NCBI RefSeq assembly: GCF_008806325.1
Contig: NZ_WACR01000003.1
Coordinates: forward strand, 124,001 to 188,000
Reading direction: 5' to 3'
DNA from: Salibacter halophilus
GTDB lineage: Bacteria > Bacteroidota > Bacteroidia > Flavobacteriales_G > Salibacteraceae
Length of the DNA: 64,000 nt
This document shows positions 1 through 64,000 of this stretch, piece after piece; the first letter of the stretch is position 1, and each line of letters begins with the position of its first letter. The notes beneath the pieces are model-generated. The model worked only from the letters and a program-made list of their open reading frames with translations. It was not told the DNA's origin and did no database searches. The translations under genes were made by a program, and so were the position numbers.

Positions 1-391
1 TGTTCCTGTTCGCTGTCCACTTCAATGAGAATTTTCAAGCCCTGTCCACTTGGGCTGCGAAAGCAGCAGAAAGTGTAAGGCTCGGAAGAAGCTTTGTCAA
101 AAGCTTCTGAGAGTTGCTGGTCTGAAAGCTTATCGAGGTCGAGAATGATGAACTGGCTATAGCGAAGCAGCTTGTCTGCTGCGCGGCCTCCTTCAAAGGT
201 TCCCGATGGAGTGAATGCAGGCAGCTTCTTTTTGAGAAGATCTGCGTTTTCCCGGTCGCCACTGTAAAGGAGCTTGCGGATTTCGTGAATCTGCTCTTCA
301 TAGACACCTCCCTTGATGTCTTTAGTGATTAGTACAAGTGATTTATCCTCCACCTTTTGGGTGAAGTGCTTGAATATTGTTGATGTTGCCA
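1..391 (-). CDS. BT4734/VirE N-terminal domain protein (partial)
   Basis: Open reading frame starting at the ATG complement at 389-391 and running off the left edge, so only the first 130 codons are seen. Residues such as TKDIKGGVYEE, RYSQFIILDLDKL and FRSPSGQGLKI match the N-terminal domain found in the VirE/BT4734 proteins of Bacteroidota mobile elements, where it precedes a primase/helicase-like part. The FIILDLDKL and SPSGQGLK segments are typical of this primase-like fold. It follows the HTH gene by 4 bp and is probably in the same operon. Function in the element (replication or mobilisation) is inferred from family context only. Confidence 0.7.
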
Positions 392-395
392 TGTC

Positions 396-695
396 TCAAG
401 ATTTTGAAGTTGCGTTAATACCTGACCTGGAAGGTTGTCGGTGTTCTTCCAGCATTTTCACGATGTCGCTCATGCGGTAATAGATCTTGTTGCCGATCTG
501 TGAGTAAGCAATTACACCTTCATTCCGCCAGGACTGAGCGGTGCGCTTACTGATGTACATGAGTTGCAGAAATTCCTGATTGTCGAGAAAGACATCATCA
601 AGGTTGGTCTGCTTGGTGTGAAGGGCCGCCTCAATGTTTTTGAGGCGGTCCATGATTGCTTTGAAAGCTCTGTCGCTTAATTCGATCTTCTCCAT
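396..695 (-). CDS. Small helix-turn-helix DNA-binding protein
   Basis: A 99-residue protein with an N-terminal helical stretch (residues 1-40) and a MerR-like/HTH_17 winged helix at about 42-88 (FLQLMYISKRTAQSWRNEG, then a short wing NKIYYRMSDIVKML). Such proteins are common next to VirE-type genes in Bacteroidota elements and are usually annotated as excisionase-like or HTH domain proteins. It lies 2 bp downstream of a second HTH gene, so both are probably cotranscribed. The target is unknown; it could act as a recombination directionality factor or as a regulator of the element. Confidence 0.75.
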   Translation of the reverse strand: MEKIELSDRAFKAIMDRLKNIEAALHTKQTNLDDVFLDNQEFLQLMYISKRTAQSWRNEGVIAYSQIGNKIYYRMSDIVKMLEEHRQPSRSGINATSKS

Positions 696-697
696 GG

Positions 698-1003
698 CTA
701 GCCCCTCCGTCCTTTGGTTACCAAATAGTCAGCGGCTCGCTTCTCGATGTCATCCGCTGAGGTCTGGCGGTTGCGCTGCAACCATTCATCCAGTTCCTTG
801 CGATTGAAATAGAGGCGTTTACCTTGCGGACAGAAATGCGGGATAGCCTTGGTGCTCGTAAGCTTATAAAGGTGGCTCTGACTGAGCCCCAGGTATTGGC
901 TTGCTTCGTTGAATGAGAGAACTTCTTTTTGAAGGATTCCCTGCTCTACAATCAATTGCTCGATCTTGTCGAGCCTTTCGATGATACTATCTTGAGTGTT
1001 CAT
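698..1003 (-). CDS. Excisionase-family HTH protein
   Basis: A 101-residue protein with a coiled N-terminus and an HTH_17/excisionase domain at about 28-78 (SFNEASQYLGLSQSHLYKLTS, written here only to its recognition helix, then the wing GKRLYFNRKELDEWL). It is the first gene of the short HTH-HTH-VirE operon; the 171 bp in front of it holds a cluster of inverted repeats (1111-1171) that could be its operator or a Xis-binding region. The domain is recognised with confidence; the specific role in excision is inferred. Confidence 0.8.
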   Translation of the reverse strand: MNTQDSIIERLDKIEQLIVEQGILQKEVLSFNEASQYLGLSQSHLYKLTSTKAIPHFCPQGKRLYFNRKELDEWLQRNRQTSADDIEKRAADYLVTKGRRG

Positions 1004-1110
1004 TTTACTCTTGATTTTAAAAGTTTACAAAAGGGTTTCTTTTGTGCCTTTCACTCGCCCGAAACAAGGCACTGGTTTCAGGCGAATGATCAAGAGCAAA
1101 TTGAGCGCAT

Positions 1111-1171
1111 AGTGAGCCCGTAAACAGTGAGATATTTACATCTCACTGAGTTAGCTCCCTGAACTCACTGT
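1111..1171. repeat. Cluster of AGTGAG/CTCACT inverted repeats
   Basis: Four short copies lie in 60 bp: AGTGAG at 1111 and 1126, CTCACT at 1142 and 1164. They form a perfect 7-bp stem (AGTGAGA/TCTCACT, 1126-1147) and a longer ACAGTGAG/CTCACTGT pair (about 1125-1171) followed on the plus strand by TTTTTATT. The cluster separates the unknown gene at 1175 from the HTH operon starting at 1003. It may act as a terminator or as an operator or Xis site for the HTH proteins. The sequence shows the symmetry only. Confidence 0.5.
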
Positions 1172-1174
1172 TTT

Positions 1175-2272
1175 TTATTGCAGTTCTTTCAGAATGTCGT
1201 CTATGATGGGTTGATTTTTGGGGTTGGCAATCTTGTTGGAGTAGAGATTTTGCTTGTTGATCCGCGTGTTTTTCTTGGAGTAAAAGATTGCTGCCTTATC
1301 GATGGTGGAAGGTTTCAGATTGGTAAAGTAAGGCTCCAGGCGGTCAATGATGTATCTGAATTGGGTGGTTTCGCAGTCCAGGTGAATTTCCGGTGCTGTA
1401 GAGGTCAGTGATTTTGCAGTTAGTACATGCAAAAGATCTTCCGGAGTGGACTGGTCATCCTTCAGCAGTTCAACCTTCAGGTTGAGAAGCTTAATAACAT
1501 TCTCAAGCTTCTTGGGGTCTCCGGTGAAACCAAAGCTAAAATCCTGGTTAGCTGTCAGGATAGGTTTTGGCTTTTTGGGTTTGTCCTCATGGTTTAGCAC
1601 TTCCTGCAGTTGTTCACGAAGCTGGTCCAACTTTACAGTTGAATTTATGTAGTCAGACTCAGGGACTGGCTCACTGAGGTATTCGGCAAAGATTTCTGAA
1701 TCTGTGGCCGGTATTGGATCAACGTATTGCGGGTAGAGTTTGTCGGTTTCAAGGAGTAAGCGAATGAGCGACCATTTCAAAACGTCCAGCACGTATGCGG
1801 AAAGTTGATCGTTCTGTAAGTCAGATTTTATTTCTGCTAAGTCCCGGAGCTTGTCAATCACTCCGGCACGGAGTGAGTTGATCAAATAATGGCGGTCGGT
1901 ATCATCCAGGTCGCGAGTAATGGCATTAAACAGATTGGCGGTGGTCCGGGTGGCTTCGTTCTTTATTAAGTAGTGATAAAAGCGCGAGGTGATGTCGAAT
2001 GGCTCCGGGAGTTCAATTTCAATGAGCGGTTCCGTGATGTTAAATTCCAGTCTGCCGGGAGGCTGCTGGAGATAGACCGTCAGCATTTCATCATTCAAAA
2101 GGTCGGGGTTCTCACTGAAAATCTTTTTGAGCACAGCGAAAAACTCATCCATTGAGTTTTGAGGCTGGAAGAAAGGTTTGGTCATGACCTGTCGGTAATA
2201 TTTCTCTGTGCGCTGGTTCTTCCAGGGGCGCAGGTCGCCCCGCAGAATGCTGTTGAATATTTTGAGCTTCAT
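1175..2272 (-). CDS. Element-borne protein of unknown function
   Basis: A 365-residue protein I do not recognise. It has no signal peptide and no membrane segment, and is rich in charged residues and leucine. The middle (about 100-180) is strongly helical. The C-terminal third, with short segments such as FRYIIDRLEPYF and AAIFYSKKNTRI, recalls the C-terminal halves of regulators in Bacteroidota conjugative elements (RteC-like), but I cannot claim membership. The start codon directly abuts the integrase stop (2273), so it is translated from the integrase operon, a common place for element-specific accessory genes. Confidence 0.6.
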   Translation of the reverse strand: MKLKIFNSILRGDLRPWKNQRTEKYYRQVMTKPFFQPQNSMDEFFAVLKKIFSENPDLLNDEMLTVYLQQPPGRLEFNITEPLIEIELPEPFDITSRFYHYLIKNEATRTTANLFNAITRDLDDTDRHYLINSLRAGVIDKLRDLAEIKSDLQNDQLSAYVLDVLKWSLIRLLLETDKLYPQYVDPIPATDSEIFAEYLSEPVPESDYINSTVKLDQLREQLQEVLNHEDKPKKPKPILTANQDFSFGFTGDPKKLENVIKLLNLKVELLKDDQSTPEDLLHVLTAKSLTSTAPEIHLDCETTQFRYIIDRLEPYFTNLKPSTIDKAAIFYSKKNTRINKQNLYSNKIANPKNQPIIDDILKELQ

Positions 2273-3379
2273 CTATAGGTCTAATTTGATTCGGTTGGCG
2301 GCTTCCTGCTTTTTCTCGTCAATAATCTTAGCATAAATCTGAGTGGTTTTCAACTCACGGTGGCCAAGTAGTTTTGAAACGGTGTAAATATCAGTACCCA
2401 ATGAAAGCTGCAAAGTAGCGTAGGTGTGGCGGGCGCAATGGAAAGTGATGGTTTTAGAGATTCCTGCTTTCATCATCCATTGTTGCAGTTTAAGGTTGTG
2501 CCAGGCACTGTATTGTAAGCCTCTGAACACGCGCTCTGTTGGGTCTCGCTTTTCACCAAGGATATTTCGGGCTTGCTCCGAAATAGGCAGGGTTTCGGCT
2601 CCCTTGGTTTTCTTCTGCCGGAAACGGATATACCAGCCGTTCTTTTCCGAGTGTTGCACCTCAGACCAAACCAGCTTATTAATATCAGACCAGCGGAGGC
2701 CGGTAAGCGCACTGAAAATAAAAGCGTCTTTAATGATGGGAATTTCACATTCGGTATTTGCGGCCGCTTGCAATTCCTCCAGGGTGAGAAACTCCCGCTG
2801 AGGCTCGGCTTGCTTAAAGCCTGAGACCTGATCCGCAGGATTCCGGGCAATGATTCCATCTTTGAAGGCTTGCTTCAAAGCGGCTCTTACCTTATTGAAA
2901 TAGGAGTAACAGGAATTTTGAGAAAGCTTTCTCTTGGCCGGTGTTTCAGCTTCATGCTTCAGGTAGTCCTTAAAATCCTCCAGCCACTGCTTGTCGATCT
3001 CTGAGAAAGTAACATCATGCTTTGCAAACTTCTTAAGGTGCTTCAACGAGCTGTCCCAATTGTCATAATTGCCTTTGCTGTCCTTGCGTTTCTCCATTAG
3101 GTGCTCCATGTACTTAACAAAACTTCCCTTGAGTTTGGAGCTGTCCTGCATTCCATAAACACCATTCTGAACCTCTAAATGGCGCTTCGCGCGGATTGTC
3201 TCCGCCAGGGTAAGGGTATCTTTATTCTCCTTCTTCTGCTCCTTGGTGAGCTTTCCTTTCTCCGGCTCAGGGTACAGGTACAGTTGCAAGTATTCATAAG
3301 AGCGTTTGCCTTGGTGGTAGTAGTCAAGGTAAAGGCTGATTTTGTCTCCTTTCTTCCGTTGTCTTAATGTTACTTTCAT
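2273..3379 (-). CDS. Tyrosine site-specific recombinase (integrase)
   Basis: A 368-residue phage-type integrase of the Bacteroidota kind: N-terminal arm-binding domain (about 1-75), SAM-like core-binding domain (80-180) and catalytic domain (195-365). Catalytic residues are visible: R229 (TGLRWSD), the H314-x-x-R317 pair (FHCARH), H340 (LLGHREL) and the nucleophile Y349 (TQIYAKI). It breaks and rejoins DNA at attachment sites to insert or excise the element. It lies 6 bp behind the zinc-ribbon/HTH gene and directly before the unknown gene at 1175. With its 3' end pointing into the element and its promoter side near mnmE, it has the usual position beside one attachment site. Confidence 0.95.
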   Translation of the reverse strand: MKVTLRQRKKGDKISLYLDYYHQGKRSYEYLQLYLYPEPEKGKLTKEQKKENKDTLTLAETIRAKRHLEVQNGVYGMQDSSKLKGSFVKYMEHLMEKRKDSKGNYDNWDSSLKHLKKFAKHDVTFSEIDKQWLEDFKDYLKHEAETPAKRKLSQNSCYSYFNKVRAALKQAFKDGIIARNPADQVSGFKQAEPQREFLTLEELQAAANTECEIPIIKDAFIFSALTGLRWSDINKLVWSEVQHSEKNGWYIRFRQKKTKGAETLPISEQARNILGEKRDPTERVFRGLQYSAWHNLKLQQWMMKAGISKTITFHCARHTYATLQLSLGTDIYTVSKLLGHRELKTTQIYAKIIDEKKQEAANRIKLDL

Positions 3380-3385
3380 AGCTGC

Positions 3386-3733
3386 TTATTTAAATAATTG
3401 GTTGATGGCTTCTCTTGAAATGATGGTGCGCCTGCCGATTTTAGCGGCCTTCAACTGGCCGTTGTCGATCATTCGGTAGATGGTCCATCGGCTGGCACCT
3501 AATAGCACACAAACATCTTTTACGCTCAGGAAATCCTTGTTGGAAACGATACCGGTAACGGGTGCTTTGTGTTGCTCCTGTTCAATGGCACCTTGCAGCT
3601 TCTCTTCGCGCTTGCGCTTCTTGTAGTTCATCTTAGCGCAGCGGTCAGAGCAGAACTTTGTAACTGTTGTTTTGGCAACAAAGGTCTCACCGCAGTGGTG
3701 GCAAGTTTTCTCTATTCGGATATTACTGCTCAT
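3386..3733 (-). CDS. Zinc-ribbon plus HTH_17 DNA-binding protein
   Basis: Two parts are visible in the 115-residue product: a CxxC...CxxxC zinc-binding motif near the N-terminus (CHHCGETF, then [16 protein letters not shown]) and an excisionase-like HTH at the C-terminus ([20 protein letters not shown]). The start at 3733 ([11 protein letters not shown]) is preferred over an upstream ATG at 3790 because the extra N-terminus would consist only of the GTTGC repeat DNA. It is the first gene of the integrase operon and probably regulates integration/excision or the operon itself; that role is inferred. Confidence 0.75.
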
Positions 3734-3891
3734 GTTGCTTGATGTCGCTGGCTGTTGCCTGGAGTAGCTGCTTGTTGCTCTATGTAGCAAGATTTCGCTA
3801 CCCCCTTAAAATCTGTTGCCCGGAAACAAAGGCAACAATGATGGGCAACAACTGTACATCAAATATAAGCAAAAAAGAGGGGTTGGGCAAC
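3734..3891. repeat. GTTGC(C) repeat array, possible integrase arm sites
   Basis: Seven copies of GTTGC(C) or its complement lie within 160 bp: GTTGC at 3734, 3754, 3774 (spaced exactly 20 bp) and 3815, then GGCAAC at 3831, 3844 and 3886. The first four point one way and the last three the other. The array lies between the integrase operon and the mnmE end. Regular two-turn spacing fits protein binding on one face of the helix, as with arm-type integrase or excisionase sites. The promoter of the operon must also lie in this stretch. Function is inferred. Confidence 0.5.
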
Positions 3892-3947
3892 AAAAATAAG
3901 AAGTGAATTATCGTTGAAACCCAGTAATAACAAGGGTATGACAAACA

Positions 3948-3980
3948 AAAGAAAAGTAATTACTTTCCGATACAAAAATT
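3948..3980. other. Putative attachment site at the mnmE 3' end
   Basis: The mnmE stop codon (3960-3962, minus strand) lies inside a 14-bp perfect palindrome AAAGTAATTACTTT (3953-3966). In mnmE sense the last codons read TTTTGTATCGGAAAGTAA, closely similar to the 18-bp attB of SGI1-family islands, which also sits in the last codons of this gene. The integrase operon begins about 230 bp away. I infer that strand exchange took place here. The partner repeat should be at the far end of the element, outside the window. Confidence 0.5.
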
Positions 3981-5345
3981 ACTGAAGATATTCCCCAACA
4001 AGTCATCAGTTGTGATTTGACCGGTGATTTCTCCCAGGTAGTGGAGCGACTGGCGGATATCCGTCGCGATAAAGTCGCCTGTGATGCCGGTTTCCAATCC
4101 TTTCAATGCGTTCATCAATGAAGCATCGGCTTTGGTGAGTGCTTCGTAGTGTCGGCTGTTGGTGACCATGACATCGCTGCTGCTCACTTCTTGTGTCTCG
4201 ATCAGATCCACGAGTTTATTGGACAGCTTTTCCACATTCTGATTGTCTTTGGCTGAGATCAGGATCATGTCGTCAAAGTCTTTGTATTGGGCTCTGACCG
4301 TTTCCTCGTCTTGCTGATCGATTTTGTTTCCAACCAACAACAGTTTTGCTCCGTTGCGCGATAACGGTTCTTCCAGTTCCTTGATGACATCGCGCAGAGT
4401 AGAAGGAGTGAAGGTGTTCACATCAAACATATAGACCACTATAGCTGCTGTCTCAATTTGTTCGAGTGTCTTTTTCACACCAATCGCTTCCACTTCATCT
4501 TGCGTTTCACGGATTCCGGCTGTGTCGATGAAGCGGAAAATAACTCCGTTCAAAACAGCTTCATCTTCAATGGTGTCGCGGGTTGTTCCTTCAACTGATG
4601 ATACAATGGCCCGCTCTTCTTTCAGGATTTGATTGAGTAGAGTACTCTTACCAGCATTCGGTTTACCGGCAATGACAACTGGAACTCCGTTTTTGAGGAC
4701 ATTGCCAACTTTAAACGACTCGATCAATCCCTGAGCCAGCTTGTGGACTTTTAAAATGAGGTCTTTCAATTCTGACCGATCAGCAAATTCAACGTCTTCC
4801 TCGCTGAAGTCGAGTTCGAGTTCAATCAAGCTGGCGAAATTGATCAGTTCTTCGCGGAGTTTGCCAATTTCGCTTGAAAAACCGCCTCTCATCTGTTGCA
4901 TGGCGAGTTTGTGGGATGCTTCACTCTCGCTGGAAATGAGATCGGCAACGGCTTCGGCCTGACTCAAATCCATTTTCTTGTTCATGAAGGCTCTCAGCGT
5001 GAATTCACCTGCATTGGCTGATCGTGCTCCGTGATCGAGCAACAAATTGATGATTTTTTGACGGATGTAGGGCGATCCGTGACACGATAATTCGATTACA
5101 TCTTCACCGGTGTAGGAGTTGGGACCTTTGAAAACCGAAACCAGGACTTCATCCACGAGTACATCATCTTCGCGAATAGTGCCAAAATGAATGGTGTGCG
5201 AATCGACTTTATTCAGATCCTTGCCCTTGAAAATGGTATTGCAAATTTCAATAGCTTTAGGGCCTGAAATGCGAATAACAGAAATGGCAGCAGGGCCTGA
5301 TCCGCTCGCGAGAGCACAAATTGTATCTTCAGTGTTGCTGTGCAT
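3960..5345 (-). CDS. mnmE: tRNA modification GTPase MnmE
   Basis: Works with MnmG to make the 5-carboxymethylaminomethyl group on U34 of certain tRNAs. The 461-residue protein has the usual length. The N-terminal formyl-THF-binding domain comes first (DTICALASGSGPAAISVIR), then the helical domain holding the G domain with P-loop GKPNAGKST (about 227-235), DTAG (274-277) and NKID (341-344). The C-terminal FCIGK, whose cysteine is essential, is intact. The gene end coincides with the border of the integrated element, so integration preserved the reading frame. Its start is only 16 bp from the divergent lipoprotein gene, so the promoters must overlap the opposing coding ends. Confidence 0.97.
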   Translation of the reverse strand: MHSNTEDTICALASGSGPAAISVIRISGPKAIEICNTIFKGKDLNKVDSHTIHFGTIREDDVLVDEVLVSVFKGPNSYTGEDVIELSCHGSPYIRQKIINLLLDHGARSANAGEFTLRAFMNKKMDLSQAEAVADLISSESEASHKLAMQQMRGGFSSEIGKLREELINFASLIELELDFSEEDVEFADRSELKDLILKVHKLAQGLIESFKVGNVLKNGVPVVIAGKPNAGKSTLLNQILKEERAIVSSVEGTTRDTIEDEAVLNGVIFRFIDTAGIRETQDEVEAIGVKKTLEQIETAAIVVYMFDVNTFTPSTLRDVIKELEEPLSRNGAKLLLVGNKIDQQDEETVRAQYKDFDDMILISAKDNQNVEKLSNKLVDLIETQEVSSSDVMVTNSRHYEALTKADASLMNALKGLETGITGDFIATDIRQSLHYLGEITGQITTDDLLGNIFSNFCIGK

Positions 5346-5361
5346 GATGTAATCGATTCAA

Positions 5362-6348
5362 ATGGAAAATTCAATGTGCAAAATTGCTAAAAACTTGCGG
5401 TTCAAGCGACTTTCAGCTATGAGTTTATGGGTTGCTGTGTTGGCTCTGACCGTGAGTTGTGCAAAGAAAATTGAAAAAATTGATAATTATGAAGTGCTGG
5501 AATTGCCTGTTGATGGTCAGATCCGGGACTTGTTACTCGAGGGCGATTCCCTCTGGATCGTGGGCGGAAATCACGGCTCACCGTTCTTTCTCAATTACCA
5601 CATTTCACGGGGCGAATTTCGAATCATTGATGTTGGTGATTTTCCTGATATTTATTCGATTTCCCGAAACGGAGATGGATTTTACCTGGGGCTAGAAACA
5701 TCTGATTTATTGATCGTTGACGGAAACCTAAATGTTATCCCACATTACACGGAGGAGAAATACTGGATCAACCAGCAACACAAACAACCGCTGAGAGATG
5801 CAGTTGTGGCTGATAGTCTGCATATTTTCGTTGGAGGCGGAGATTTGCGGTTTGGTGTGATTCGAAAAGGGCTGGAGGACGTGCAGTTCGTACAATCAGA
5901 ATACATGAACGATTTACGCGGAATCGCCCAGAATGACAAATGGATGTATGTCGTGGGAAACGGAATCATTTTGAGATCGGGAGATAATGGTGAGACATGG
6001 GAGCGGAGGGAGACGACTCCGGCTTTTTACACATCCATGATCTTTGATGAAACTGGCCGTTTTGGCTACATGTGTACCTTTAACGGAGATATTTATTCGA
6101 GCGATGATTACGGTCAATCCTGGGATCGATCAGCAAAGGCTCGAAAATTTTTCAGGGACGGGTTTTTCCTTGAGAGAATGGCTTACACTGATTTAGCTGT
6201 TGGTCACAACGGCTCAGTTGCTCTTTGGAGTGGTGACGAGTGGCAGTTTGAAATGCTCGATGTAGAAGATGATTTTTACGATGCCGCTAAGTTTGGAAAC
6301 AGGACTTATTTTGGTGGTTCAGGCAGATTGATAGTTACAACGAACTAG
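5362..6348 (+). CDS. Lipoprotein with BNR/beta-propeller repeats
   Basis: A 328-residue predicted lipoprotein: a basic N-region (KNLRFKR), a hydrophobic core and a lipobox LTVSC near residue 33. The mature part has repeats typical of sialidase-like/photosystem-assembly propellers, with Asp-box motifs SGDNGETWERR (about 205-215) and SSDDYGQSWDRS (250s). No catalytic function can be assigned; such proteins are often ligand-binding or scaffold surface proteins. The start could also be the ATG four codons downstream. Codons for LALTVSC contain a copy of the GGTCAGADCC word (5442-5451, minus orientation). The gene ends 4 bp inside the convergent PagL-like gene. Confidence 0.75.
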   Translation: MENSMCKIAKNLRFKRLSAMSLWVAVLALTVSCAKKIEKIDNYEVLELPVDGQIRDLLLEGDSLWIVGGNHGSPFFLNYHISRGEFRIIDVGDFPDIYSISRNGDGFYLGLETSDLLIVDGNLNVIPHYTEEKYWINQQHKQPLRDAVVADSLHIFVGGGDLRFGVIRKGLEDVQFVQSEYMNDLRGIAQNDKWMYVVGNGIILRSGDNGETWERRETTPAFYTSMIFDETGRFGYMCTFNGDIYSSDDYGQSWDRSAKARKFFRDGFFLERMAYTDLAVGHNGSVALWSGDEWQFEMLDVEDDFYDAAKFGNRTYFGGSGRLIVTTN

Positions 6349-7550
6349 TCTTTCTTCCCAAAATTTACGCCCACACACAACTCAAGGAAATCGGCCTGTA
6401 CAACCATGCTTTTCACTTCCAGTCCCGCATAGAGATTCCAGTTTGGCGCATCGTATGGATTTTTGAAGTAATAGTGGACTCCGTATCGCCCGGAGACACG
6501 TTTTTTCAACCGATCCATAAATTCGTTTTCTGTCAGGAAATCAAGCCAGTAAGCCAATCCCGGATTGTGAAAATTATAACCCGCCTGCAAGTAAACGGCC
6601 CAGTGTCCGTAAGCAACTTCGTATCCGGAAAAAGCCATTCCCAGCGTGCTGTTTTCAAAGTTTGCCTCGGGTGTGTCAGGATCGTCAACAATTTCATAGA
6701 GCGCTCTGTGACCACGGTTGTAGTGTCCTTCCAAACCAATTCGCAACCGCCCGATATCAGAAACTTTCCGCTGAGCGTAGAGCTGAGTTGTATAAACCGC
6801 GTAGAGCGGTCCGTTCGTTGGTGAAATGGTTTCGCCCAGTTCGTAAAAACCATGCCCCAGGCGAAAACCGTATTGCCATTTATCAAAAAGATTGTCGAGT
6901 TTACGGTCAGATCCCTCAACAGCCGTCTTTTTACTAAACCGATAACGTACGCCTAACTGCCAACTCGGTATGTTAGCACCAACATTTGGGAGAGCCGTGT
7001 GACCATTCGATGAATGATGGAAAGCAGCTCCGACAAACGCATTTAGCTCATCAGAAAAGGAGTAGTGGAGCCTCAGGTAAGCTGAAACCCAAAACGCAAC
7101 ACGCGATCCCATGACGATATTTTCTTCGTTTTCGAGATAGTTGTACGGATTGGTAAATACAGCTCCGCCCATACTCAATCCCGGCTCCCAGGTTAAAACA
7201 TGATTGATCTTTTGCGGAAAAAGCATGGTGTACTGCCCGGTAAATGCATGACCGAGAACTTCTTTATTACCCAAATCAAAAAATCCGAATGTGAATCCGT
7301 GTAGTGAGTTACCAAATTTACTCCTGTACGATGTGGAGTCATTTGTTTTGCTCAGCCAGCTCAAATTAATGGCATTCACAACATTTGACTCAGGCGATCC
7401 CGGATAGATGTCGATCAACGATCCACCGTTGAATGATTGCTGGAAATAATGAGTTCGCTCAAGGTTCTGACCGAAAGAAAAAAAGCTTAAAATAAAACTT
7501 GCGGTAACAGTTAGTAATAGTTTGATATCTATTTTGTTACGTATTAGCAT
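6345..7550 (-). CDS. PagL-like acyloxyacyl hydrolase (lipid A deacylase)
   Basis: A 401-residue outer-membrane barrel protein with an N-terminal signal peptide (about 1-27, ending SFGQ). Residues 174-205 hold the family signature: AAFHHSSNGHTALPN with the H-x-S-N catalytic set (H179, S181, N182), followed by PSWQLGVRYRF. PagL removes the 3-O acyl chain of lipid A in the outer membrane. The Bacteroidota members are longer than proteobacterial PagL (about 170-190), as here. The C-terminal half (about 225-401) also shows alternating strands and ends in an aromatic-rich strand. The gene follows the YihY gene with a 14-bp overlap, so both probably share an operon acting on the envelope. Confidence 0.8.
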   Translation of the reverse strand: MLIRNKIDIKLLLTVTASFILSFFSFGQNLERTHYFQQSFNGGSLIDIYPGSPESNVVNAINLSWLSKTNDSTSYRSKFGNSLHGFTFGFFDLGNKEVLGHAFTGQYTMLFPQKINHVLTWEPGLSMGGAVFTNPYNYLENEENIVMGSRVAFWVSAYLRLHYSFSDELNAFVGAAFHHSSNGHTALPNVGANIPSWQLGVRYRFSKKTAVEGSDRKLDNLFDKWQYGFRLGHGFYELGETISPTNGPLYAVYTTQLYAQRKVSDIGRLRIGLEGHYNRGHRALYEIVDDPDTPEANFENSTLGMAFSGYEVAYGHWAVYLQAGYNFHNPGLAYWLDFLTENEFMDRLKKRVSGRYGVHYYFKNPYDAPNWNLYAGLEVKSMVVQADFLELCVGVNFGKKD

Positions 7551-8868
7551 TTATGTTTTTGATAAGCACGTTTTCATTAGATCGCTCCATGCCTGACTGG
7601 AGTGTTTCATAATGATTTTCGATCTCTTCAAAAGCTTTTTCGTCTTTGACAGGAAAGCCGGATGCACCCAGTTCTTCAATCGCAGTGCTGAGATCGGTGA
7701 GTTTGAGGTTGTGAATATCGCGTTTGGGAAGATAAGCACGTGTTTTATCATCTTTTGTAGGCGTTTCAGCTATGAAGTTTGCCCGATTGAGTTTTGTGAG
7801 AATTTGCCTGATCATCCTCACCGGGATACCCAGCTCATTGGCGAGTTCTTCTTCAGTGACTGGTTTTTCGCCATTCATAAAACGATGTATGACTTTGTGC
7901 ATTACTAAAATAGTGAGCTTTTTCGTAAACTCGATGCTCACTTCACCCATTTCACTTTCGTACTCGTATTGATCGACATTTTCATTGGCGAAGGCCAGTT
8001 CAGCTCCTACCATGACAATAAGCCAACTCGTTTGTAGCCAAATGAGAAAGAGGGGCAAGGCTGCAAAACTACCGTAGATGGCGTTGTAACGCGAAACTCC
8101 AACTTGTAATGTGATATATGCCCACTCGAACAGCTGGAAACATGTACCCGCAATTACGGCCGCAATTAGGGCTGACTTAATGCTGACTCTAGTATTCGGC
8201 ATTACGGTGTAAAGGAGAACGAATGCTAACCAAATGAGTATGTAGGGTGATAGTTTAAATAGAAAATGAACGAGCGGACCAAAAAAACCGATGATTTCAA
8301 ATTGTTCGGCAAGAGTTTCAAACTGTGACTTGATGTAAACTGTGGCACTGCTCGATAGCAAAATGAGGACAGGCGACAGAATCATTATCGTGAGGTAATC
8401 AGTAAACTTACGAGACCATGACCGTCCGCTGGAAACTTCCCACACATCGTTGAAAGCATCTTCAATACTGATGAGCAATCGCATGACACTCCAAATCAAC
8501 ACAACAACACCAATACCGGCTATGAGTCCGCCCTGTGTGTTTTCGAGCATGCTTTCAGCAAAATCGACTACTTTTAGCCATACTTCGCGGTTATTGGAAG
8601 CATTTTCAAGAACCATATCATGGAGTCTGTCCTGAAACCCAAACCCTTTTGCAATGCCAAATATCATGGCAATTACGGGTACTATTGATAGGAGAGTGTA
8701 GAAAGTAAGTGCTGATGCTTTCTCCTGGATTCGATTTTCAAAAAAACCGCGACCTGCAATGACAAGTATGCGACCCTGTTTGAAAAAGAATGCCTGCCAG
8801 GCACTCATTTTACTCAAATCTTTTTCCCACAACTTGTGGAGAAAAAAGTGTTTCAACTTATCGATCAT
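7537..8868 (-). CDS. YihY/BrkB family membrane protein with C-terminal winged helix
   Basis: 443 residues. The N-terminal 300 residues form the YihY (formerly RNase BN) membrane domain with about six membrane segments, starting ASALTFYTLLSIVPVIAMIFG and ending at LIWLQTSWLIVMVGAELAFA (both conserved landmarks, shortened here). The last 110 residues are soluble and include a winged-helix-like stretch (EEELANELGIPVRMIRQILT) as in the Rrf2/MarR fold. The family is not a nuclease; a role in lipid or small-molecule transport has been suggested for relatives. The 3' end overlaps the PagL-like gene by 14 bp. Confidence 0.85.
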   Translation of the reverse strand: MIDKLKHFFLHKLWEKDLSKMSAWQAFFFKQGRILVIAGRGFFENRIQEKASALTFYTLLSIVPVIAMIFGIAKGFGFQDRLHDMVLENASNNREVWLKVVDFAESMLENTQGGLIAGIGVVVLIWSVMRLLISIEDAFNDVWEVSSGRSWSRKFTDYLTIMILSPVLILLSSSATVYIKSQFETLAEQFEIIGFFGPLVHFLFKLSPYILIWLAFVLLYTVMPNTRVSIKSALIAAVIAGTCFQLFEWAYITLQVGVSRYNAIYGSFAALPLFLIWLQTSWLIVMVGAELAFANENVDQYEYESEMGEVSIEFTKKLTILVMHKVIHRFMNGEKPVTEEELANELGIPVRMIRQILTKLNRANFIAETPTKDDKTRAYLPKRDIHNLKLTDLSTAIEELGASGFPVKDEKAFEEIENHYETLQSGMERSNENVLIKNINANT

Positions 8869-8932
8869 ACCTGCGAAGATACAATTGATTTAGATTTATC
8901 ATGATCAGTATGGAGAACAGAAATTATTAACC

Positions 8933-9529
8933 CTAATTGAGGTAGAATTTTTGTTTGAGAGCTTCTTCCTGTTTAAATAAAGCATTGACAATATTGAGGT
9001 GGTTGAGTAAAATGTTTTGTTGAAGTTTTGCCTGAGGAGTTGATATAAGCTTGTATTTCTCCATCATTGTGAGTTCACACTTGTTTGCGAGCTCGTAAAT
9101 ACTCATATTTTTACTAAACGAATAGCTGGGATCGTGCTTGAGTTGCTTCACAGAATACTCAAAATAAGCGTTGAGAAGATCATCATTGATTTTGCTGCGC
9201 TCTCGCTTTACGGGCTCAATTTCAGCATTATCGTACAACGAGTCGTTATTATCAATGTTTTGAACGTGACGGAATACATCTTCACCGATGATTTCGACAT
9301 CAAATCTTCCATCGTGATAAGACTTGGTTATTTTGTTCACCCTTACTAATGAGCCATATTCCCTGTTCATCTTGAGAGGCAAAAGAATTCCAAACGGCTT
9401 TTCTTCATCAATTGATTCTTTGATCAAAGCCTTGTAACGAGCCTCAAAAACATGAAGGGTTGTTGACTCACCGGGCAAAACAACCAGAGGCAAATAAAAC
9501 AGACCGATATCATTGATCTTCTTCGTCAT
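8933..9529 (-). CDS. Lon N-terminal (PUA-like) domain protein
   Basis: A 198-residue protein consisting only of the substrate-binding domain of Lon, without ATPase or protease. Landmarks are LFYLPLVVLPGESTTLHVFE at the start and FGILL near residue 48. Stand-alone Lon-N proteins are widespread and of unclear role; substrate recognition or an adaptor role is inferred from the domain. The start overlaps the stop of the preceding membrane protein gene by 4 bp (ATGA type), so the three genes 10199 to 8933 form an operon. Confidence 0.85.
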   Translation of the reverse strand: MTKKINDIGLFYLPLVVLPGESTTLHVFEARYKALIKESIDEEKPFGILLPLKMNREYGSLVRVNKITKSYHDGRFDVEIIGEDVFRHVQNIDNNDSLYDNAEIEPVKRERSKINDDLLNAYFEYSVKQLKHDPSYSFSKNMSIYELANKCELTMMEKYKLISTPQAKLQQNILLNHLNIVNALFKQEEALKQKFYLN

Positions 9530-9924
9530 ATATTCTCTAAACGTCTATATGTCCTATTTGTTGATGGCTTAGCTTGTCTTTTGTCAATCGCGAAGTAAAA
9601 CCAAATGCTACCAATAGCATAGCAGAGTACATCGAAATAATCTGCTATATATTGGTCACTTTCATTTGGTAACCACCATTCAAAAACCAAACTGACAGCT
9701 AAAAATGTAATAATGATATTGAAAATACCCAAAGCGTGATTTTCATCTTTAAATACAATGTATTTCATAGGGATGAGCGCGAGATGTAAAATAATTGGCA
9801 ACGCCAGTAAATCATTGAGGTAGCTGTTGATCAAAGAGCTGTTCAAGCCATCAAACCACCCTAACTGATTCATTGCGAAAACAGAGTAGGGAACAAGCAT
9901 TAAGCCGTGTTGCCTCAAAATCAT
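9526..9924 (-). CDS. Small four-helix membrane protein
   Basis: 132 residues with about four hydrophobic segments. The start at 9924 is chosen because it gives an ATGA overlap with the stop of the upstream zinc-ribbon gene and fits the family pattern MILRQHGLMLVPYSVF; an ATG further upstream (9948) would overlap that gene by 28 bp. The C-terminal half (FEWWLP...DYFDVLCYAIG) resembles the E...D..D pattern of VanZ-like proteins. Bacteroidota homologues are often labelled magnesium citrate secondary transporter, a name I consider unsupported by the sequence. Confidence 0.65.
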   Translation of the reverse strand: MILRQHGLMLVPYSVFAMNQLGWFDGLNSSLINSYLNDLLALPIILHLALIPMKYIVFKDENHALGIFNIIITFLAVSLVFEWWLPNESDQYIADYFDVLCYAIGSIWFYFAIDKRQAKPSTNRTYRRLENI

Positions 9925-10199
9925 CCCACTGCCCATGTCGTAATCCAAATTAAGAAACTCACAATTGCATAAAAAACGAGCTGACCAGCCTGGACAATCT
10001 TTTTGAAAAACTTCACAACAGCATTGTCTGAATCGTGAATTTTGATGAGTTGTGGTTTGAGAGGATCAGGTACTTTAGATCTTTTGAGCGATTCGCTCTT
10101 ATCTTTTTCGCGCAAAATCTTTCCACAAATCTCACAGGTTTCTTTACTGGCATCAACCCATGAGCCACAATGTTCACATTTAATTTGATGGTCGCTCAT
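9921..10199 (-). CDS. Zinc-ribbon protein with a C-terminal membrane anchor
   Basis: 92 residues. The N-terminus has a paired-cysteine zinc ribbon (CEHCGSWVDASKETCEIC, with the four cysteines in two CxxC pairs). A charged linker follows, and the last 30 residues contain a single membrane segment (LVFYAIVSFLIWITTW). It is the first gene of a three-gene operon with a membrane protein and a Lon-N protein. Function unknown. Confidence 0.7.
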   Translation of the reverse strand: MSDHQIKCEHCGSWVDASKETCEICGKILREKDKSESLKRSKVPDPLKPQLIKIHDSDNAVVKFFKKIVQAGQLVFYAIVSFLIWITTWAVG

Positions 10200-10333
10200 T
10201 CAATTAATTTGCAGCAAAATTAAAGGTCGTTTTAGTTACCTAATAATCATTTGCACATTTTGTTTGAATGGATTGGTCAGATCCGGCATTATTGTTGAAA
10301 ACATCTTGATTTTTCAGTTATTGTGACAATTTA

Positions 10334-10360
10334 TTGGTTACAATAAATAGGCTACCTTCG
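10334..10360 (+). promoter_or_regulatory. Probable Bacteroidota-type promoter of the histidine kinase gene
   Basis: A TTG at 10334-10336 is followed after 16 bp by TACCTTCG (10353-10360), close to the Bacteroidota -33 TTG / -7 TAnnTTTG consensus. The gene starts 27 bp further on. The spacing is a little short and the -7 box has one deviation, so this is a candidate only. Confidence 0.4.
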
Positions 10361-10387
10361 TAACATTCATTCAGCCCCCATTGAAAG

Positions 10388-12922
10388 ATGAAAATGCTTC
10401 GCATAGCTTTAATCACAATAATTGGCCTGTTTCAATTTCTGAATGGTCTCAGTCAGGTCACTTCAAATGAGCTCAATGATAAATTAGAGAATTATCGTCT
10501 CAGCAAGCTCGAAGGCGATACTGCGAATCAAATTGAAGCCCTTCACGAAATAGCAGTACATCTCAAGCGAGTGGGAGAGTTGGATAGCTCAATTATTTAC
10601 CTCAAAAAAGAGCTCGAACTGTCAAAGCTCAAAGGCGATACCTACAACTACATTCGTAGTCTCAATGCTTTGGGTATAGTTGAAAAACAACACGGAAACT
10701 TTTCAAACTCTGAAGAATACTACAACAGAGCACTGCTTTCACTTGGCAATGATGGCGATAGCCTTTTACTAGCAAAAATCCACAACAATCTTGGCTTGGT
10801 ACAAAAGCTAGAAGGAAAAGTAGATGATGCTCTTTCGAATTTCATTCACTCTATCAGAATTAGAACCGAGCTCAAGGACTCGGCCTCGCTAGTAGTTGCT
10901 CATAACAATCTGGCTTTACTCTACATGGAAATTGAAGACTTCAATGATGCTATCGATCAGCTTCAATTGGCCAAAAGAGCCTGTCGTAATTATGGATCTG
11001 ACTATAAAATGAGCATCATTGATCATAATCTCGGACTCAGCTATTTGGGGCTCAACTCAATAGATGATGCAATTTCTTATCTCACAAAAGCGAAAAAAGC
11101 CAGATCAACCTTCGATGATCCAGTAGGAAAGGCATCAATAGATATGAGTTTTGGGAAATTATGGCTTCAAGAAAAGGAATACAGCAAAGCATTAGATGTT
11201 TTAACAAAAGCTCAGCATGTTTTTATATCAAAGAATTCTGAGAAACTTTTGGATGAACTCTACTACCTGAAGGCGATGACGCTCAAAAAGGTAGGTCAAT
11301 CAGATTCTGCTTCTCACTATTTTGAAATGAGTATCGAACAGGCCGAAAAGCATTTAGGTTCCAGGTTTTTAGTTAAAAGCTATAGGGAAATGGCTCTGTT
11401 GAAAAAGAAACAGGGCGATTTACAATCTTCCAATTATTATTTGAGCAAGCTCATTCAGGTTCAGGACTCGCTCAACGAATTGGAGATTCGCAAAAAAGCT
11501 TCAGAACTAGAGCATCAGTACAATAGTCAAATCAAAGAAAAGGAAATTCAATCGCTGGAAAAGGTGAACCGACTCAATGAGCGACTCAAAAAGCGCAACT
11601 TTTGGTTTTTCCTTATAACCGCAATTCTGCTCATCGTGGCTGTCGTTTTTGCTGTTTCGCTGTATTATGAAATGCGCTCGAAAAAAAGAGTTGCTGATGA
11701 ACTCACTAAAACCAACAGGTCTTTAGCCAGATCTAACTCTGCTCTGAAAAGGGCAAATGCCAAAGCCGAGGAAGCACTTCAAATTAAAAGAGATTTTGTG
11801 GCAGCTGTAAGCCATGAAATTAGAACACCAATGACATCTGTTATCGGTATGACAGAGCTATTAGCTGATACACCGCTCAGCAACGATCAAAAAAAGTATC
11901 TCAAAGTAGTGAAAAACAGCAGCTCCAGCCTGCTAGTGTTACTCAATGATATTCTCGACTTCTCTAAAATTGAGGCTAAACAAATCAAACTGCACTACGA
12001 GGAAGTACAACTGAAACCTCTGTTAAGTGAGATAGAGTTGTTGCTCAAAAAAGAAAAGAAGGAGAATGTTGAGTTTGAGTTAATTGTCGATAACGATGTA
12101 CCACAGTTCATTTATATCGATCAAAACAGAATGAGGCAGGTTTTGGTGAATCTATTGCACAACGCGTTTAAGTTCACACATGAAGGAAAAGTTCAACTGA
12201 CAGTAAAGCCAGGAAAAAAAGAAAAGACGCTCAATGGCTATCTGTACGATATTGTATTTCAGGTAAAAGATACCGGAATTGGAATTTCAAAACATAAACT
12301 CAAATGGATTTTTGAGTCTTTTCATCAGGCAGATTCTTCTATCTCTAAAAATTACGGAGGCGTTGGTTTAGGGTTGTCAATCACGAAAGGACTTGTAAAG
12401 CTCATGGGAAGCGATCTCAAAGTTGAGAGTAGAGAAGGTGAAGGAACCACTTTTAGTTTTAAAATCACTTCAAAAGGAAAAAACAAACATCTTGAAAGTG
12501 AAAACTTCACTAGCATTGAAGATGATTCAAATCCGGGAATATCATATCCATTGAATATACTCATAGTTGACGATAATAAGATCAACCGTGAAATGCTCGA
12601 TATTCAGCTCCGCAAAATGGGCTATAAACCACTTATAGCCAAAGATGGAGAAGAAGCAATCAATATTGCTGTCAATCGACAGCCCGATCTCATTTTCATG
12701 GACATCATGATGCCCGGAATCGATGGAATAGAAGCAACCCGAAAAATAAGGGAAAAGCTCAAAGATGAAAGCCCCATTATAATAGCTCTTTCTGCCGATA
12801 CTTTTAGTGCGCAATCACAAAGCTCTATGATTCACACTTTTGACGATTACATGAGCAAACCGTTTTTTGCACAGGGTCTGCTTGAAGCAATCAAAAAATG
12901 GTACGGTAAAACGAAAACTTAA
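10388..12922 (+). CDS. TPR hybrid histidine kinase
   Basis: 844 residues in this order: signal peptide (1-22), about seven TPR repeats in the periplasmic part (30-370), one membrane helix (about 404-426), a coiled coil, a HisKA dimerisation domain with H476 (AAVSHEIRTPMTS), a HATPase domain with N box (LLHNAFKFT) and G boxes (DTGIGIS, GVGLGLSI), and a receiver domain with the phospho-acceptor aspartate in FMDIMMPGIDG (about 770-780) and K in MSKPFF. All key residues are present. The receiver has no output domain, so a phosphotransfer partner elsewhere is expected. The 3' end overlaps the convergent methyltransferase gene by 4 bp. Confidence 0.92.
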   Translation: MKMLRIALITIIGLFQFLNGLSQVTSNELNDKLENYRLSKLEGDTANQIEALHEIAVHLKRVGELDSSIIYLKKELELSKLKGDTYNYIRSLNALGIVEKQHGNFSNSEEYYNRALLSLGNDGDSLLLAKIHNNLGLVQKLEGKVDDALSNFIHSIRIRTELKDSASLVVAHNNLALLYMEIEDFNDAIDQLQLAKRACRNYGSDYKMSIIDHNLGLSYLGLNSIDDAISYLTKAKKARSTFDDPVGKASIDMSFGKLWLQEKEYSKALDVLTKAQHVFISKNSEKLLDELYYLKAMTLKKVGQSDSASHYFEMSIEQAEKHLGSRFLVKSYREMALLKKKQGDLQSSNYYLSKLIQVQDSLNELEIRKKASELEHQYNSQIKEKEIQSLEKVNRLNERLKKRNFWFFLITAILLIVAVVFAVSLYYEMRSKKRVADELTKTNRSLARSNSALKRANAKAEEALQIKRDFVAAVSHEIRTPMTSVIGMTELLADTPLSNDQKKYLKVVKNSSSSLLVLLNDILDFSKIEAKQIKLHYEEVQLKPLLSEIELLLKKEKKENVEFELIVDNDVPQFIYIDQNRMRQVLVNLLHNAFKFTHEGKVQLTVKPGKKEKTLNGYLYDIVFQVKDTGIGISKHKLKWIFESFHQADSSISKNYGGVGLGLSITKGLVKLMGSDLKVESREGEGTTFSFKITSKGKNKHLESENFTSIEDDSNPGISYPLNILIVDDNKINREMLDIQLRKMGYKPLIAKDGEEAINIAVNRQPDLIFMDIMMPGIDGIEATRKIREKLKDESPIIIALSADTFSAQSQSSMIHTFDDYMSKPFFAQGLLEAIKKWYGKTKT

Positions 12923-14073
12923 GCCTTATTTTTCTTGGAGCCGGCATACATCTCATAAAGATGGAGTTTGCACTCAATTGACCCGTTGAACATCGGTACT
13001 TTTTTGAATGGTCGTAATCCAAAGTGTTTGAGCCCTTTCATCGATCCAGAAAATACTGCGGCTTTAAATCCTTTGAATTCCTGTTTTAACAAGTCGCCAA
13101 TTGCTTTGTGCAACTCAACAGCGTCATCTTCATCAATTCGCTTTCCGTAAGGTGGATTTGCCACAAAAAGACCTGGTTCACCTTTTGGCCTGCAATCTTC
13201 AAAGTGATTGCGTGTAACCCTCAGTAAATCCGGTTCAAGTCCCAACTTAATCCAGTGTTCACGAGTTGTGTCAACTGCTTCCTGGTCACGGTCAGAGCCG
13301 TAAAAGCGAGCTTCTATTTCCTTTTCTTTATCTCTAAGATCTTCCAACACAGAGTACCACAACTCACGGTCAAAGTTCTTCCAGTTTTTTAAACAGAAAT
13401 CTTTGCGATTGACATTGGGAGCAGTGTTTGAAGCGATAAGTGCCGCTTCAGTCAGGAACGTTCCCGTTCCGCAAAACGGATCGTAAATATCGACAGATCC
13501 GTCATAACCGGCTAACTTCAGAATTCCGGCTGCTAATGCTTCGTTGAGCGGAGCACGCAAGCTTCTTGTTCGGTAGTTTCGTTGATTGAGTGGTTCACCG
13601 CTGCTGTCTAGCGCAATATCGACCTTATCCTGGCGAATCAATAAGTGAACGCGAACATCGGGTCTCACTTTATCGATGCTCGGTCTTTTACCAAACTCAT
13701 TTCTGAACCGATCGGCAATAGCATCTTTCACCTTGAGAGCAGGGAACTGGCTGTTGCGCATCAAATCTGAAAAGATCACACCATCGATGATGAACGTTTT
13801 ATCAACATCGAAATAGCGGTGCCACGGAATTTTGTAAGCTCCATCGTACAAATCGTTTTGGTTCTGAATAGTAAATGAACTAATCGTAACCAAAACTCTC
13901 AAAGCCGTATTACAAGCCAAATTACAGCGGTAAACCGTTTCGAGGTCTCCTTCACAGGCCACAGCACGGTTGAGAACTTCGATATTCTCACCGCCACAGG
14001 CTTTTACTTCCTCAGCCAGAACTGATTCCAGTCCCTGGTGAGTTTTTACAACAATTGATAGTTTCTTTTCCAA
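12919..14073 (-). CDS. THUMP-domain RNA methyltransferase (RlmL N-terminal type)
   Basis: 384 residues: an N-terminal ferredoxin-like/THUMP RNA-binding part (about 1-160) and a Rossmann methyltransferase with SAM motif YDPFCGTGTFLTEAAL (about 195-210) and catalytic motif NPPYGKR (about 305). NPPY is typical of amino-group methylation, here most likely N2-guanine in 23S rRNA as for the N-terminal half of E. coli RlmL. The C-terminal RlmK-like half of the E. coli protein is absent, as is usual in Bacteroidota. The TPR membrane protein gene lies 8 bp upstream, so the two may be cotranscribed. Confidence 0.88.
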   Translation of the reverse strand: MEKKLSIVVKTHQGLESVLAEEVKACGGENIEVLNRAVACEGDLETVYRCNLACNTALRVLVTISSFTIQNQNDLYDGAYKIPWHRYFDVDKTFIIDGVIFSDLMRNSQFPALKVKDAIADRFRNEFGKRPSIDKVRPDVRVHLLIRQDKVDIALDSSGEPLNQRNYRTRSLRAPLNEALAAGILKLAGYDGSVDIYDPFCGTGTFLTEAALIASNTAPNVNRKDFCLKNWKNFDRELWYSVLEDLRDKEKEIEARFYGSDRDQEAVDTTREHWIKLGLEPDLLRVTRNHFEDCRPKGEPGLFVANPPYGKRIDEDDAVELHKAIGDLLKQEFKGFKAAVFSGSMKGLKHFGLRPFKKVPMFNGSIECKLHLYEMYAGSKKNKA

Positions 14074-14081
14074 ATCTCAGA

Positions 14082-14600
14082 TTATATACGGTTCAATTGC
14101 TGCTTGAGCATCTTAATTTGATCGGCAATCATGTTCTTGTCGTCATCTTTCTTAGCCTGATTCAACCAGTTTAGCGCTTCACGTTTTCTTCTTCTGCTCG
14201 CTGCAATACCGGCCAGGTTTAGTTTTACCATCGCGCGATCGTGTTTCATGCGAAGGCCTAGTGACAACGCTCTTTTGAGAATTGAATCTGCTTTCCCCAT
14301 TTTACCGGTTTGGCTCATGATCATGCCCTGCAAGTAGTAATAATAAGCCTGCTGACTTTTGATCATCACTTCAGGCTTTTTGATTTTGCCCAACCACTTT
14401 TCAGCTTTAGCGTAATTCTGTTTCCTGAGGGCGAGAAAAGCTAAAAGGATAAACTCGTTGAGCCAAACGGTTGCTAGTACAAGAGCACTCAAAAGAACGA
14501 AGAAGATTCCGTTTCCTATTTCACCCTCGATGAACTGATATACTGAAAATCCTAAGATGACCGCTGTAATCGCGATGCGTAATATGTAAGATGCAAACAT
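14082..14600 (-). CDS. Membrane-anchored TPR protein
   Basis: 172 residues with two N-terminal membrane segments (about 5-23 and 28-55) followed by about three TPR-like helical pairs (ALRKQNYAKAEKWLGKI, then AYYYYLQGMIMSQTGKMGKA, then AGIAASRRRKREALNWL). Probably a scaffold protein in the inner membrane. It precedes the RNA methyltransferase gene by 8 bp. A perfect TAAATTTG promoter box lies 26 bp upstream on the same strand. Confidence 0.75.
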   Translation of the reverse strand: MFASYILRIAITAVILGFSVYQFIEGEIGNGIFFVLLSALVLATVWLNEFILLAFLALRKQNYAKAEKWLGKIKKPEVMIKSQQAYYYYLQGMIMSQTGKMGKADSILKRALSLGLRMKHDRAMVKLNLAGIAASRRRKREALNWLNQAKKDDDKNMIADQIKMLKQQLNRI

Positions 14601-14625
14601 GTTGTGTTATCTATAAATTGGGCTG

Positions 14626-14633
14626 CAAATTTA
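14626..14633 (-). promoter_or_regulatory. TAAATTTG -7 promoter box
   Basis: On the minus strand the sequence reads TAAATTTG, a perfect match to the Bacteroidota -7 consensus TAnnTTTG, 26 bp in front of the ATG at 14600. No clear -33 TTG was found at the expected distance. Confidence 0.5.
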
Positions 14634-14733
14634 GAATTCTCAGCTGTATTTACGGGTAAAAAGCTCCATTCATCACAAAATGATTGAGCAATTCAATAAA
14701 ATAAGCTTTATTTGAGTCAAAATTTTCAGAAAT

Positions 14734-16791
14734 ATGAACAAAAAACTTATGCTGTTGGCAGGAGCCGGTGTTTTGACATTTGCTTCCTGTAACAATGCAT
14801 CAAATCAGCAAAAAGAAGAAAAAGCTGTAGAAAAGGAATACGAAGCTTTTGCTACATCGGCACTGGATACTTCAGTGCATGCCTGTGAAGACTTTTTTCA
14901 ATATACAGCAGGCGGATTTATCGAAAACAATCCTATTCCTGATTCAGAAAGCAGGTGGGGACGTTTCAACATCTTGATTGAGGACAATAATAAACGCCTC
15001 AAGGAAATCCTCATGACGTTTACGGATAAAACTGATTTGAAAAAAGGATCTGACCAACAGCTCGTGGGTGATTTGTTTCATACCGGAATTGATACTGCTG
15101 CAATCGATAAGCGCGGAATCAAAGATATTGAGCCGCTTTTGAAGGCAGTTGATAACATTCAGAACCAAAAGGAATATTTCACAAAAGCAGGAGAGATGAA
15201 GCTCCTGGGTTTTGGTAATCCATTTTCGGCTTATGTGAGTCCGGATAAGAAGAATGTGAACATGAACGTGCTCTACGCTTCGCAGAGCGGACTTTCACTT
15301 CCTGATAGAGATTACTACATCAAAGATGACTCGGCTTCAAAATCGATCAGAACCAAATTCAAAAGCTACGTAGCCGATATGTTGGCTATGACTGGCTCTG
15401 ACCGTGAAAAAGCAAAACAAATGGCGAACCGAATTTACGCGGTTGAGGAATCGATTGCCAAAAATCAAATGAGTCGTGTGGATCAGCGAAATCCGAAATT
15501 GACTTACAATAAAATGGCTGTTTCTGAATTTATGGAAATGACGCCAAACATAGGGTGGAAGCAGTATTTTAATACGCTTGGAATCGAGACTGATACGATT
15601 ATCGTGAACAACCCTGGTTACATGAAATCGCTCGACAGCATGTACACAGCAACTGATCTTGCCGACTGGAAATTGCTGATGCACTGGAAGGTTGTGAACG
15701 GATCTGCTAATTATCTGACATCAGAACTCGAGCAGCGTAGTTTTGATTTTTATGGTACCACGATCAATGGTAAAAAAGAAATGAAGCCTCGCTGGAGAAG
15801 AGTTATGAACCGTATGGGCGGACTAGATGAGCAACTGGGGCATCTTTTTGTTGAAAAGCATTTCTCTGCAGATTCAAAAGCGCAGGTTGAAGGGATGGTT
15901 GAAGACTTGCGAGCTGCATTTAGAGAGCGCATTAATGGTTTAAGTTGGATGACTCCTGAAACAAAGGAAAAGGCGCTTGAAAAACTGGATGCGTTTACTT
16001 ATAAAATCGGTTACCCTGATAATTGGAAAGATTATAGTGATCTCGATATCTCGAGAGAGTCATTCGCGCAAAATATGTTGACGCTGAATGAATACAAAAC
16101 ACGCGAGAACCTCGACAAACTCAATAAGCCGGTGGATAAGAGCGAATGGTACATGGGAGCTCATGTTGTCAACGCATATTACAATCCGTACAACAATGAA
16201 ATCGTTTTCCCGGCCGGAATTTTACAGCCGCCTTTCTTCAATCCTGATGCAGATGCAGCCATCAACTACGGTGGAATAGGAGGAGTGATCGGGCATGAAT
16301 TCACACACGGTTTTGATGATAAAGGAAGCCTCTACGGTGCTGATGGAAATCTCAATGACTGGTGGACTGAGACTGATCGTCAACGCTTTGATTCGCTCGT
16401 GAATAAAGTGGTTGAGCAGTACAGCTCTTACGAGCCACTCGAAGGCTTGAACATCAACGGAAAGCTTACAGTAGGAGAGAACATCGCAGATTTTGGCGGA
16501 ATTACACTCGCTTATCACGCTTACAAAAAGTCGATTGAAGGTCAGCCCGAACCAAAACCAATTGACGGATTCTCTGATGATCAGCGCGTATTTCTCGGTT
16601 GGGCGCAGGTTTGGCAAATGAACTCAACCAAAGAGTACATCCGCAATCGTGTAATGACTGATCCACACTCACCGGCACGTTTCCGTGTGAACGGACCACT
16701 GAGTAACATGGTTGAGTTTGAAAAGGCATTTGCCTGCAACTCACACGAATCATTTGTTAGATCAGATAGCGCAAAGATTGTTATTTGGTAA
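14734..16791 (+). CDS. M13 family zinc metallopeptidase (neprilysin/PepO-like lipoprotein)
   Basis: 685 residues, the usual length of the M13 family. The N-terminus is a lipoprotein signal (LTFASC, cysteine about residue 19). The zinc site is complete: HEFTH at 521-525, and ENIADFGG at 582-589 giving the third ligand E582. Upstream, the NAYYNP motif (about 480-485) matches the substrate-binding N-A-Y/F-Y of the family. It cleaves oligopeptides in the periplasm or at the cell surface. It stands alone and ends in a strong terminator. It carries two copies of the GGTCAGADCC word (15046, 15394). Confidence 0.95.
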   Translation: MNKKLMLLAGAGVLTFASCNNASNQQKEEKAVEKEYEAFATSALDTSVHACEDFFQYTAGGFIENNPIPDSESRWGRFNILIEDNNKRLKEILMTFTDKTDLKKGSDQQLVGDLFHTGIDTAAIDKRGIKDIEPLLKAVDNIQNQKEYFTKAGEMKLLGFGNPFSAYVSPDKKNVNMNVLYASQSGLSLPDRDYYIKDDSASKSIRTKFKSYVADMLAMTGSDREKAKQMANRIYAVEESIAKNQMSRVDQRNPKLTYNKMAVSEFMEMTPNIGWKQYFNTLGIETDTIIVNNPGYMKSLDSMYTATDLADWKLLMHWKVVNGSANYLTSELEQRSFDFYGTTINGKKEMKPRWRRVMNRMGGLDEQLGHLFVEKHFSADSKAQVEGMVEDLRAAFRERINGLSWMTPETKEKALEKLDAFTYKIGYPDNWKDYSDLDISRESFAQNMLTLNEYKTRENLDKLNKPVDKSEWYMGAHVVNAYYNPYNNEIVFPAGILQPPFFNPDADAAINYGGIGGVIGHEFTHGFDDKGSLYGADGNLNDWWTETDRQRFDSLVNKVVEQYSSYEPLEGLNINGKLTVGENIADFGGITLAYHAYKKSIEGQPEPKPIDGFSDDQRVFLGWAQVWQMNSTKEYIRNRVMTDPHSPARFRVNGPLSNMVEFEKAFACNSHESFVRSDSAKIVIW

Positions 16792-16819
16792 AACCTCACT
16801 TACAGCGTGGAATTAATTG

Positions 16820-16850
16820 AAGGTCGGCTCATGATAGCCGGCCTTTTTTA
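16820..16850 (+). terminator. Rho-independent terminator after the M13 peptidase
   Basis: Stem AAGGTCGGCT / AGCCGGCCTT with one G-T wobble and a 6-base loop, followed by a run of six T. A copy of the GGTCAGADCC word begins 3 bp after it (16853). Confidence 0.85.
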
Positions 16851-16975
16851 TTGGTCAGAGCCTGAAGCTCACTAACCAGTGAACTTGCTAGATCAACGAA
16901 GTTAATTCATACACCTCATTGTGAATTAAATCTATTAAATTTCATATTTTTATGAAATGCATTAGGTAAGACCGT

Positions 16976-17016
16976 ATTGATTATAAAAGTCACGTGATAC
17001 AATCGCGCGGCAGCGG
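16976..17016 (+). repeat. Spacer repeat, copy 1
   Basis: About 41 bp beginning ATTGATTATA and containing GATACAATC and GGCAGC, 65 bp before the first small gene. A diverged copy (about three quarters identical by eye) lies at 17824-17863 before the second small gene. It could be a promoter/leader module shared by the genes. Confidence 0.5.
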
Positions 17017-17080
17017 AGAGCTACTCCTATATTTTATATTTTGAGAATTCATGATCAATATGATGAAAATGGACTAATTA

Positions 17081-17653
17081 ATGATGAAGCAGCTTTTTTT
17101 ATATATTACAATTCTAATTTTTTATTTATCTCCGCTAGATAGTTTTACTCAAAATGAAGATAAACAGATGGTATCCATATATGAATATAATTCAACATGG
17201 TTAGATTCTATTTATAATCATCTTGTAGATTCTTTGAATCAAAAATTTTCTTGCAATAAGCCATATTTACTTCGTATTAGTTTCTTTGAATCAGGAAATG
17301 ACATAGAAATTATTTTATCTTCCTCAAACCATAAAGTTTTATCAGATTATCGTTACTTAGTCAAAGATTTCAATCTTTTTAAATTGAATGGAACATATGT
17401 TTCTTTTAATAAGGGTTTTATTGAAAAATTAGAATTATTTGGAGAATTAGAGTTTAATAAAAAAATGGCATTAGATAGTTTATTAAGATTAAATAATAGT
17501 AGTTCTAATTGTATCGAGGTCTTTAAGGAAGGAGAATCCTTTTACTTATATTATTCAATTCTCTATTTAAGTTCAAATAGTAACATCACTTACGTAAATT
17601 ATGAAGACTTTATAGAATACGGTGATTACTTTCACGAAAAAGAAAAGAGGTAA
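17081..17653 (+). CDS. Small exported protein of unknown function
   Basis: 190 residues with an N-terminal signal peptide (LFLYITILIFYLSPLDSF, cut probably near SFTQ). The mature protein is rich in Ser, Asn, Tyr and Leu, with one predicted alpha/beta mix and no recognised domain. Codons are strongly A/T biased compared with the flanking M13 gene, which suggests recent acquisition. It is the first member of the AT-rich small-gene island. Confidence 0.6.
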   Translation: MMKQLFLYITILIFYLSPLDSFTQNEDKQMVSIYEYNSTWLDSIYNHLVDSLNQKFSCNKPYLLRISFFESGNDIEIILSSSNHKVLSDYRYLVKDFNLFKLNGTYVSFNKGFIEKLELFGELEFNKKMALDSLLRLNNSSSNCIEVFKEGESFYLYYSILYLSSNSNITYVNYEDFIEYGDYFHEKEKR

Positions 17654-17966
17654 TGTGAATAATGTCTTAAAACATGTTGGAATTCCTGTATTACCTTGCT
17701 TTTACACAAACCGAGCTTTAACAATCAACAAAGATAATTCATCCATCTTTTTGAATTGAACATACTAAAATTCATACTTTTACAAACAGACATGACTTGA
17801 ACTCAATAACTGTCTTTTATTAAATTGATTATAAGCTACGCGATACAATCATAGGGCAGCTGGGGATTTAAACATTTAAAGGATTTGATAAACACGTGAA
17901 AATGTAAATTCAGAAGGTGCTGAAGTAGACTGACAAGATGTTAATAATACTAGTAAACAATAATAT
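17654..17966. other. Spacer between small genes (no gene)
   Basis: This 313-bp gap holds the GTTGG core (17676-17680) shortly after the preceding stop, a TTCATACTTTTAC box (about 17770) like the TTTCATATTTTTAT of the other spacers, and the 40-bp repeat at 17824-17863. I see no ORF of convincing length and no RNA gene. Confidence 0.5.
17824..17863 (+). repeat. Spacer repeat, copy 2
   Basis: Diverged copy of 16976-17016: it shares ATTGATTATA, GATACAATC and GGGCAGC in the same order. It stands about 100 bp before the second small gene. Confidence 0.5.
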
Positions 17967-18548
17967 ATGAAAATATTGATTGTAGTAGCTGATGTTATAC
18001 TATTGTTTATAGGAGTAAGCTGTTATAATGATTCATGTTTTTCAACATTTGACAAGATGCTTGTTGAAAATAGCTTTCTTAAAATTGATAAGTCTTGTGA
18101 TACTTTAAGTTTAATAAATCACCTTTTAACAGAATATAGTACTGATTCCTCATCTACAGAGTGTTTAGAACAATATTTATATGATGCTGAAAGTCGAGAT
18201 GAAATCTCTATTAGGGATGAAGCATTAAATTATTCGAGATTGCCTATTCGACAAAAAAGGTTTTTCATATTATTTAATATTCATCAAGTACTTTTTTTAA
18301 ATAATCAAGAGAAGTTTGAGTTTATTTATATAGCTAAAAATGATTTTAAGATAACAGGCGGAATAGGAAGAATTAATATAGAAAAAAAATATTTAAACGA
18401 AATAGTTGCTTCATATAAGGAATGGGTATCAAAATTGAATCATAAAGGATTGAAACGTGCTCGCCAGATTAATTTGACTCCACTGAAAGGTGAAGAATAT
18501 AATTGGAAGCTAGTTCCTAAAGAAGAATATAACTTTCCTTTTGACTAG
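17967..18548 (+). CDS. Small lipoprotein-like protein of unknown function
   Basis: 193 residues. The N-terminus looks like a lipoprotein signal (LLFIGVSC, cysteine near residue 19) but lacks several basic residues. The mature part shows QKRFFILFNIHQVLFL and a C-terminal segment RARQINLTPLKGEEYNWK that fits a folded alpha/beta domain. No family recognised. A/T-biased codons, second member of the island. Confidence 0.6.
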   Translation: MKILIVVADVILLFIGVSCYNDSCFSTFDKMLVENSFLKIDKSCDTLSLINHLLTEYSTDSSSTECLEQYLYDAESRDEISIRDEALNYSRLPIRQKRFFILFNIHQVLFLNNQEKFEFIYIAKNDFKITGGIGRINIEKKYLNEIVASYKEWVSKLNHKGLKRARQINLTPLKGEEYNWKLVPKEEYNFPFD

Positions 18549-18632
18549 TAATGCATCAAATATGTTGGAAACATACACGTATCGGTAATGTACCAAACAT
18601 TTTGGTAGCCATGTTTACTCTTGAATTTTTGA

Positions 18633-18662
18633 TTGCTACTTCCACGCTAATACTTAAATAAA
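18633..18662. repeat. Spacer repeat TTGCTACTTCCACG, copy 1
   Basis: The first 14 bases are identical to 19288-19301 and the next 15 are nearly so (TAATACT-AAATAA). It lies in the spacer after the second small gene, at a place matching that of copy 2 after the third. Confidence 0.55.
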
Positions 18663-18780
18663 CTATCCGGTTGAATGGAGTCCTTTTGAATAATACTCAT
18701 TTAATTTCATATTTTTATAGAAATCAATGAATTAATTAGGGAAGTTGAATGTGGTATCAGGAAAAAAATCTATTTTAAGG

Positions 18781-19227
18781 ATGAAGAATAGTTTTTATAT
18801 TTTGATAATACTGCTATTTACCTTTTCGTGCAAGAGTTCTAACAAAAGCTTAGATGAAGAAAATAGGTATGGAGTTAATATCATGGATACCTCACTTTAT
18901 GGAGAATGGATTAATATTTCTAAAAAAGTTAAGGGGTATTGTGGAGGTTTAAATAGATATGAAGTATTAGAAATAAGTAGAAGTGGTAGAATACAAGTTA
19001 CTGACTCATTAGGCAATATGTATACAGAAGATATTTGGTCAATAAAGGATACATTAGACCAGTATAATTCTTTTGTCAAAGGGCTTCACTTAAGTGGAGG
19101 ACATGTTTATTTGTATAGGATTAATAATGATTCGCTGTTTCTTATTGATGAATTAATGCTAGCTTATAAAGACTTTATTAATGTGAAAGAATATGAAACT
19201 TGTATCTTTTATCACAAGAGTGAATAA
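18781..19227 (+). CDS. Small lipoprotein of unknown function
   Basis: 148 residues from the ATG at 18781; a TTG 12 codons upstream would also keep the frame but adds nothing signal-like. Clear lipoprotein signal: KNSFYILIILLFTFSC with cysteine near residue 17. The mature part starts with a linker and then a lipocalin-like pattern (GEWINISKK, ... RYEVLEISRSGRIQV, ... LYRINNDSLFLI) often seen in small lipocalin-type Bacteroidota lipoproteins. Third member of the AT-rich island. Confidence 0.65.
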   Translation: MKNSFYILIILLFTFSCKSSNKSLDEENRYGVNIMDTSLYGEWINISKKVKGYCGGLNRYEVLEISRSGRIQVTDSLGNMYTEDIWSIKDTLDQYNSFVKGLHLSGGHVYLYRINNDSLFLIDELMLAYKDFINVKEYETCIFYHKSE

Positions 19228-19287
19228 ATTAGTATTATCGAAAACGTGTTGGTGAAAATAAGTATTGTATCATGCATGTTGATAGCC

Positions 19288-19316
19288 TTGCTACTTCCAC
19301 GTAAATACTGAAATAA
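19288..19316. repeat. Spacer repeat TTGCTACTTCCACG, copy 2
   Basis: Matches 18633-18662 (14 bases identical, the rest similar). Located about 60 bp after the third small gene. The upstream GTTGG core at 19248 is in the same relative order. Confidence 0.55.
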
Positions 19317-19388
19317 TTTTCCTTTGAAATTGAGTTCTTTAAATTTTAAAAATGGATGTTATCGCTAGGGTAATTTAATTCTCCTCAA

Positions 19389-19424
19389 ATAAAAAACTCC
19401 CCTGAAAACTTTCAGAGGAGTTAG
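19389..19424 (-). terminator. Terminator of the T9SS protein gene at 19451
   Basis: AACTCCCCTG / CAGAGGAGTT form a 10-bp stem with one mismatch around GAAAACTTT-like loop bases. On the minus strand the stem is followed by TTTTTTATTTG. It could work both ways. A copy of GGTCAGADCC (19424-19433) touches it. Confidence 0.75.
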
Positions 19425-19450
19425 GTTCTGACCGTAAAAAAATCAATTAG

Positions 19451-21211
19451 TTATCGTTTAACCAATCGAATGGTCTGACTTTCATTGTTATCTGATGAAA
19501 TCGTGCAGAAGTAAAATCCGGCACTGCCTTCTAATTGAAGTGTGATAAAACGGCTATTGTTCAGCGTCTGTTGTTGTATTACCTGTCCGCTAATATTCGT
19601 GATTGTTATAGAAATATTTTGCAGTTCTTTTTCAAATTCCAGTGTAACTTCTCCCTGAGTTGGGTTTGGATAAACCGAATACATTGAAGAGTTAGAGTTT
19701 GTATTGAAGATTCCTGTTCCAATAACGGCTTCGCAACTTGAAGTATCTATACACCCATCAGTACTTTCAACAATCACAGCGTATTCACTACTTGAGGTTG
19801 CAGTAAATGACTGAGAAGTCTCATCAGAGAGCAGGGAATTATCGCTGCAATCGATCCATTGATAGCTCGCTACAGTTTGATTTGCATTTGCTTCAAGAGT
19901 AGAGTTTGTTGTACTTAAAGTGACATCAACCGCATTGATGGTTAAATCTAATGTTATAATTGAATCACACCCAGCAGCATTGACCAGAGTGTCAGTAGCC
20001 GTATTGTTAGAAGTAGTATAAGTATTTCCATCTATCCAGGTGTAACTGTCACAAGCTGTTTGCACATCGGTGAAAGATGTTGAGTTTAAAATAGTTAAAT
20101 CTAAAGTAACGATAGAATCGCATCCTGCAGCATTAACTATGGTATCAGTGGCCGAATTGTTGGAAGTAGTGTAAGTATTTCCATCTATCCAGGTGTAACT
20201 ATTACAAGCTGTTTGAACATCGGTGAAAGATGTTGAATTTAAAATTGTCAAATCTAATGTTATTACAGAGTCACAACCACTTGCATTTGTATAGGTATAC
20301 GTTGCCGTATTATTATTGCTCGAATAGGTGTTTCCATCAATCCAGGTATAACTTTCACATGCAGAAACCACATCAGTAGTCGCATCACTGTTGTTTACTG
20401 TTAGATTAATTGTAATAATACTGTCGCAACCAATCGAATTCGGAATAGTATCCAGGTGTGTACCCGAGTTATTAATTACAGCACCGGAAGGTGCCATATA
20501 ACTGTCACAAGTTGTAGGCGTGATAGATGAAGAAGTGTTGTTGCATTGTAACTTACCGCTGAGTAGAACATTATCGATTAACCAGGAATCAGATGATGAG
20601 CTCGAACGAGGTGTTATTCTGGCAGCAATTTGTGAAACACTACCGGGGAAACCAATTTGAACAAAACTAATTCCCTGAGTCATTTGCAGTCCACTACTTG
20701 TTGGTTGAAAAACGACTTCAGTGGCAGGGAGATAATCTACAACGGCACTCCCAGAAGCTGAATAAGGCCAGTAAGAGTTGTTTGAAGTAGCACCTCTAAC
20801 TCGTATTCTAGAAGTGAACGTTGTGCCACCGTCTGTGCTGTATTCAACAAGTACGTAATCCAAATTATCTGGTCCACCACCTGAACCATTGAGGTTCATT
20901 GCAGACAGCTGAAAACTGATAAAAACTGAATCGTAGCCACCTGGAATTGAAGTATTGTTAAAGGTTACCGTGTTTCCACTGGAAACAGAGGAAACATGCC
21001 AGGCTGTAGAGCCGGAAATACCTAATGGAGTGCCGGGAATGCTGGTTGCTGAGGAAGCAAACCCACTTTGTGTTCCTGCAAGAGAGCCTGTATAATTCCA
21101 GGTAGGTAATCCGCCATCAAAATCCTGAATAGCGATTGTGTCAATATTACTCTGTGAAAAAGCTGAGAAGTAGAGTAAAACGGTCATTGAAAATAGTAAT
21201 AGTTTTTTCAT
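19451..21211 (-). CDS. T9SS-secreted surface protein with four CDSY repeats
   Basis: 586 residues: signal peptide (1-20), a beta-sandwich of about 200 residues (22-220) like those of MAM/carbohydrate-binding type, then four tandem repeats of about 51 residues (224-428) with the pattern CxSYTWIDGNTY...GCDSIITLDLT, an Ig-like segment, and a T9SS type A sorting domain at the end (SVYPNPTQGEVTLEF ... RLVKR). Secreted through the outer membrane by the type IX system and likely attached to the surface. Ligand unknown. It is followed by a terminator at 19389. Confidence 0.85.
   Translation of the reverse strand: MKKLLLFSMTVLLYFSAFSQSNIDTIAIQDFDGGLPTWNYTGSLAGTQSGFASSATSIPGTPLGISGSTAWHVSSVSSGNTVTFNNTSIPGGYDSVFISFQLSAMNLNGSGGGPDNLDYVLVEYSTDGGTTFTSRIRVRGATSNNSYWPYSASGSAVVDYLPATEVVFQPTSSGLQMTQGISFVQIGFPGSVSQIAARITPRSSSSSDSWLIDNVLLSGKLQCNNTSSSITPTTCDSYMAPSGAVINNSGTHLDTIPNSIGCDSIITINLTVNNSDATTDVVSACESYTWIDGNTYSSNNNTATYTYTNASGCDSVITLDLTILNSTSFTDVQTACNSYTWIDGNTYTTSNNSATDTIVNAAGCDSIVTLDLTILNSTSFTDVQTACDSYTWIDGNTYTTSNNTATDTLVNAAGCDSIITLDLTINAVDVTLSTTNSTLEANANQTVASYQWIDCSDNSLLSDETSQSFTATSSSEYAVIVESTDGCIDTSSCEAVIGTGIFNTNSNSSMYSVYPNPTQGEVTLEFEKELQNISITITNISGQVIQQQTLNNSRFITLQLEGSAGFYFCTISSDNNESQTIRLVKR
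19928..20542 (-). repeat. Tandem repeats of about 153 bp inside the T9SS gene
   Basis: Four consecutive units code for about 51 residues each. The two central ones are nearly identical at DNA level, which indicates recent duplication; the first unit (in protein order) is clearly diverged. Each unit has two cysteines in fixed positions (TAC.SYTW and GCDS). Confidence 0.85.
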
Positions 21212-21441
21212 TTGTTTGATTTTATTTGACAGTAAAGATACTCTATTTTACAAATAAGTTTCACTTTTAAAAAAGCTGAAGTACTGATAGCCAGAATAGT
21301 ATTATTCACGAATTGCTATAGAATTGAACATGTATTTTTTTGGTCAGAGCCAGAAGCCTGATCAAATCGTTAAACTACCATAATCGAACAGCTTTTTGTA
21401 TCTTTCGTGAAGAACAGAACAACCAAAACACGAGATAAATT

Positions 21442-21747
21442 ATGCCCAATAGAAGTTTTGATACACTCCGCGATGCGGTAGATACATTGACGAAAGAAGG
21501 TTACAAAGACGATTTCAAAGCTGAGGATGAATCGATCAGAGCCATTTATTCCAAGAAAAGCTACAGTCCTGGTGATTTAAAAATAATAGAGGTGTGCAGG
21601 TTTGAAGGCGAATCAAATCCGTCAGACTCAACAGAGGTCTTTGCAATTGAAGCCAATGACGGAACTAAAGGAACACTGGTGATGTCTTACAGTGCAGCTC
21701 ATTCTCAGGATGTTGAATTGATTACGCAGTTGAAGAAGGCGCAGTAG
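21442..21747 (+). CDS. Conserved small protein (often misnamed PRPP synthetase)
   Basis: 101 residues, soluble. The pattern LRDAVDTLTKEGYKDDF, then ICRFEGxSNP-like (VCRFEGESNPSDST) and YAIEANDGTKGTLV-like (AIEANDGTKGTLVMSY) belongs to a small family that is very common in Bacteroidota and is often labelled phosphoribosylpyrophosphate synthetase in databases; it has none of the PRPP synthetase motifs. Function unknown. A copy of the GGTCAGADCC word lies 90 bp upstream in the intergenic DNA. Confidence 0.75.
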   Translation: MPNRSFDTLRDAVDTLTKEGYKDDFKAEDESIRAIYSKKSYSPGDLKIIEVCRFEGESNPSDSTEVFAIEANDGTKGTLVMSYSAAHSQDVELITQLKKAQ

Positions 21748-21762
21748 GAGATACTAGTAATT

Positions 21763-22183
21763 ATGAGAATAATTAATTCAATATTGCTATTCTTTTTTGC
21801 GTCTACCTTTTGCCACTCTCAAATTAACTATGATGATATTGACCATGATACACTTCATGTAAGTTACGGAGATACTAATTACATGAAAAAAATAGCACCA
21901 GTAGGCGAAAAGTATAGATTAAAGTCAAAGGTGCCTTATAAAGTATGGTGTGATAATAATTGATTTTACAAATTCTGACAGAGTTATTATTTCACATATT
22001 CAAGATTCATTATTGAATGGTCCCCATTTCGATTATGATTCTACATATTATAAGTATGGCTCATATTTGAATGGAGAGCAATATGGAATTTTTGTAGAAA
22101 AGCTATTAATCGAGGATGAGTGGTATTACAATATAAACCATTTTGAAGGCTATGATCAAAAATACATTCAAGTTGAATGGTGA
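21763..22183 (+). pseudogene. Small exported protein gene split by a frameshift
   Basis: The first frame (21763-21963) has a signal peptide (SILLFFFASTFCHSQ) and ends early at KVWCDNN. A second frame (from about 21950) continues with IDFTNSDRVI and ends with GSYLNGEQYGIFVEKLL, a pattern like the YwqK/MORN-type antitoxin-like proteins. The two overlap at the AT-rich GATAATAATTG, where one inserted or lost base would join them into a protein of about 140 residues. It could be a real disruption or a sequencing error. The 3' end lies 6 bp from the convergent regulator gene. Confidence 0.6.
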
Positions 22184-22189
22184 TTATTT

Positions 22190-23935
22190 TCAAATAACCT
22201 GCACAATCTCAATCAAATCATTTTGATCTTCAATAGTCAGTTTCTTGCGGATACGGAGCATTGTCTTTCTTACTGAATTAGGAGAAATACCTAGCATACT
22301 GGCCATTTCAGAAACTGATAGATCTAGTTTTAAAAGAACAAACACTCTTGTTTCTGCAAACGTGAGCTCAGGATACTTGCTTTTTAAACGTTTTAAATAT
22401 CCTTTATGTACTTTATCAAATAGGTGTTTGAACTCATCCCAGTCTTCATTTGTCAGAAGCGTGTATTCGATTAACTGCTCTTTTATTTCCTCTTTTTTAG
22501 AGTCTAGCTCTGTTCCCTGTTCGTGTTTTAAAGTTTCAAGATCGTTATTGAATTTTTCGATCAGTGCATTTTTCTCCTTGATATTCAGTATGTATTTACC
22601 CAATCTGTGTTGGGCGTTGCTTAGTTCTTCTTCAGTGTATTTTTGGCTCAGCAAAAGAACTTCCTTCTCTTTGTTCCTCTTGAGTTTGTATTGCCGGTAG
22701 AGTATGAGTAGAAGTAAAATCGTACTTACCGCAACCATAATCAAAGTGTTTCTGACAAAGATGTCTTTCTTGTATTCAGTGTCTAAAACTTTGAGTTCAG
22801 CGAGGTGTTTTTCTGTATTGATTTTTTGTTCAGCTCGTTTAGCTACAGTGATATCATTTGCACGTAGCGCACTGTCCCTGTATATGACAAAGGAGTCTTG
22901 ATAAGATAAGGCTTTTTTAAAGTTTTTTTCCTTGCGAAATAAATTCGATTTTGCTCTAAAATAGTCGCTTATAACCATATAGCTGTCATCGAAAATTGGA
23001 AGACTATCAACTTTTCGAAGATAATAGTGAGCCCTGGTGTAGTTTTTCTTATTTATCTCTATTTGAGCTAGAATGTTGCCAGAGTTAGCAGCACTGTTGT
23101 ACTGTTCTGTTTCCTGTGAATAAATAAAATCAACTTGTATTAGAGAATCAGCTTTAACCAGGTTTGAGTCTTTGTAGTACTCCATTCCTAAGTTACCTGA
23201 TAAAATACCAATCCAGGCAGTATCAGCATTTTCCTTTGCGACATTTAAAGCGTGAGTCAGATACTCAATTGTGCAGTCTTTCTTTTGATCTCTACAAACA
23301 AGAGCGAGATTGTTGTAGATATTAATTTCATTGCGAAATGAAGTAAATGGGTAGTCAAGTGCTTTAGTCAAATAATGTTCAGATTTACCGTAATCCTGAA
23401 ATCTATAATAGGCATAAGAAATCGATTCCAGGAACTCATTTATTTCACGGTAGTTTTCATAACCCAGCTTTTGAAGTTCTTTATCAGCTCTCAGAAGGTA
23501 TTCAAATGCCTTAGGATAATTTCCTGTGTGCAGGTAGCGCTCTCCGAACCAAATCAGGATATCACATTTCTGTTCCAAATAATTTTTTGAATTGAAATAA
23601 TCAAGTACGCGTTCAAGCTTGATTAAGGCTATATCACACTCTTTATTCTTACAATAAAACTCCGTTTCTTTCCTGGTGATTATTGACCATAAATCAGGAT
23701 CCTCTCTATATTTTTTTAAGGAATTAAAAATACTTTTCCCCTCATTGTAAGGAAGGTCAATAATGATACTGTCGTAAAGCTGAGCAAATGCCTGAGGTTT
23801 AGCACTCGCTTCTTTTGAAGATAAATAATTTAATACATCGTCATGGTCAGATCCAGCATAAGTATTCCGGTTTGCAATTGTTAACAGTGATATTATTAGT
23901 AGAGTTTTCCAAAATAAAAATGATTTCAAATTCAC
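22190..23935 (-). CDS. TPR membrane regulator with C-terminal LuxR-like HTH
   Basis: 581 residues: signal/anchor (about 8-27), TPR repeats in the periplasmic part (about 60-370), one membrane helix (about 395-412), a coiled coil (420-500), and a LuxR/GerE-like HTH at the end (LTFAETRVFVLLKLDLSVSE, then MLGISPNSVRKTMLRIRKKL). This architecture is frequent in Bacteroidota and is thought to pass signals from the periplasm to DNA without phosphorylation. It stands next to the run of T9SS surface-protein genes and may regulate them; that link is inferred from position only. Confidence 0.82.
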   Translation of the reverse strand: MNLKSFLFWKTLLIISLLTIANRNTYAGSDHDDVLNYLSSKEASAKPQAFAQLYDSIIIDLPYNEGKSIFNSLKKYREDPDLWSIITRKETEFYCKNKECDIALIKLERVLDYFNSKNYLEQKCDILIWFGERYLHTGNYPKAFEYLLRADKELQKLGYENYREINEFLESISYAYYRFQDYGKSEHYLTKALDYPFTSFRNEINIYNNLALVCRDQKKDCTIEYLTHALNVAKENADTAWIGILSGNLGMEYYKDSNLVKADSLIQVDFIYSQETEQYNSAANSGNILAQIEINKKNYTRAHYYLRKVDSLPIFDDSYMVISDYFRAKSNLFRKEKNFKKALSYQDSFVIYRDSALRANDITVAKRAEQKINTEKHLAELKVLDTEYKKDIFVRNTLIMVAVSTILLLLILYRQYKLKRNKEKEVLLLSQKYTEEELSNAQHRLGKYILNIKEKNALIEKFNNDLETLKHEQGTELDSKKEEIKEQLIEYTLLTNEDWDEFKHLFDKVHKGYLKRLKSKYPELTFAETRVFVLLKLDLSVSEMASMLGISPNSVRKTMLRIRKKLTIEDQNDLIEIVQVI

Positions 23936-24034
23936 AGTTCTGGGGCTTAATTTGCTGAATTATCAGCTTTAGATGTTCTTCGATAGTACCGTAAAAATAG
24001 AAAAACCATTTCACTGAATCAATTAATTGATTTT

Positions 24035-26053
24035 TTAATCTAAAAGTGTGACACTCCCTGACTCATTTATACTTGATGATGTAAAGCCGTTACTAAATGT
24101 CAGTTTCCAGAAATATGTACCGCTATCACATTTACCGGATTTATTTGTTCCGTCCCATTTCTCACCAGCTTCATTTGATTCCCAAACTAATCTTCCCCAA
24201 CGGTTGAAAACCTGTAGCTTAAACCCTGTAAGTGAACAGCTACCTGATTGATCGACAAAATAAAACTCGTCATTCATTCCATCTCCGTTAGGGGTGAAGA
24301 CGTTAGGAACTTTCCACTCACAATTACAAGTGTCATTTATGTTGACATATACATTCAATGTATCAGAGTAACAATCGCCAACATTCGCGTAATATCTGTA
24401 CTCTGTAGTAGTATCAACTGATGAAATGTATTGTTCTCCATTGAGCATTGATGGGAGCCAGGTGATCGTTGCATCAGAAAGATTAGAACTCGTACTTATG
24501 ACGAATTCTTCACCCGGACATGTTGTTACGCCTGAAGCTCTGTTTATATCAGGAATTTCCTGAATTGAAATACTGGTTGAATCCGGTTCTGACCAACAAT
24601 TGTTTTTTTCTACAGTAACACTTACTGTAGTATCATAAGTTGGTTTTAATGTTATCTTATTTGTGTCAATCAACAAGCCTGTCCAGTGATAAGTTGGATT
24701 TGCTACATCTGAAGTAGCTGTAACGGAAACGGAGTCGCCATAGCAGATTTTGCTTACTGGCTCAAGCTCAACATTTGGAATTGGATTGACCGTAATTGCG
24801 ACACTGTCTGTATCAGAACAACCTAGAGCATTTGAGGCTAAAATAGAGTATGTAGTCGTTGAAGATGGAGAAACATCCAGGTTCTGATCAGTTGAGCCTC
24901 CTGGTTCCCAATGAAAGTTTATATTATTTGAGTTTGATGTGAATCCAATTGATGCAGTGTCACCATTACAAATAGTATCATCTCCAAATGCTTCAATAAC
25001 TAATTGAGGAAGTACTGTTATTTGCGATTGTTTAACTGAGGAGTTACAATTTGCAGGTGAAGTGGCTATTGCAGAAACAGTCGTGTTGGAGGTGGGACTG
25101 AGATCTAAAGTATCACCTGTAATAGCTCCGGGGTACCATGTTATTGTTGAGCCTGGTATATCTGCTGTCCCGGTAATTTGAATGTCTTGCCCTTCACAGA
25201 TTGAGTCCGGGCCGTTTAGCGTGAGGTTGGGAGAGGGGGGATAACTTACATTTATTGTGTCTGTGTAGTAACAAACATCAGAAAAAGTAATGTCATCTAA
25301 TGCAAAATCATTTCCTGTAGGAGCTGTGTTTTGGTTAACGATTGCTATAGTTGCTGATGTACTGGTACCTGAATTCCAGGTAACAGCAAACTCTTCCCAG
25401 TTGCAGGTATTTGAGCTTAAATTAAAATCGTTACCAATTTGATTTCCGTTAATAGAAAAAGATAGTTGAGCCGGATTACTCGCAATAACTGACATCCCCC
25501 ATGTACTGAAAGAATAATTTGTATTTGGTTGAACTGTAACCGTTTGTTCCCATATTTTTAAACCAGCAGTATCAGACCCGTTGACAATTAACATAGAACC
25601 TGATGAGTTTCCCTGGGTGTGATCAAAGCAACTTGGAAAGTTATTGTGAACTAAAGAGGTGTTGCTCGATACAGCGTATTCTCCTTCATTACTCAACAGA
25701 CCATAACTACCGCCAGTTCCGTAATTATAGTCACTGGTAAAACTGTTATTTCCGGCTGAAAAATCACCATTGACAACCAGGTTTGATAGAGTCTGCGTAG
25801 CTACGCAATAATATGTTCCTGCTTGCGATATGCTGATGCTGGAACTGGTAGCGTTAGTATTCCATTCATAAGTATCTAATCCTGAGGGAGCATTTAACGT
25901 CAGCGTTGCTCCACAATCCAATGTAGTATCATTTCCAAGATCAAAGTTTACATTACATTGAGCATCAACTTTTAAATTGATTATACAGCAAATAGTAGAT
26001 AGAATAATGTATTGTAAAACACTTAACTGAATACTTGAGAATTTATTAATCAT
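24035..26053 (-). CDS. Gliding-type (CHU_C) T9SS surface protein, paralogue A
   Basis: 672 residues: signal peptide (to about 31), a segment with LGNDTTLDCGATLTLNAPSG, a carbohydrate-binding-like beta-sandwich (about 92-262, VVNGDFSAGNNSFTSDY to FALDDITF), several Ig-like units with GDSVSVTATSD-type strands, and a type B sorting domain at the end (VPNVFTPNGDGMNDEF ... VFNRWGRLVWES). Exported by T9SS. The first 260 residues are about three-quarters identical to those of the 29405-31951 gene. A copy of GGTCAGADCC lies at 24585. Confidence 0.87.
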   Translation of the reverse strand: MINKFSSIQLSVLQYIILSTICCIINLKVDAQCNVNFDLGNDTTLDCGATLTLNAPSGLDTYEWNTNATSSSISISQAGTYYCVATQTLSNLVVNGDFSAGNNSFTSDYNYGTGGSYGLLSNEGEYAVSSNTSLVHNNFPSCFDHTQGNSSGSMLIVNGSDTAGLKIWEQTVTVQPNTNYSFSTWGMSVIASNPAQLSFSINGNQIGNDFNLSSNTCNWEEFAVTWNSGTSTSATIAIVNQNTAPTGNDFALDDITFSDVCYYTDTINVSYPPSPNLTLNGPDSICEGQDIQITGTADIPGSTITWYPGAITGDTLDLSPTSNTTVSAIATSPANCNSSVKQSQITVLPQLVIEAFGDDTICNGDTASIGFTSNSNNINFHWEPGGSTDQNLDVSPSSTTTYSILASNALGCSDTDSVAITVNPIPNVELEPVSKICYGDSVSVTATSDVANPTYHWTGLLIDTNKITLKPTYDTTVSVTVEKNNCWSEPDSTSISIQEIPDINRASGVTTCPGEEFVISTSSNLSDATITWLPSMLNGEQYISSVDTTTEYRYYANVGDCYSDTLNVYVNINDTCNCEWKVPNVFTPNGDGMNDEFYFVDQSGSCSLTGFKLQVFNRWGRLVWESNEAGEKWDGTNKSGKCDSGTYFWKLTFSNGFTSSSINESGSVTLLD

Positions 26054-26140
26054 GACACAACATTTAAAGGGTTATTTGAGCAGGATTAAAATAACAGCAG
26101 GCTATAAAAGCCTACTGTTATTGGTGTTCACGCAATTTAC

Positions 26141-29100
26141 TTAGGGTGTAATTATTATTTTGCGTTGGTCAGATCCGTTTTCAGTAAACAGACTGAGGAA
26201 ATAAACTCCAGAGTTGAATTCACTAACATTAATAGTCATTTGTCCACTGCCAACAACCGGCTTATTGTAAACTTCCTGACCATTTACGCTGGTAATTGTA
26301 ATTCTCTGAATATTGTTGTTAGAAGGAAAACGTAAATTGAGGTTTTCTTTAACAGGGTTAGGGTATACAGAAACCTGAGATTCTCCTTTACCAAAAATTC
26401 CTGCAGGTCTTTCAATAAATATTGACTTTGTGATCGTATCAGTTGATCCACAGCCATATTTATCACCAAGAATTACAGTAACATCATAAGACCCTGTATC
26501 CTGGTAAGTATGATTGATTGAAGAACCACCATTCAAAGTGCTGTCTCCATCACCATAGTACCAGTCGTATGTTCCAACTTCTGTTGGATTAACCACAAAG
26601 AAAGAGTAGTCATAACCTGCGCCTGAAGTGAATATATTATCACCTGATGGAGCCGTTGCGTGGCTGATTTCAATTGAGGTCATTGATGTACAACCAGCTG
26701 TATCTGTTACTGAAACAAAATAAGTTCCTTCATCACTAACTGTAATAGACTGTGAAGTACTGTTAGAAGGACTCCACAAATATGTAGCATCCGGATTTCC
26801 GGCATTGAGTGTAAGCGACTCTCCCGGGCAAATTGTTGTATCATTTCCGAGATCTACTATCGGGAATAAGTTTCTTATCCCAAAAGTTCCCAGGTTTGAA
26901 GCACAAGAGTGATTATCAGGATTTGCTATCCAGATATTGTATTCACCTACATTCAGATCACTGAAGTGAGTTGATTCCTGCCAGTTGGCCGGAGGGTTAG
27001 TCGATGAAGCATCAGTAATTCCGTAAACCAGTTTGCTCGAAATCATGGACAGATCACTGATAGCATGACGCTCAGCATCACCACCGGTAGCAGCATTGAA
27101 AGAGTGTGTCCAGTCAGATTTGTCAGCATCTATGTAAGAGGCTGGAAGCTGAATATTATCGAAAACTACAGTTCCATCAACTTCAAGAGTCACCTGTCCC
27201 TGAGCATTGACTTCAATTTTTGTCGGTATTTCAGCCTTTCCTTTCCAAAGAGATGTGTTGGAAGAGTAGGCTAAAACCTCATTAGTGTTCGGACCAAAAG
27301 CATTTGTTGAACTCCAACCGTAAGCTAAGTAAATACCTTTAACATTGCCATTTGTAGATGAATTATCAGCAGCATCAAAGCTTATTCTTAATTTACTACC
27401 GGTGCCATTAGGGCTACTAGATTGTGCTACGTCATCACCAAAAGAATAAGCCATACCATCGGCACCACCTGTACCGTAATTATCTATGGGTTGATCAACT
27501 GTCATATCAAAAGCAAGAACAAAACCTTTACTAACTTCAGTTCCCGCTGGATTTTCAATAAATGCACCACCACTAATACCGGTTACTGATGGAGTTAAAG
27601 CTAATTTGTTATTTTCAATTGTTGCATCTCCATACATAGTGGTTAGACCGCTATTATCATTGGCAAAATCTATCGTGAAAACTGTATCAACCCCGGCCTG
27701 ACCATAAATATCAAATAAGTCAAATGCACCAAGTGGATTGTAACAATCAATATCAGTAGTGTCGATCATAGCACCTGCGCCAACAGTGACATTTGCTGAT
27801 GAAAGGTTTACCATTGTATCATTAGGACATGCTGTACTTCTCAGTTGTACTTTGAAATTATAGCGGCCATTTACTGAAGGAGTAAAACTGTAATTCGATA
27901 TAGGACTCCATGATTGAAGGACAGTACCTGCTGTGTCATACCACTGATATTCCCATGATCCTGAACCAGAAAGCCCTGAAGGAGCATCAGTAACATCAAT
28001 AGTAATTGGGTTGTTTGCGCTACAAATTTGTGCCGGAGTAACTCCAGTGCTGACTCTCAAATCAGTAATAGGAGACACTTTAGAAGTTACAACACTTACA
28101 CAACCAGTAGTTGAGTCAGTAGCTGTTATTGAATACGTGGTACTTGAAGTTGGTGTAGCTGTTACAGACGGTCCGCTTGTACCACTTAAACCGTTTGATG
28201 GAGACCAGTCAAAACTTGCAGCTCCAGAAGATACACTGGCATTGAGAGGAACGGAACTCCCTGAACATAAAGCATAAGATGAAGGAGATACTGAAGCATC
28301 TGGTAAAGGAACAGCGTTAATAAAGAAATCTGCTGTATCTGTTAATCCACTGTTATCACATGTCATGATACATCTAAACTCTGTATCTACAGTTATGTCA
28401 TCTGTTTCAATTGTTTCTGTAGTATCGAATTGTGTCCAACCAGAACCATCATTCATTTCCCACATCAGGCTTAAATTGAAATTAGAGCTAAGACTACTAT
28501 TTTGAAGTCCTAAAGTTGTTTTATTGCCTACACAAACAGAATCAGAACCAGTAATTGTTCCGGCTGTAGGAGTTCCTGTACAAGCAGTTAAAATGGTCAT
28601 TTGAATGTTTGGAAAGTCATGAGTAGCATCAGCAGTTGGAGGTGAAGCAGGGTCTGTATTTGGATCACTCCAGCCAGCTCCAAAATAAATAGATCTATTA
28701 TTTCCTCCACCTGTAAACTCCCACTTTGGAGGGTTTGTCCATGATGAAGTGTAAGCTCCATTATTTTGATCAATAGCAATTACAATATTGTCAGTTCCAT
28801 TCCATTGAAAAGGAGTGTCAAATTCAATTTCCTGCCAGGTATTATTTCCAGGCTGACTTAATGTTCCACTGAACGTTTGAGTAAGGTTGTTGATGGTAAC
28901 CCAGTCATTTGTAGATGTAAAGTTGGTTTTTGTTGTATGACCCACATATATAGTCCAATCATTACATGTTGAAATATCACCAGAGATAAACTTGAAGGCT
29001 ATCTTTGTTAATTGACCAGCTTGTCCACCACCTGAAGTTATGTCTGAAGCATGGTAAATATGTTGAGAATATGAGGTGTAATTTCCATTTCCGGTAATAG

Positions 29101-29254
29101 GAACATTCGATGTTGTCATTGTTCCGGTTCCGATCGTTATCGGGTTCTGAGCATTTACAGCTAAAGAGCCTATCTGAAAAATGCCCATCAGGAATAAGAG
29201 CTTACTTAAGCCCAATATCCTTTTTGTGTTTGGGTGTCTTGGTTTTCTTTTCAT
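26141..29254 (-). CDS. Large T9SS adhesin with L-type lectin and PKD domains
   Basis: 1037 residues: signal peptide (to about 35), a first beta-sandwich (about 37-220), Ig-like units, an L-type (legume) lectin-like domain (about 515-770; markers TIDFANDNSGLTTMYGD, GFVLAFDMTV, DGMAYSFGD), Ig/PKD units (SFFVVNPTEVGTYDWYYGDG) and a type A sorting domain (QVSVYPNPVKENLNLRF). Such lectin domains bind glycans, so a role in attachment to polysaccharides is likely. Both neighbours are also T9SS cargo, but with type B signals. A copy of GGTCAGADCC (26167) lies in the last codons. Confidence 0.88.
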   Translation of the reverse strand: MKRKPRHPNTKRILGLSKLLFLMGIFQIGSLAVNAQNPITIGTGTMTTSNVPITGNGNYTSYSQHIYHASDITSGGGQAGQLTKIAFKFISGDISTCNDWTIYVGHTTKTNFTSTNDWVTINNLTQTFSGTLSQPGNNTWQEIEFDTPFQWNGTDNIVIAIDQNNGAYTSSWTNPPKWEFTGGGNNRSIYFGAGWSDPNTDPASPPTADATHDFPNIQMTILTACTGTPTAGTITGSDSVCVGNKTTLGLQNSSLSSNFNLSLMWEMNDGSGWTQFDTTETIETDDITVDTEFRCIMTCDNSGLTDTADFFINAVPLPDASVSPSSYALCSGSSVPLNASVSSGAASFDWSPSNGLSGTSGPSVTATPTSSTTYSITATDSTTGCVSVVTSKVSPITDLRVSTGVTPAQICSANNPITIDVTDAPSGLSGSGSWEYQWYDTAGTVLQSWSPISNYSFTPSVNGRYNFKVQLRSTACPNDTMVNLSSANVTVGAGAMIDTTDIDCYNPLGAFDLFDIYGQAGVDTVFTIDFANDNSGLTTMYGDATIENNKLALTPSVTGISGGAFIENPAGTEVSKGFVLAFDMTVDQPIDNYGTGGADGMAYSFGDDVAQSSSPNGTGSKLRISFDAADNSSTNGNVKGIYLAYGWSSTNAFGPNTNEVLAYSSNTSLWKGKAEIPTKIEVNAQGQVTLEVDGTVVFDNIQLPASYIDADKSDWTHSFNAATGGDAERHAISDLSMISSKLVYGITDASSTNPPANWQESTHFSDLNVGEYNIWIANPDNHSCASNLGTFGIRNLFPIVDLGNDTTICPGESLTLNAGNPDATYLWSPSNSTSQSITVSDEGTYFVSVTDTAGCTSMTSIEISHATAPSGDNIFTSGAGYDYSFFVVNPTEVGTYDWYYGDGDSTLNGGSSINHTYQDTGSYDVTVILGDKYGCGSTDTITKSIFIERPAGIFGKGESQVSVYPNPVKENLNLRFPSNNNIQRITITSVNGQEVYNKPVVGSGQMTINVSEFNSGVYFLSLFTENGSDQRKIIITP

Positions 29255-29404
29255 AATTTGATTTTTAAATTGTTGCTACAGACAAATAAACGCAAGATGC
29301 CCTCTGAAAGACAGTCCAGAAGCGAGACAAAAACGAGACAATTGGGAAAATGAGGGATTTAGAGGTTAACAGAAGGGTAAACTCATGTTAATCTGTATTA
29401 GCGA

Positions 29405-31951
29405 TTATCTTACCAATACACATTTACCTCTTTTATGGATGACTTTTTCACCTTTTAAGCGATAAGCAACATCATAAACGTAACTATCATTTAAAGCAGG
29501 CTTACCATCAGGACCAATTCCATTCCAGCCTATTTGAGGGTTATTGGTTTCCCACATCAGGTTGCCCCATCGATTGTATATGGCAAGTGAATAGTCTTTT
29601 GCATCAATAATACTTCCGCTGGGCTTGAAAACATCATTCAGGCCGTCACCGTTGGGAGTGAAGGCAGTCGGGAACCAAATCGTATTCTTGTATTTTATAA
29701 AGATTTCTTTTGAAATTGAATCGGTACAGCCCTCATCTGTTTTAGCAATAAGCTTTATATCAAAGGAACCCGAATCATTGAAAAGTCTTAAAAACTTATA
29801 TTCTTCCGAATACAAAGTATCATCTAGATACCATTTGAACTGGTTGCCGTAACTGGTTTCATTGATAAAGCTGATTTGTTTATCCAGCGTGGTTGGAGTG
29901 AGGGGGCTAAATGAAAAATCAGCAAGAGGCTTTTTCAGAACTTCTACCATACACGGATAGCGTTTTGTAGTCACACAACCATTTTCGGTTCTGACCATTG
30001 CTTTTATATCATGACATCCTGTGGCATCAAAAGAATGCGAAAGTGAACCCTCGTGAAATTCTTTATATCCTTTGCCAAAATCAATAGCATAGTTGAGATT
30101 AGAAATAATCGAGTCGAACGAGAAATCAAAGATTCCGGGTTGACAGTCTCTTTTCTTGTCGACAACCAGATCAAAATCTCTTCGATTTTCAACCATAATT
30201 GTAATAGTAGCAGTATTTGACGGTGTTAAACATTGATCTTCAACTGTTACCGTGTAATCTGTTGTGATCAAAGGGGCTACTGCGTGTACTTTTCCCTGAC
30301 CGAGGTTATTATCCCATCGGTAAGAAAACTTTTCATCTCCGCCTCTTGCCTGGGCACTTAAAACGGCAGATTCACCACTGCAAACCGTATCATTTTCAGA
30401 TACTTCTACTTGAAGTTGTGGATAGCCGCCAACCTGAACAAAAACAGAATCGGTAACGGAAGGTGTTCCACAGCCATCGGTAACCGTTATCTGGACATAA
30501 TCTGAAGCCAGGAGAGGGGCTTCACCTTGAGAACCATTTCCCCAGTTGTTTTCCCAGTTGTATTGATATTGACCGTCTCCACCTGAAGCATAAGCTTTAA
30601 AACGAGCTGTGTCTCCTGGACATATTGTATCTCCATAATGAATATTCAGATCAATTGGATCGCGGACAATAATGTTGACTGTATCGCTAGTCACTGAGCA
30701 GCCGCTACCGTCAGTCACAATGACTTCATATTCCTGAGAGGTGTTTGGGTTCTGAGTAATAACAGGACCAGCTCCGCCCGGATTCCATTGATAGTTATAG
30801 TTTCCATCACCTCCGGTTGCCTGAGCCGATAGCTGTACAGAATTGGAAAGACAAATAGTATCAGCAGATGTTGTGATACCTACGCTCAAGTTTGAAATAA
30901 ACTCTATTTGATGCTGTTGAAGTTGTGAAGTACAATTAGCCGGAGATGTTGCTGTTGCCGATAATGTTGTATCACCAGTTGGGTAGAGAATTAATGTATC
31001 ACCGGTCAAGTTTCCGGTTTGCCAGTTAATAGTTGATCCCGGCACACTTGAAGTAGCGGTTATCAAAACACTATCTCCTTCACAAACTGTATCCGGTCCA
31101 AAGATGTTAAGTGTTGGAGTGGGAGCTATTGATACATTGATAGTATCAGAGTAGAGGCAGTAGTTGGAAAATGAAATATCGTCAATGGCAAAATCATTTC
31201 CACTCGGATTCGTGTTTTGGTTGACTATCGCAATAGTCGCAGTTGTGCTGGCACCTGAAGTCCACTGAGTGGAAAATTGTTGCCAGTTACATGTAGTGGT
31301 GCTCAATGAAAAATTTGTTCCTATTTGGGTTCCGTTGATTGAAAACGATAGAATAGCCGGATTTGAAGCTGTAACAGACATTGCCCAGGTGCTGAAATCA
31401 TATGTGGTGTTGGGCTGCACTGTAATCGTCTGTTCCCATATCTTTTGTCCGGCTGTGTCAGAACCATTTACTACCATCATCGATCCTGAAGCATTACCTG
31501 AGGTATGGTCGTAACAACTGGGAAAGTTATTGTGAACGAGGTTACTGTTCTGCGTTATGGCGTATTCACCTTCATTTGACAACAATCCAAACGGACCTCC
31601 TGTTCCATAAATATAATCACTGTTAAATCCGGTATTACCTGCAGAAAAATCACCATTGACTACCTGATTAGAGACTTGTTGTGAAGCTGTACAAGTGTAT
31701 GAACCTGCATTAGAAACAGTAATAGAAGAAGTTGTTGCATTAGTATTCCATGTATAGCTATCTAAACCTACAGGAGCACTTATGGTAAAACTGGAACCAC
31801 AATCTAACACAGTATCATTACCGAGATCAAACTGAACATTGCATTGCCCTAAAACTGGTTGAATCCCCGTCAGTACGATCATTGCCATTAGAGACAAAGC
31901 GCTGGCAGAAAAAACACTCACTATTTTACTTTTAACTGTCAAATTTTTCAT
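29405..31951 (-). CDS. Gliding-type (CHU_C) T9SS surface protein, paralogue B
   Basis: 848 residues. Signal peptide (to about 35), the same N-terminal module as paralogue A (LGNDTVLDCGSSFTISAPVG; VVNGDFSAGNTGFNSDY), then four or five Ig-like units with GGDGxYxYxWxN patterns, a PKD-like part, and a type B sorting domain (WFPTAFTPNGDGLNDVF ... IYNRWGNLMWET). The extra Ig-like units account for the greater length. Paralogues A and B flank the lectin gene and share orientation, so the trio may be an ancient duplication with an insertion or a co-selected surface set. Confidence 0.87.
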   Translation of the reverse strand: MKNLTVKSKIVSVFSASALSLMAMIVLTGIQPVLGQCNVQFDLGNDTVLDCGSSFTISAPVGLDSYTWNTNATTSSITVSNAGSYTCTASQQVSNQVVNGDFSAGNTGFNSDYIYGTGGPFGLLSNEGEYAITQNSNLVHNNFPSCYDHTSGNASGSMMVVNGSDTAGQKIWEQTITVQPNTTYDFSTWAMSVTASNPAILSFSINGTQIGTNFSLSTTTCNWQQFSTQWTSGASTTATIAIVNQNTNPSGNDFAIDDISFSNYCLYSDTINVSIAPTPTLNIFGPDTVCEGDSVLITATSSVPGSTINWQTGNLTGDTLILYPTGDTTLSATATSPANCTSQLQQHQIEFISNLSVGITTSADTICLSNSVQLSAQATGGDGNYNYQWNPGGAGPVITQNPNTSQEYEVIVTDGSGCSVTSDTVNIIVRDPIDLNIHYGDTICPGDTARFKAYASGGDGQYQYNWENNWGNGSQGEAPLLASDYVQITVTDGCGTPSVTDSVFVQVGGYPQLQVEVSENDTVCSGESAVLSAQARGGDEKFSYRWDNNLGQGKVHAVAPLITTDYTVTVEDQCLTPSNTATITIMVENRRDFDLVVDKKRDCQPGIFDFSFDSIISNLNYAIDFGKGYKEFHEGSLSHSFDATGCHDIKAMVRTENGCVTTKRYPCMVEVLKKPLADFSFSPLTPTTLDKQISFINETSYGNQFKWYLDDTLYSEEYKFLRLFNDSGSFDIKLIAKTDEGCTDSISKEIFIKYKNTIWFPTAFTPNGDGLNDVFKPSGSIIDAKDYSLAIYNRWGNLMWETNNPQIGWNGIGPDGKPALNDSYVYDVAYRLKGEKVIHKRGKCVLVR

Positions 31952-32157
31952 TTTACATCAAAACAATATCCTGTTTTGACTTATTTACTAAAGTATCTAA
32001 CTACAATGAGTTATAGTGGGTTATTGAAGAGACAAAAAAGAGACAATTGGCTGCTGTATGGTCAAAAACACAAAAACTTTTAACATTTTTGTTAATGAAA
32101 ACAAAAGCAATAGTTGGATTATATAGTCACAGGCTTTTAAAATAATGTTTTAAATAT

Positions 32158-34095
32158 ATGAAGATAGTCAAAATTTTATCACTTCTACTGGTTTCGGTTA
32201 ATATCTACGCAGCACCGGGCGATACACTTCGCGTAAATTCACACAATGAAACTCACTGGAGCTGGAATGGTCAGTATCAGGATACCGTTCAGTTTCCATC
32301 ATCAGGGGATTTTCAAAAGATAAGGATGCATTATGTGATGGGATGTCCATCAGGAGGCTGCAGCGAGTGGGACTACAAAACGAACATTGAAATTTGGCAA
32401 CCAGACGGAAATAACATGGACAAGTACGAAATTGCCCGTATTATCACTCCTTATGCCGGAAATAGAGACAGTAGCTGGAAGCATGAATACATCATTGATG
32501 TAACTGATTATGCTCCACTTTTAAACGGTCAGCAAATTGTAAATGCTTATTATGGTGGCTTTCAGGATGGCTTCACCGTAACAATTTGGTTTGAGTTTAT
32601 TGAAGGAACTCCACCAAGAGAGGTCTTGAGTGTAGATAAAGTGTACAGGTCAGGAGCTGGAGGATTCAAGTACGGTATCTCTTCAGATCCAATCGAAAAC
32701 CATCTCAACAAAAAGACGATGAACCTCGACAACAACACTGAGAGCGCTAAATTCAGACTCGTTGCTACTGGTCATGGTTTTGGGAATGATGGCGGAAACC
32801 CTGAAAACTGCGCAGAGTTTTGTGCTAAAGAATTCACTTTAGAAGTAAACAATCAGCCTCAGTTTACGAACCTCGTTTGGAAAGACGACTGCGGATCAGA
32901 ACCTTATTACGGTCAAACAGGAACGTGGGTCTACAATAGGGCTGGTTGGTGTCCGGGTAGTCAGGCACAAATATTTGATCATGAACTCAAACCATTCCTC
33001 AGCGGCAACACAGTTGCTCTCGATGTGGATTGGGAAAATTACACTTACACGAGTGGATCGAGTTTTGACCCTCATTACTGGATTGAAGCGCAATTATTTC
33101 AATATGGACCATCAGCTTATGAAGTAGATGCTGATCTCGATATGATTCTAACGCCTTCAACTTATGACAGAGCGAGCCGCTACAACCCTTCATGCGGTAA
33201 TGCGATGATTCGAGTGAAAAATCAGGGAAGTACAGATATTAACTCGATGAAAATCGAGTACAATTATTCTCCGGGTGGTATGATGGAGTTCGACTGGTCT
33301 GGAACTTTAAACCCTTATGAATCAGTTGATATCGAGCTGCCAATCAAGGATGAATACATTTACAGTAAAGGCAATCAAAATATTTTCACTGCTGAGATTA
33401 CACAGGTTAATGGTCAAACTGATGAAAACAGTACGAATAACAGCAACCATTCATATTTTGAGGATGTAAATGTGATGCCATCAACATTTGTAACAAAGTT
33501 GAAAACAAATAATAACGGACAGGATACCAGGATGTCGCTCGTCAGAATCAGTACAGGCGATACAATCCTTGACTACAACAACTTATCGAGCAATACTGAG
33601 TATTTTGACACATTGAACTTAGATGGTGGATGCTATAAATTACACGTTTCTGATGCTGCTGGTGACGGACTCCAATGGTGGGCTAATCAGAACCAGGGAT
33701 CAGGTTATCTACAACTGACAAATCTCGGTCTTCCCGATCAGGATTCGGTTTTCATTGAACCACTACCAACAGATTTCGGTAATTTCTACACGTACTTCTT
33801 TTCTGTAGATTATCCGGTAGGTGGAGTAGGAAGCATTCCAAATAACGTAGATGACGTTGTTGTTTATCCCAATCCAACAAATGACATTTTCAATGTTGAA
33901 GTGTCAACTGTTAAAAATGGCGAATATGTAATAGAAATATTCTCAACAACAGGTGCTAAAGTATTAGAGGACAGATTTTCAGTGACTTCAATAGCAAAGA
34001 AAAATTATTCGTTAGAAGGCTTTGATTCGGGAATATATCTCATGAAAATTAAAGGCCCGCAATCCAATCACACGAAGAGAATTATTAAGAATTAA
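32158..34095 (+). CDS. PNGase F-like peptide:N-glycosidase, T9SS-secreted
   Basis: 645 residues. Signal peptide (1-18), then the two-domain PNGase F fold: GCPSGGCSEWDY at 62-73 with D72 in the place of the catalytic aspartate of Elizabethkingia PNGase F, and ATGHGFGNDGGNPENCAEF at 203-221 with E220 in the place of its essential glutamate. After about 330 comes extra beta-sandwich sequence, and at the end a T9SS type A sorting domain (VVYPNPTNDIFNVEV). PNGase F removes N-glycans from asparagine. That suggests a diet or host of eukaryotic glycoproteins. Activity is inferred from the motifs. A terminator follows at 34135. Confidence 0.85.
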   Translation: MKIVKILSLLLVSVNIYAAPGDTLRVNSHNETHWSWNGQYQDTVQFPSSGDFQKIRMHYVMGCPSGGCSEWDYKTNIEIWQPDGNNMDKYEIARIITPYAGNRDSSWKHEYIIDVTDYAPLLNGQQIVNAYYGGFQDGFTVTIWFEFIEGTPPREVLSVDKVYRSGAGGFKYGISSDPIENHLNKKTMNLDNNTESAKFRLVATGHGFGNDGGNPENCAEFCAKEFTLEVNNQPQFTNLVWKDDCGSEPYYGQTGTWVYNRAGWCPGSQAQIFDHELKPFLSGNTVALDVDWENYTYTSGSSFDPHYWIEAQLFQYGPSAYEVDADLDMILTPSTYDRASRYNPSCGNAMIRVKNQGSTDINSMKIEYNYSPGGMMEFDWSGTLNPYESVDIELPIKDEYIYSKGNQNIFTAEITQVNGQTDENSTNNSNHSYFEDVNVMPSTFVTKLKTNNNGQDTRMSLVRISTGDTILDYNNLSSNTEYFDTLNLDGGCYKLHVSDAAGDGLQWWANQNQGSGYLQLTNLGLPDQDSVFIEPLPTDFGNFYTYFFSVDYPVGGVGSIPNNVDDVVVYPNPTNDIFNVEVSTVKNGEYVIEIFSTTGAKVLEDRFSVTSIAKKNYSLEGFDSGIYLMKIKGPQSNHTKRIIKN

Positions 34096-34134
34096 TAGTT
34101 TTTTCAGAGTTCTCATACTCGATTAGTTAAACAG

Positions 34135-34163
34135 AAAGGGCTTTTTGGCCCTTTTTGTTTTTT
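34135..34163 (+). terminator. Terminator after the PNGase F-like gene
   Basis: AAAGGGC / GGCCCTTT stem with a T-rich loop, followed by TTTTTGTTTTTTAT. It also separates the gene from the riboswitch promoter. Confidence 0.75.
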
Positions 34164-34203
34164 ATAGAAATCCTTTCAATATTTCAACTCTCGAATTATT
34201 CTC

Positions 34204-34211
34204 TACATTTG
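34204..34211 (+). promoter_or_regulatory. TACATTTG -7 box of the B12 operon
   Basis: Perfect TAnnTTTG match just in front of the riboswitch aptamer (about 10-15 bp), where the transcript is expected to start. No clear -33 TTG is seen at the usual distance. Confidence 0.6.
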
Positions 34212-34219
34212 CCCCGATT

Positions 34220-34380
34220 TGGTTTTTCGGTCTGCACAGATCGAAAATTAAAAGGGAATTGGGTGAGAGTCCCAAACTGTTCCCGCAGCTGTAAGCTTCA
34301 TCGAGCTTTTATCTGTAGCCACTTTCTCCAGCAGGAGATGGGAAGGCGGTAAAAGTGAAGCGAGTCAGAAGACCTGCCAT
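34220..34380 (+). promoter_or_regulatory. Cobalamin (B12) riboswitch
   Basis: The aptamer core is recognisable: a P2-like stem (TTTTCGGTCTGCACAGATCG), the conserved GGGAATTGGGTGAGAGTCCC and the GCAGCTGTAAGC segment, then GGAGATGGGAAGGC and the B12 box GTCAGAAGACCTGCC (about 34364-34378), in the usual order and spacing. The first operon gene starts 136 bp downstream. Adenosyl- or other cobalamins would repress the uptake operon. The expression platform is not obvious; I see no strong terminator between aptamer and gene, so translational or long-range control is possible. Confidence 0.93.
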
Positions 34381-34516
34381 GTCAACATAGAAATCTGCTT
34401 TCGGGATAAAAGCGAGGTTTTCATGACGAGCAAGTTGATGGCGCGCAATCAGTTTGTGTGATGAATCCTTTCTGTATCCCTAAGAGCTAATTAATAACTA
34501 TTAAAATGCTTTTAGG

Positions 34517-35995
34517 ATGAAAAAAATTACATCTTTAATCAGTTCAATTCTTTTACTATCGAGCATATCTTTTGCTCAGGACTACTGTAACAGAGCCGTA
34601 TTCACCACAGGTGGAACTTTTCAGGCTCCCGGAAATCACGTTAAACTCTATTCTGTTGGTCAGAACCTGCAAGACACAACAGCTATCGATTCGTTTTTAG
34701 GCGATTTCGCCAATGATCTCGTCATCGATGGAGTGTTGGCTTATTTGCATGTTGGCAAAGCATCTGGTAAGGATCTGATCGTGAAATACAACATCGCCCA
34801 AAAGGCAGTTGTCGATACTGTTTCATACGGAGGTGTTCAAAAATTCGCTCATACCGATGAATACTTGTTCATGACGCTCGGATTCGGAGCATCTTCGAGC
34901 AAACGATTAGTTGCCTTAGATAAGTCTGACTTCTCAGAGGTTTACGCTGATACCACTTTATCCAGCCCTTCGGGAATGGCTCTGATCGATGAAACGCTTT
35001 ATGTAGCTTCAGAAGGCTTAAACACAGGGCTTTTTTCTGCGTACGATGTAAGCGGACAAATTCAAAAACTCCACACATTTGATCCGGCAGATACATTGAC
35101 AATTGGAATGGGAAATGTGGCTCGTTACGGAGATAAGGTTTTTGCATTCAACTCACGATACGACAACAATTTTAATCTCTTGTACACCGGAACCGTAGTC
35201 CTCAATACTGCCGACAGCTCAATTACAGCTGATACAACAGTTACCGGAAACGGAATTGCCGGAGTAGTGAAAGACTCGTTGTTTTATTTCAACAGCTCTG
35301 GGATTCAGGCGTTTTACAACAATTCCCTGAGTCATACTTCAATCGCAGGAGGTTCTGGATTAACGGCAGCAGCTTACGACACGGTTTCAAACAGCAGTTA
35401 CAGTTATTCCACAGATTATTTCTCGTATGGAGCTTTAACGGCTCGAAATCAAAACTGGGTTTCAGAGCAAACTGTTCAAACAGATATCTCCGGAGCAGCT
35501 CTTAAAGTCCTCTATAACAAAGCTCCGTGGAATGTCCAGGTTACTGAAATAAGCAATGGCTATGAAGTATCATTTGATTCAGAGCCTGGAGACTCTGCTC
35601 AAATTACATCTGCTAGTTTTGTCGATGGAATACACTCAGCTTCAATTAATGGAAACGAAGTTACAGTAACTAAAAACTCAACTGAAACAGATACTTTAAT
35701 GATAGAAGTTTGCGATGCTTTTGGTTGCTGTACAACAATTTATGAGGAAGTCTCAGGATCTGTTGGATTTAATGAAAAAGGGTTAAATCATGAAATAGCT
35801 GTTTATCCCAATCCGGCTGAAAACAGTTTGAGAGTTGAAAATTTAACTCCGGGCTCAGCATACGAGATCTACGATGTTCGCGGATTGCTCGTACAAGAAG
35901 GTCGGTATGAAGGCCGTATCTTTGTAGAATCGCTCCAATCTGGCTTTTACGTTCTCAAAACGAATGAAACAACAATCAAATGGTTGAAAAAATAA
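34517..35995 (+). CDS. T9SS-secreted beta-propeller protein of the B12 operon
   Basis: 492 residues: signal peptide (1-20), a YncE/DUF5074-like beta-propeller (about 25-330; KLYSVGQNL, FAHTDEYLFMTLG, LVALDKSDFSEVY, GMALIDETLYVAS), a beta-sandwich with VEVCDAFGCCTT-like strands, and a T9SS type A sorting domain (IAVYPNPAENSLRVENL). First gene after the cobalamin riboswitch. Propeller proteins of the BtuG type bind cobalamin at the cell surface in Bacteroides; a similar role here is inferred. The gene overlaps the next one by 16 bp. Confidence 0.8.
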   Translation: MKKITSLISSILLLSSISFAQDYCNRAVFTTGGTFQAPGNHVKLYSVGQNLQDTTAIDSFLGDFANDLVIDGVLAYLHVGKASGKDLIVKYNIAQKAVVDTVSYGGVQKFAHTDEYLFMTLGFGASSSKRLVALDKSDFSEVYADTTLSSPSGMALIDETLYVASEGLNTGLFSAYDVSGQIQKLHTFDPADTLTIGMGNVARYGDKVFAFNSRYDNNFNLLYTGTVVLNTADSSITADTTVTGNGIAGVVKDSLFYFNSSGIQAFYNNSLSHTSIAGGSGLTAAAYDTVSNSSYSYSTDYFSYGALTARNQNWVSEQTVQTDISGAALKVLYNKAPWNVQVTEISNGYEVSFDSEPGDSAQITSASFVDGIHSASINGNEVTVTKNSTETDTLMIEVCDAFGCCTTIYEEVSGSVGFNEKGLNHEIAVYPNPAENSLRVENLTPGSAYEIYDVRGLLVQEGRYEGRIFVESLQSGFYVLKTNETTIKWLKK

Positions 35996-36963
35996 TCACT
36001 ATAGGTTTTGTTTTGGCTCTGACTGTTATTCACGGTCAGAGCCAGAACGGACCATACGAACCGGCTGAAGGTGATGGGTCGATAGGCGTGCACCGCGATT
36101 CAATCATTGTTGAACAATGGCTCAGCGATGTTGATGTGGTTCGCGGCTACCTGAATATTTCCGATAAAAGTGCTGGATATGCCAGTGCCGGATCTGACCA
36201 AAACGCAACCGGAAAAGCGGATGCATTTACCGTGAGTTTGGGCGATAGCGGTTATGCAACTTACACGTTGCCACAACCTCTTTCAAACAGGGAAGGCTAT
36301 GATTTTGCTGTTTTTGAAAACGGATTCTACTCGCCAATGGATGGCGGCTATTATCTCGAATTTGCCTTTGTTGAAGTGAGCAGTGATGGGAATTACTTCG
36401 CTCGTTTTCCCGCTCATTCCTTAACCCAGGCCGATTCACAAAAGTGGACTTACGGTGTGTTGGACCCAACGCAAATCAATAACCTGGCAGGTAAAAATAC
36501 CACTCACAATGGAACTCCGTTTGATTTGAGTGATCTAGAAGGAGATTCTGCACTGGATATTGAAAATATAACTCACCTCAGGGTTTTGGATGTCGTTGGA
36601 AGCATCGATCAGGCTTACGGTTCAACTGATACAGCCGGAAACATTATCAATGATCCGTATCCAACCGAGTTTGCTGCCGGAGGTTTTGATCTTGATGCTG
36701 TAGCCATATTAAATGAATCACTTGTTGGGAGGGAAACTGTTAGGGCAAACCCCAAATCGGTAATTTATCCCAATCCCGCTGCTGACTTTGTTTCAGTGAA
36801 AGGATTAACTGGTAATTTCAAAGTTTTCAATACACACGGACAAACTGTTTTAATGGGCAATTACAGCGGAGGAAAAATCAATTTGAATGAACTAGCTTCT
36901 GGTGTTTACTTTATTGAGTTTAACCAACGAAAAGAGCAACCATTCAGGTTTGTGAAAGAATGA
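35980..36963 (+). CDS. T9SS surface protein of the B12 operon
   Basis: 327 residues: signal peptide (to about 22), a beta-sandwich of 220 residues (SLGDSGYATYTLPQPL, YDFAVFENGFY, AFVEVSSDGNYFARFP, FDLDAVAILNE) recognised as a family that often accompanies cobalamin-regulated TonB receptors in Bacteroidota, and a T9SS type A sorting domain (SVIYPNPAADFVSVKGL). Function unknown, probably ligand capture or a calcium-stabilised accessory. It overlaps both neighbours (16 and 4 bp), so translation is coupled. Two GGTCAGADCC copies (36034, 36190) and a one-base variant (36014) lie within its first 70 codons. Confidence 0.75.
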   Translation: MVEKIITIGFVLALTVIHGQSQNGPYEPAEGDGSIGVHRDSIIVEQWLSDVDVVRGYLNISDKSAGYASAGSDQNATGKADAFTVSLGDSGYATYTLPQPLSNREGYDFAVFENGFYSPMDGGYYLEFAFVEVSSDGNYFARFPAHSLTQADSQKWTYGVLDPTQINNLAGKNTTHNGTPFDLSDLEGDSALDIENITHLRVLDVVGSIDQAYGSTDTAGNIINDPYPTEFAAGGFDLDAVAILNESLVGRETVRANPKSVIYPNPAADFVSVKGLTGNFKVFNTHGQTVLMGNYSGGKINLNELASGVYFIEFNQRKEQPFRFVKE

Positions 36964-38852
36964 GGTTGTTCACTGGTAAATATCTGATTATCCTATTTCT
37001 GATTGCTGTAGTTAACGAAATTAGATCCCAGGATTCTTCAGTATATCAATTAAACGAATACCAATTTGTCGATTCGGTAACAGTTTTTGATGGCGGATAT
37101 ATTCACAACCTCCCGCAAACAAGCCTCGATAAAGAACAGAACGGCAGCTTGAGTGATCTGCTCAAAACTAGCGGACCAGCATTTATCAAAGACTACGGTC
37201 CGTCTGGGATTTCGAGTTTGAGCATTCGCGGATCAAGCGCTTCTCAAACGCGCGTTTACTTTGATGATGTGGAACTCAACAATCCGTCCCTCGGTCAGTT
37301 CGATTTAAAAAATATCCCCGTTTGGTTCCTTGATAACGCCATGATAGAGCAGGGTGTAGCATCTCAAAATTCACCATTTGGCGGAATTGGCGGTAATATC
37401 CAACTCAATAGCAAAAGCCTTCCCAGCGAAAAATTCGGTATATCTATCATGGGAAATGCCGGTTCATTTGATCGCTACACGGGCGCTGCAGATGTCAGTT
37501 TTCGAAGAGAAAAATACTACCAGTCAACTCGCTACATTTACAGAGAACAGCAAAACGATTTTGAGTTTTTGAATATCGGTCAGAGCCCAACCCAAAAGCG
37601 AGATCTCTACCACGCAGCTTTCTATCAGCAAGGATTCATGCACGAGAGCGGATTTATGTCAAAAAACTTTCACGGAGCAGTAAAGGTAATCCACACAAAC
37701 ACAAACCGCGAAATACCACCGATCATGCCTTCTTACGGCTCTGAAGTGAAACAGAGACAAAAAGACGATTTGACAATCGTGCAAATGCCTTTGGCTTATC
37801 AACTCAAAAAATGGAAGTTAGAGTTGAAACCTGCTTATACGCAACAATCGATTATTTATCAGGACCCTCTTGCTAATATAGATTCTAAAGCAGTCAGTAA
37901 AAGTGCTCAAAATGTAGCAAGGGCAGAGGGAGAAATCTCAAAGAATATTACGTTAAACATTCAGTATGCTCAGCAACTTAATTGGGTTGAGAACAACCAG
38001 TTAGAAACCGATAAACAACAAAGAAAGTTCTCGTTTTTGCACGAATTGAAGTACCATCCTAAAGACTGGAATTTCACTCTGCGCTACAAACCTGTTGTCA
38101 TGGATGACCTTTTTGATTTGGGTGTTTTTACAGGCGGAATATCACGAAAACTAAACCGAATAAAAATCTTTGGTGTTGCAGCTCGCAACGTGCGTTTTCC
38201 CACGCTCAATGACCTTTACTGGGTGGGAGCAGGAAATCCAAATCTTCAAATGGAAGAGGCTTATAATTATGAACTCGGTTTTGATTGGAGTATTATTCAA
38301 AACAAAAGTCTATCGGTAAATATCATCAATACAGTTTTCTACAATGATGTGGATAATTGGATTCAGTGGATTCCGCAAGAGAATGGTAAATGGTCACCGG
38401 AAAATTACAGAAATGTTGAGCAGCACGGATTGGAGTCTAAACTCGAGGTGAAAACTAAATTAACGGAGAACCTTCAATATTCAATCATCACAGATTACGC
38501 TTATACAGTTGCTGAAAATAAGCGAGGTGAACTCTCAGGTAATCAGTTGATTTACGTACCAAAACATCAGTTTAAAATCGTGCAGGATTTAGCCTATAAA
38601 AAATGGCAACTGGCAGCTTTTACTCAATTTACAGGCGAACGTTTTACACAAGCTGATAACGAAGTTTATTTACCATCGTACTGGTTAACAGATATACAAT
38701 TATCAAAACAGTTTGACTTTGACAAACATGCAATTTCTGCCTCATTTTCAGTCAATAATGTTTTTGATGAAAACTACATGAATGTAATTTGGCGCCCGAT
38801 GCCGGGTCGCTGGTTTGAATTTACTTTGCGCTATGATTTTAAACAGAAATAA
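36960..38852 (+). CDS. TonB-dependent cobalamin receptor (BtuB-like)
   Basis: 630 residues, close to BtuB in length. Signal peptide (to about 23), plug domain (about 60-160; LSIRGSSASQTRVYFDDVEL, FGGIGGNIQLNSK) and a 22-strand barrel ending RWFEFTLRYDFKQK with a terminal aromatic-type strand. Imports a substrate across the outer membrane using TonB energy. The riboswitch upstream identifies the substrate as a corrinoid (inferred). No N-terminal carboxypeptidase-regulatory domain is present. ATGA overlap with the preceding gene. Confidence 0.9.
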   Translation: MRLFTGKYLIILFLIAVVNEIRSQDSSVYQLNEYQFVDSVTVFDGGYIHNLPQTSLDKEQNGSLSDLLKTSGPAFIKDYGPSGISSLSIRGSSASQTRVYFDDVELNNPSLGQFDLKNIPVWFLDNAMIEQGVASQNSPFGGIGGNIQLNSKSLPSEKFGISIMGNAGSFDRYTGAADVSFRREKYYQSTRYIYREQQNDFEFLNIGQSPTQKRDLYHAAFYQQGFMHESGFMSKNFHGAVKVIHTNTNREIPPIMPSYGSEVKQRQKDDLTIVQMPLAYQLKKWKLELKPAYTQQSIIYQDPLANIDSKAVSKSAQNVARAEGEISKNITLNIQYAQQLNWVENNQLETDKQQRKFSFLHELKYHPKDWNFTLRYKPVVMDDLFDLGVFTGGISRKLNRIKIFGVAARNVRFPTLNDLYWVGAGNPNLQMEEAYNYELGFDWSIIQNKSLSVNIINTVFYNDVDNWIQWIPQENGKWSPENYRNVEQHGLESKLEVKTKLTENLQYSIITDYAYTVAENKRGELSGNQLIYVPKHQFKIVQDLAYKKWQLAAFTQFTGERFTQADNEVYLPSYWLTDIQLSKQFDFDKHAISASFSVNNVFDENYMNVIWRPMPGRWFEFTLRYDFKQK

Positions 38853-39858
38853 CTGGTTCTTAATAGCTTTCATTCTGTTGCTTGTTTCTTGCGACAAGGA
38901 TGAAGACTTTGGTCCGCAGGGTAATGACAATGATCAGAACCAAAACCGGGCTGAGAACCGCGCGGTTTTTGTGCTGAATGAAGGAAACTTCCAGGCAGCT
39001 AATGCTTCAATTGATGAATACGATCTGGAGAAAGAAGTCATCGATAATCAAATCTTTCAGGATGTAAATGAGGAGAATTTGGGAGATGTAGGTCAAAGCC
39101 TTTTCATCACTCACGATACGCTAGGTATCATCATGAACAACAGTTCTAAGATTGTTCTGATGAACATCAACTCGCGTGAGAAACTCAGCGAGATCAAAAT
39201 CGACCAGAGTTATCCGCGTTATGCCGAGCATTTGTCCGGCTCTGAGTGGCTTGTAAGCGATATTTATCGCGATAAGCTCTATATCGTCAATATTAGAACC
39301 GGAGATTATAGTTCGGTAGCTTGCAGCGGTTGGACTGAAACACTCATTAAATCAGCAGATGAACAATTTATCTTCATTCACAACAAAACCAGCAACAACG
39401 TGGATCGCTTTGAAATTGAGACCAAAACGATTTCACAGTCAATAAATTCAACAAATAATGTATCATCAATCGTAAAAGCCGATGATCGTATTTGCGCAAT
39501 CACAAAAATCGGAATTCAGGAGATCTATCCCCAACAACAAAATATCACCTCATTTCCCGATACACTTTCAACACTAAGATCCAGTTACAGCGAGTCTACC
39601 AACCAAATTATTCTTTTGTCAAACAATGTGTACAGCTACGGTTTAATAAATGATCGATTTGATACACTGATCTCATCGAGCAGGAATTTTTATGGTCTTC
39701 AAGCTGATTCTATAAATGGAGACATCTATCTCACTGATGCAAAAGATTACAGCCAAAGTGGTGAACTCCTCCGTTATTCCAAAACCGGAGAATTACTCGA
39801 CATTGTGACAACCGGTGTCATTCCGCAACACATTGAAATTGCCGAGCTAAATGACTAA
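38833..39858 (+). CDS. BtuG-like beta-propeller lipoprotein (DUF5074 type)
   Basis: The ATG at 38833 is chosen; an in-frame TTG at 38815 lies deeper in the receptor gene. Lipoprotein signal with lipobox LLVSC (cysteine about residue 20), then an acidic linker, then a propeller of DUF5074/YncE type (VFVLNEGNFQAANASIDEYD at the start; GQSLFITHDTLGIIMNN). Surface lipoproteins of this class (BtuG) take cobalamin with high affinity and hand it to the receptor. The gene overlaps the receptor gene by 20 bp and the next gene by 8 bp. Confidence 0.82.
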   Translation: MILNRNNWFLIAFILLLVSCDKDEDFGPQGNDNDQNQNRAENRAVFVLNEGNFQAANASIDEYDLEKEVIDNQIFQDVNEENLGDVGQSLFITHDTLGIIMNNSSKIVLMNINSREKLSEIKIDQSYPRYAEHLSGSEWLVSDIYRDKLYIVNIRTGDYSSVACSGWTETLIKSADEQFIFIHNKTSNNVDRFEIETKTISQSINSTNNVSSIVKADDRICAITKIGIQEIYPQQQNITSFPDTLSTLRSSYSESTNQIILLSNNVYSYGLINDRFDTLISSSRNFYGLQADSINGDIYLTDAKDYSQSGELLRYSKTGELLDIVTTGVIPQHIEIAELND

Positions 39859-40531
39859 ACCCCAAGCGGCCATATTTTGGAGTGGAGGTAAAGACGCAGC
39901 TTTTGCGCTGCAGCTCGCATTAGAGGAATTTGATGTCGTGGAACTGATCACGACCGTTGATTCCAATGATAGCGTTACAATGCATGAAGTGCCATTTGAG
40001 GTGATCGAGGAACAAAGCAAATCACTTCAAATTCCGCTCAGTAAACTCGAGGTTACTGATTATGCAAATGCAATGCGCAACCTGGCAAAAGAACTGATCG
40101 ATAGAGGAGTGGAACACATCATTTTTGGTGATATCAACCTTGAAGACGTGCGCCAGTTTCGGGATGATATTTTTAGCGAATACTCGTTAACAACACATTA
40201 TCCGCTTTGGAAAAAAGACACAAAAGAGCTGTTTATTTCAATGGTCAGATCCGGTTGGCGTTTCACACCAATCTGCTTGGAAACCAGCAAAGTTGACGAG
40301 GATCTGCTCGGTTCGGTTCTGACCGAAAAGACTTTAACCGAATTATCACAAGATGTAGATCCTTGCGGAGAAAATGGAGAATTTCACACATTCGTCATCG
40401 ATGGCCCGCTTTTTGAAAGTACTGTGGAAATCACAACTGGAAAAAAGTATCGCAAAACGTTTGAATACAAGACTGATAACGGGAAACAGATGAAAACCGA
40501 ATTCTCGTATCTCAATATTTCAAAGAGATAG
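39851..40531 (+). CDS. Dph6-like ATP pyrophosphatase (adenine nucleotide alpha-hydrolase)
   Basis: 226 residues. PP-loop motif FWSGGKDAAFALQLA at about 9-23 binds ATP; the C-terminal family motif appears as GENGEFHTFVIDGPLF (about 176-191). Relatives include diphthine-ammonia ligase (eukaryotes and archaea) and bacterial proteins of unknown substrate. Bacterial homologues commonly sit in B12-riboswitch operons, so a role in corrinoid salvage, for example amidation, is a reasonable inference. Two GGTCAGADCC copies (40243 plus orientation, 40315 minus orientation) face each other 62 bp apart. Confidence 0.8.
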   Translation: MTKPQAAIFWSGGKDAAFALQLALEEFDVVELITTVDSNDSVTMHEVPFEVIEEQSKSLQIPLSKLEVTDYANAMRNLAKELIDRGVEHIIFGDINLEDVRQFRDDIFSEYSLTTHYPLWKKDTKELFISMVRSGWRFTPICLETSKVDEDLLGSVLTEKTLTELSQDVDPCGENGEFHTFVIDGPLFESTVEITTGKKYRKTFEYKTDNGKQMKTEFSYLNISKR

Positions 40532-40579
40532 TCGTTACGGGACTATATCGTGCCGAATTTCATTTAAATTTGCGCGCTC

Positions 40580-43500
40580 ATGCACCAGTTTTATTTGAAA
40601 CACACTATGCTGACTAAAGTCGTAAAAAATCTATCCTTTAACCTCTTGATCATCCTCTTATCAATTCCTGCTTTGAGCTTTGCTCAGGAGAAATATCCCA
40701 AACTGGAAATCAACGGAAAAGTAGTAGATGGAGGAAATCGCCTCGATCAGGCTTATGTTCGAGTAGAAAAAGATGGTGAAATTGACAGGGAAATAAGAAC
40801 CGATAGTCGTGGCCGGTTCGATTTAGAACTTGAGTTGTTTCATGAATTCATGCTCTATTTTGGAAAAGAGGGCTACATAACGAAAAAGATTTACGTTGAT
40901 ACTCGCACAATCCCTGAAGATGCTATTAGCAGTACATACCTGCGTTACGGAGGTTGGGAAGTCGAGATTTTTGAAAACGACCTCGATGTTAACACGCTCA
41001 TTCTCGATAAACCAATTGGTAAGGTAAAATACGATCCCAATTACGGTCAATTTGCCAATGATAAAGGTTACACGAAATCGATTCAGCGCGAGCTCGATCA
41101 ACTGGTTAAAGATCTCGAAGCAGCTCGTGAAGCTGAGTTGATGCGCCAGGAACAACTCGAAGAAGATTACAAAATTGCGATTGAAGACGGAGACCGTTTC
41201 ATGGAAGAAGGTGATTACGAAAACGCAATGTTCCAGTATGAAGGTGCTCTCCAAATTAAGCCTGACGAGCGATATCCGCAAAAACAAATTGAAAAGGCAA
41301 AAGAAAAGCTGAGCGAACTCAAAGATGAACAACAGCGATATAGTTCCTTCCTTACTCAGGGAGATGATGCTTTTTACGAAGAAAAATGGGAAGAGGCCAT
41401 TGGTTTTTACGAGCAGGCGCTATCAATGAAGCCTGAAGAGGAATATCCTCAAAACCAGATCGAAAAGGCCCGTAAAAAAATTGAAGAGTCGAAGAAGCGT
41501 GAGGAGCTGAAAGAAGAGTACGATAAAGTTATTGCTCAGGCAGATAAAGCCTTCAACAATGAGCAACTTAAAGATGCTAAAAGCTTGTATAAAAAGGCTC
41601 TGGATATTTTGGATGATGAGCAATATCCTAATGATCAAATCGCGAAAATCGATGAGCAATTAGAAGCAGAAAGACAGAAAGATGAAAAGTATGCCAATGC
41701 AATGGAGGAAGGCGACAGACAAATGAGTCAGCGCAATTACCGCCAGGCTATATCTTTTTATCAATCAGCTCTCGATACAAAACCTGATGAGTCTGAACCG
41801 AAACAAAAAATCCAGGAAGCTCAGGACATATTAGCAAACATTGCTGAAAAGGAGCAAGCCGAACAGGAACGTTTAGCGAAACTCGAAGAAGAATACAACA
41901 ACCTTATCGCGCAGGCTGATGAGGCGTTCAACAATGAGGAATGGAGCAGCGCCAAAGATCTTTATCAACAGGCTCTGACCAAAAAGAAAGGCGAACAGTA
42001 CCCTACATCTCAATTGAAGATTATCAACGAAAAACTAGGTGCTATTGCTGAGAAAGACGAAGAGTATAACACTGCGATGAAACGCGCTGAAACAGCCTTC
42101 AAGAAGCAGGAATACACAGATGCTCAATCTCTTTACCAGGAAGCATTATCTATCAAGCCAGGTGCTGAAGAGCCAAAAGAGATGATCGCAAAGATTGACG
42201 AGCTTTTAGCTGAAATTGCTGCGCGTAAAGAACGCGAGAAAGAAGCTGCTGAACGAGCTGAGAGGATGAAGCAGGCTAAATACGATAGTCTTGTAAATCT
42301 TGCAGATGCTGCATTTGACAACGAAGAGTACAAAGATGCTCGTCCGCTATACCAACAAGCAACTCAAGTTAAACCTGATGAACAACATCCATCTATCAGA
42401 CTCAGGGAAATCAGCGAGCTCATCGATGAAAGAGAGGCTTTGGAAGCAGAATACAAACGCTACGTTACGCAGGGCGATCAATTATTTGGATCGGGAAAAT
42501 TAGAAGCTGCACGTGGCAAGTACGAAGCTGCCCTCGAGTTGATCGATCAGCAATATCCTAAAGATCAGATCGCGAAAATCGATGAGAGATTTGCTGAGAA
42601 GAAAGAGGAAAGACTCGCAGCAGAGAGAAGGGAAAAAGCGCGCAATCAAAAATACGACTCATTGATTGCTATTGCCGACAATCAGTTTACTGACAGCCTC
42701 TACAACGATGCCATTTCGAATTACGAAAAGGCTCTGAACGTAAAAGCGAATGAAGAATATCCTGTCAGCCAGATTGAAGCTGCAAAGGGAATTCAGGAAG
42801 AGCTGCTCGCTAAGAAGAGAGCTAAGGAAGAGCTGGAACGCAAGAAAGAGGAGTACATCGCGCTCATCGATCAGGGTGATGCTCAAATAGAAGAGGAAGC
42901 ATACAAGACAGCTATCGAAAGATATGAAAGTGCCATCGCGCTATTCCCCGATCGTGAAAAGGCGAAGGAGAAGAAGCGCAAAGCAGAAGAATTGCTCGCT
43001 GAAAAACAGGCTGAGGAAGAAGCTGCCCGACAGGCTAAACTCGAAAAAGAGCGTAAAGAGAAAGAATACTCTGATGCTGTAGCCGCTGGTGACAAAGCTT
43101 TTGAGAGTGAAAACTACGAAGAAGCTATTGCTAGTTATGAAAATGCACAGGAAGTTTTCCCTGACCGCAGTTATCCTCAGAACCGAATAGAGGAAAGCAA
43201 GGATAAAATTGCTGAATTGGAACGTTTAGCTGAGCAAAAGAGACAGGAAGAGGAGCGCCAGCGTAGATTGAATGCTGAGTATGACTCGTTGATCGCTGTT
43301 GCTGATAACTTGTTCAAAGAAGAGCAATTCAGCGAAGCCAGATCGAGATATGAAAACGCACAAAACATCAAACCAAATGAGTCTTATCCAAAATCTCAAA
43401 TCAATACGATTGTTCAGATCATGGAGGAAAGACGCAAAGAAGCGACTCGCTTTGCTGAAGGCGCAACTGAGTTCAACTACCAGTTAGCTGAAGATTATCC

Positions 43501-43681
43501 GGAAGGCAGAACAGAGGAGGAGTTTGAAGAAGGAAACAAGAAAGTGACCCGTATCGTGATTGTGAAAGGTGATGTTGGCCACGAATACCTCAAGGAAGAA
43601 TACAGCTGGGGACAAACGTTCTACCTCAAGGACAAAAAACGCTACAGCAAAACCAACTGGTTGGAAGAGACGAAGGAGTAG
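40580..43681 (+). CDS. Giant TPR-like/coiled-coil repeat protein
   Basis: 1033 residues. Signal peptide (to about 35), a carboxypeptidase-regulatory/CNA-B-like domain (about 42-130; INGKVVDGGNRLDQAYVRVE), then about eleven imperfect repeats of 70-80 residues (190-960) with the pattern D..F.xxxYxxAxxxYxxAL.xKPxExYPxxQI, and a C-terminal domain ending VTRIVIVKGDVGHEYLKEEY. Strongly charged and alpha-helical. Probably a periplasmic or outer-membrane-linked structural protein. Bacteroidota proteins with this build are common and uncharacterised; I do not assign a gliding role. A GGTCAGADCC copy sits at 41971. Confidence 0.8.
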   Translation: MHQFYLKHTMLTKVVKNLSFNLLIILLSIPALSFAQEKYPKLEINGKVVDGGNRLDQAYVRVEKDGEIDREIRTDSRGRFDLELELFHEFMLYFGKEGYITKKIYVDTRTIPEDAISSTYLRYGGWEVEIFENDLDVNTLILDKPIGKVKYDPNYGQFANDKGYTKSIQRELDQLVKDLEAAREAELMRQEQLEEDYKIAIEDGDRFMEEGDYENAMFQYEGALQIKPDERYPQKQIEKAKEKLSELKDEQQRYSSFLTQGDDAFYEEKWEEAIGFYEQALSMKPEEEYPQNQIEKARKKIEESKKREELKEEYDKVIAQADKAFNNEQLKDAKSLYKKALDILDDEQYPNDQIAKIDEQLEAERQKDEKYANAMEEGDRQMSQRNYRQAISFYQSALDTKPDESEPKQKIQEAQDILANIAEKEQAEQERLAKLEEEYNNLIAQADEAFNNEEWSSAKDLYQQALTKKKGEQYPTSQLKIINEKLGAIAEKDEEYNTAMKRAETAFKKQEYTDAQSLYQEALSIKPGAEEPKEMIAKIDELLAEIAARKEREKEAAERAERMKQAKYDSLVNLADAAFDNEEYKDARPLYQQATQVKPDEQHPSIRLREISELIDEREALEAEYKRYVTQGDQLFGSGKLEAARGKYEAALELIDQQYPKDQIAKIDERFAEKKEERLAAERREKARNQKYDSLIAIADNQFTDSLYNDAISNYEKALNVKANEEYPVSQIEAAKGIQEELLAKKRAKEELERKKEEYIALIDQGDAQIEEEAYKTAIERYESAIALFPDREKAKEKKRKAEELLAEKQAEEEAARQAKLEKERKEKEYSDAVAAGDKAFESENYEEAIASYENAQEVFPDRSYPQNRIEESKDKIAELERLAEQKRQEEERQRRLNAEYDSLIAVADNLFKEEQFSEARSRYENAQNIKPNESYPKSQINTIVQIMEERRKEATRFAEGATEFNYQLAEDYPEGRTEEEFEEGNKKVTRIVIVKGDVGHEYLKEEYSWGQTFYLKDKKRYSKTNWLEETKE

Positions 43682-43687
43682 GTTTTG

Positions 43688-44137
43688 TTAACTGAACTCA
43701 ATATTTACAGGCTTAATTACTGATGTAAACCATCCCATTTGTGGCCCAGTAAATCCAATAACCTTAAAGTTGCCTTTCAACCTTTTTGAAGAAGGCCTAT
43801 CGTCATAAAAGAAATCATCACCTTCACTTAATAATATGTTATAGCTATATCCACCTTCAAGTTTTTTATTTTTATCATAGTAGCATGAAAAGGTAAAATT
43901 ACTTTCATCATCAAACACTTGACCTTCTGTCAGGTTATTGATGTAAATATCAATAAAAACTATTTTTCCATCATTCTTGAAGAGAAAATCATAAAACGAG
44001 ATACAATCGCCATCATTTGTATCAACTTCAATCTGACCTTTAAACTCAGGAACTCTTTTTTTGTTATACTCTTTTAATTGGTATATCAATGCAATAAGTC
44101 CAATGATTATAGCTGTAATGGCAATTATAAGTTCCAT
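43688..44137 (-). CDS. Small membrane-anchored protein of unknown function
   Basis: 149 residues from the ATG at 44137 (MELIIAITAIII). An ATG 8 codons upstream is possible. One N-terminal membrane helix (about 3-22), then a soluble domain of about 120 residues with beta strands (CISFYDFLFKNDGKIVFIDI). A/T-biased codons compared with neighbours. No family recognised. Confidence 0.6.
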   Translation of the reverse strand: MELIIAITAIIIGLIALIYQLKEYNKKRVPEFKGQIEVDTNDGDCISFYDFLFKNDGKIVFIDIYINNLTEGQVFDDESNFTFSCYYDKNKKLEGGYSYNILLSEGDDFFYDDRPSSKRLKGNFKVIGFTGPQMGWFTSVIKPVNIEFS

Positions 44138-44305
44138 ATTATTGAGGTTAAAGAGAAACAATAATTATATATAAAATTTTAAAGCATTCCTCTATAAATA
44201 ATAATATAGCTTATCACTTAATTAAAACTGTAGTAAGGCAAGTAGGGTTTTATAGCCTACGAAGCATCGCTATCTTGATCAGAAAAATCATAATTGACAA
44301 TAAAA

Positions 44306-44334
44306 AAAGGCCGTTTCGCAATGAAACGGCCTTT
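44306..44334 (-). terminator. Terminator of the M16 peptidase operon
   Basis: Perfect 12-bp stem AAAGGCCGTTTC / GAAACGGCCTTT with a 5-base loop, followed on the minus strand by a run of T. The plus side has CTCTTTT, so it may also work weakly in the other direction. Confidence 0.88.
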
Positions 44335-44358
44335 CTCTTTTCGAATCGTTAACTCTGC

Positions 44359-46437
44359 TTAGTTTACTTCAAACATCGATTTATCCATTTCGATATTCGC
44401 TTCGATAACTTTCGTTTTAGCTTCTGCAGATGCTGGACCCAAAGGAATAGTAACTTTTACCGGGAATTTCACGCCTTTAACCTCTTTGTATTCGAGGTAT
44501 TCTGTCGATTGCGCTACTGATTCACCGTCAGGACCTTCCTGGTAACCTGTCTCTTTTACTTTTAAACCAGTTTCACTGTCGAAAAAGTAGAAACGCTCTT
44601 TGCCGCTCGGCATAATAACTTTCACCTGATAAGCCATTTTACCATCGATATCTTGTGGCTTCAATAGCTCGAGTTCCACTTCTTTGTTTTTGATGTAAGC
44701 AATTTCAGGAACGAGGTTGTTGTTGATTTTAGCGTCTTGCAAATCGTCTTCACTAACCGGCTGTTTTTGTCCCTGCAGCTTGCGGCTCATGTTCTCACCG
44801 TCAAATGTTTCATCCATGAGGTTCATGCCCATCATTGAAACAGTTGTCTTGCTCTTGTTAGGAGCAGCGTAGTAATTGGCGATCTCAATTGTTCTGCCAT
44901 TCATCGTAGCAGTTTGAACCCACTTGAGGTTATCGATTTGCTTGATGTTTTCTTTACCACCAATCGATTTGATGTAATCGTTCAGAACCTTCTTAGCAGT
45001 CAGACCCTCAGGGTTTTCGTAAAGTGTTGGTGCTTCAACTTCATTACCGTCAGTATCGTAGTATTTGATTTCGCCAAATTTTTCGAGTTTGCTCGCTACA
45101 TCAGCAGCTTTTCCAACAACTAAAATAGTCGGTTGATCTTTGTTGATGTACGTTTTTGCTACACGCTGAATGTCATCAGGAGTAGCTGCGTTCAAACGCT
45201 TGAGGTAAGTCGAGTAGTAATCATCAGAGAGATTGTAGCGAGCGGTGTTGATTGCAAAGCGAGCTACAGTTTGCGGACGCTCCAATGAACGCGCAAATGA
45301 ACCACTGATGTACTTCTTCGCATTTCCTAACTCTTCACTGTTTACCGGATTTTCAATGATGCGGTCAAATTCAGTCATGAATTCAGTGATAGCGCTATCA
45401 GTAACTTCATTTCGGACGTTAGCTGAAGCATTGAAATAACCGATCAACTCATCCTGGCTGAAGTTTGAATAAGCTCCGTAAGTGTATGCTTTGTCTTCTC
45501 GAAGGTTCTTGAAAAGTCGGCCGGTTGAACCACCACCCAAAATCTTGTTCATGAGTTTCAGCGGAAGCACATCTTCATTTCCGGGCTCCAATTCAATCAC
45601 ATTTCCGATGTTCAGTTGAGACTGAACAGCAGATTCTCTGTTCACGATAGCAACGAGAGGTTTTTCCGGTGGAGTAGGTGTTTCGTACTCGTGAGAAGGA
45701 ACTTCGCCTTTTGACCAATCTTTCAGGTGCTTCTTAACGAGTCTTTTCGCTTTCCATTTCCCGATATCTCCAACGATAGCCAGGTAAGAAACATTTGGCT
45801 TGAAATAAGTATTGTAATAGTTTTTACAATCGTCAAGCGTGATGTTCTCAAGTGACTCTTCAGTTTCAACTTCACCGTAAGGATGATCTTTACCGTAGAG
45901 TAGCGCTTTTCTCACTCTGCGAGAAATAGCTCCCGGATCATTCTTGTTGGCTTTGAGTCCGGAGATGCTCTGTTTTTTCAGCTTATTGAAAGCATCTTCA
46001 GGAAACGATGGGTTTTTGATTACATCAGCCATCAACTCCATGAGTTTGTCGCTGTGATCTGACAGACCAGAAACAAAAACTGAATTAGAAGACGTATTCA
46101 ATCTTCCACCGATGAATTCGATTTCAGAATAAAGACTGTCTTTGTCGCGATTTGTTGTTCCTTCACCTATCAATTCACCGGCAATAGAGACATAACCTGC
46201 TTTATCACCTTCCAGGATAGGGTCGTTTTCAACGATTAAGTTGAATGAAACGCGCGGAACTTTATCGTTTTGAATAATGAATACTTTGAGTCCGTTCTTG
46301 AGCTCAAAAGTTTTGTAATCGGCAATTTCTACGTCAGGTGCCGGACCCGGCTCAGGCATTTTTGATCTGTCTACCTGGGCAAACAAAGTACTACTCAACA
46401 TGAGTAGAGATGCCAGTATATTTAATTTTTTCATCAC
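44359..46437 (-). CDS. M16B peptidase-like, non-catalytic subunit with LolA-like tail
   Basis: 692 residues. Signal peptide (to about 20), two M16 domains (about 40-450) without the HxxEH zinc motif (the place has AGELIGEGT) but with the R/Y pair of the partner subunit (LFKNLREDKAYTYGAYS). After residue 460 comes an extra domain of about 220 residues resembling LolA/outer-membrane-lipoprotein-sorting folds (KWVQTATMNGRTIEIANYY, YFFDSETGLKVKETGY). Known M16B enzymes work as a catalytic plus a non-catalytic subunit, so this pairs with the next gene. It lies 16 bp downstream of it, in one operon. Confidence 0.88.
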   Translation of the reverse strand: MMKKLNILASLLMLSSTLFAQVDRSKMPEPGPAPDVEIADYKTFELKNGLKVFIIQNDKVPRVSFNLIVENDPILEGDKAGYVSIAGELIGEGTTNRDKDSLYSEIEFIGGRLNTSSNSVFVSGLSDHSDKLMELMADVIKNPSFPEDAFNKLKKQSISGLKANKNDPGAISRRVRKALLYGKDHPYGEVETEESLENITLDDCKNYYNTYFKPNVSYLAIVGDIGKWKAKRLVKKHLKDWSKGEVPSHEYETPTPPEKPLVAIVNRESAVQSQLNIGNVIELEPGNEDVLPLKLMNKILGGGSTGRLFKNLREDKAYTYGAYSNFSQDELIGYFNASANVRNEVTDSAITEFMTEFDRIIENPVNSEELGNAKKYISGSFARSLERPQTVARFAINTARYNLSDDYYSTYLKRLNAATPDDIQRVAKTYINKDQPTILVVGKAADVASKLEKFGEIKYYDTDGNEVEAPTLYENPEGLTAKKVLNDYIKSIGGKENIKQIDNLKWVQTATMNGRTIEIANYYAAPNKSKTTVSMMGMNLMDETFDGENMSRKLQGQKQPVSEDDLQDAKINNNLVPEIAYIKNKEVELELLKPQDIDGKMAYQVKVIMPSGKERFYFFDSETGLKVKETGYQEGPDGESVAQSTEYLEYKEVKGVKFPVKVTIPLGPASAEAKTKVIEANIEMDKSMFEVN

Positions 46438-46453
46438 TTAACTTCTTTTTGGA

Positions 46454-47791
46454 TTATTGGTTTTGTTGATCGGCTGGTAGGTAATACAGCTTAATTTCAT
46501 TTTCCTTCGTCAGGTATTCCTTTGCCACACGCTGGATATCCTCACGGGTAACGTCCATGTACTTGTCGATCTCGTTATTGATAAGGTTCACATCATCGTA
46601 AAGTACATCGTAACGAGCGAGAGAATTTGCAACGCCTGATGTTGTACTGTTGCTTGAAACAAAGTCTGCTTTCTCTTGATTTCTAATCTTTTGGTATTCT
46701 TTTTCAGAAACCAGGTTTTTCTTCACCTTTTCAATTTCTGCGTAAATACCATCTTCAAGATCGGTCAGATCCACACCCGTGTTCGGTAGCGAGATAAAGA
46801 TGAATAAGCCGGCATCTTCCAGTCCGTAAGGGAAACTACCAACCTGAAGCGCAAGTTGTTTCTCATCAACCAGTGTGCGTTGCAAACGAGCACTTTCACC
46901 ACCAGCAAGTACTGAGTTTAGCATGCTCAACGCGTAAAAGTCTGGATGAGTAGCTTTTGGAATTCTGTATCCGGTGAATACAGCAGGAAGTTGAATCTCA
47001 TCGTAAACGGTATCCACGATTGGACCTTTAACTTTAACTGGTTCAACTTTAGGGAACGGAATTTCTTTTTCGCCTTTTGGAATGTCCTTGAAATAATCTG
47101 CTATAAGCTCTTTAGCTTCATCAGATTCAAAGTCGCCAGAGATTACCATTGTAGCATTGTTTGGAACATAGAATGTTTTGTAGAAATCTCTAAACTCGTC
47201 AATTGAAGCTGCGTTCAGGTGATCCATCGACCCGATTGGCGTCCATTTATAAGGGTGTTGCGTAAATGCTCGGCTGAACATCTGCTCGATGAAATCGCCA
47301 TAAGGTTGATTGTCATAACGTTGTCTTCTCTCTTCTTTGACAACTTCTCTCTGTGTTTCAACACCTTCCTGATCAACTTTGGCGTGAAGCATTCTTTCAG
47401 ATTCCAGCCACAACCCTAACTTGAGTTGGTTTGACGGAAGTGTTTGATAGTAGTAAGTGCGGTCCTGGGTAGTATTTGCATTGAGCGTACCACCTGAGTT
47501 TTGTACAATATTCATGTACTCACCGCGCTCAATATTTTCAGATCCTTCAAACATCAGGTGCTCAAAGAAGTGAGCGAATCCTGTTCTCGTTGGGTTCTCG
47601 TTTTTCGAGCCAACGTGGTACATGACTGATACGGTTACAATTGGGGTGGAGTGATCTTCGTGCAGAATCACTTCCAGGCCGTTGTCCAGTTCGTACTTTT
47701 CAAAGTCAATTTTCCTTGACTGTGCTCCGGCCATGAGCGATAATCCCACGGCAATGGATGTTAGTTTGTGATGTAACTTCATTTTACTCAA
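46454..47791 (-). CDS. M16B zinc peptidase, catalytic subunit
   Basis: 445 residues: signal peptide (to about 24) and two M16 domains. Inverted zinc motif HFFEH at 74-78 with the distal glutamate in the EVVKEERRQRYDN region, as in pitrilysin relatives. Degrades peptides in the periplasm. Starts the operon with the non-catalytic partner (44359). A GGTCAGADCC copy is at 46763. Confidence 0.93.
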   Translation of the reverse strand: MSKMKLHHKLTSIAVGLSLMAGAQSRKIDFEKYELDNGLEVILHEDHSTPIVTVSVMYHVGSKNENPTRTGFAHFFEHLMFEGSENIERGEYMNIVQNSGGTLNANTTQDRTYYYQTLPSNQLKLGLWLESERMLHAKVDQEGVETQREVVKEERRQRYDNQPYGDFIEQMFSRAFTQHPYKWTPIGSMDHLNAASIDEFRDFYKTFYVPNNATMVISGDFESDEAKELIADYFKDIPKGEKEIPFPKVEPVKVKGPIVDTVYDEIQLPAVFTGYRIPKATHPDFYALSMLNSVLAGGESARLQRTLVDEKQLALQVGSFPYGLEDAGLFIFISLPNTGVDLTDLEDGIYAEIEKVKKNLVSEKEYQKIRNQEKADFVSSNSTTSGVANSLARYDVLYDDVNLINNEIDKYMDVTREDIQRVAKEYLTKENEIKLYYLPADQQNQ

Positions 47792-47877
47792 ATTTTATGA
47801 ACCTCGAAATTACAAATACTCGCTGAATTCAATAAGAGTATTTCGATCAATGAAGTTAAAAGGGGATGAGTGGTCGA

Positions 47878-48207
47878 TTAATTTGATGGACTGGTTTCTT
47901 CAATACAAATAATCTCTACTGTACTGCCCACCATGCAAATTGAACCGGTGAGTACTTTCCTGAATTTCACCCTTACTTTGGTTTTGTCTTTTGGATCTGA
48001 CATGAACTTTTTCAGGTTAACCGGCTCGTATTTGTTGCCTTCAGCGTCAACCAGTAAAAACTTGCAGCCGTCAAGACCTGTGAAATCTTTTAACGTATAT
48101 TCTTCACCATTGCAGGAAGGTTCTTTTTGAGTTGTTTCCTCTGTAGTGTTACAACCGACTGTCCCTATAAGGAAGAAAAGACTGATATTTAGAATAATAA
48201 ACTTCAA
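47878..48207 (-). CDS. Small lipoprotein
   Basis: 109 residues. Lipobox LIGTVGC (cysteine about residue 19). The mature part has two paired strands (EYTLKDFTGLDGCKFLLVDA) and ends with the cysteine-containing VRFRKVLTGSICMVGSTVEI. No family assigned, though small lipoproteins with this LDGCxFxL pattern are seen in Bacteroidota. Four cysteines in the mature part may form two disulfides. Confidence 0.65.
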   Translation of the reverse strand: MKFIILNISLFFLIGTVGCNTTEETTQKEPSCNGEEYTLKDFTGLDGCKFLLVDAEGNKYEPVNLKKFMSDPKDKTKVRVKFRKVLTGSICMVGSTVEIICIEETSPSN

Positions 48208-48307
48208 TTTGCTCTTCTATTAACCGTTTCTTTAGTCTCAATACCGCTAGTCAAAAATAGGTTTTATGCGATAATATGGTGGATTAGTTTCGCAAAAACT
48301 TATTCTT

Positions 48308-49354
48308 ATGAATGTAGAATTACTGTCGAATCTCTATACTGGTTTTTACCTAATTCTATCAGGCTTGCTCATCACAATGATTATCTACAGGGTTGTGAAT
48401 TGCGCTACTGGATCTGACCGAAAAAAATGGTCCTCTCTACCTAAGTACTTAAAAGTACTCAAGGTTTTGCTGGGCATTTCAGCCATTTGTATTTTGATCG
48501 GATTGCCATTTGAAGCATGGATTGCTTCGGGTGTTAAGATGATCACACCATTTTATGCACGAGCATTGCTTTACGGGAGTTTAGGTGTTTTGATGATTTT
48601 GGAACTCGTGAAAATCACTTCGGTTTCTGAAAAAACAGTTTCAAAAAATCTCAGGCAAATATTCATGAGTGTTTACATCTTCATATTGATTTGGCAGGGA
48701 TTCAATTTCATGAAATCGGCTATTTCGACTTATTCTTATCCTGATGTTGCTGATTGCGAACTAATACATTGGCCGGTAAAAGATACCTGGTTTGTGGGAC
48801 ACGGTGGTGGAACGGAACACCTCAATTATCATTTTGTCGCGGATCAACAGCGCTATGCAATTGACATTCTTAAAATTGGAGAGAACGAGAGTTATTACGA
48901 AAACCAGGGCGGTGAAATCACCGATTTCTATACATTCAATGAACCTGTTTATGCTCCGGTAAACGGAAAAGTTGTGAAAGTCGTAGATTCCCTTCCCAAT
49001 GCGGATATCACTTTTGCTCCCAATAATCGTGAAAATCCGGCCGGAAATTACATCGTCATTCAGTACGACACGAACAGATGGCTTTTTCTCGCTCACCTCA
49101 ATAAAGGAAAAGTGCGAGTAGAAAAGGGAGATAGAGTTATTTCTGGCGACCTGATCGGTTTTGCGGGTAATTCCGGCAATACATCATGGCCGCATTTACA
49201 TCTCCACATTCAGAACCAGCCCAAACTCAATGCCAGCGGTGCTAAAGGGATTCCGTTTCGCTTTAAAATGGCCGAGGTGAAAAGATGGGGTAATTTTGAA
49301 AGACAATCTGATTTTTATCCGCTACGAAATGATTTGATTAAGCCGCTCCGGTAA
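48308..49354 (+). CDS. M23 family (LytM) peptidase with membrane anchor
   Basis: 348 residues. About four membrane segments in the first 135 residues, then a LytM domain: HFVADQQRYAIDI with the first zinc ligands, PVNGKVVKVVDSLP, GNYIVIQYD and the HLHLH motif (about 316). Cleaves peptidoglycan peptides or acts on other glycine-rich peptides outside the inner membrane; the ligands H...D and H-x-H are visible. The GGTCAGADCC word is at 48410. Confidence 0.85.
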   Translation: MNVELLSNLYTGFYLILSGLLITMIIYRVVNCATGSDRKKWSSLPKYLKVLKVLLGISAICILIGLPFEAWIASGVKMITPFYARALLYGSLGVLMILELVKITSVSEKTVSKNLRQIFMSVYIFILIWQGFNFMKSAISTYSYPDVADCELIHWPVKDTWFVGHGGGTEHLNYHFVADQQRYAIDILKIGENESYYENQGGEITDFYTFNEPVYAPVNGKVVKVVDSLPNADITFAPNNRENPAGNYIVIQYDTNRWLFLAHLNKGKVRVEKGDRVISGDLIGFAGNSGNTSWPHLHLHIQNQPKLNASGAKGIPFRFKMAEVKRWGNFERQSDFYPLRNDLIKPLR

Positions 49355-49378
49355 ATTCTTTTAACTATTTTTACAGGC

Positions 49379-49501
49379 ATGACGAGTGGGAAAATAGGTC
49401 AGCGAATCATTAGAACGATTTTTATCATATTGATAGTCTTCGGAATCCTTGCACTGTGGGACAAAATAATGCATTGGGGAATGTTTGATATTTGGTATTA
49501 G
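49379..49501 (+). CDS. 40-residue single-helix membrane protein
   Basis: ATG at 49379, stop TAG at 49499-49501. The product has a basic start (TSGKIGQRIIR), one membrane helix (TIFIILIVFGILALW) and a tail WGMFDIWY. It lies 24 bp after the M23 peptidase gene and its stop overlaps the stop of the convergent gene. Too short for most gene finders; the clean topology supports coding. Confidence 0.5.
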   Translation: MTSGKIGQRIIRTIFIILIVFGILALWDKIMHWGMFDIWY

Positions 49502-50085
49502 TGAGCCAAAACTTTTCCAAACTTTCGGGTAAACTTAAAAGCACCAGTATAAGTATTTTGAATCTCAGTAATATCCATTGTTAGTTCTGGAGAAACGTAC
49601 CAGTCATTAGCTATATGGAAATGGTATTCTATTCCAAATCTTGCAACAGCAAAATTTTCAGAACTCTCAAATTCAATTCCCGCTCCTGTAAAGATTTCAA
49701 GATGAGGAGTAGGCTCATAAGATCCTGCTAATACCACAAGCAATACGTTTTCTCTAAAGTACAATTCCTCATCACTTTTGAGCATATAACTTTCCATTTC
49801 CAAATCAGTGATGATCATTGCTGCAAACCTTGAATCAAATTGATATTGATAGCTGATACCAATGGTATTGATAAAATTCAACTGTTTTCCTTCATGGGAT
49901 TCTGTAATGGCATCGGGAAGTAATGTAAGGCCATTTAAATAATGAATGGCATGCTTCCTTTGAGTTATGTCATTATGTGTTCCAAAATCCTGGTGAGCTT
50001 CGCTATCATGGTTCTGACCATTACCAGCTATGCTGATGGATATAAAAAGTACGATAAAAGAAAGCCTGACTATCATTTTACTCAA
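49498..50085 (-). CDS. Outer-membrane beta-barrel protein of unknown function
   Basis: 195 residues: signal peptide (to about 23), a His/Asp-rich linker (HDSEAHQDFGTHND), then about 8 amphipathic strands (FINTIGISYQYQF, LEIFTGAGIEFES, FAVARFGIEYHF, GAFKFTRKFG). A small outer-membrane barrel, no known ligand. The His-rich start could bind metal. It takes the place where WbqC-like genes are often found at the end of parA-parB-dapB-lepB clusters. Confidence 0.7.
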   Translation of the reverse strand: MSKMIVRLSFIVLFISISIAGNGQNHDSEAHQDFGTHNDITQRKHAIHYLNGLTLLPDAITESHEGKQLNFINTIGISYQYQFDSRFAAMIITDLEMESYMLKSDEELYFRENVLLVVLAGSYEPTPHLEIFTGAGIEFESSENFAVARFGIEYHFHIANDWYVSPELTMDITEIQNTYTGAFKFTRKFGKVLAH

Positions 50086-50143
50086 TTTGAGTGCAATGTT
50101 AGCCAGGCTCAGTTTAGTTATCAGTTACTTTTGTTACAAACGG

Positions 50144-51826
50144 TTAATCAACACCATTAAAAATCCTGTCCCATCTAACTTTACCTTCTGAGAATGAAAG
50201 TTCAGGATCAGCTGAGAACCAGATGAATGCTGCTTTACCAACCACGTGGTCTTCAGGTACAAAACCCCAGTACCTCGAATCGGCAGAGTTGTGGCGATTA
50301 TCACCCATCAGCCAGTAGTAATCCATTTTGAAAGTGTATGAATCTGCCTGCTCGCCATTGATGAAAATGTCACCTTCTTTAACCGAGAGGTCGTTTTCTT
50401 CATAAACTGTAATGATGCGTTCGTAAAGGGGTAAATTGTCTTCGGTCAGAACCACTGACGTTCCTTTAGCAGGAATCGTGACAGGCCCAAAGTTGTCAAC
50501 CGTCCAGTTGAAGTCTGGATGGTTTGGAAATATTTTGTGCTCAGGAAAATAGCGACCTTCCTTGTTGAGTTTTTCAACGAATTTTGGTCCGTATTTTGAT
50601 TTCAATATCATTTTGGTGAGGTAAGGCATTTCATCCTTTTTCTCCTCAACACGCTGAATCTTTTCAACATTTCCCCAGGACTTCATTCTTTCATAAGCGG
50701 CATTTGTAAGCGGAAACATGAAAAAGCGATTTGTAGCACTCAAAGAAATCATATCCTGATAGTTGATATTGTAATCTTTCTTTAGTTTCCTGCGATTATG
50801 CGGAGTGAGAGGGAAGGAGCCTTTCATTTGCACAAAGTAATTGTACTGCATGTCCTCAGGTACTTCAGCTTTTTTGTCGTCAATGTAAAGCGTTCCTGAT
50901 TTTATTTCGAGTTTATCACCCGGCACAGCTACACAACGCTTGATGTAATTTTCACGCTTATCAACGGGTCTGATCACAAAATCGCGTTCGTTTTTCAAAA
51001 TTTTGCGAGCTCTTCTCAGGTAATAATCTCTCGATTTCGTTTCTCTATTCGATGCAAAATCACTGTACTCAAGAGCTAAAGCACGCTCGCGAATCATCGC
51101 ATTGTAAGATTTTTGAGATTGATTAATGATGTCAACAGTATCGCCTTCAGGATAATTGAAAACCATGACATCATTCCGCTCGACCTTATTGATAGCGGGT
51201 AATCTCATGTAATCGAGCTTCAACCATTCGAGGTAAGAAGGAACTCGACTTCCGGTAAGTGGCAAGCTGTGGTGAACGAGTGGAAAGGAGAGTGGAGTTT
51301 CCGGTAACCGCGGACCATAACTCACTTTATCCACAAAGAGGTAATCTCCAATGAGCATCGTTTTTTCCATCGAAGAAGTAGGAATTGTAAAAGCTTCTAG
51401 CGTGTAAGTTCTGATGATCATTGCCGCGATAACCGCGAACAGAATTGCATCTCGCCATTCTTTTGATGAAGATTTTGGATGGGCTTCTCTGTCTATTGGT
51501 CCTTCGTAGCGAACATCAGAACTGAAAGCTAAATAGGGAAGGTAGATGAACGGAACAATTGCTGAGAGAAAAACATCTTTAGCAGTTCTGTGACCCAAAA
51601 CTGTTGATGTGTTCACACACATAATCAATAGTAAAAGAACATTTGGACCGGGAAATATCAAGATGATTAGCCACCACCAGGGCTTTTCTATTACTCTCAA
51701 CCAAACGTAAAAGTTGTATCCCGGAATAAGTGCTTTCCAGCCTGCGTAGCCGGCTTTTTCAAAAACCTTGTACAGGCTCACGAATATAATGATCAGGAAT
51801 AATATCCAGAGAATTGCGGTTATCAT
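50144..51826 (-). CDS. lepB: Signal peptidase I
   Basis: 560 residues, the long Bacteroidota form. N-terminal DUF5684-like membrane part (about 1-100), one more helix (about 125-143), then the catalytic S152 (PTSSMEKTML) and K297 (NYIKRCVAVPGD); box E GDNRHNSADSRYWGFVP near the end. A large insert (about 170-290) separates boxes B and C. Removes signal peptides of exported proteins, including the many T9SS cargoes in this window. It stands in the dapB-lepB order behind parAB. Confidence 0.96.
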   Translation of the reverse strand: MITAILWILFLIIIFVSLYKVFEKAGYAGWKALIPGYNFYVWLRVIEKPWWWLIILIFPGPNVLLLLIMCVNTSTVLGHRTAKDVFLSAIVPFIYLPYLAFSSDVRYEGPIDREAHPKSSSKEWRDAILFAVIAAMIIRTYTLEAFTIPTSSMEKTMLIGDYLFVDKVSYGPRLPETPLSFPLVHHSLPLTGSRVPSYLEWLKLDYMRLPAINKVERNDVMVFNYPEGDTVDIINQSQKSYNAMIRERALALEYSDFASNRETKSRDYYLRRARKILKNERDFVIRPVDKRENYIKRCVAVPGDKLEIKSGTLYIDDKKAEVPEDMQYNYFVQMKGSFPLTPHNRRKLKKDYNINYQDMISLSATNRFFMFPLTNAAYERMKSWGNVEKIQRVEEKKDEMPYLTKMILKSKYGPKFVEKLNKEGRYFPEHKIFPNHPDFNWTVDNFGPVTIPAKGTSVVLTEDNLPLYERIITVYEENDLSVKEGDIFINGEQADSYTFKMDYYWLMGDNRHNSADSRYWGFVPEDHVVGKAAFIWFSADPELSFSEGKVRWDRIFNGVD

Positions 51827-51884
51827 AGTTCTATTTTGTTGTCGAAATTATTAGAAAACAGCTTAACTGGCGTGTTTAATTTTG

Positions 51885-52610
51885 TTAATCAAATTTTAGC
51901 AGGTCTTTCATAGTCAAAATTCCGCTGTGTTCTGCAGCGTATTCTGCAGCGAGCACAGCGCCAAGTGCAAATCCTGATCTGCTTTTAGCTTCGTGTTTCA
52001 GTGATATTTTATCGATTTCGCTATCGTATTCAATAATGTGTGTTCCGGGAACTTCATCTATTCTAAAAGCCTCTACCGGAAGTTCACTATCAGCAAATCC
52101 TGTGTCTTTTTCTTTCAACTTCCAGTTCTCATAGCGATCATTGTTTTTCAGGATTCCTTCAGCCAGGCTGATTGCAGTTCCGCTTGGGGCATCCTTTTTA
52201 TGGATGTGATGGGTCTCCTCAATACTGGCTGAATACTGGCTCTGACCATTCATCAACTTTGCCAAAATTTCATTCATCTTAAAAGTGAGATTTACGCCAA
52301 CGCTGAAGTTTGTCGCATAAAAAAGCGTTCCGTTGTGCTTGTTGCAGGCAGATTCAATTTCACTGAAATCATCGTACCAGCCGGTAGTTCCCACAACAAT
52401 CGGACACGAATGATCAAATGCTTTTAGGATATTTTCTTTAGCTGCTTCAGGAATACTGAATTCTATAGCCACATCGGCCTCAGACAAAGCCTTTTCAATT
52501 TCATCAACATTTTCAGATGTGATTTTAGCTGATATCGAATGACCGCGTTCAAGCGCTTTCTCCTCAATTATCTTACCCATTCTTCCGTATCCGAGAATTG
52601 CTATTTTCAT
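51885..52610 (-). CDS. dapB: 4-hydroxy-tetrahydrodipicolinate reductase
   Basis: 241 residues. N-terminal NAD(P)-binding GYGRMGKII at about 7-15, catalytic segment HHIHKKDAPSGTA (about 138-150) with its conserved H-K pair, and the GTTGWYDD motif. Makes tetrahydrodipicolinate on the route to lysine and meso-diaminopimelate for peptidoglycan. The short form without a long C-terminal insertion is usual in Bacteroidota. Follows the DUF5683 gene by 4 bp. Confidence 0.96.
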   Translation of the reverse strand: MKIAILGYGRMGKIIEEKALERGHSISAKITSENVDEIEKALSEADVAIEFSIPEAAKENILKAFDHSCPIVVGTTGWYDDFSEIESACNKHNGTLFYATNFSVGVNLTFKMNEILAKLMNGQSQYSASIEETHHIHKKDAPSGTAISLAEGILKNNDRYENWKLKEKDTGFADSELPVEAFRIDEVPGTHIIEYDSEIDKISLKHEAKSRSGFALGAVLAAEYAAEHSGILTMKDLLKFD

Positions 52611-52614
52611 ACCA

Positions 52615-53178
52615 TCATTTAATTGTCAGTGTCACTTTAAAGCCTGTTGCTGTTCGGTTGAAACCGGCCGGCTGCATATTGGGTTGCAAATTCAATGAAA
52701 GATCATCACTCACATCAAAATCATAGAGATGCGCATCAACATTAGCATCCACGATTTGAAAAATATAAATAATACCAATTGAAATATAAGAAAGCTCCAT
52801 CCATTGCCTGTAAGTATCTCGGGTGTCCCTAATTGCAGCAGGCGTAACGTTTGGAAAAGGAGAGGTGCCGTTGGGATCTGAGGCTTCGCGATAAGCATCG
52901 CGGTATAAATTGTACTGATTAGTGTAACGATTTGCCAGGTATGCTGCCACGCCAAAACCACCATAAATAATGGGAACCTTCCAGTACTTTTCATTGTAAA
53001 CCTGTCCGGCACCCGGCAATATTGCCGACATTATCGTAGCTTTTTTGGGTGATTTAGTGGGAACATAAGCATTGGTATCACGGTCAGATCCTTTTGAAAC
53101 GCTTGCCGAGTCCTGCGCAGCAGAAAAAAGCGGGAGCAGCAAAATAGTGAGGACAGTGATTGCTTTCAATAATTTCAT
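52615..53178 (-). CDS. DUF5683 membrane protein
   Basis: 187 residues from the ATG at 53178 (MKLLKAITVLTILLLPLFSA). An in-frame upstream start at 53262 would lie inside parB and adds no signal. Signal peptide or anchor, then a Pro/Ser linker with KSPKKATIMSAILPGAGQVYN, a second helix, and a C-terminal beta part. The family is a constant companion of parAB-dapB-lepB in Bacteroidota; role unknown. A GGTCAGADCC copy is at 53082. Confidence 0.8.
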   Translation of the reverse strand: MKLLKAITVLTILLLPLFSAAQDSASVSKGSDRDTNAYVPTKSPKKATIMSAILPGAGQVYNEKYWKVPIIYGGFGVAAYLANRYTNQYNLYRDAYREASDPNGTSPFPNVTPAAIRDTRDTYRQWMELSYISIGIIYIFQIVDANVDAHLYDFDVSDDLSLNLQPNMQPAGFNRTATGFKVTLTIK

Positions 53179-53185
53179 ACAGTAG

Positions 53186-54085
53186 CTATGGGTTAAGAAT
53201 ATCCAGAATACGGGAAAGGTCTTCATCATCTTTGAAATCGATGGATAATTTCCCTTTACCATTCTGATCTTTTTTCACTAATACTTTATGATCTAAGATG
53301 CGTTCCAGATCAACAACATGCTTTTGCTGTTCAAATGACAGTTCAGCTTTTTTGAGCGAACCTTTTTGCTTTTTAGCCGTGTTTTTAGCTCCTTTAGCCA
53401 GTTGCTCAACCTGTCGAACGCTGATTCCGTCCTTGAGTATTTTCTCCAGGATTTGGTTCTGAAGATCTTTATCATTCACACTCAGAAGAGCACGAGCGTG
53501 GCCCATCGATATTTGTTTATTCTTGATCGCGAGCTGTACTTCAGCAGGAAGCTTGAGCAATCTCAGGTAATTTGTGACAGTTGCTCTTCCTTTACTCACG
53601 CGGTTCGCAACTTCTTCCTGAGTGATGTTACACTCATCAATGAGTCGCTTGTAGCTGACTGAAACCTCAATAGCATTCAAGTCTTCACGCTGAATATTTT
53701 CAACGAGCGCCATCTCGAGCATTGTTTGATCATCAGCTACACGAACGTAAGCCGGAACTGTTTCGAGTCCGGCAATTTGAGAGGCTCTGAACCTGCGTTC
53801 ACCTGATATCAGTTGAAACTGGTCTTTCTTCACCATGCGAACTGTCACAGGCTGAATGATTCCGTGCGTTTCAATTGAGCCTGCCAGTTCTTTAAGAGCG
53901 TCTTCTTCAAACTCAGAACGCGGCTGAAACGGATTCGCCTCAATTTGATCGATCGGAATTTCAGCTACTGTCCCCACAACCGACTCTGGGTTAGAGGAGA
54001 GCTCTTTTGCTTCAACTCTGTCGCTGTCGTCATTTTCAAGCAGAGCACTGAGGCCTCTGCCAAGTGCTTTTTTCTTACTCGCCAT
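53186..54085 (-). CDS. parB: Chromosome partition protein ParB
   Basis: 299 residues: conserved N-terminal KKKALGRGLSALL, CTP-binding ParB/Srx domain (about 40-130; GERRFRASQIAG with the GERR box), HTH (about 150-210; ITQEEVANRVSKGRATVTN), and a C-terminal dimerisation part. Binds parS and spreads along DNA as a CTP-dependent clamp. Overlaps parA by 11 bp. No classical parS palindrome was found in the window. Confidence 0.95.
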   Translation of the reverse strand: MASKKKALGRGLSALLENDDSDRVEAKELSSNPESVVGTVAEIPIDQIEANPFQPRSEFEEDALKELAGSIETHGIIQPVTVRMVKKDQFQLISGERRFRASQIAGLETVPAYVRVADDQTMLEMALVENIQREDLNAIEVSVSYKRLIDECNITQEEVANRVSKGRATVTNYLRLLKLPAEVQLAIKNKQISMGHARALLSVNDKDLQNQILEKILKDGISVRQVEQLAKGAKNTAKKQKGSLKKAELSFEQQKHVVDLERILDHKVLVKKDQNGKGKLSIDFKDDEDLSRILDILNP

Positions 54086-54890
54086 CTTTCAAGTCAATAA
54101 TTTTGTCTTCATCACTAATGCGTGTCATATCGTTCTTTTGCAAAATCTCACGCGCTAGATTCAAATAGTTGACAGCTCCTTTGCTGCTGGCATCGTGCAT
54201 GATGATGCTCTCTCCGTGACTCGGAGCTTCTCCTAACTTGGTGTTGCGGTGAATGATTGTTTCAAAAACCATATCCTGGAAGTGCATTTTTACTTCTTCC
54301 ACAACTTGATTGGCTAACCTCAAACGCTGATCGTACATGGTGAGCAGCATTCCTTCAATTTCCAGATCAGAGTTGAGTCTCGACTGAACTATTTTAATCG
54401 TATTGAGAAGCTTACCAAGTCCTTCCAGCGCAAAGTATTCACACTGAACAGGAATAATAACTGAATCAGCTGCTGTCAAAGCATTAACAGTGATCAAGCC
54501 CAAACTGGGTGAACAATCAATAACGATGAAGTCGTAGTCATCTTTGATTTTATTCAGAGCCAAGCGCATCATCTTTTCGCGGTTTGGCAAATTGATCATT
54601 TCAATTTCAGCACCTACGAGATCGATGTGTGCAGGAAGGATATCCAGATTAGGGTTTTCAGTATTGAGAAGGATATCACTCGGTTCAACTTCATTTATGA
54701 TTGTTTCATAAATGCTTGTTTTGATGTTTTTAGGTTCAAAACCAACACCTGATGTAGCGTTTGCCTGGGGATCGGCATCAACTAAAAGCGTTTTGTATTC
54801 GAGTACACCTAAGCTCGAAGCCAGGTTTATTGCTGATGTCGTTTTACCAACACCTCCTTTTTGATTGGCTATAGCAATGATTTTTCCCAT
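54075..54890 (-). CDS. parA: Chromosome partition ATPase ParA
   Basis: The ATG at 54890 (MGKIIAIANQKGGVGKTTSA) is chosen; a longer frame to 54956 would run through operator palindromes. Walker A deviant motif KGGVGKTT (about 11-18), DADPQANAT, and D-x-S-P-S-L-G (VIDCSPSLGL). Drives segregation of origin regions with ParB. Starts the parA-parB-DUF5683-dapB-lepB cluster. Confidence 0.95.
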   Translation of the reverse strand: MGKIIAIANQKGGVGKTTSAINLASSLGVLEYKTLLVDADPQANATSGVGFEPKNIKTSIYETIINEVEPSDILLNTENPNLDILPAHIDLVGAEIEMINLPNREKMMRLALNKIKDDYDFIVIDCSPSLGLITVNALTAADSVIIPVQCEYFALEGLGKLLNTIKIVQSRLNSDLEIEGMLLTMYDQRLRLANQVVEEVKMHFQDMVFETIIHRNTKLGEAPSHGESIIMHDASSKGAVNYLNLAREILQKNDMTRISDEDKIIDLKDGE

Positions 54891-54914
54891 GCGTTTTCTT
54901 CCTTTATTTACAGT

Positions 54915-54963
54915 TTGAGCGCGCTCAATTGAGCAGTCTGCAAAGATACACCTCAAATTTGAG
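54915..54963. promoter_or_regulatory. Three palindromes in the parA upstream region
   Basis: TTGAGCGCGCTCAA (54915-54928) overlaps GCTCAATTGAGC (54923-54934), and CTCAAATTTGAG (54952-54963) follows 18 bp away. All are built from TTGAG/CTCAA half-sites. They lie 25-73 bp before the parA start, a fitting place for an operator, for example for autoregulation. The binding protein is unknown. Confidence 0.5.
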
Positions 54964-55104
54964 CGGATAAAATGAACGCGCGCCTCATTCGCAAAATTGT
55001 CTTAATCTGCTTTCTTTGCAAAGAAATATAAAAGTACCTTTTTCTAATGAGAGAAAAGGTCTCGTGTGAAATCCTATTTTTAAACAAAAATATGTTCATT
55101 GAAG

Positions 55105-55626
55105 ATGATCACAATCATTTGCGGCACCAATCGCCCTCAAAATAATACAAGTATCATTGTTAAGGCTTATGCCGATATGTTGAAAAGTAAAGGAAATGCC
55201 ATTCAAATATTATCGATGGAAGATCTACCAACCGATTTTATTTTCAAAAATGAAGTGTTGGGTGGTGCAAGTGATAAAATGAAGAATATTGCTGAGCAGT
55301 ACATTGAAAAACCTGAAAAACTCGTTATTATCTCTCCGGAATACAACGGTGGCTTTCCCGGTGTGCTAAAATCCTTCATAGACTCTGTAGTTCCTCAGCT
55401 TTTCGAAAATAAAAAGATAGCACTCGTTGGTGTTGCATCGGGTAGGGCAGGTAACCTGCGCGGAATGGATCAACTCACAAATATCTTTCATTATTTAAAA
55501 GCGCATGTATTACCGCTCAAAGTACCGGTTAGCAGTATCAACAAATTGATCGAAGAACGCGAACTTACTGATGAGTCAACTAAAGAAGTTTTGACCAAGC
55601 AAATCGATCAGTTTTTAACCTTTTAA
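55105..55626 (+). CDS. NADPH-dependent FMN reductase
   Basis: 173 residues from the ATG at 55105; a TTG two codons upstream is less likely. Flavodoxin-like fold with the flavin loop CGTNRPQNNTS (about 6-16), SPEYNGGFPGVLKSFID (about 74-90) and GVASGRAGNLRG. Reduces free FMN or quinone/azo compounds with NAD(P)H in the cytoplasm. Its 3' end overlaps the convergent XRE gene by 12 bp. Confidence 0.87.
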   Translation: MITIICGTNRPQNNTSIIVKAYADMLKSKGNAIQILSMEDLPTDFIFKNEVLGGASDKMKNIAEQYIEKPEKLVIISPEYNGGFPGVLKSFIDSVVPQLFENKKIALVGVASGRAGNLRGMDQLTNIFHYLKAHVLPLKVPVSSINKLIEERELTDESTKEVLTKQIDQFLTF

Positions 55627-56094
55627 AGACGATGGCGTAAACTCCTCAAAAGTGTTATCACTGTAAAATACAACTACTTTCTCAATAGTCCGAACCGATT
55701 CCTGTTCGGGCTTTTTTGTTTGGTTATCAGTGTTTTGAGACTTTTCTGCATGCTCATGTGTAGTTTCGCTTTGACGTGTTACATCTGTATCTTTTTGCGA
55801 CTCCCCGCTCGTTACATCAGTATCACCTGCAGGTGTTACAATTGTATTCTCTTCTTCTTTTACACGCTTTTCTGATTCTGAAAGATCACCTTTTCCTGAT
55901 ATAAGCCAGTCGTAACTCACATCGGGGAATGCCTGTACGATTTTCATGACGAAGTCGAGGCTCGGTTTGTTTCTACCGCTTAATACATGGGAGATTCCAG
56001 ACCTTTGGACATCTAATATCTCTGCGAGTTGTGTAGCTGTGAGTTTCTTGAAGTGGAGGAGTATTCTTATCCTATCGTTGATTGTTGTCGTCAT
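55615..56094 (-). CDS. XRE-family regulator with operator-rich linker
   Basis: 159 residues from ATG 56094; an upstream ATG at 56124 is unlikely since the gap to it holds an operator dyad. HTH_3 domain at about 1-65 (LTATQLAEILDVQRSGISHV), an acidic, disordered linker (70-130) with DTDVT repeats, and a short C-terminal strand (VEKVVVFYSDNTFEEF-like). The DTDVT repeats are coded by copies of a GTTACAnnTGTATC dyad that also occurs at the start codon and twice upstream. Likely an autoregulated DNA-binding protein. Confidence 0.82.
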   Translation of the reverse strand: MTTTINDRIRILLHFKKLTATQLAEILDVQRSGISHVLSGRNKPSLDFVMKIVQAFPDVSYDWLISGKGDLSESEKRVKEEENTIVTPAGDTDVTSGESQKDTDVTRQSETTHEHAEKSQNTDNQTKKPEQESVRTIEKVVVFYSDNTFEEFTPSSLKG

Positions 56095-56289
56095 GTTACA
56101 AATATAACAATCGTAAGTAAACAAGCAGGAACATTTATGTTACAGATGTATCGTATTTAGTTTAGTGGAAAACGTCTTTTTGCCAAAAACAGCTTCCTCT
56201 ACAGTTATAAATCACTTTAGGTAAAATAAATTAATGCTCTGGAATATAGTTTGTTAAAGATATAAATTGACACGTGTTACAACTGTATC
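55778..56289. repeat. GTTACAnnTGTAWC dyad sites around the XRE gene
   Basis: Exact GTTACAnnTGTATC copies lie at 55778-55791, 56139-56152 and 56276-56289. One-mismatch forms lie at 55811-55824 and 55835-55848, and GTTACAAATATAAC (one mismatch to the full palindrome) at 56095-56108, directly before the XRE start. Three are inside the coding sequence and three upstream. The core TACAnnTGTA is dyad-symmetric, as expected of an operator for a dimeric HTH protein. Confidence 0.65.
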
Positions 56290-56391
56290 ACCCTAAAGAT
56301 TTATTCGTAAATGGAGTTTTTTAATGGATTGAGAACAAAGAATGGTATGGGATTTGGATATTGTATATTTGTTCGCATAACCTAATACATA

Positions 56392-57789
56392 ATGAATAGG
56401 AAATATCTCTTTTTGGCTCTGACCGTGATAAGTCTTTTGACCTGGCAGTGTACGGGGTCAAAATCATTGTCGCGCAAGGCTGATAAGTTACAGGAAGCCG
56501 GCTTAAATGAAGAAGCGGCAGACTTCTATTACAAATCCCTGCAACGAAATCCACGAAATGTAGATGCAAAAATAGGACTCAAACAAACAGGAAAAGAAAT
56601 ACTTGAGTCTCTACTCAATGAGTTCTACAAATCCTATTCTGCTGAGGATCACCGCATGGCTGTCTATAAATACCGCGAAGCAAAAGACTTTCAGGACATG
56701 TGCTCGCCATTTGTAGATCTTCAAATTCCTCCGTACTACAACGATTACTACGAAGAGTCTGAAACGACTTACAAAAATGATCTTTACGAAAAAGCGAACG
56801 AACTTATTTACGAGGAAAAGTACCAGGAGGCAGACAAAAAGTTGAAGGAAATCATCGACCTCGATCCAACTTACAAAGATGCTAAGGAACTCGCGTCAAT
56901 GACTACAGCCGAGCCGATGTACCAAAAGGGAGTAAAACTCTTTGAAGCCGGTAAATACCGCGAATCATATGCGATGATGAAACGCGTGATCGATCAAAAA
57001 GGATCTTACAAGGATGCAATCGATTACCGTGACAATGCGCTTGAAGAAGCAACGATCACAATTGCTGTGAGTCCGTTTGATGTTTCGAATAGTAGTCAGA
57101 GCCAAATTGCAGAAAAGATCAACGGTAGCATCACGCAATCGCTTGTAAACTCTGAAAATCCGTTTATTAAAGTTGTTGATCGAAGCAATACAGAAAAGCT
57201 CCTCGAAGAACAGCGCCTGAATATGGAGCTGGGTACTGAATCCCGTGTTCAGGCCGGTGAAATGCTGGGTGCTAACATGATTATCACAGGTAAAATGATG
57301 GATTATCAAGTGAGCAGTGTTCCGGTTCAAACATCAAGGCAGCCGGCATTTGAGCAAATTAAAGTACAAAAAGTCAACCCGCGGACTAAAGAGAAATACG
57401 TTGCAACTGAATACCGTAAGACTTATTACAACGAATATTCCGGTAGTCGAAAAGTCACGGCTGCTCTCCAGTACCAGGTTATCAATGCCGAGACCGGTGT
57501 GGTTGTTTCCGGAGGTGTGATCAACGAAACCGAAATGGACAATGTCAATTACGCTACTCGAAAAGGTGGCTTTAAAAACCTTTATCCGGGCGAGTTTAGC
57601 AGCTCGCTTGGCGGATTGATGAAAGAGGGCAAGGTGATCACATCTTACCAGGCAAAAAGCCAGCTACAAAGTAAGTTTACGTCTTCAAAACGCGAGTTGA
57701 GATCAGAAAATCAAATACGTGCAGATCTTGCACAAAAAATCGCTCAAAATATTGTGAGCAAAGTTCACGAATACAATCCTGAATTATGA
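56392..57789 (+). CDS. CsgG/LpoB-like lipoprotein with TPR N-terminus
   Basis: 465 residues. Lipobox LTWQC (cysteine about residue 20), TPR-like helices (about 27-215), then a CsgG/LpoB-type domain (about 220-440; VVDRSNTEKLLEEQRLN, GANMIITGKM) as in curli-export pore proteins and penicillin-binding-protein activators. The signal peptide codons (LALTV) contain a GGTCAGADCC copy at 56415. Overlaps the LPP20 gene by 4 bp. The curli partners CsgA/E/F are not in the window, so a pore function is uncertain. Confidence 0.78.
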   Translation: MNRKYLFLALTVISLLTWQCTGSKSLSRKADKLQEAGLNEEAADFYYKSLQRNPRNVDAKIGLKQTGKEILESLLNEFYKSYSAEDHRMAVYKYREAKDFQDMCSPFVDLQIPPYYNDYYEESETTYKNDLYEKANELIYEEKYQEADKKLKEIIDLDPTYKDAKELASMTTAEPMYQKGVKLFEAGKYRESYAMMKRVIDQKGSYKDAIDYRDNALEEATITIAVSPFDVSNSSQSQIAEKINGSITQSLVNSENPFIKVVDRSNTEKLLEEQRLNMELGTESRVQAGEMLGANMIITGKMMDYQVSSVPVQTSRQPAFEQIKVQKVNPRTKEKYVATEYRKTYYNEYSGSRKVTAALQYQVINAETGVVVSGGVINETEMDNVNYATRKGGFKNLYPGEFSSSLGGLMKEGKVITSYQAKSQLQSKFTSSKRELRSENQIRADLAQKIAQNIVSKVHEYNPEL

Positions 57790-59192
57790 GATATAACTCA
57801 GTACTGCTTTTATTCTTACTATCATTATTGAGCTTTGGCGGATGCTCATCAACAGAAAAAGCCGCAAAAAAGGAGGAACCACAAAATCCACCACCAAACT
57901 GGGTGACGAACAGACCAACGAGTAGTGCTCACTACATCGGGATTGGGATCAGTGATAAAAAAGCGCATCCGCTCGATTATGCGAGAGATGCTAAACGAAA
58001 TGCATTGAACGAATTAGCTTCTGAAATCGAGGTGAATATCACTTCAAAATCGATGTTGTACTCGACAGAAAATAGCAGAGGAGAATTCAAAGATGAGTAC
58101 AAATCTTTCATAAAAGTTTCAACTGATCGCACGATTGAGGACTACGAACAGGTTGATTCATACGAAACTGAGGATAAATATTACGTTTATTACAGGCTCT
58201 CTAAAGCAAAATACCAGTCTAACCGAAAAGCGGCTATCGAAAAGGCGATTGATGCTTCAAAAGGTTTTTACAGTACCGCTTTACAGGAACGAAAAGAAAA
58301 CAACTATTCGGCTTCGCTGGAAAATGCGCTAAGGGCTGTAAACTCGATTGAGCCGTTCATAGGTGAGGATTTGATCACGACTTACGATGGGGAACAGGTC
58401 TATTGGGGAAATCACCTCAAAACTTTCATGAGTAATACACTCAGAGAGATCAAAATAAAGGCGAACATCGAAACTACGAGCGCTAGGTGGAGCATTCCAC
58501 TCAGCGAAGATGACGTATCGTTTACGGTTCTGACCGAAAACGGTGAAAAACTCCAAAACATTCCTATTGAAATCGAGTACTCTGAAGGTTTTATTCGCCC
58601 AAAGCTCACGCCAACAAACAGCAACGGAGTGGCAAAAGCAAATTTGGTACGAATCGTTGATCAGGAGCCAAATCAATGGCTCAGCGCAAAACTCGCAATT
58701 GGTCAGATCCATCAAAATGCAATCGGTCAAAAGCCTGATGTTGTGTTTGAGCAGCTTATCAAGTCATTGAATATCCCATCAGTAAGGAAAAAGATAGAAG
58801 TTAGTAGTCCGCAGGTTTACCTGGATGTCAATATCCAAAACGACCAACAACGAGAGTTTGATGAAATGATTAAAAAAGCAATTCGTAACAGGTTGTCATA
58901 TCGCGAGATGCAGGAAGCTTCATCCAAACAAAATGCAGATTACATCATCCGCGTAACGGCTGATTACCGCATGCTCGAGAAAAAGATGGACATGTACAGA
59001 GCGCAAATATCTGGCAACTTTGAAGTTGAAAGAATCGGTGATAACTCAATCGTTTTTTCTGAAAACATATCGGGGCTTTTAGGCGTACAATTGTCAGAAA
59101 AGAACGCAGTTTTCAACGGTTTCGAAAAGCTGAGTTCTGAAATTGAAGAAAAAGTATTTCCAAAATTTTATCGTCAAATCTCTAAAGATTAG
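57786..59192 (+). CDS. LPP20-family lipoprotein
   Basis: 468 residues. Lipobox LLSFGGC (cysteine about residue 20). The LPP20 domain comes first (about 35-150; NPPPNWVTNRPTSSAHYIGI, then AKRNALNELASEIEV), followed by a helical stretch, a carboxypeptidase-regulatory/Ig-like unit (about 230-310) and a C-terminal alpha/beta part (330-460). Often found next to CsgG-like genes in Bacteroidota. ATGA overlap upstream and 6 bp to the DUF547 gene. Two GGTCAGADCC copies (58527, 58701). Confidence 0.82.
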   Translation: MRYNSVLLLFLLSLLSFGGCSSTEKAAKKEEPQNPPPNWVTNRPTSSAHYIGIGISDKKAHPLDYARDAKRNALNELASEIEVNITSKSMLYSTENSRGEFKDEYKSFIKVSTDRTIEDYEQVDSYETEDKYYVYYRLSKAKYQSNRKAAIEKAIDASKGFYSTALQERKENNYSASLENALRAVNSIEPFIGEDLITTYDGEQVYWGNHLKTFMSNTLREIKIKANIETTSARWSIPLSEDDVSFTVLTENGEKLQNIPIEIEYSEGFIRPKLTPTNSNGVAKANLVRIVDQEPNQWLSAKLAIGQIHQNAIGQKPDVVFEQLIKSLNIPSVRKKIEVSSPQVYLDVNIQNDQQREFDEMIKKAIRNRLSYREMQEASSKQNADYIIRVTADYRMLEKKMDMYRAQISGNFEVERIGDNSIVFSENISGLLGVQLSEKNAVFNGFEKLSSEIEEKVFPKFYRQISKD

Positions 59193-59198
59193 CAACAA

Positions 59199-59954
59199 AT
59201 GAAAGCAATTAAATTATTTGCTATTGTTTTAATTTTAAGTCCTTTAAATGTATTTAGCGAAACTAACGCTTTAACACTTTCACAAGACTTATTTTTAGCT
59301 TATTTCAACGGTGATGAGTACGCAGATTTTAAATCTCAAATAGAATCATACGATTACGAGAAACTCAAAAAAGAACTGGACACTCCTCAAAAGAAAAAAG
59401 CTTTTTGGATCAATATTTACAATTCTTACACGCAAATAGGATTGAACAAATACGAATCGCTTTATCTGGAGAAAAAGAACAAGTTTTTCCGTAAAGACTT
59501 CATTACAGTTGCCGGTAAAGAGTTTGATCTCGATGATATTGAGCACGGTATTCTACGTGACTCAAGAGCCAAGTGGGCGATGGGTTACATCAAAAATCCG
59601 TTTGCCAGAAAGACGATTAAAGAATTGCGTGTCGATTCGGTTGATAAGCGCATTCATTTCGCTCTCAATTGTGGAGCGGCCTCTTGTCCGCCTGTGACTT
59701 ACTTTGAAGCTGATAAACTCGATAGTGAACTCGATGAAGCGATGAACGATTTCCTCACAAAAACGAGTGAGTATGATAAGAAAGAAGATGTTCTCAAGGT
59801 AAACCGAATTTTCAAATGGTACCGCGGAGACTTTGGATCAAAAGATGGAATCATCAAACTACACAAAAAGCTCGATCTCATTCCGTCAAATGCCTCACCT
59901 AAAGTCGAGTTCAAAGAATACAACTGGAATTTGCAAAAACAAGCTAACCGATGA
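59199..59954 (+). CDS. DUF547 exported protein
   Basis: 251 residues with a signal peptide (to about 20). DUF547 landmarks: WINIYNSYTQIGL (about 69-81), DIEHGILR (about 112), and FALNCGAASCPPV (about 157-169) with the conserved cysteines. Related to a cysteine peptidase-like fold in plants and bacteria; activity unproven. It is cotranscribed with the LPP20 and CoA-binding genes (ATGA overlap). Confidence 0.83.
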   Translation: MKAIKLFAIVLILSPLNVFSETNALTLSQDLFLAYFNGDEYADFKSQIESYDYEKLKKELDTPQKKKAFWINIYNSYTQIGLNKYESLYLEKKNKFFRKDFITVAGKEFDLDDIEHGILRDSRAKWAMGYIKNPFARKTIKELRVDSVDKRIHFALNCGAASCPPVTYFEADKLDSELDEAMNDFLTKTSEYDKKEDVLKVNRIFKWYRGDFGSKDGIIKLHKKLDLIPSNASPKVEFKEYNWNLQKQANR

Positions 59955-60316
59955 GTAAAAAAACCGCTGTAATTGGTGCATCTCCTAATGATGCGCGATA
60001 TTCTTTTCGAGCAACTCAAATGCTTACAGACTACGATTTCGAAGTAGTTCCGCTCGGAATCAGAAAGGGCACAATTGGTGAGCACCATATCATTGTCGAC
60101 TGGCCAAAAGAAATAGATGATCTCGATACTGTTACGCTTTACATCGGCCCGCAACGACAGCCACAATACTACGATTACATCATTGACCTCAAACCAAAAA
60201 GAGTGATTTTCAACCCCGGGACAGAGAATTCTGAGTTTGAATCGAAATTGAAAGATGCCGGAATCGAAACTGTAAAAGCCTGTACGCTCGTAATGCTTTC
60301 TACAAATCAGTATTGA
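59951..60316 (+). CDS. CoA-binding domain protein
   Basis: 121 residues, one Rossmann domain of the CoA_binding_2 type: TAVIGASPNDARYSFRAT at the N-terminus and VIFNPGTEN (about 90-98). Such single-domain proteins bind CoA or nucleotide; function unknown. Last gene of the four-gene run; its end touches the convergent aminotransferase gene. Confidence 0.82.
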   Translation: MSKKTAVIGASPNDARYSFRATQMLTDYDFEVVPLGIRKGTIGEHHIIVDWPKEIDDLDTVTLYIGPQRQPQYYDYIIDLKPKRVIFNPGTENSEFESKLKDAGIETVKACTLVMLSTNQY

Positions 60317-61498
60317 TCAGATCCTGTCCAAAGCTTCCTGAATAACAGAAGCAGCCCTGTCAAGTTGTTTGTAGCTAATTGTTAGAGGTGGAGAGAGCCT
60401 GAAAGCATAGCTGGTCGATAAAAACCAGAAAGTGAGCAATCCATTTTCAAGGCAATGGTCAAACACACTCTTAACTTCGTCAAAATCTGCTAGATCGACA
60501 GCAAACATCAAACCTTTACGTCTGATTTCCTTCACCTTATCGTTCTTCAGTTTGTTTTCCAGGTATGCTCCTTTTTTCTCGACTTCTTCGAGATCGATCT
60601 CATCTCTGAAAACTTCCAAATTCGCCAATCCGGCAGCACAGCAAACCGGATGACCTCCAAAAGTTGTAATGTGTCCAAGGATCGGATTATCAGATAGTTC
60701 CTTCATTAATTCGCGATTGGCGATCATTCCGCCCATCGGCATTCCACCGGCCATCGCTTTCCCGATTGTCAAAACATCGGGAACAACACCAAAATGCTCA
60801 AAACCAAACATTTTACCGGTTCTACCAAAACCCGTTTGAATTTCATCAAAGATCAACAACGCGCCAACTTCAGAGCAACGATTGCGAAGTTTCACAAGAA
60901 AATCGACATCCGGAATTCGAACTCCGGCATCGCCCTGAATCACTTCAATGATTACCCCAGCAGTCTTTTCCGTTATTTCGGTCAGATCCGAAATAGCATT
61001 GTGTCGCAAAAAACGCACATCGGGAAGTAGCGGGCGAAAAGGTAGCTTCTTTGTCTCATTTCCCGATACACTCAGCGAGCCGTGTGTACTGCCGTGATAA
61101 CTACCACGAAAACTGATGAGCTCTGACCGACCAGTAGCGCGTTTAGCTAATTTGAGTGCTGCCTCATTGGCTTCAGTGCCTGAGTTGACAAAGTAGACAT
61201 TATCTAAAGTAGGAGGAAGGAGATCGAGTAATGACTCGGCAAACTTGCTCTGCGGTGACTGGATGTATTCGCCATAAACCATCACATGCATGTAGTCGCT
61301 TGCCTGCCTGGAAATAGCTTCTGTAATCTTAGGATGAGAGTGTCCTATGTTGTTGACAGCAACACCGGCAATTAGGTCGAGATATTCCTTTCCATCAGTG
61401 GTGTAAACAACACAACCTTCAGCACGCTCAATTTCCAGTCCGATTGGATACGGAGTCGTTTGCGCTACATGCTTGTCAAAAGATTGCCGATCATTCAT
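60317..61498 (-). CDS. Class III PLP-dependent aminotransferase
   Basis: 393 residues, standard for acetylornithine/ornithine/4-aminobutyrate type enzymes. SGTEANEAALKLAKRATG (about 106-123) binds the PLP phosphate, FDEIQTGFGRTG (about 217-228) has the aspartate contacting the ring nitrogen, and K247 (TIGKAMAGG) forms the Schiff base. No arginine-cluster genes are near, so the substrate is uncertain. A GGTCAGADCC copy is at 60980. Confidence 0.9.
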   Translation of the reverse strand: MNDRQSFDKHVAQTTPYPIGLEIERAEGCVVYTTDGKEYLDLIAGVAVNNIGHSHPKITEAISRQASDYMHVMVYGEYIQSPQSKFAESLLDLLPPTLDNVYFVNSGTEANEAALKLAKRATGRSELISFRGSYHGSTHGSLSVSGNETKKLPFRPLLPDVRFLRHNAISDLTEITEKTAGVIIEVIQGDAGVRIPDVDFLVKLRNRCSEVGALLIFDEIQTGFGRTGKMFGFEHFGVVPDVLTIGKAMAGGMPMGGMIANRELMKELSDNPILGHITTFGGHPVCCAAGLANLEVFRDEIDLEEVEKKGAYLENKLKNDKVKEIRRKGLMFAVDLADFDEVKSVFDHCLENGLLTFWFLSTSYAFRLSPPLTISYKQLDRAASVIQEALDRI

Positions 61499-61533
61499 AA
61501 ACCGACATTATATAATGTGAAATCAATCACTGA

Positions 61534-62094
61534 TTATGCTTCAGCCAATTCAGGAGCACGCTTAGATGCGTAAGCTTTAGCACCAAACAATACAGCAGAG
61601 AAGAAAAGAGTTCCTGCAAATGTGTTTAGCAAGAATGGCAATCCAGCAGTATAACTCGTCAAGAGTCCTGCCATGTCATTTGTGTACATAGGGCTTCCCA
61701 ACCACGCTCCAAAGTTGGTGAGTGCAAAAAATACAAGTGAACCGATAACCGTAGAGCCAAGAACACCTGATATTTTGTTGTTTTTAGCAAGTGTGCTTCC
61801 CAAAAGAACCATCACGGCAAAACCACCATAGATGAAAGCCGCGCCTTCAGTGAAAAACACAAAAGAGTCGTAAAAACTCGAATAAAGGATGTTATTGACC
61901 AATAAATCACTCACGAAAAGAGCAGCCATGGGAATTAGTAGAGCCAGCCATTTGTCTTTGTTCAACACTGCACCACCAAAAATAGCCATAGCACCAATTG
62001 CTGTGAAGTTGGGAGGGTGCGGTATAAAACGCGTTAATGAAATGAGGACAATTGAAATAATAGCAAACTTGAGTTTCGTGTTATTTGTTTTCAT
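61534..62094 (-). CDS. DUF6580 membrane protein (putative transporter)
   Basis: 186 residues from the ATG at 62094 (MKTNNTKLKF). About five membrane helices: SIVLISLTRFIPHPPNF, AMAIFGGAVL, WLALLIPMAALFVSDLL and later VIGSLVFFALTNFGAWL. The PPNFTAIGAMAIFGG signature is that of DUF6580, related to ECF-type S components. Substrate unknown; no riboswitch seen in front of it. Confidence 0.82.
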   Translation of the reverse strand: MKTNNTKLKFAIISIVLISLTRFIPHPPNFTAIGAMAIFGGAVLNKDKWLALLIPMAALFVSDLLVNNILYSSFYDSFVFFTEGAAFIYGGFAVMVLLGSTLAKNNKISGVLGSTVIGSLVFFALTNFGAWLGSPMYTNDMAGLLTSYTAGLPFLLNTFAGTLFFSAVLFGAKAYASKRAPELAEA

Positions 62095-62338
62095 ATTGGT
62101 CTTCTTATTTGCCGACAAATTTAGAAATATTTTATCCTTTTCTTGTAGGCTGTCAAAAAGGAATTCAGTACTTTTGATTTGAAGCCTTTGACAGAGATGT
62201 GTTCAAGGGCTTTTCTACTTTATTTAGCCTACGGTAATCAAATCATTACACCTTACACTTGAAAATATTTATTGTTTCAATAAAAATTGATAATTTTCAT
62301 AATTATAAAAATTACTTAGGTAAAGACTGAAAGTGAAA

Positions 62339-64000
62339 ATGACGCAGGATTTTAATTTGAAAAGCGCGCTTAAGCAGTACTTTGGTTTTGATTCATTCAA
62401 AGGAGATCAGGAGGAAATTATAAATAGTGTCCTCAACAACAACGATACATTTGTGATTATGCCAACTGGAGGAGGGAAGTCTCTTACTTACCAGTTACCC
62501 GCTCTCATTACAGAGGGTACGGCTATTGTCATTTCTCCGTTGATCGCCCTGATGAAAAACCAGGTTGATTCGATTAGAGGATTTGTTGACGATGACAGCG
62601 TAGCACATTTCATGAACTCTTCTCTCAATAAGGGAGAGCTCAACCGTGTCAAACAAGATTTACGTGACGAAAAAACGAAAATTCTCTACGTGGCTCCTGA
62701 ATCACTCACGAAGCAGGAAAACATCGAATTCTTCAAATCGATTAAAATATCATTTGTAGCAGTTGATGAAGCGCACTGTATCTCTGAGTGGGGGCACGAT
62801 TTTAGACCTGAATACAGGCGGATCAAGGAAATGATCTCTGGAATTGACGACCGCATTCCGGTTATGGCTCTGACCGCAACTGCCACTCCAAAAGTGCAGC
62901 TCGACATCCAGAAAAACCTGGGAATGTCTGATGCGAATGTTTTCAAAGCTTCGTTTAACCGACCAAACCTCTTTTATGAGGTACGTCCTAAAATTCAGGC
63001 TGAAAAGCAGATCATCAAGTTCATCAAGGAGAACGAAGGGAAATCGGGAATTATCTATTGCCTGAGTCGTAAAAAGGTTGAACAAATTGCAGAATTACTA
63101 CAGGTGAATGGCGTTAAAGCACTCGCTTATCATGCCGGAATGGAAGCTGCAAAACGCGCCAAATACCAGGATATGTTCCTCATGGAGGAAGTGGATGTTA
63201 TTGTGGCAACGATCGCTTTTGGAATGGGAATCGACAAGCCTGATGTGCGTTTTGTGATGCACTACGATATGCCTAAATCGCTCGAAGGTTATTATCAGGA
63301 AACCGGTCGTGCCGGTAGAGATGGTGGTGAAGGAGTTTGTTTGGCATTCTACGATTACAAAGACATTGAAAAGCTCGAAAAATTCACGACTAATAAACCC
63401 GTTGCCGAGCAGGAAATAGCTCGCGCTCTCCTCAATGAAGTGGTGGCTTATGCTGAAACAGCTATGTCGAGAAGGAAATTCCTGCTTCACTACTTTGGTG
63501 AAGAATGGGACGAGGAAAACGGAGAAGGGAAGAACATGGACGACAACATGGTCAACCCGAAAGAAAAAGTTGAAGCAAAAGACGAGATCAAGCTTTTCCT
63601 CGAAACAGTTATAAACGTCAAAGAGCAATTTAAGCCCAAGCACGTTGTGGATGTTTTGATTGGAAAACAATCTGCTGAAGTTAAAAGCAACAAACACCAC
63701 ACGGCCAGTTTCTTTGGGTCTGGAAAAGATCACGATCGAAAGTATTGGATGGCTGCTGTGAGGCAATCGCTCGTAGCTGGTTTAATTGGTAAAAACATCG
63801 AGCAATACGGAACGATTTTCGTGACGGATGAAGGAAAAGAATTCATCAAGAATCCCAAGTCGTTCATGCTTATCAAGGATCACGATTACGATCAAATGGC
63901 TGAAGATGCAAATGCCATTACGATGAACAAGGCCGGACAGGGTGGCGATCCCGAGTTGATGAAACTCCTCAAAGATCTTCGCAAGAAAATCGGGAAGCAA
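62339..64000 (+). CDS. recQ: ATP-dependent DNA helicase RecQ (partial)
   Basis: Starts at the ATG at 62339 and runs off the right edge; 554 codons are visible. Walker [13 protein letters not shown] at about 41-52, DEAH at 143-146 ([20 protein letters not shown]), motif [12 protein letters not shown] (about 320-329). The RecQ C-terminal zinc/winged-helix part is only partly shown (Cys-rich zinc ligands are not obvious in the stretch [19 protein letters not shown], as in Bacteroidota RecQ with fewer cysteines). Unwinds DNA in repair and recombination. A GGTCAGADCC copy is at 62866. Confidence 0.94.

Follow-up and report, generated by a model that had tools for sequence, protein, structure and literature searches.

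The window, that is, the whole 64,000-nucleotide stretch of Salibacter halophilus DNA analysed here, contains on its minus strand a gene for an XRE-family regulator (P0001). Six near-palindromes with the core TTACAnnTGTAA are located in and around this gene within positions 55778-56289: three in the coding region, one adjoining the ATG and two upstream. All six had been placed here by a preliminary description of this DNA, and all were found again. The features of the locus are as follows.

55615..56094, minus strand: gene of the XRE-family regulator P0001, 159 aa, stop codon included, ATG at 56094-56092, Pfam HTH_3
55894..56094, minus strand: N-terminal helix-turn-helix (HTH) domain, residues 1-67 (AlphaFold model, pLDDT mostly >90; Foldseek)
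55696..55887, minus strand: disordered linker, residues ~70-133 (pLDDT ~50 in the model), holding the three coding-region sites
55639..55677, minus strand: C-terminal beta-hairpin KVVVFYSDNTFEE, residues ~140-152 (model and conservation)
55835..55848, minus strand: coding-region site 1, AATACAATTGTAAC, codons 83-87 (NTIVT)
55811..55824, minus strand: coding-region site 2, GATACTGATGTAAC, codons 91-95 (DTDVT), 24 bp from site 1
55778..55791, minus strand: coding-region site 3, GATACAGATGTAAC, codons 102-106 (DTDVT), 33 bp from site 2
56095..56108, minus strand: promoter/start site, GTTATATTTGTAAC, adjoining the ATG, position shared with homologue loci L005, L006 and L007
56099..56106, minus strand: TATATTTG, match to the -7 box TAnnTTTG, inside the promoter/start site, 4 nt before the ATG
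56139..56152, minus strand: upstream site, GATACATCTGTAAC, at a spacing of 44 bp from the promoter/start site
56276..56289, minus strand: distal upstream site, GATACAGTTGTAAC
56364-56371, plus strand: TATATTTG box before the divergent lipoprotein gene, not covered by a dyad
56392..57789, plus strand: divergently oriented gene for a TPR/CsgG- or LpoB-like lipoprotein; L005, L007, L008 and L009 also have a divergent homologue

P0001 scored 35.4 bits against Pfam HTH_3 (PF01381; cut-off 23), and the choice of ATG is backed by the relatives L005-L007, in which the ATG likewise follows directly after a site. The Foldseek neighbours of the HTH domain, whose recognition helix reads VQRSGISHVL, included P22 c2 and 434 Cro (TM by target 0.83-0.85). 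The linker sequence was not conserved among homologues, and the C-terminal beta-hairpin is a possible oligomerisation element. The Pfam matches of P0001 were confined to the HTH, with neither the S24 peptidase domain of LexA/cI-type self-cleaving repressors nor the Penicillinase_R winged-helix domain (PF03965) of CopY/BlaI/MecI among them, and the RstR phage repressor model NCBIfam NF041951 gave 30.4 bits (curated cut-off 80). Within the window, the neighbours of P0001 comprise lipoproteins together with frames assigned from sequence as ParA/ParB-like and FMN-reductase-like; the divergent lipoprotein gene may be a second target of the regulator.

Exact matches to the extended motif GTTACANNTGTAWC are located at 55778-55791, 56139-56152 and 56276-56289, and one-mismatch matches at 55811-55824, 55835-55848 and 56095-56108; the two upstream sites stand at -57 and -194. 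The three exact copies had been described as clustered at this locus, and a search of the organism's own genome (3.12 Mb) returned these three only. With up to one mismatch, the window held 10 strand-matches, all in the cluster, where dinucleotide shuffles gave 0.51 on average (maximum 4), whereas counts over the whole genome were at the level of a reversed-motif control (23+27 versus 25+27). Chance clustering of the dyads is ruled out by the shuffles, the genome counts and the site densities given below, and a dispersed repeat or a genome-wide regulon in this genome is ruled out by the control-level counts. Two details of the preliminary description required correction. The site assigned to the start codon does lie at the gene start, but it ends one base before the ATG and does not cover it; and of the three coding sites said to write DTDVT, two do so, whereas site 1 writes NTIVT. 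Relative to the class consensus the coding sites of the window gene are imperfect (two with one mismatch, one with two). Given its own protein sequence, the window gene alone has 2 core sites (at most one mismatch) versus 0.115 expected (P = 0.0045); this excess is modest, and it is the comparative data that carry the case. As a separate observation, the sites at 56139, 56276, 55778 and 55811 (minus strand) share GATACAnnTGTAAC, an asymmetric form (GATACT in one of them), in identical orientation, and 55774-55791 and 56272-56289, flanks included, match at 17/18 bases.

Homologues were collected across class Bacteroidia. A scan of a whole-genome collection found 204 relatives, of which 80 were kept and all named ones were Bacteroidota, and 107 genomes in a sample of 395 from the class had a strong match; 154 loci were oriented and reduced to 100 that were non-redundant (<65% identity). 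At least one site was present in 96/100 of these loci, and core matches with at most one mismatch were grouped next to the gene almost throughout. Site densities, calculated with a weight matrix built on upstream sites, were 10.6 per kb in the first 350 bp upstream of the gene (partly by construction) versus 0.11-0.12 per kb in distant flanks, 1.05 per kb in the linker (not by construction), 0.32 per kb in the HTH-coding part and zero in the C-terminal part. The neighbouring gene is an M14 peptidase gene in Flavobacteriaceae, the TPR/CsgG-like lipoprotein gene in the window family, and in Bacteroidales a gene for either a 2-oxoacid dehydrogenase E2 or DUF1015; an AsnC-type regulator also occurs among the homologue neighbours. 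Since the neighbouring genes differ between lineages, the sites follow the XRE gene, as would be seen for an autoregulatory operator. A QRS/GRS recognition helix was found in 64/78 loci with at least three sites versus 6/22 with fewer (P = 3e-6, kinship uncorrected). As binder of the dyads, the XRE protein itself is the most straightforward candidate.

The arrangement of the upstream sites was regular. For pairs 15-60 bp apart, 141/209 adjacent upstream sites were at 23-25 bp (62) or 33-36 bp (79), with preferred spacings of 24 and 34-35 bp; the two classes are about one helical turn apart, an offset suggesting that adjacent dimers are held in a fixed geometry. The sites also coincide with promoter elements. 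The sequence TAnnTTTG is the sigma-A -7 promoter box of flavobacteria and other Bacteroidota, placed at -12 to -5 (PMC9723704), and the proximal site holds it in forward orientation in 77/91 loci. In the outermost distal site it was reverse in 40 and forward in 4, as expected for a divergent promoter. Only the XRE-gene copy of the two TATATTTG boxes in the window lies under a dyad. With that box 4 nt before the ATG, and the box at -12 to -5, the transcription start would fall on the ATG or right beside it, suggesting that the XRE gene mRNA may be nearly leaderless. A near-dyad, TTTACAATGGTAAA, lies across the start codon (position -5 relative to the ATG) in L022 and most Flavobacteriaceae loci; it takes in both the ATG and GTA, the second codon (the protein begins MV).

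Each of the six homologues in the window family (L004-L009) had linker sites, L006 being marginal with a two-mismatch site only, and elsewhere coding sites occurred in L101, L120, L147, L148 and L159 (at least five lineages), together with weaker ones. Perfect high-scoring coding sites were found in L007, L008, L009, L101, L148 and L159. The preliminary description had placed the coding sites in a disordered linker, which the structure prediction bears out. All linker sites with at most one mismatch (18/18) were in frame 0, giving xTxVT, because in frame 2 the core TAA is a stop and in frame 1 the site encodes Tyr and Cys; the frame 0 product suits a polar linker. Shuffling the order of linker codons reduced the 18 sites to 1.66 (maximum 6), and synonymous-codon shuffling of the whole gene reduced 22 sites to 5.66 (maximum 13). 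Two further weak matches, in L108 and L126, were out of frame and are probably due to chance. Identity among the window-family proteins is 31-49%, with linkers that do not align, and the peptides at the sites vary (NTIVT, DTDVT, DTSIT, VTDVS, NTSVT, GTIVT, VTNVN, VTNVT, VTTVT). In the T.V[TSN] peptides of this family, Val was encoded by GTA in 11/13 cases (23% under genome-like usage), and ACA and GTA were both present in 9/13 versus ~8% expected (kinship uncorrected). Homologues keeping the peptide with varied codons had been named as the outcome that would speak against internal operators; the opposite was found, with linker residues varying and the ACA..GTA codons kept. Spacings of coding-site pairs (24, 33, 36, 45, 57 and 66 bp) were all multiples of 3 and fit the upstream grammar. 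Reverse TAnnTTTG was seen in 10/22 coding sites, none of them in the window gene; an internal antisense promoter was rejected as its explanation, as the bias is likely due to AAT (Asn) being better tolerated than TTT (Phe).

Mapped on the protein tree, presence of coding sites takes 5-7 changes, of which well-supported branches force at least 3, and the number of independent gains is uncertain. Coding sites occurred in 0/52 loci with at least two distal upstream sites versus 12/42 without (P = 2e-5), and 2 of those 12 are the out-of-frame loci L108 and L126. The distal cluster goes with a divergent neighbour (48/68 versus 4/25), a link that may explain part of these counts. A tree-based test of the swap yielded 5 independent pairs only (median p 0.5) and had no power, so the exchange of distal upstream for coding clusters is a lead only. 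Tentatively, and with somewhat more doubt than belief, we propose that in a class-wide family of autorepressors some of the operators have repeatedly been shifted into the coding region of the gene itself, with the linker as landing place and with spacing and the genetic code dictating xTxVT, and that the coding cluster stands in for the distal upstream one wherever the upstream neighbour is too close or there is no divergent promoter. Perfect core sites in L153 and L155 lie downstream of the gene, ~516-653 from the ATG, and represent another placement of a second cluster.

We consider it probable that the gene encodes an autorepressor whose HTH dimers, on arrays of dyads, cover its own promoter, and that this is reinforced by further sites, which in some lineages include those in the coding region; binding, repression and the contribution of the coding sites are what we infer from the arrangement described above. 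Dimers of the 434/P22-type HTH domain would bind the 14-bp dyads arrayed around the gene; 434-type repressors use dyads of this size. Binding at the proximal sites, over the -7 box, would block initiation, and this promoter occlusion is the step of the proposed mechanism that the sequences support best. Extra sites at the helically preferred spacings (24 and 34-35 bp) would strengthen repression through cooperative binding. In most Bacteroidia the second cluster is located upstream, often across the promoter of a divergent gene, whereas in the window family and several other lineages the extra cluster is located within the gene, where protein bound in the linker region could form an elongation roadblock and/or anchor a loop to the promoter cluster. 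The coding sites may thus serve as a roadblock, in looping to the promoter cluster ~240-370 bp away, or in plain cooperative stabilisation. The earlier reading of a repressor gene with internal operators is upheld in part: across class Bacteroidia the dyads track the gene through different neighbourhoods, the coding sites fall in the predicted disordered linker, and the site-forming codons are kept where linker residues vary. Binding of the dyad by the XRE protein, repression, and looping or a roadblock are its putative parts; the -7 boxes under the proximal sites and the reading frame as the reason for the constant xTxVT were absent from it.

The closest precedent for this autorepressor is C.Kpn2I, the controller of the Kpn2I restriction-modification system, which has a site in its own gene, where it stalls elongating RNA polymerase and limits its own synthesis (PMC6237814). 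P0001 likewise is a regulator of XRE fold, with predicted sites inside its own coding region; however, the array described here has multiple sites, which cover the promoter and also reach deep into the gene, and the disordered linker of P0001 is absent from the small C-proteins. P0001 was rejected as a restriction-modification C-protein, there being no restriction endonuclease or methyltransferase genes next to it in the window or among the homologue neighbours read. The phage 434 and P22 c2 repressors resemble P0001 in their HTH fold and in 14-bp-class dyads forming small arrays over divergent promoters, whereas P0001 is chromosomal, has a linker and a short beta-hairpin instead of a self-cleaving C-terminal domain, and has sites that reach into the coding region. 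The operator core of CopY/BlaI/MecI, TACAnnTGTA (PMC7253601), is alike, but these are winged-helix proteins (PF03965) and P0001 has HTH_3 only; the likeness is likely a convergence of the DNA motif.

It is nevertheless conceivable, though unlikely, that some other regulator, such as a BlaI/CopY-type winged-helix repressor, binds the dyads and the XRE gene is only a target. TACAnnTGTA does lie within CopY-family operators (PMC7253601), the genome encodes one BlaI-family protein (at C1:56143), and some Flavobacteriaceae genomes exceed the control 2-3 times in motif matches. However, the BlaI locus itself has no core match at fewer than 2 mismatches, and BlaI was rejected as the binder since the motif was not found there; the motif count in the organism's own genome is that of the control, the motif follows the XRE gene as neighbourhoods change, and its presence correlates with the XRE recognition helix. 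The upstream sites could also be true operators and the coding sites relics or by-products of tandem duplication with little function, which we regard as improbable. Small duplications could produce the in-frame 33-bp and 24-bp spacings, most homologues have no coding-region site, so that such sites are not needed for basic function, and for other factors most intragenic sites of the E. coli type have no known role. Against this, coding sites recur in at least 3, probably 5-7, separate lineages, are kept between proteins that are only 31-49% identical and have non-aligning linkers, and in the six loci listed above are perfect and high-scoring, which counts against relics. That the coding sites are a protein-level repeat, with xTxVT needed in the linker and operator likeness arising from codon preference by coincidence, agrees with the recurrence of xTxVT in always one frame and with the limited excess in the window gene given its protein (P = 0.0045), but is very unlikely, as the dyad also stands in non-coding upstream DNA, residues 1, 3 and 5 vary freely while the two codons are kept, the peptide is absent from most homologues that keep upstream dyads, and the coding-site spacing is that of the upstream arrays.

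If the autorepressor reading is true, the locus would provide a clean comparative bacterial case of regulatory DNA dictating protein sequence, in which the operator, its spacing and the reading frame, and not protein function, determine the residues of a disordered linker. It would also name the operator, the binding-domain family and the spacing rule of an apparently undescribed, widespread Bacteroidota autoregulator, and would offer a natural system in which synonymous recoding alone separates promoter blocking, roadblock and looping. Autoregulation from within a gene is already known; in the open-access literature no description was found of this operator with an XRE regulator in Flavobacterium, or of sites in array form, their placement in a linker, their fixed reading frame and their recurrence.

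Two further observations were made away from this locus. In genomes G104, G280, G255 and G139, matches to DTTACANNTGTAAH were two to four times those of the reversed control, so some Flavobacteriaceae may have a larger regulon or further regulators that use this motif. Within the window, near-identical 14-mers of the GTTACACCTGGATA type are located at 20033-20046, 20186-20199 and 20339-20352, exactly 153 bp apart, a period that suggests a 51-residue repeat protein.
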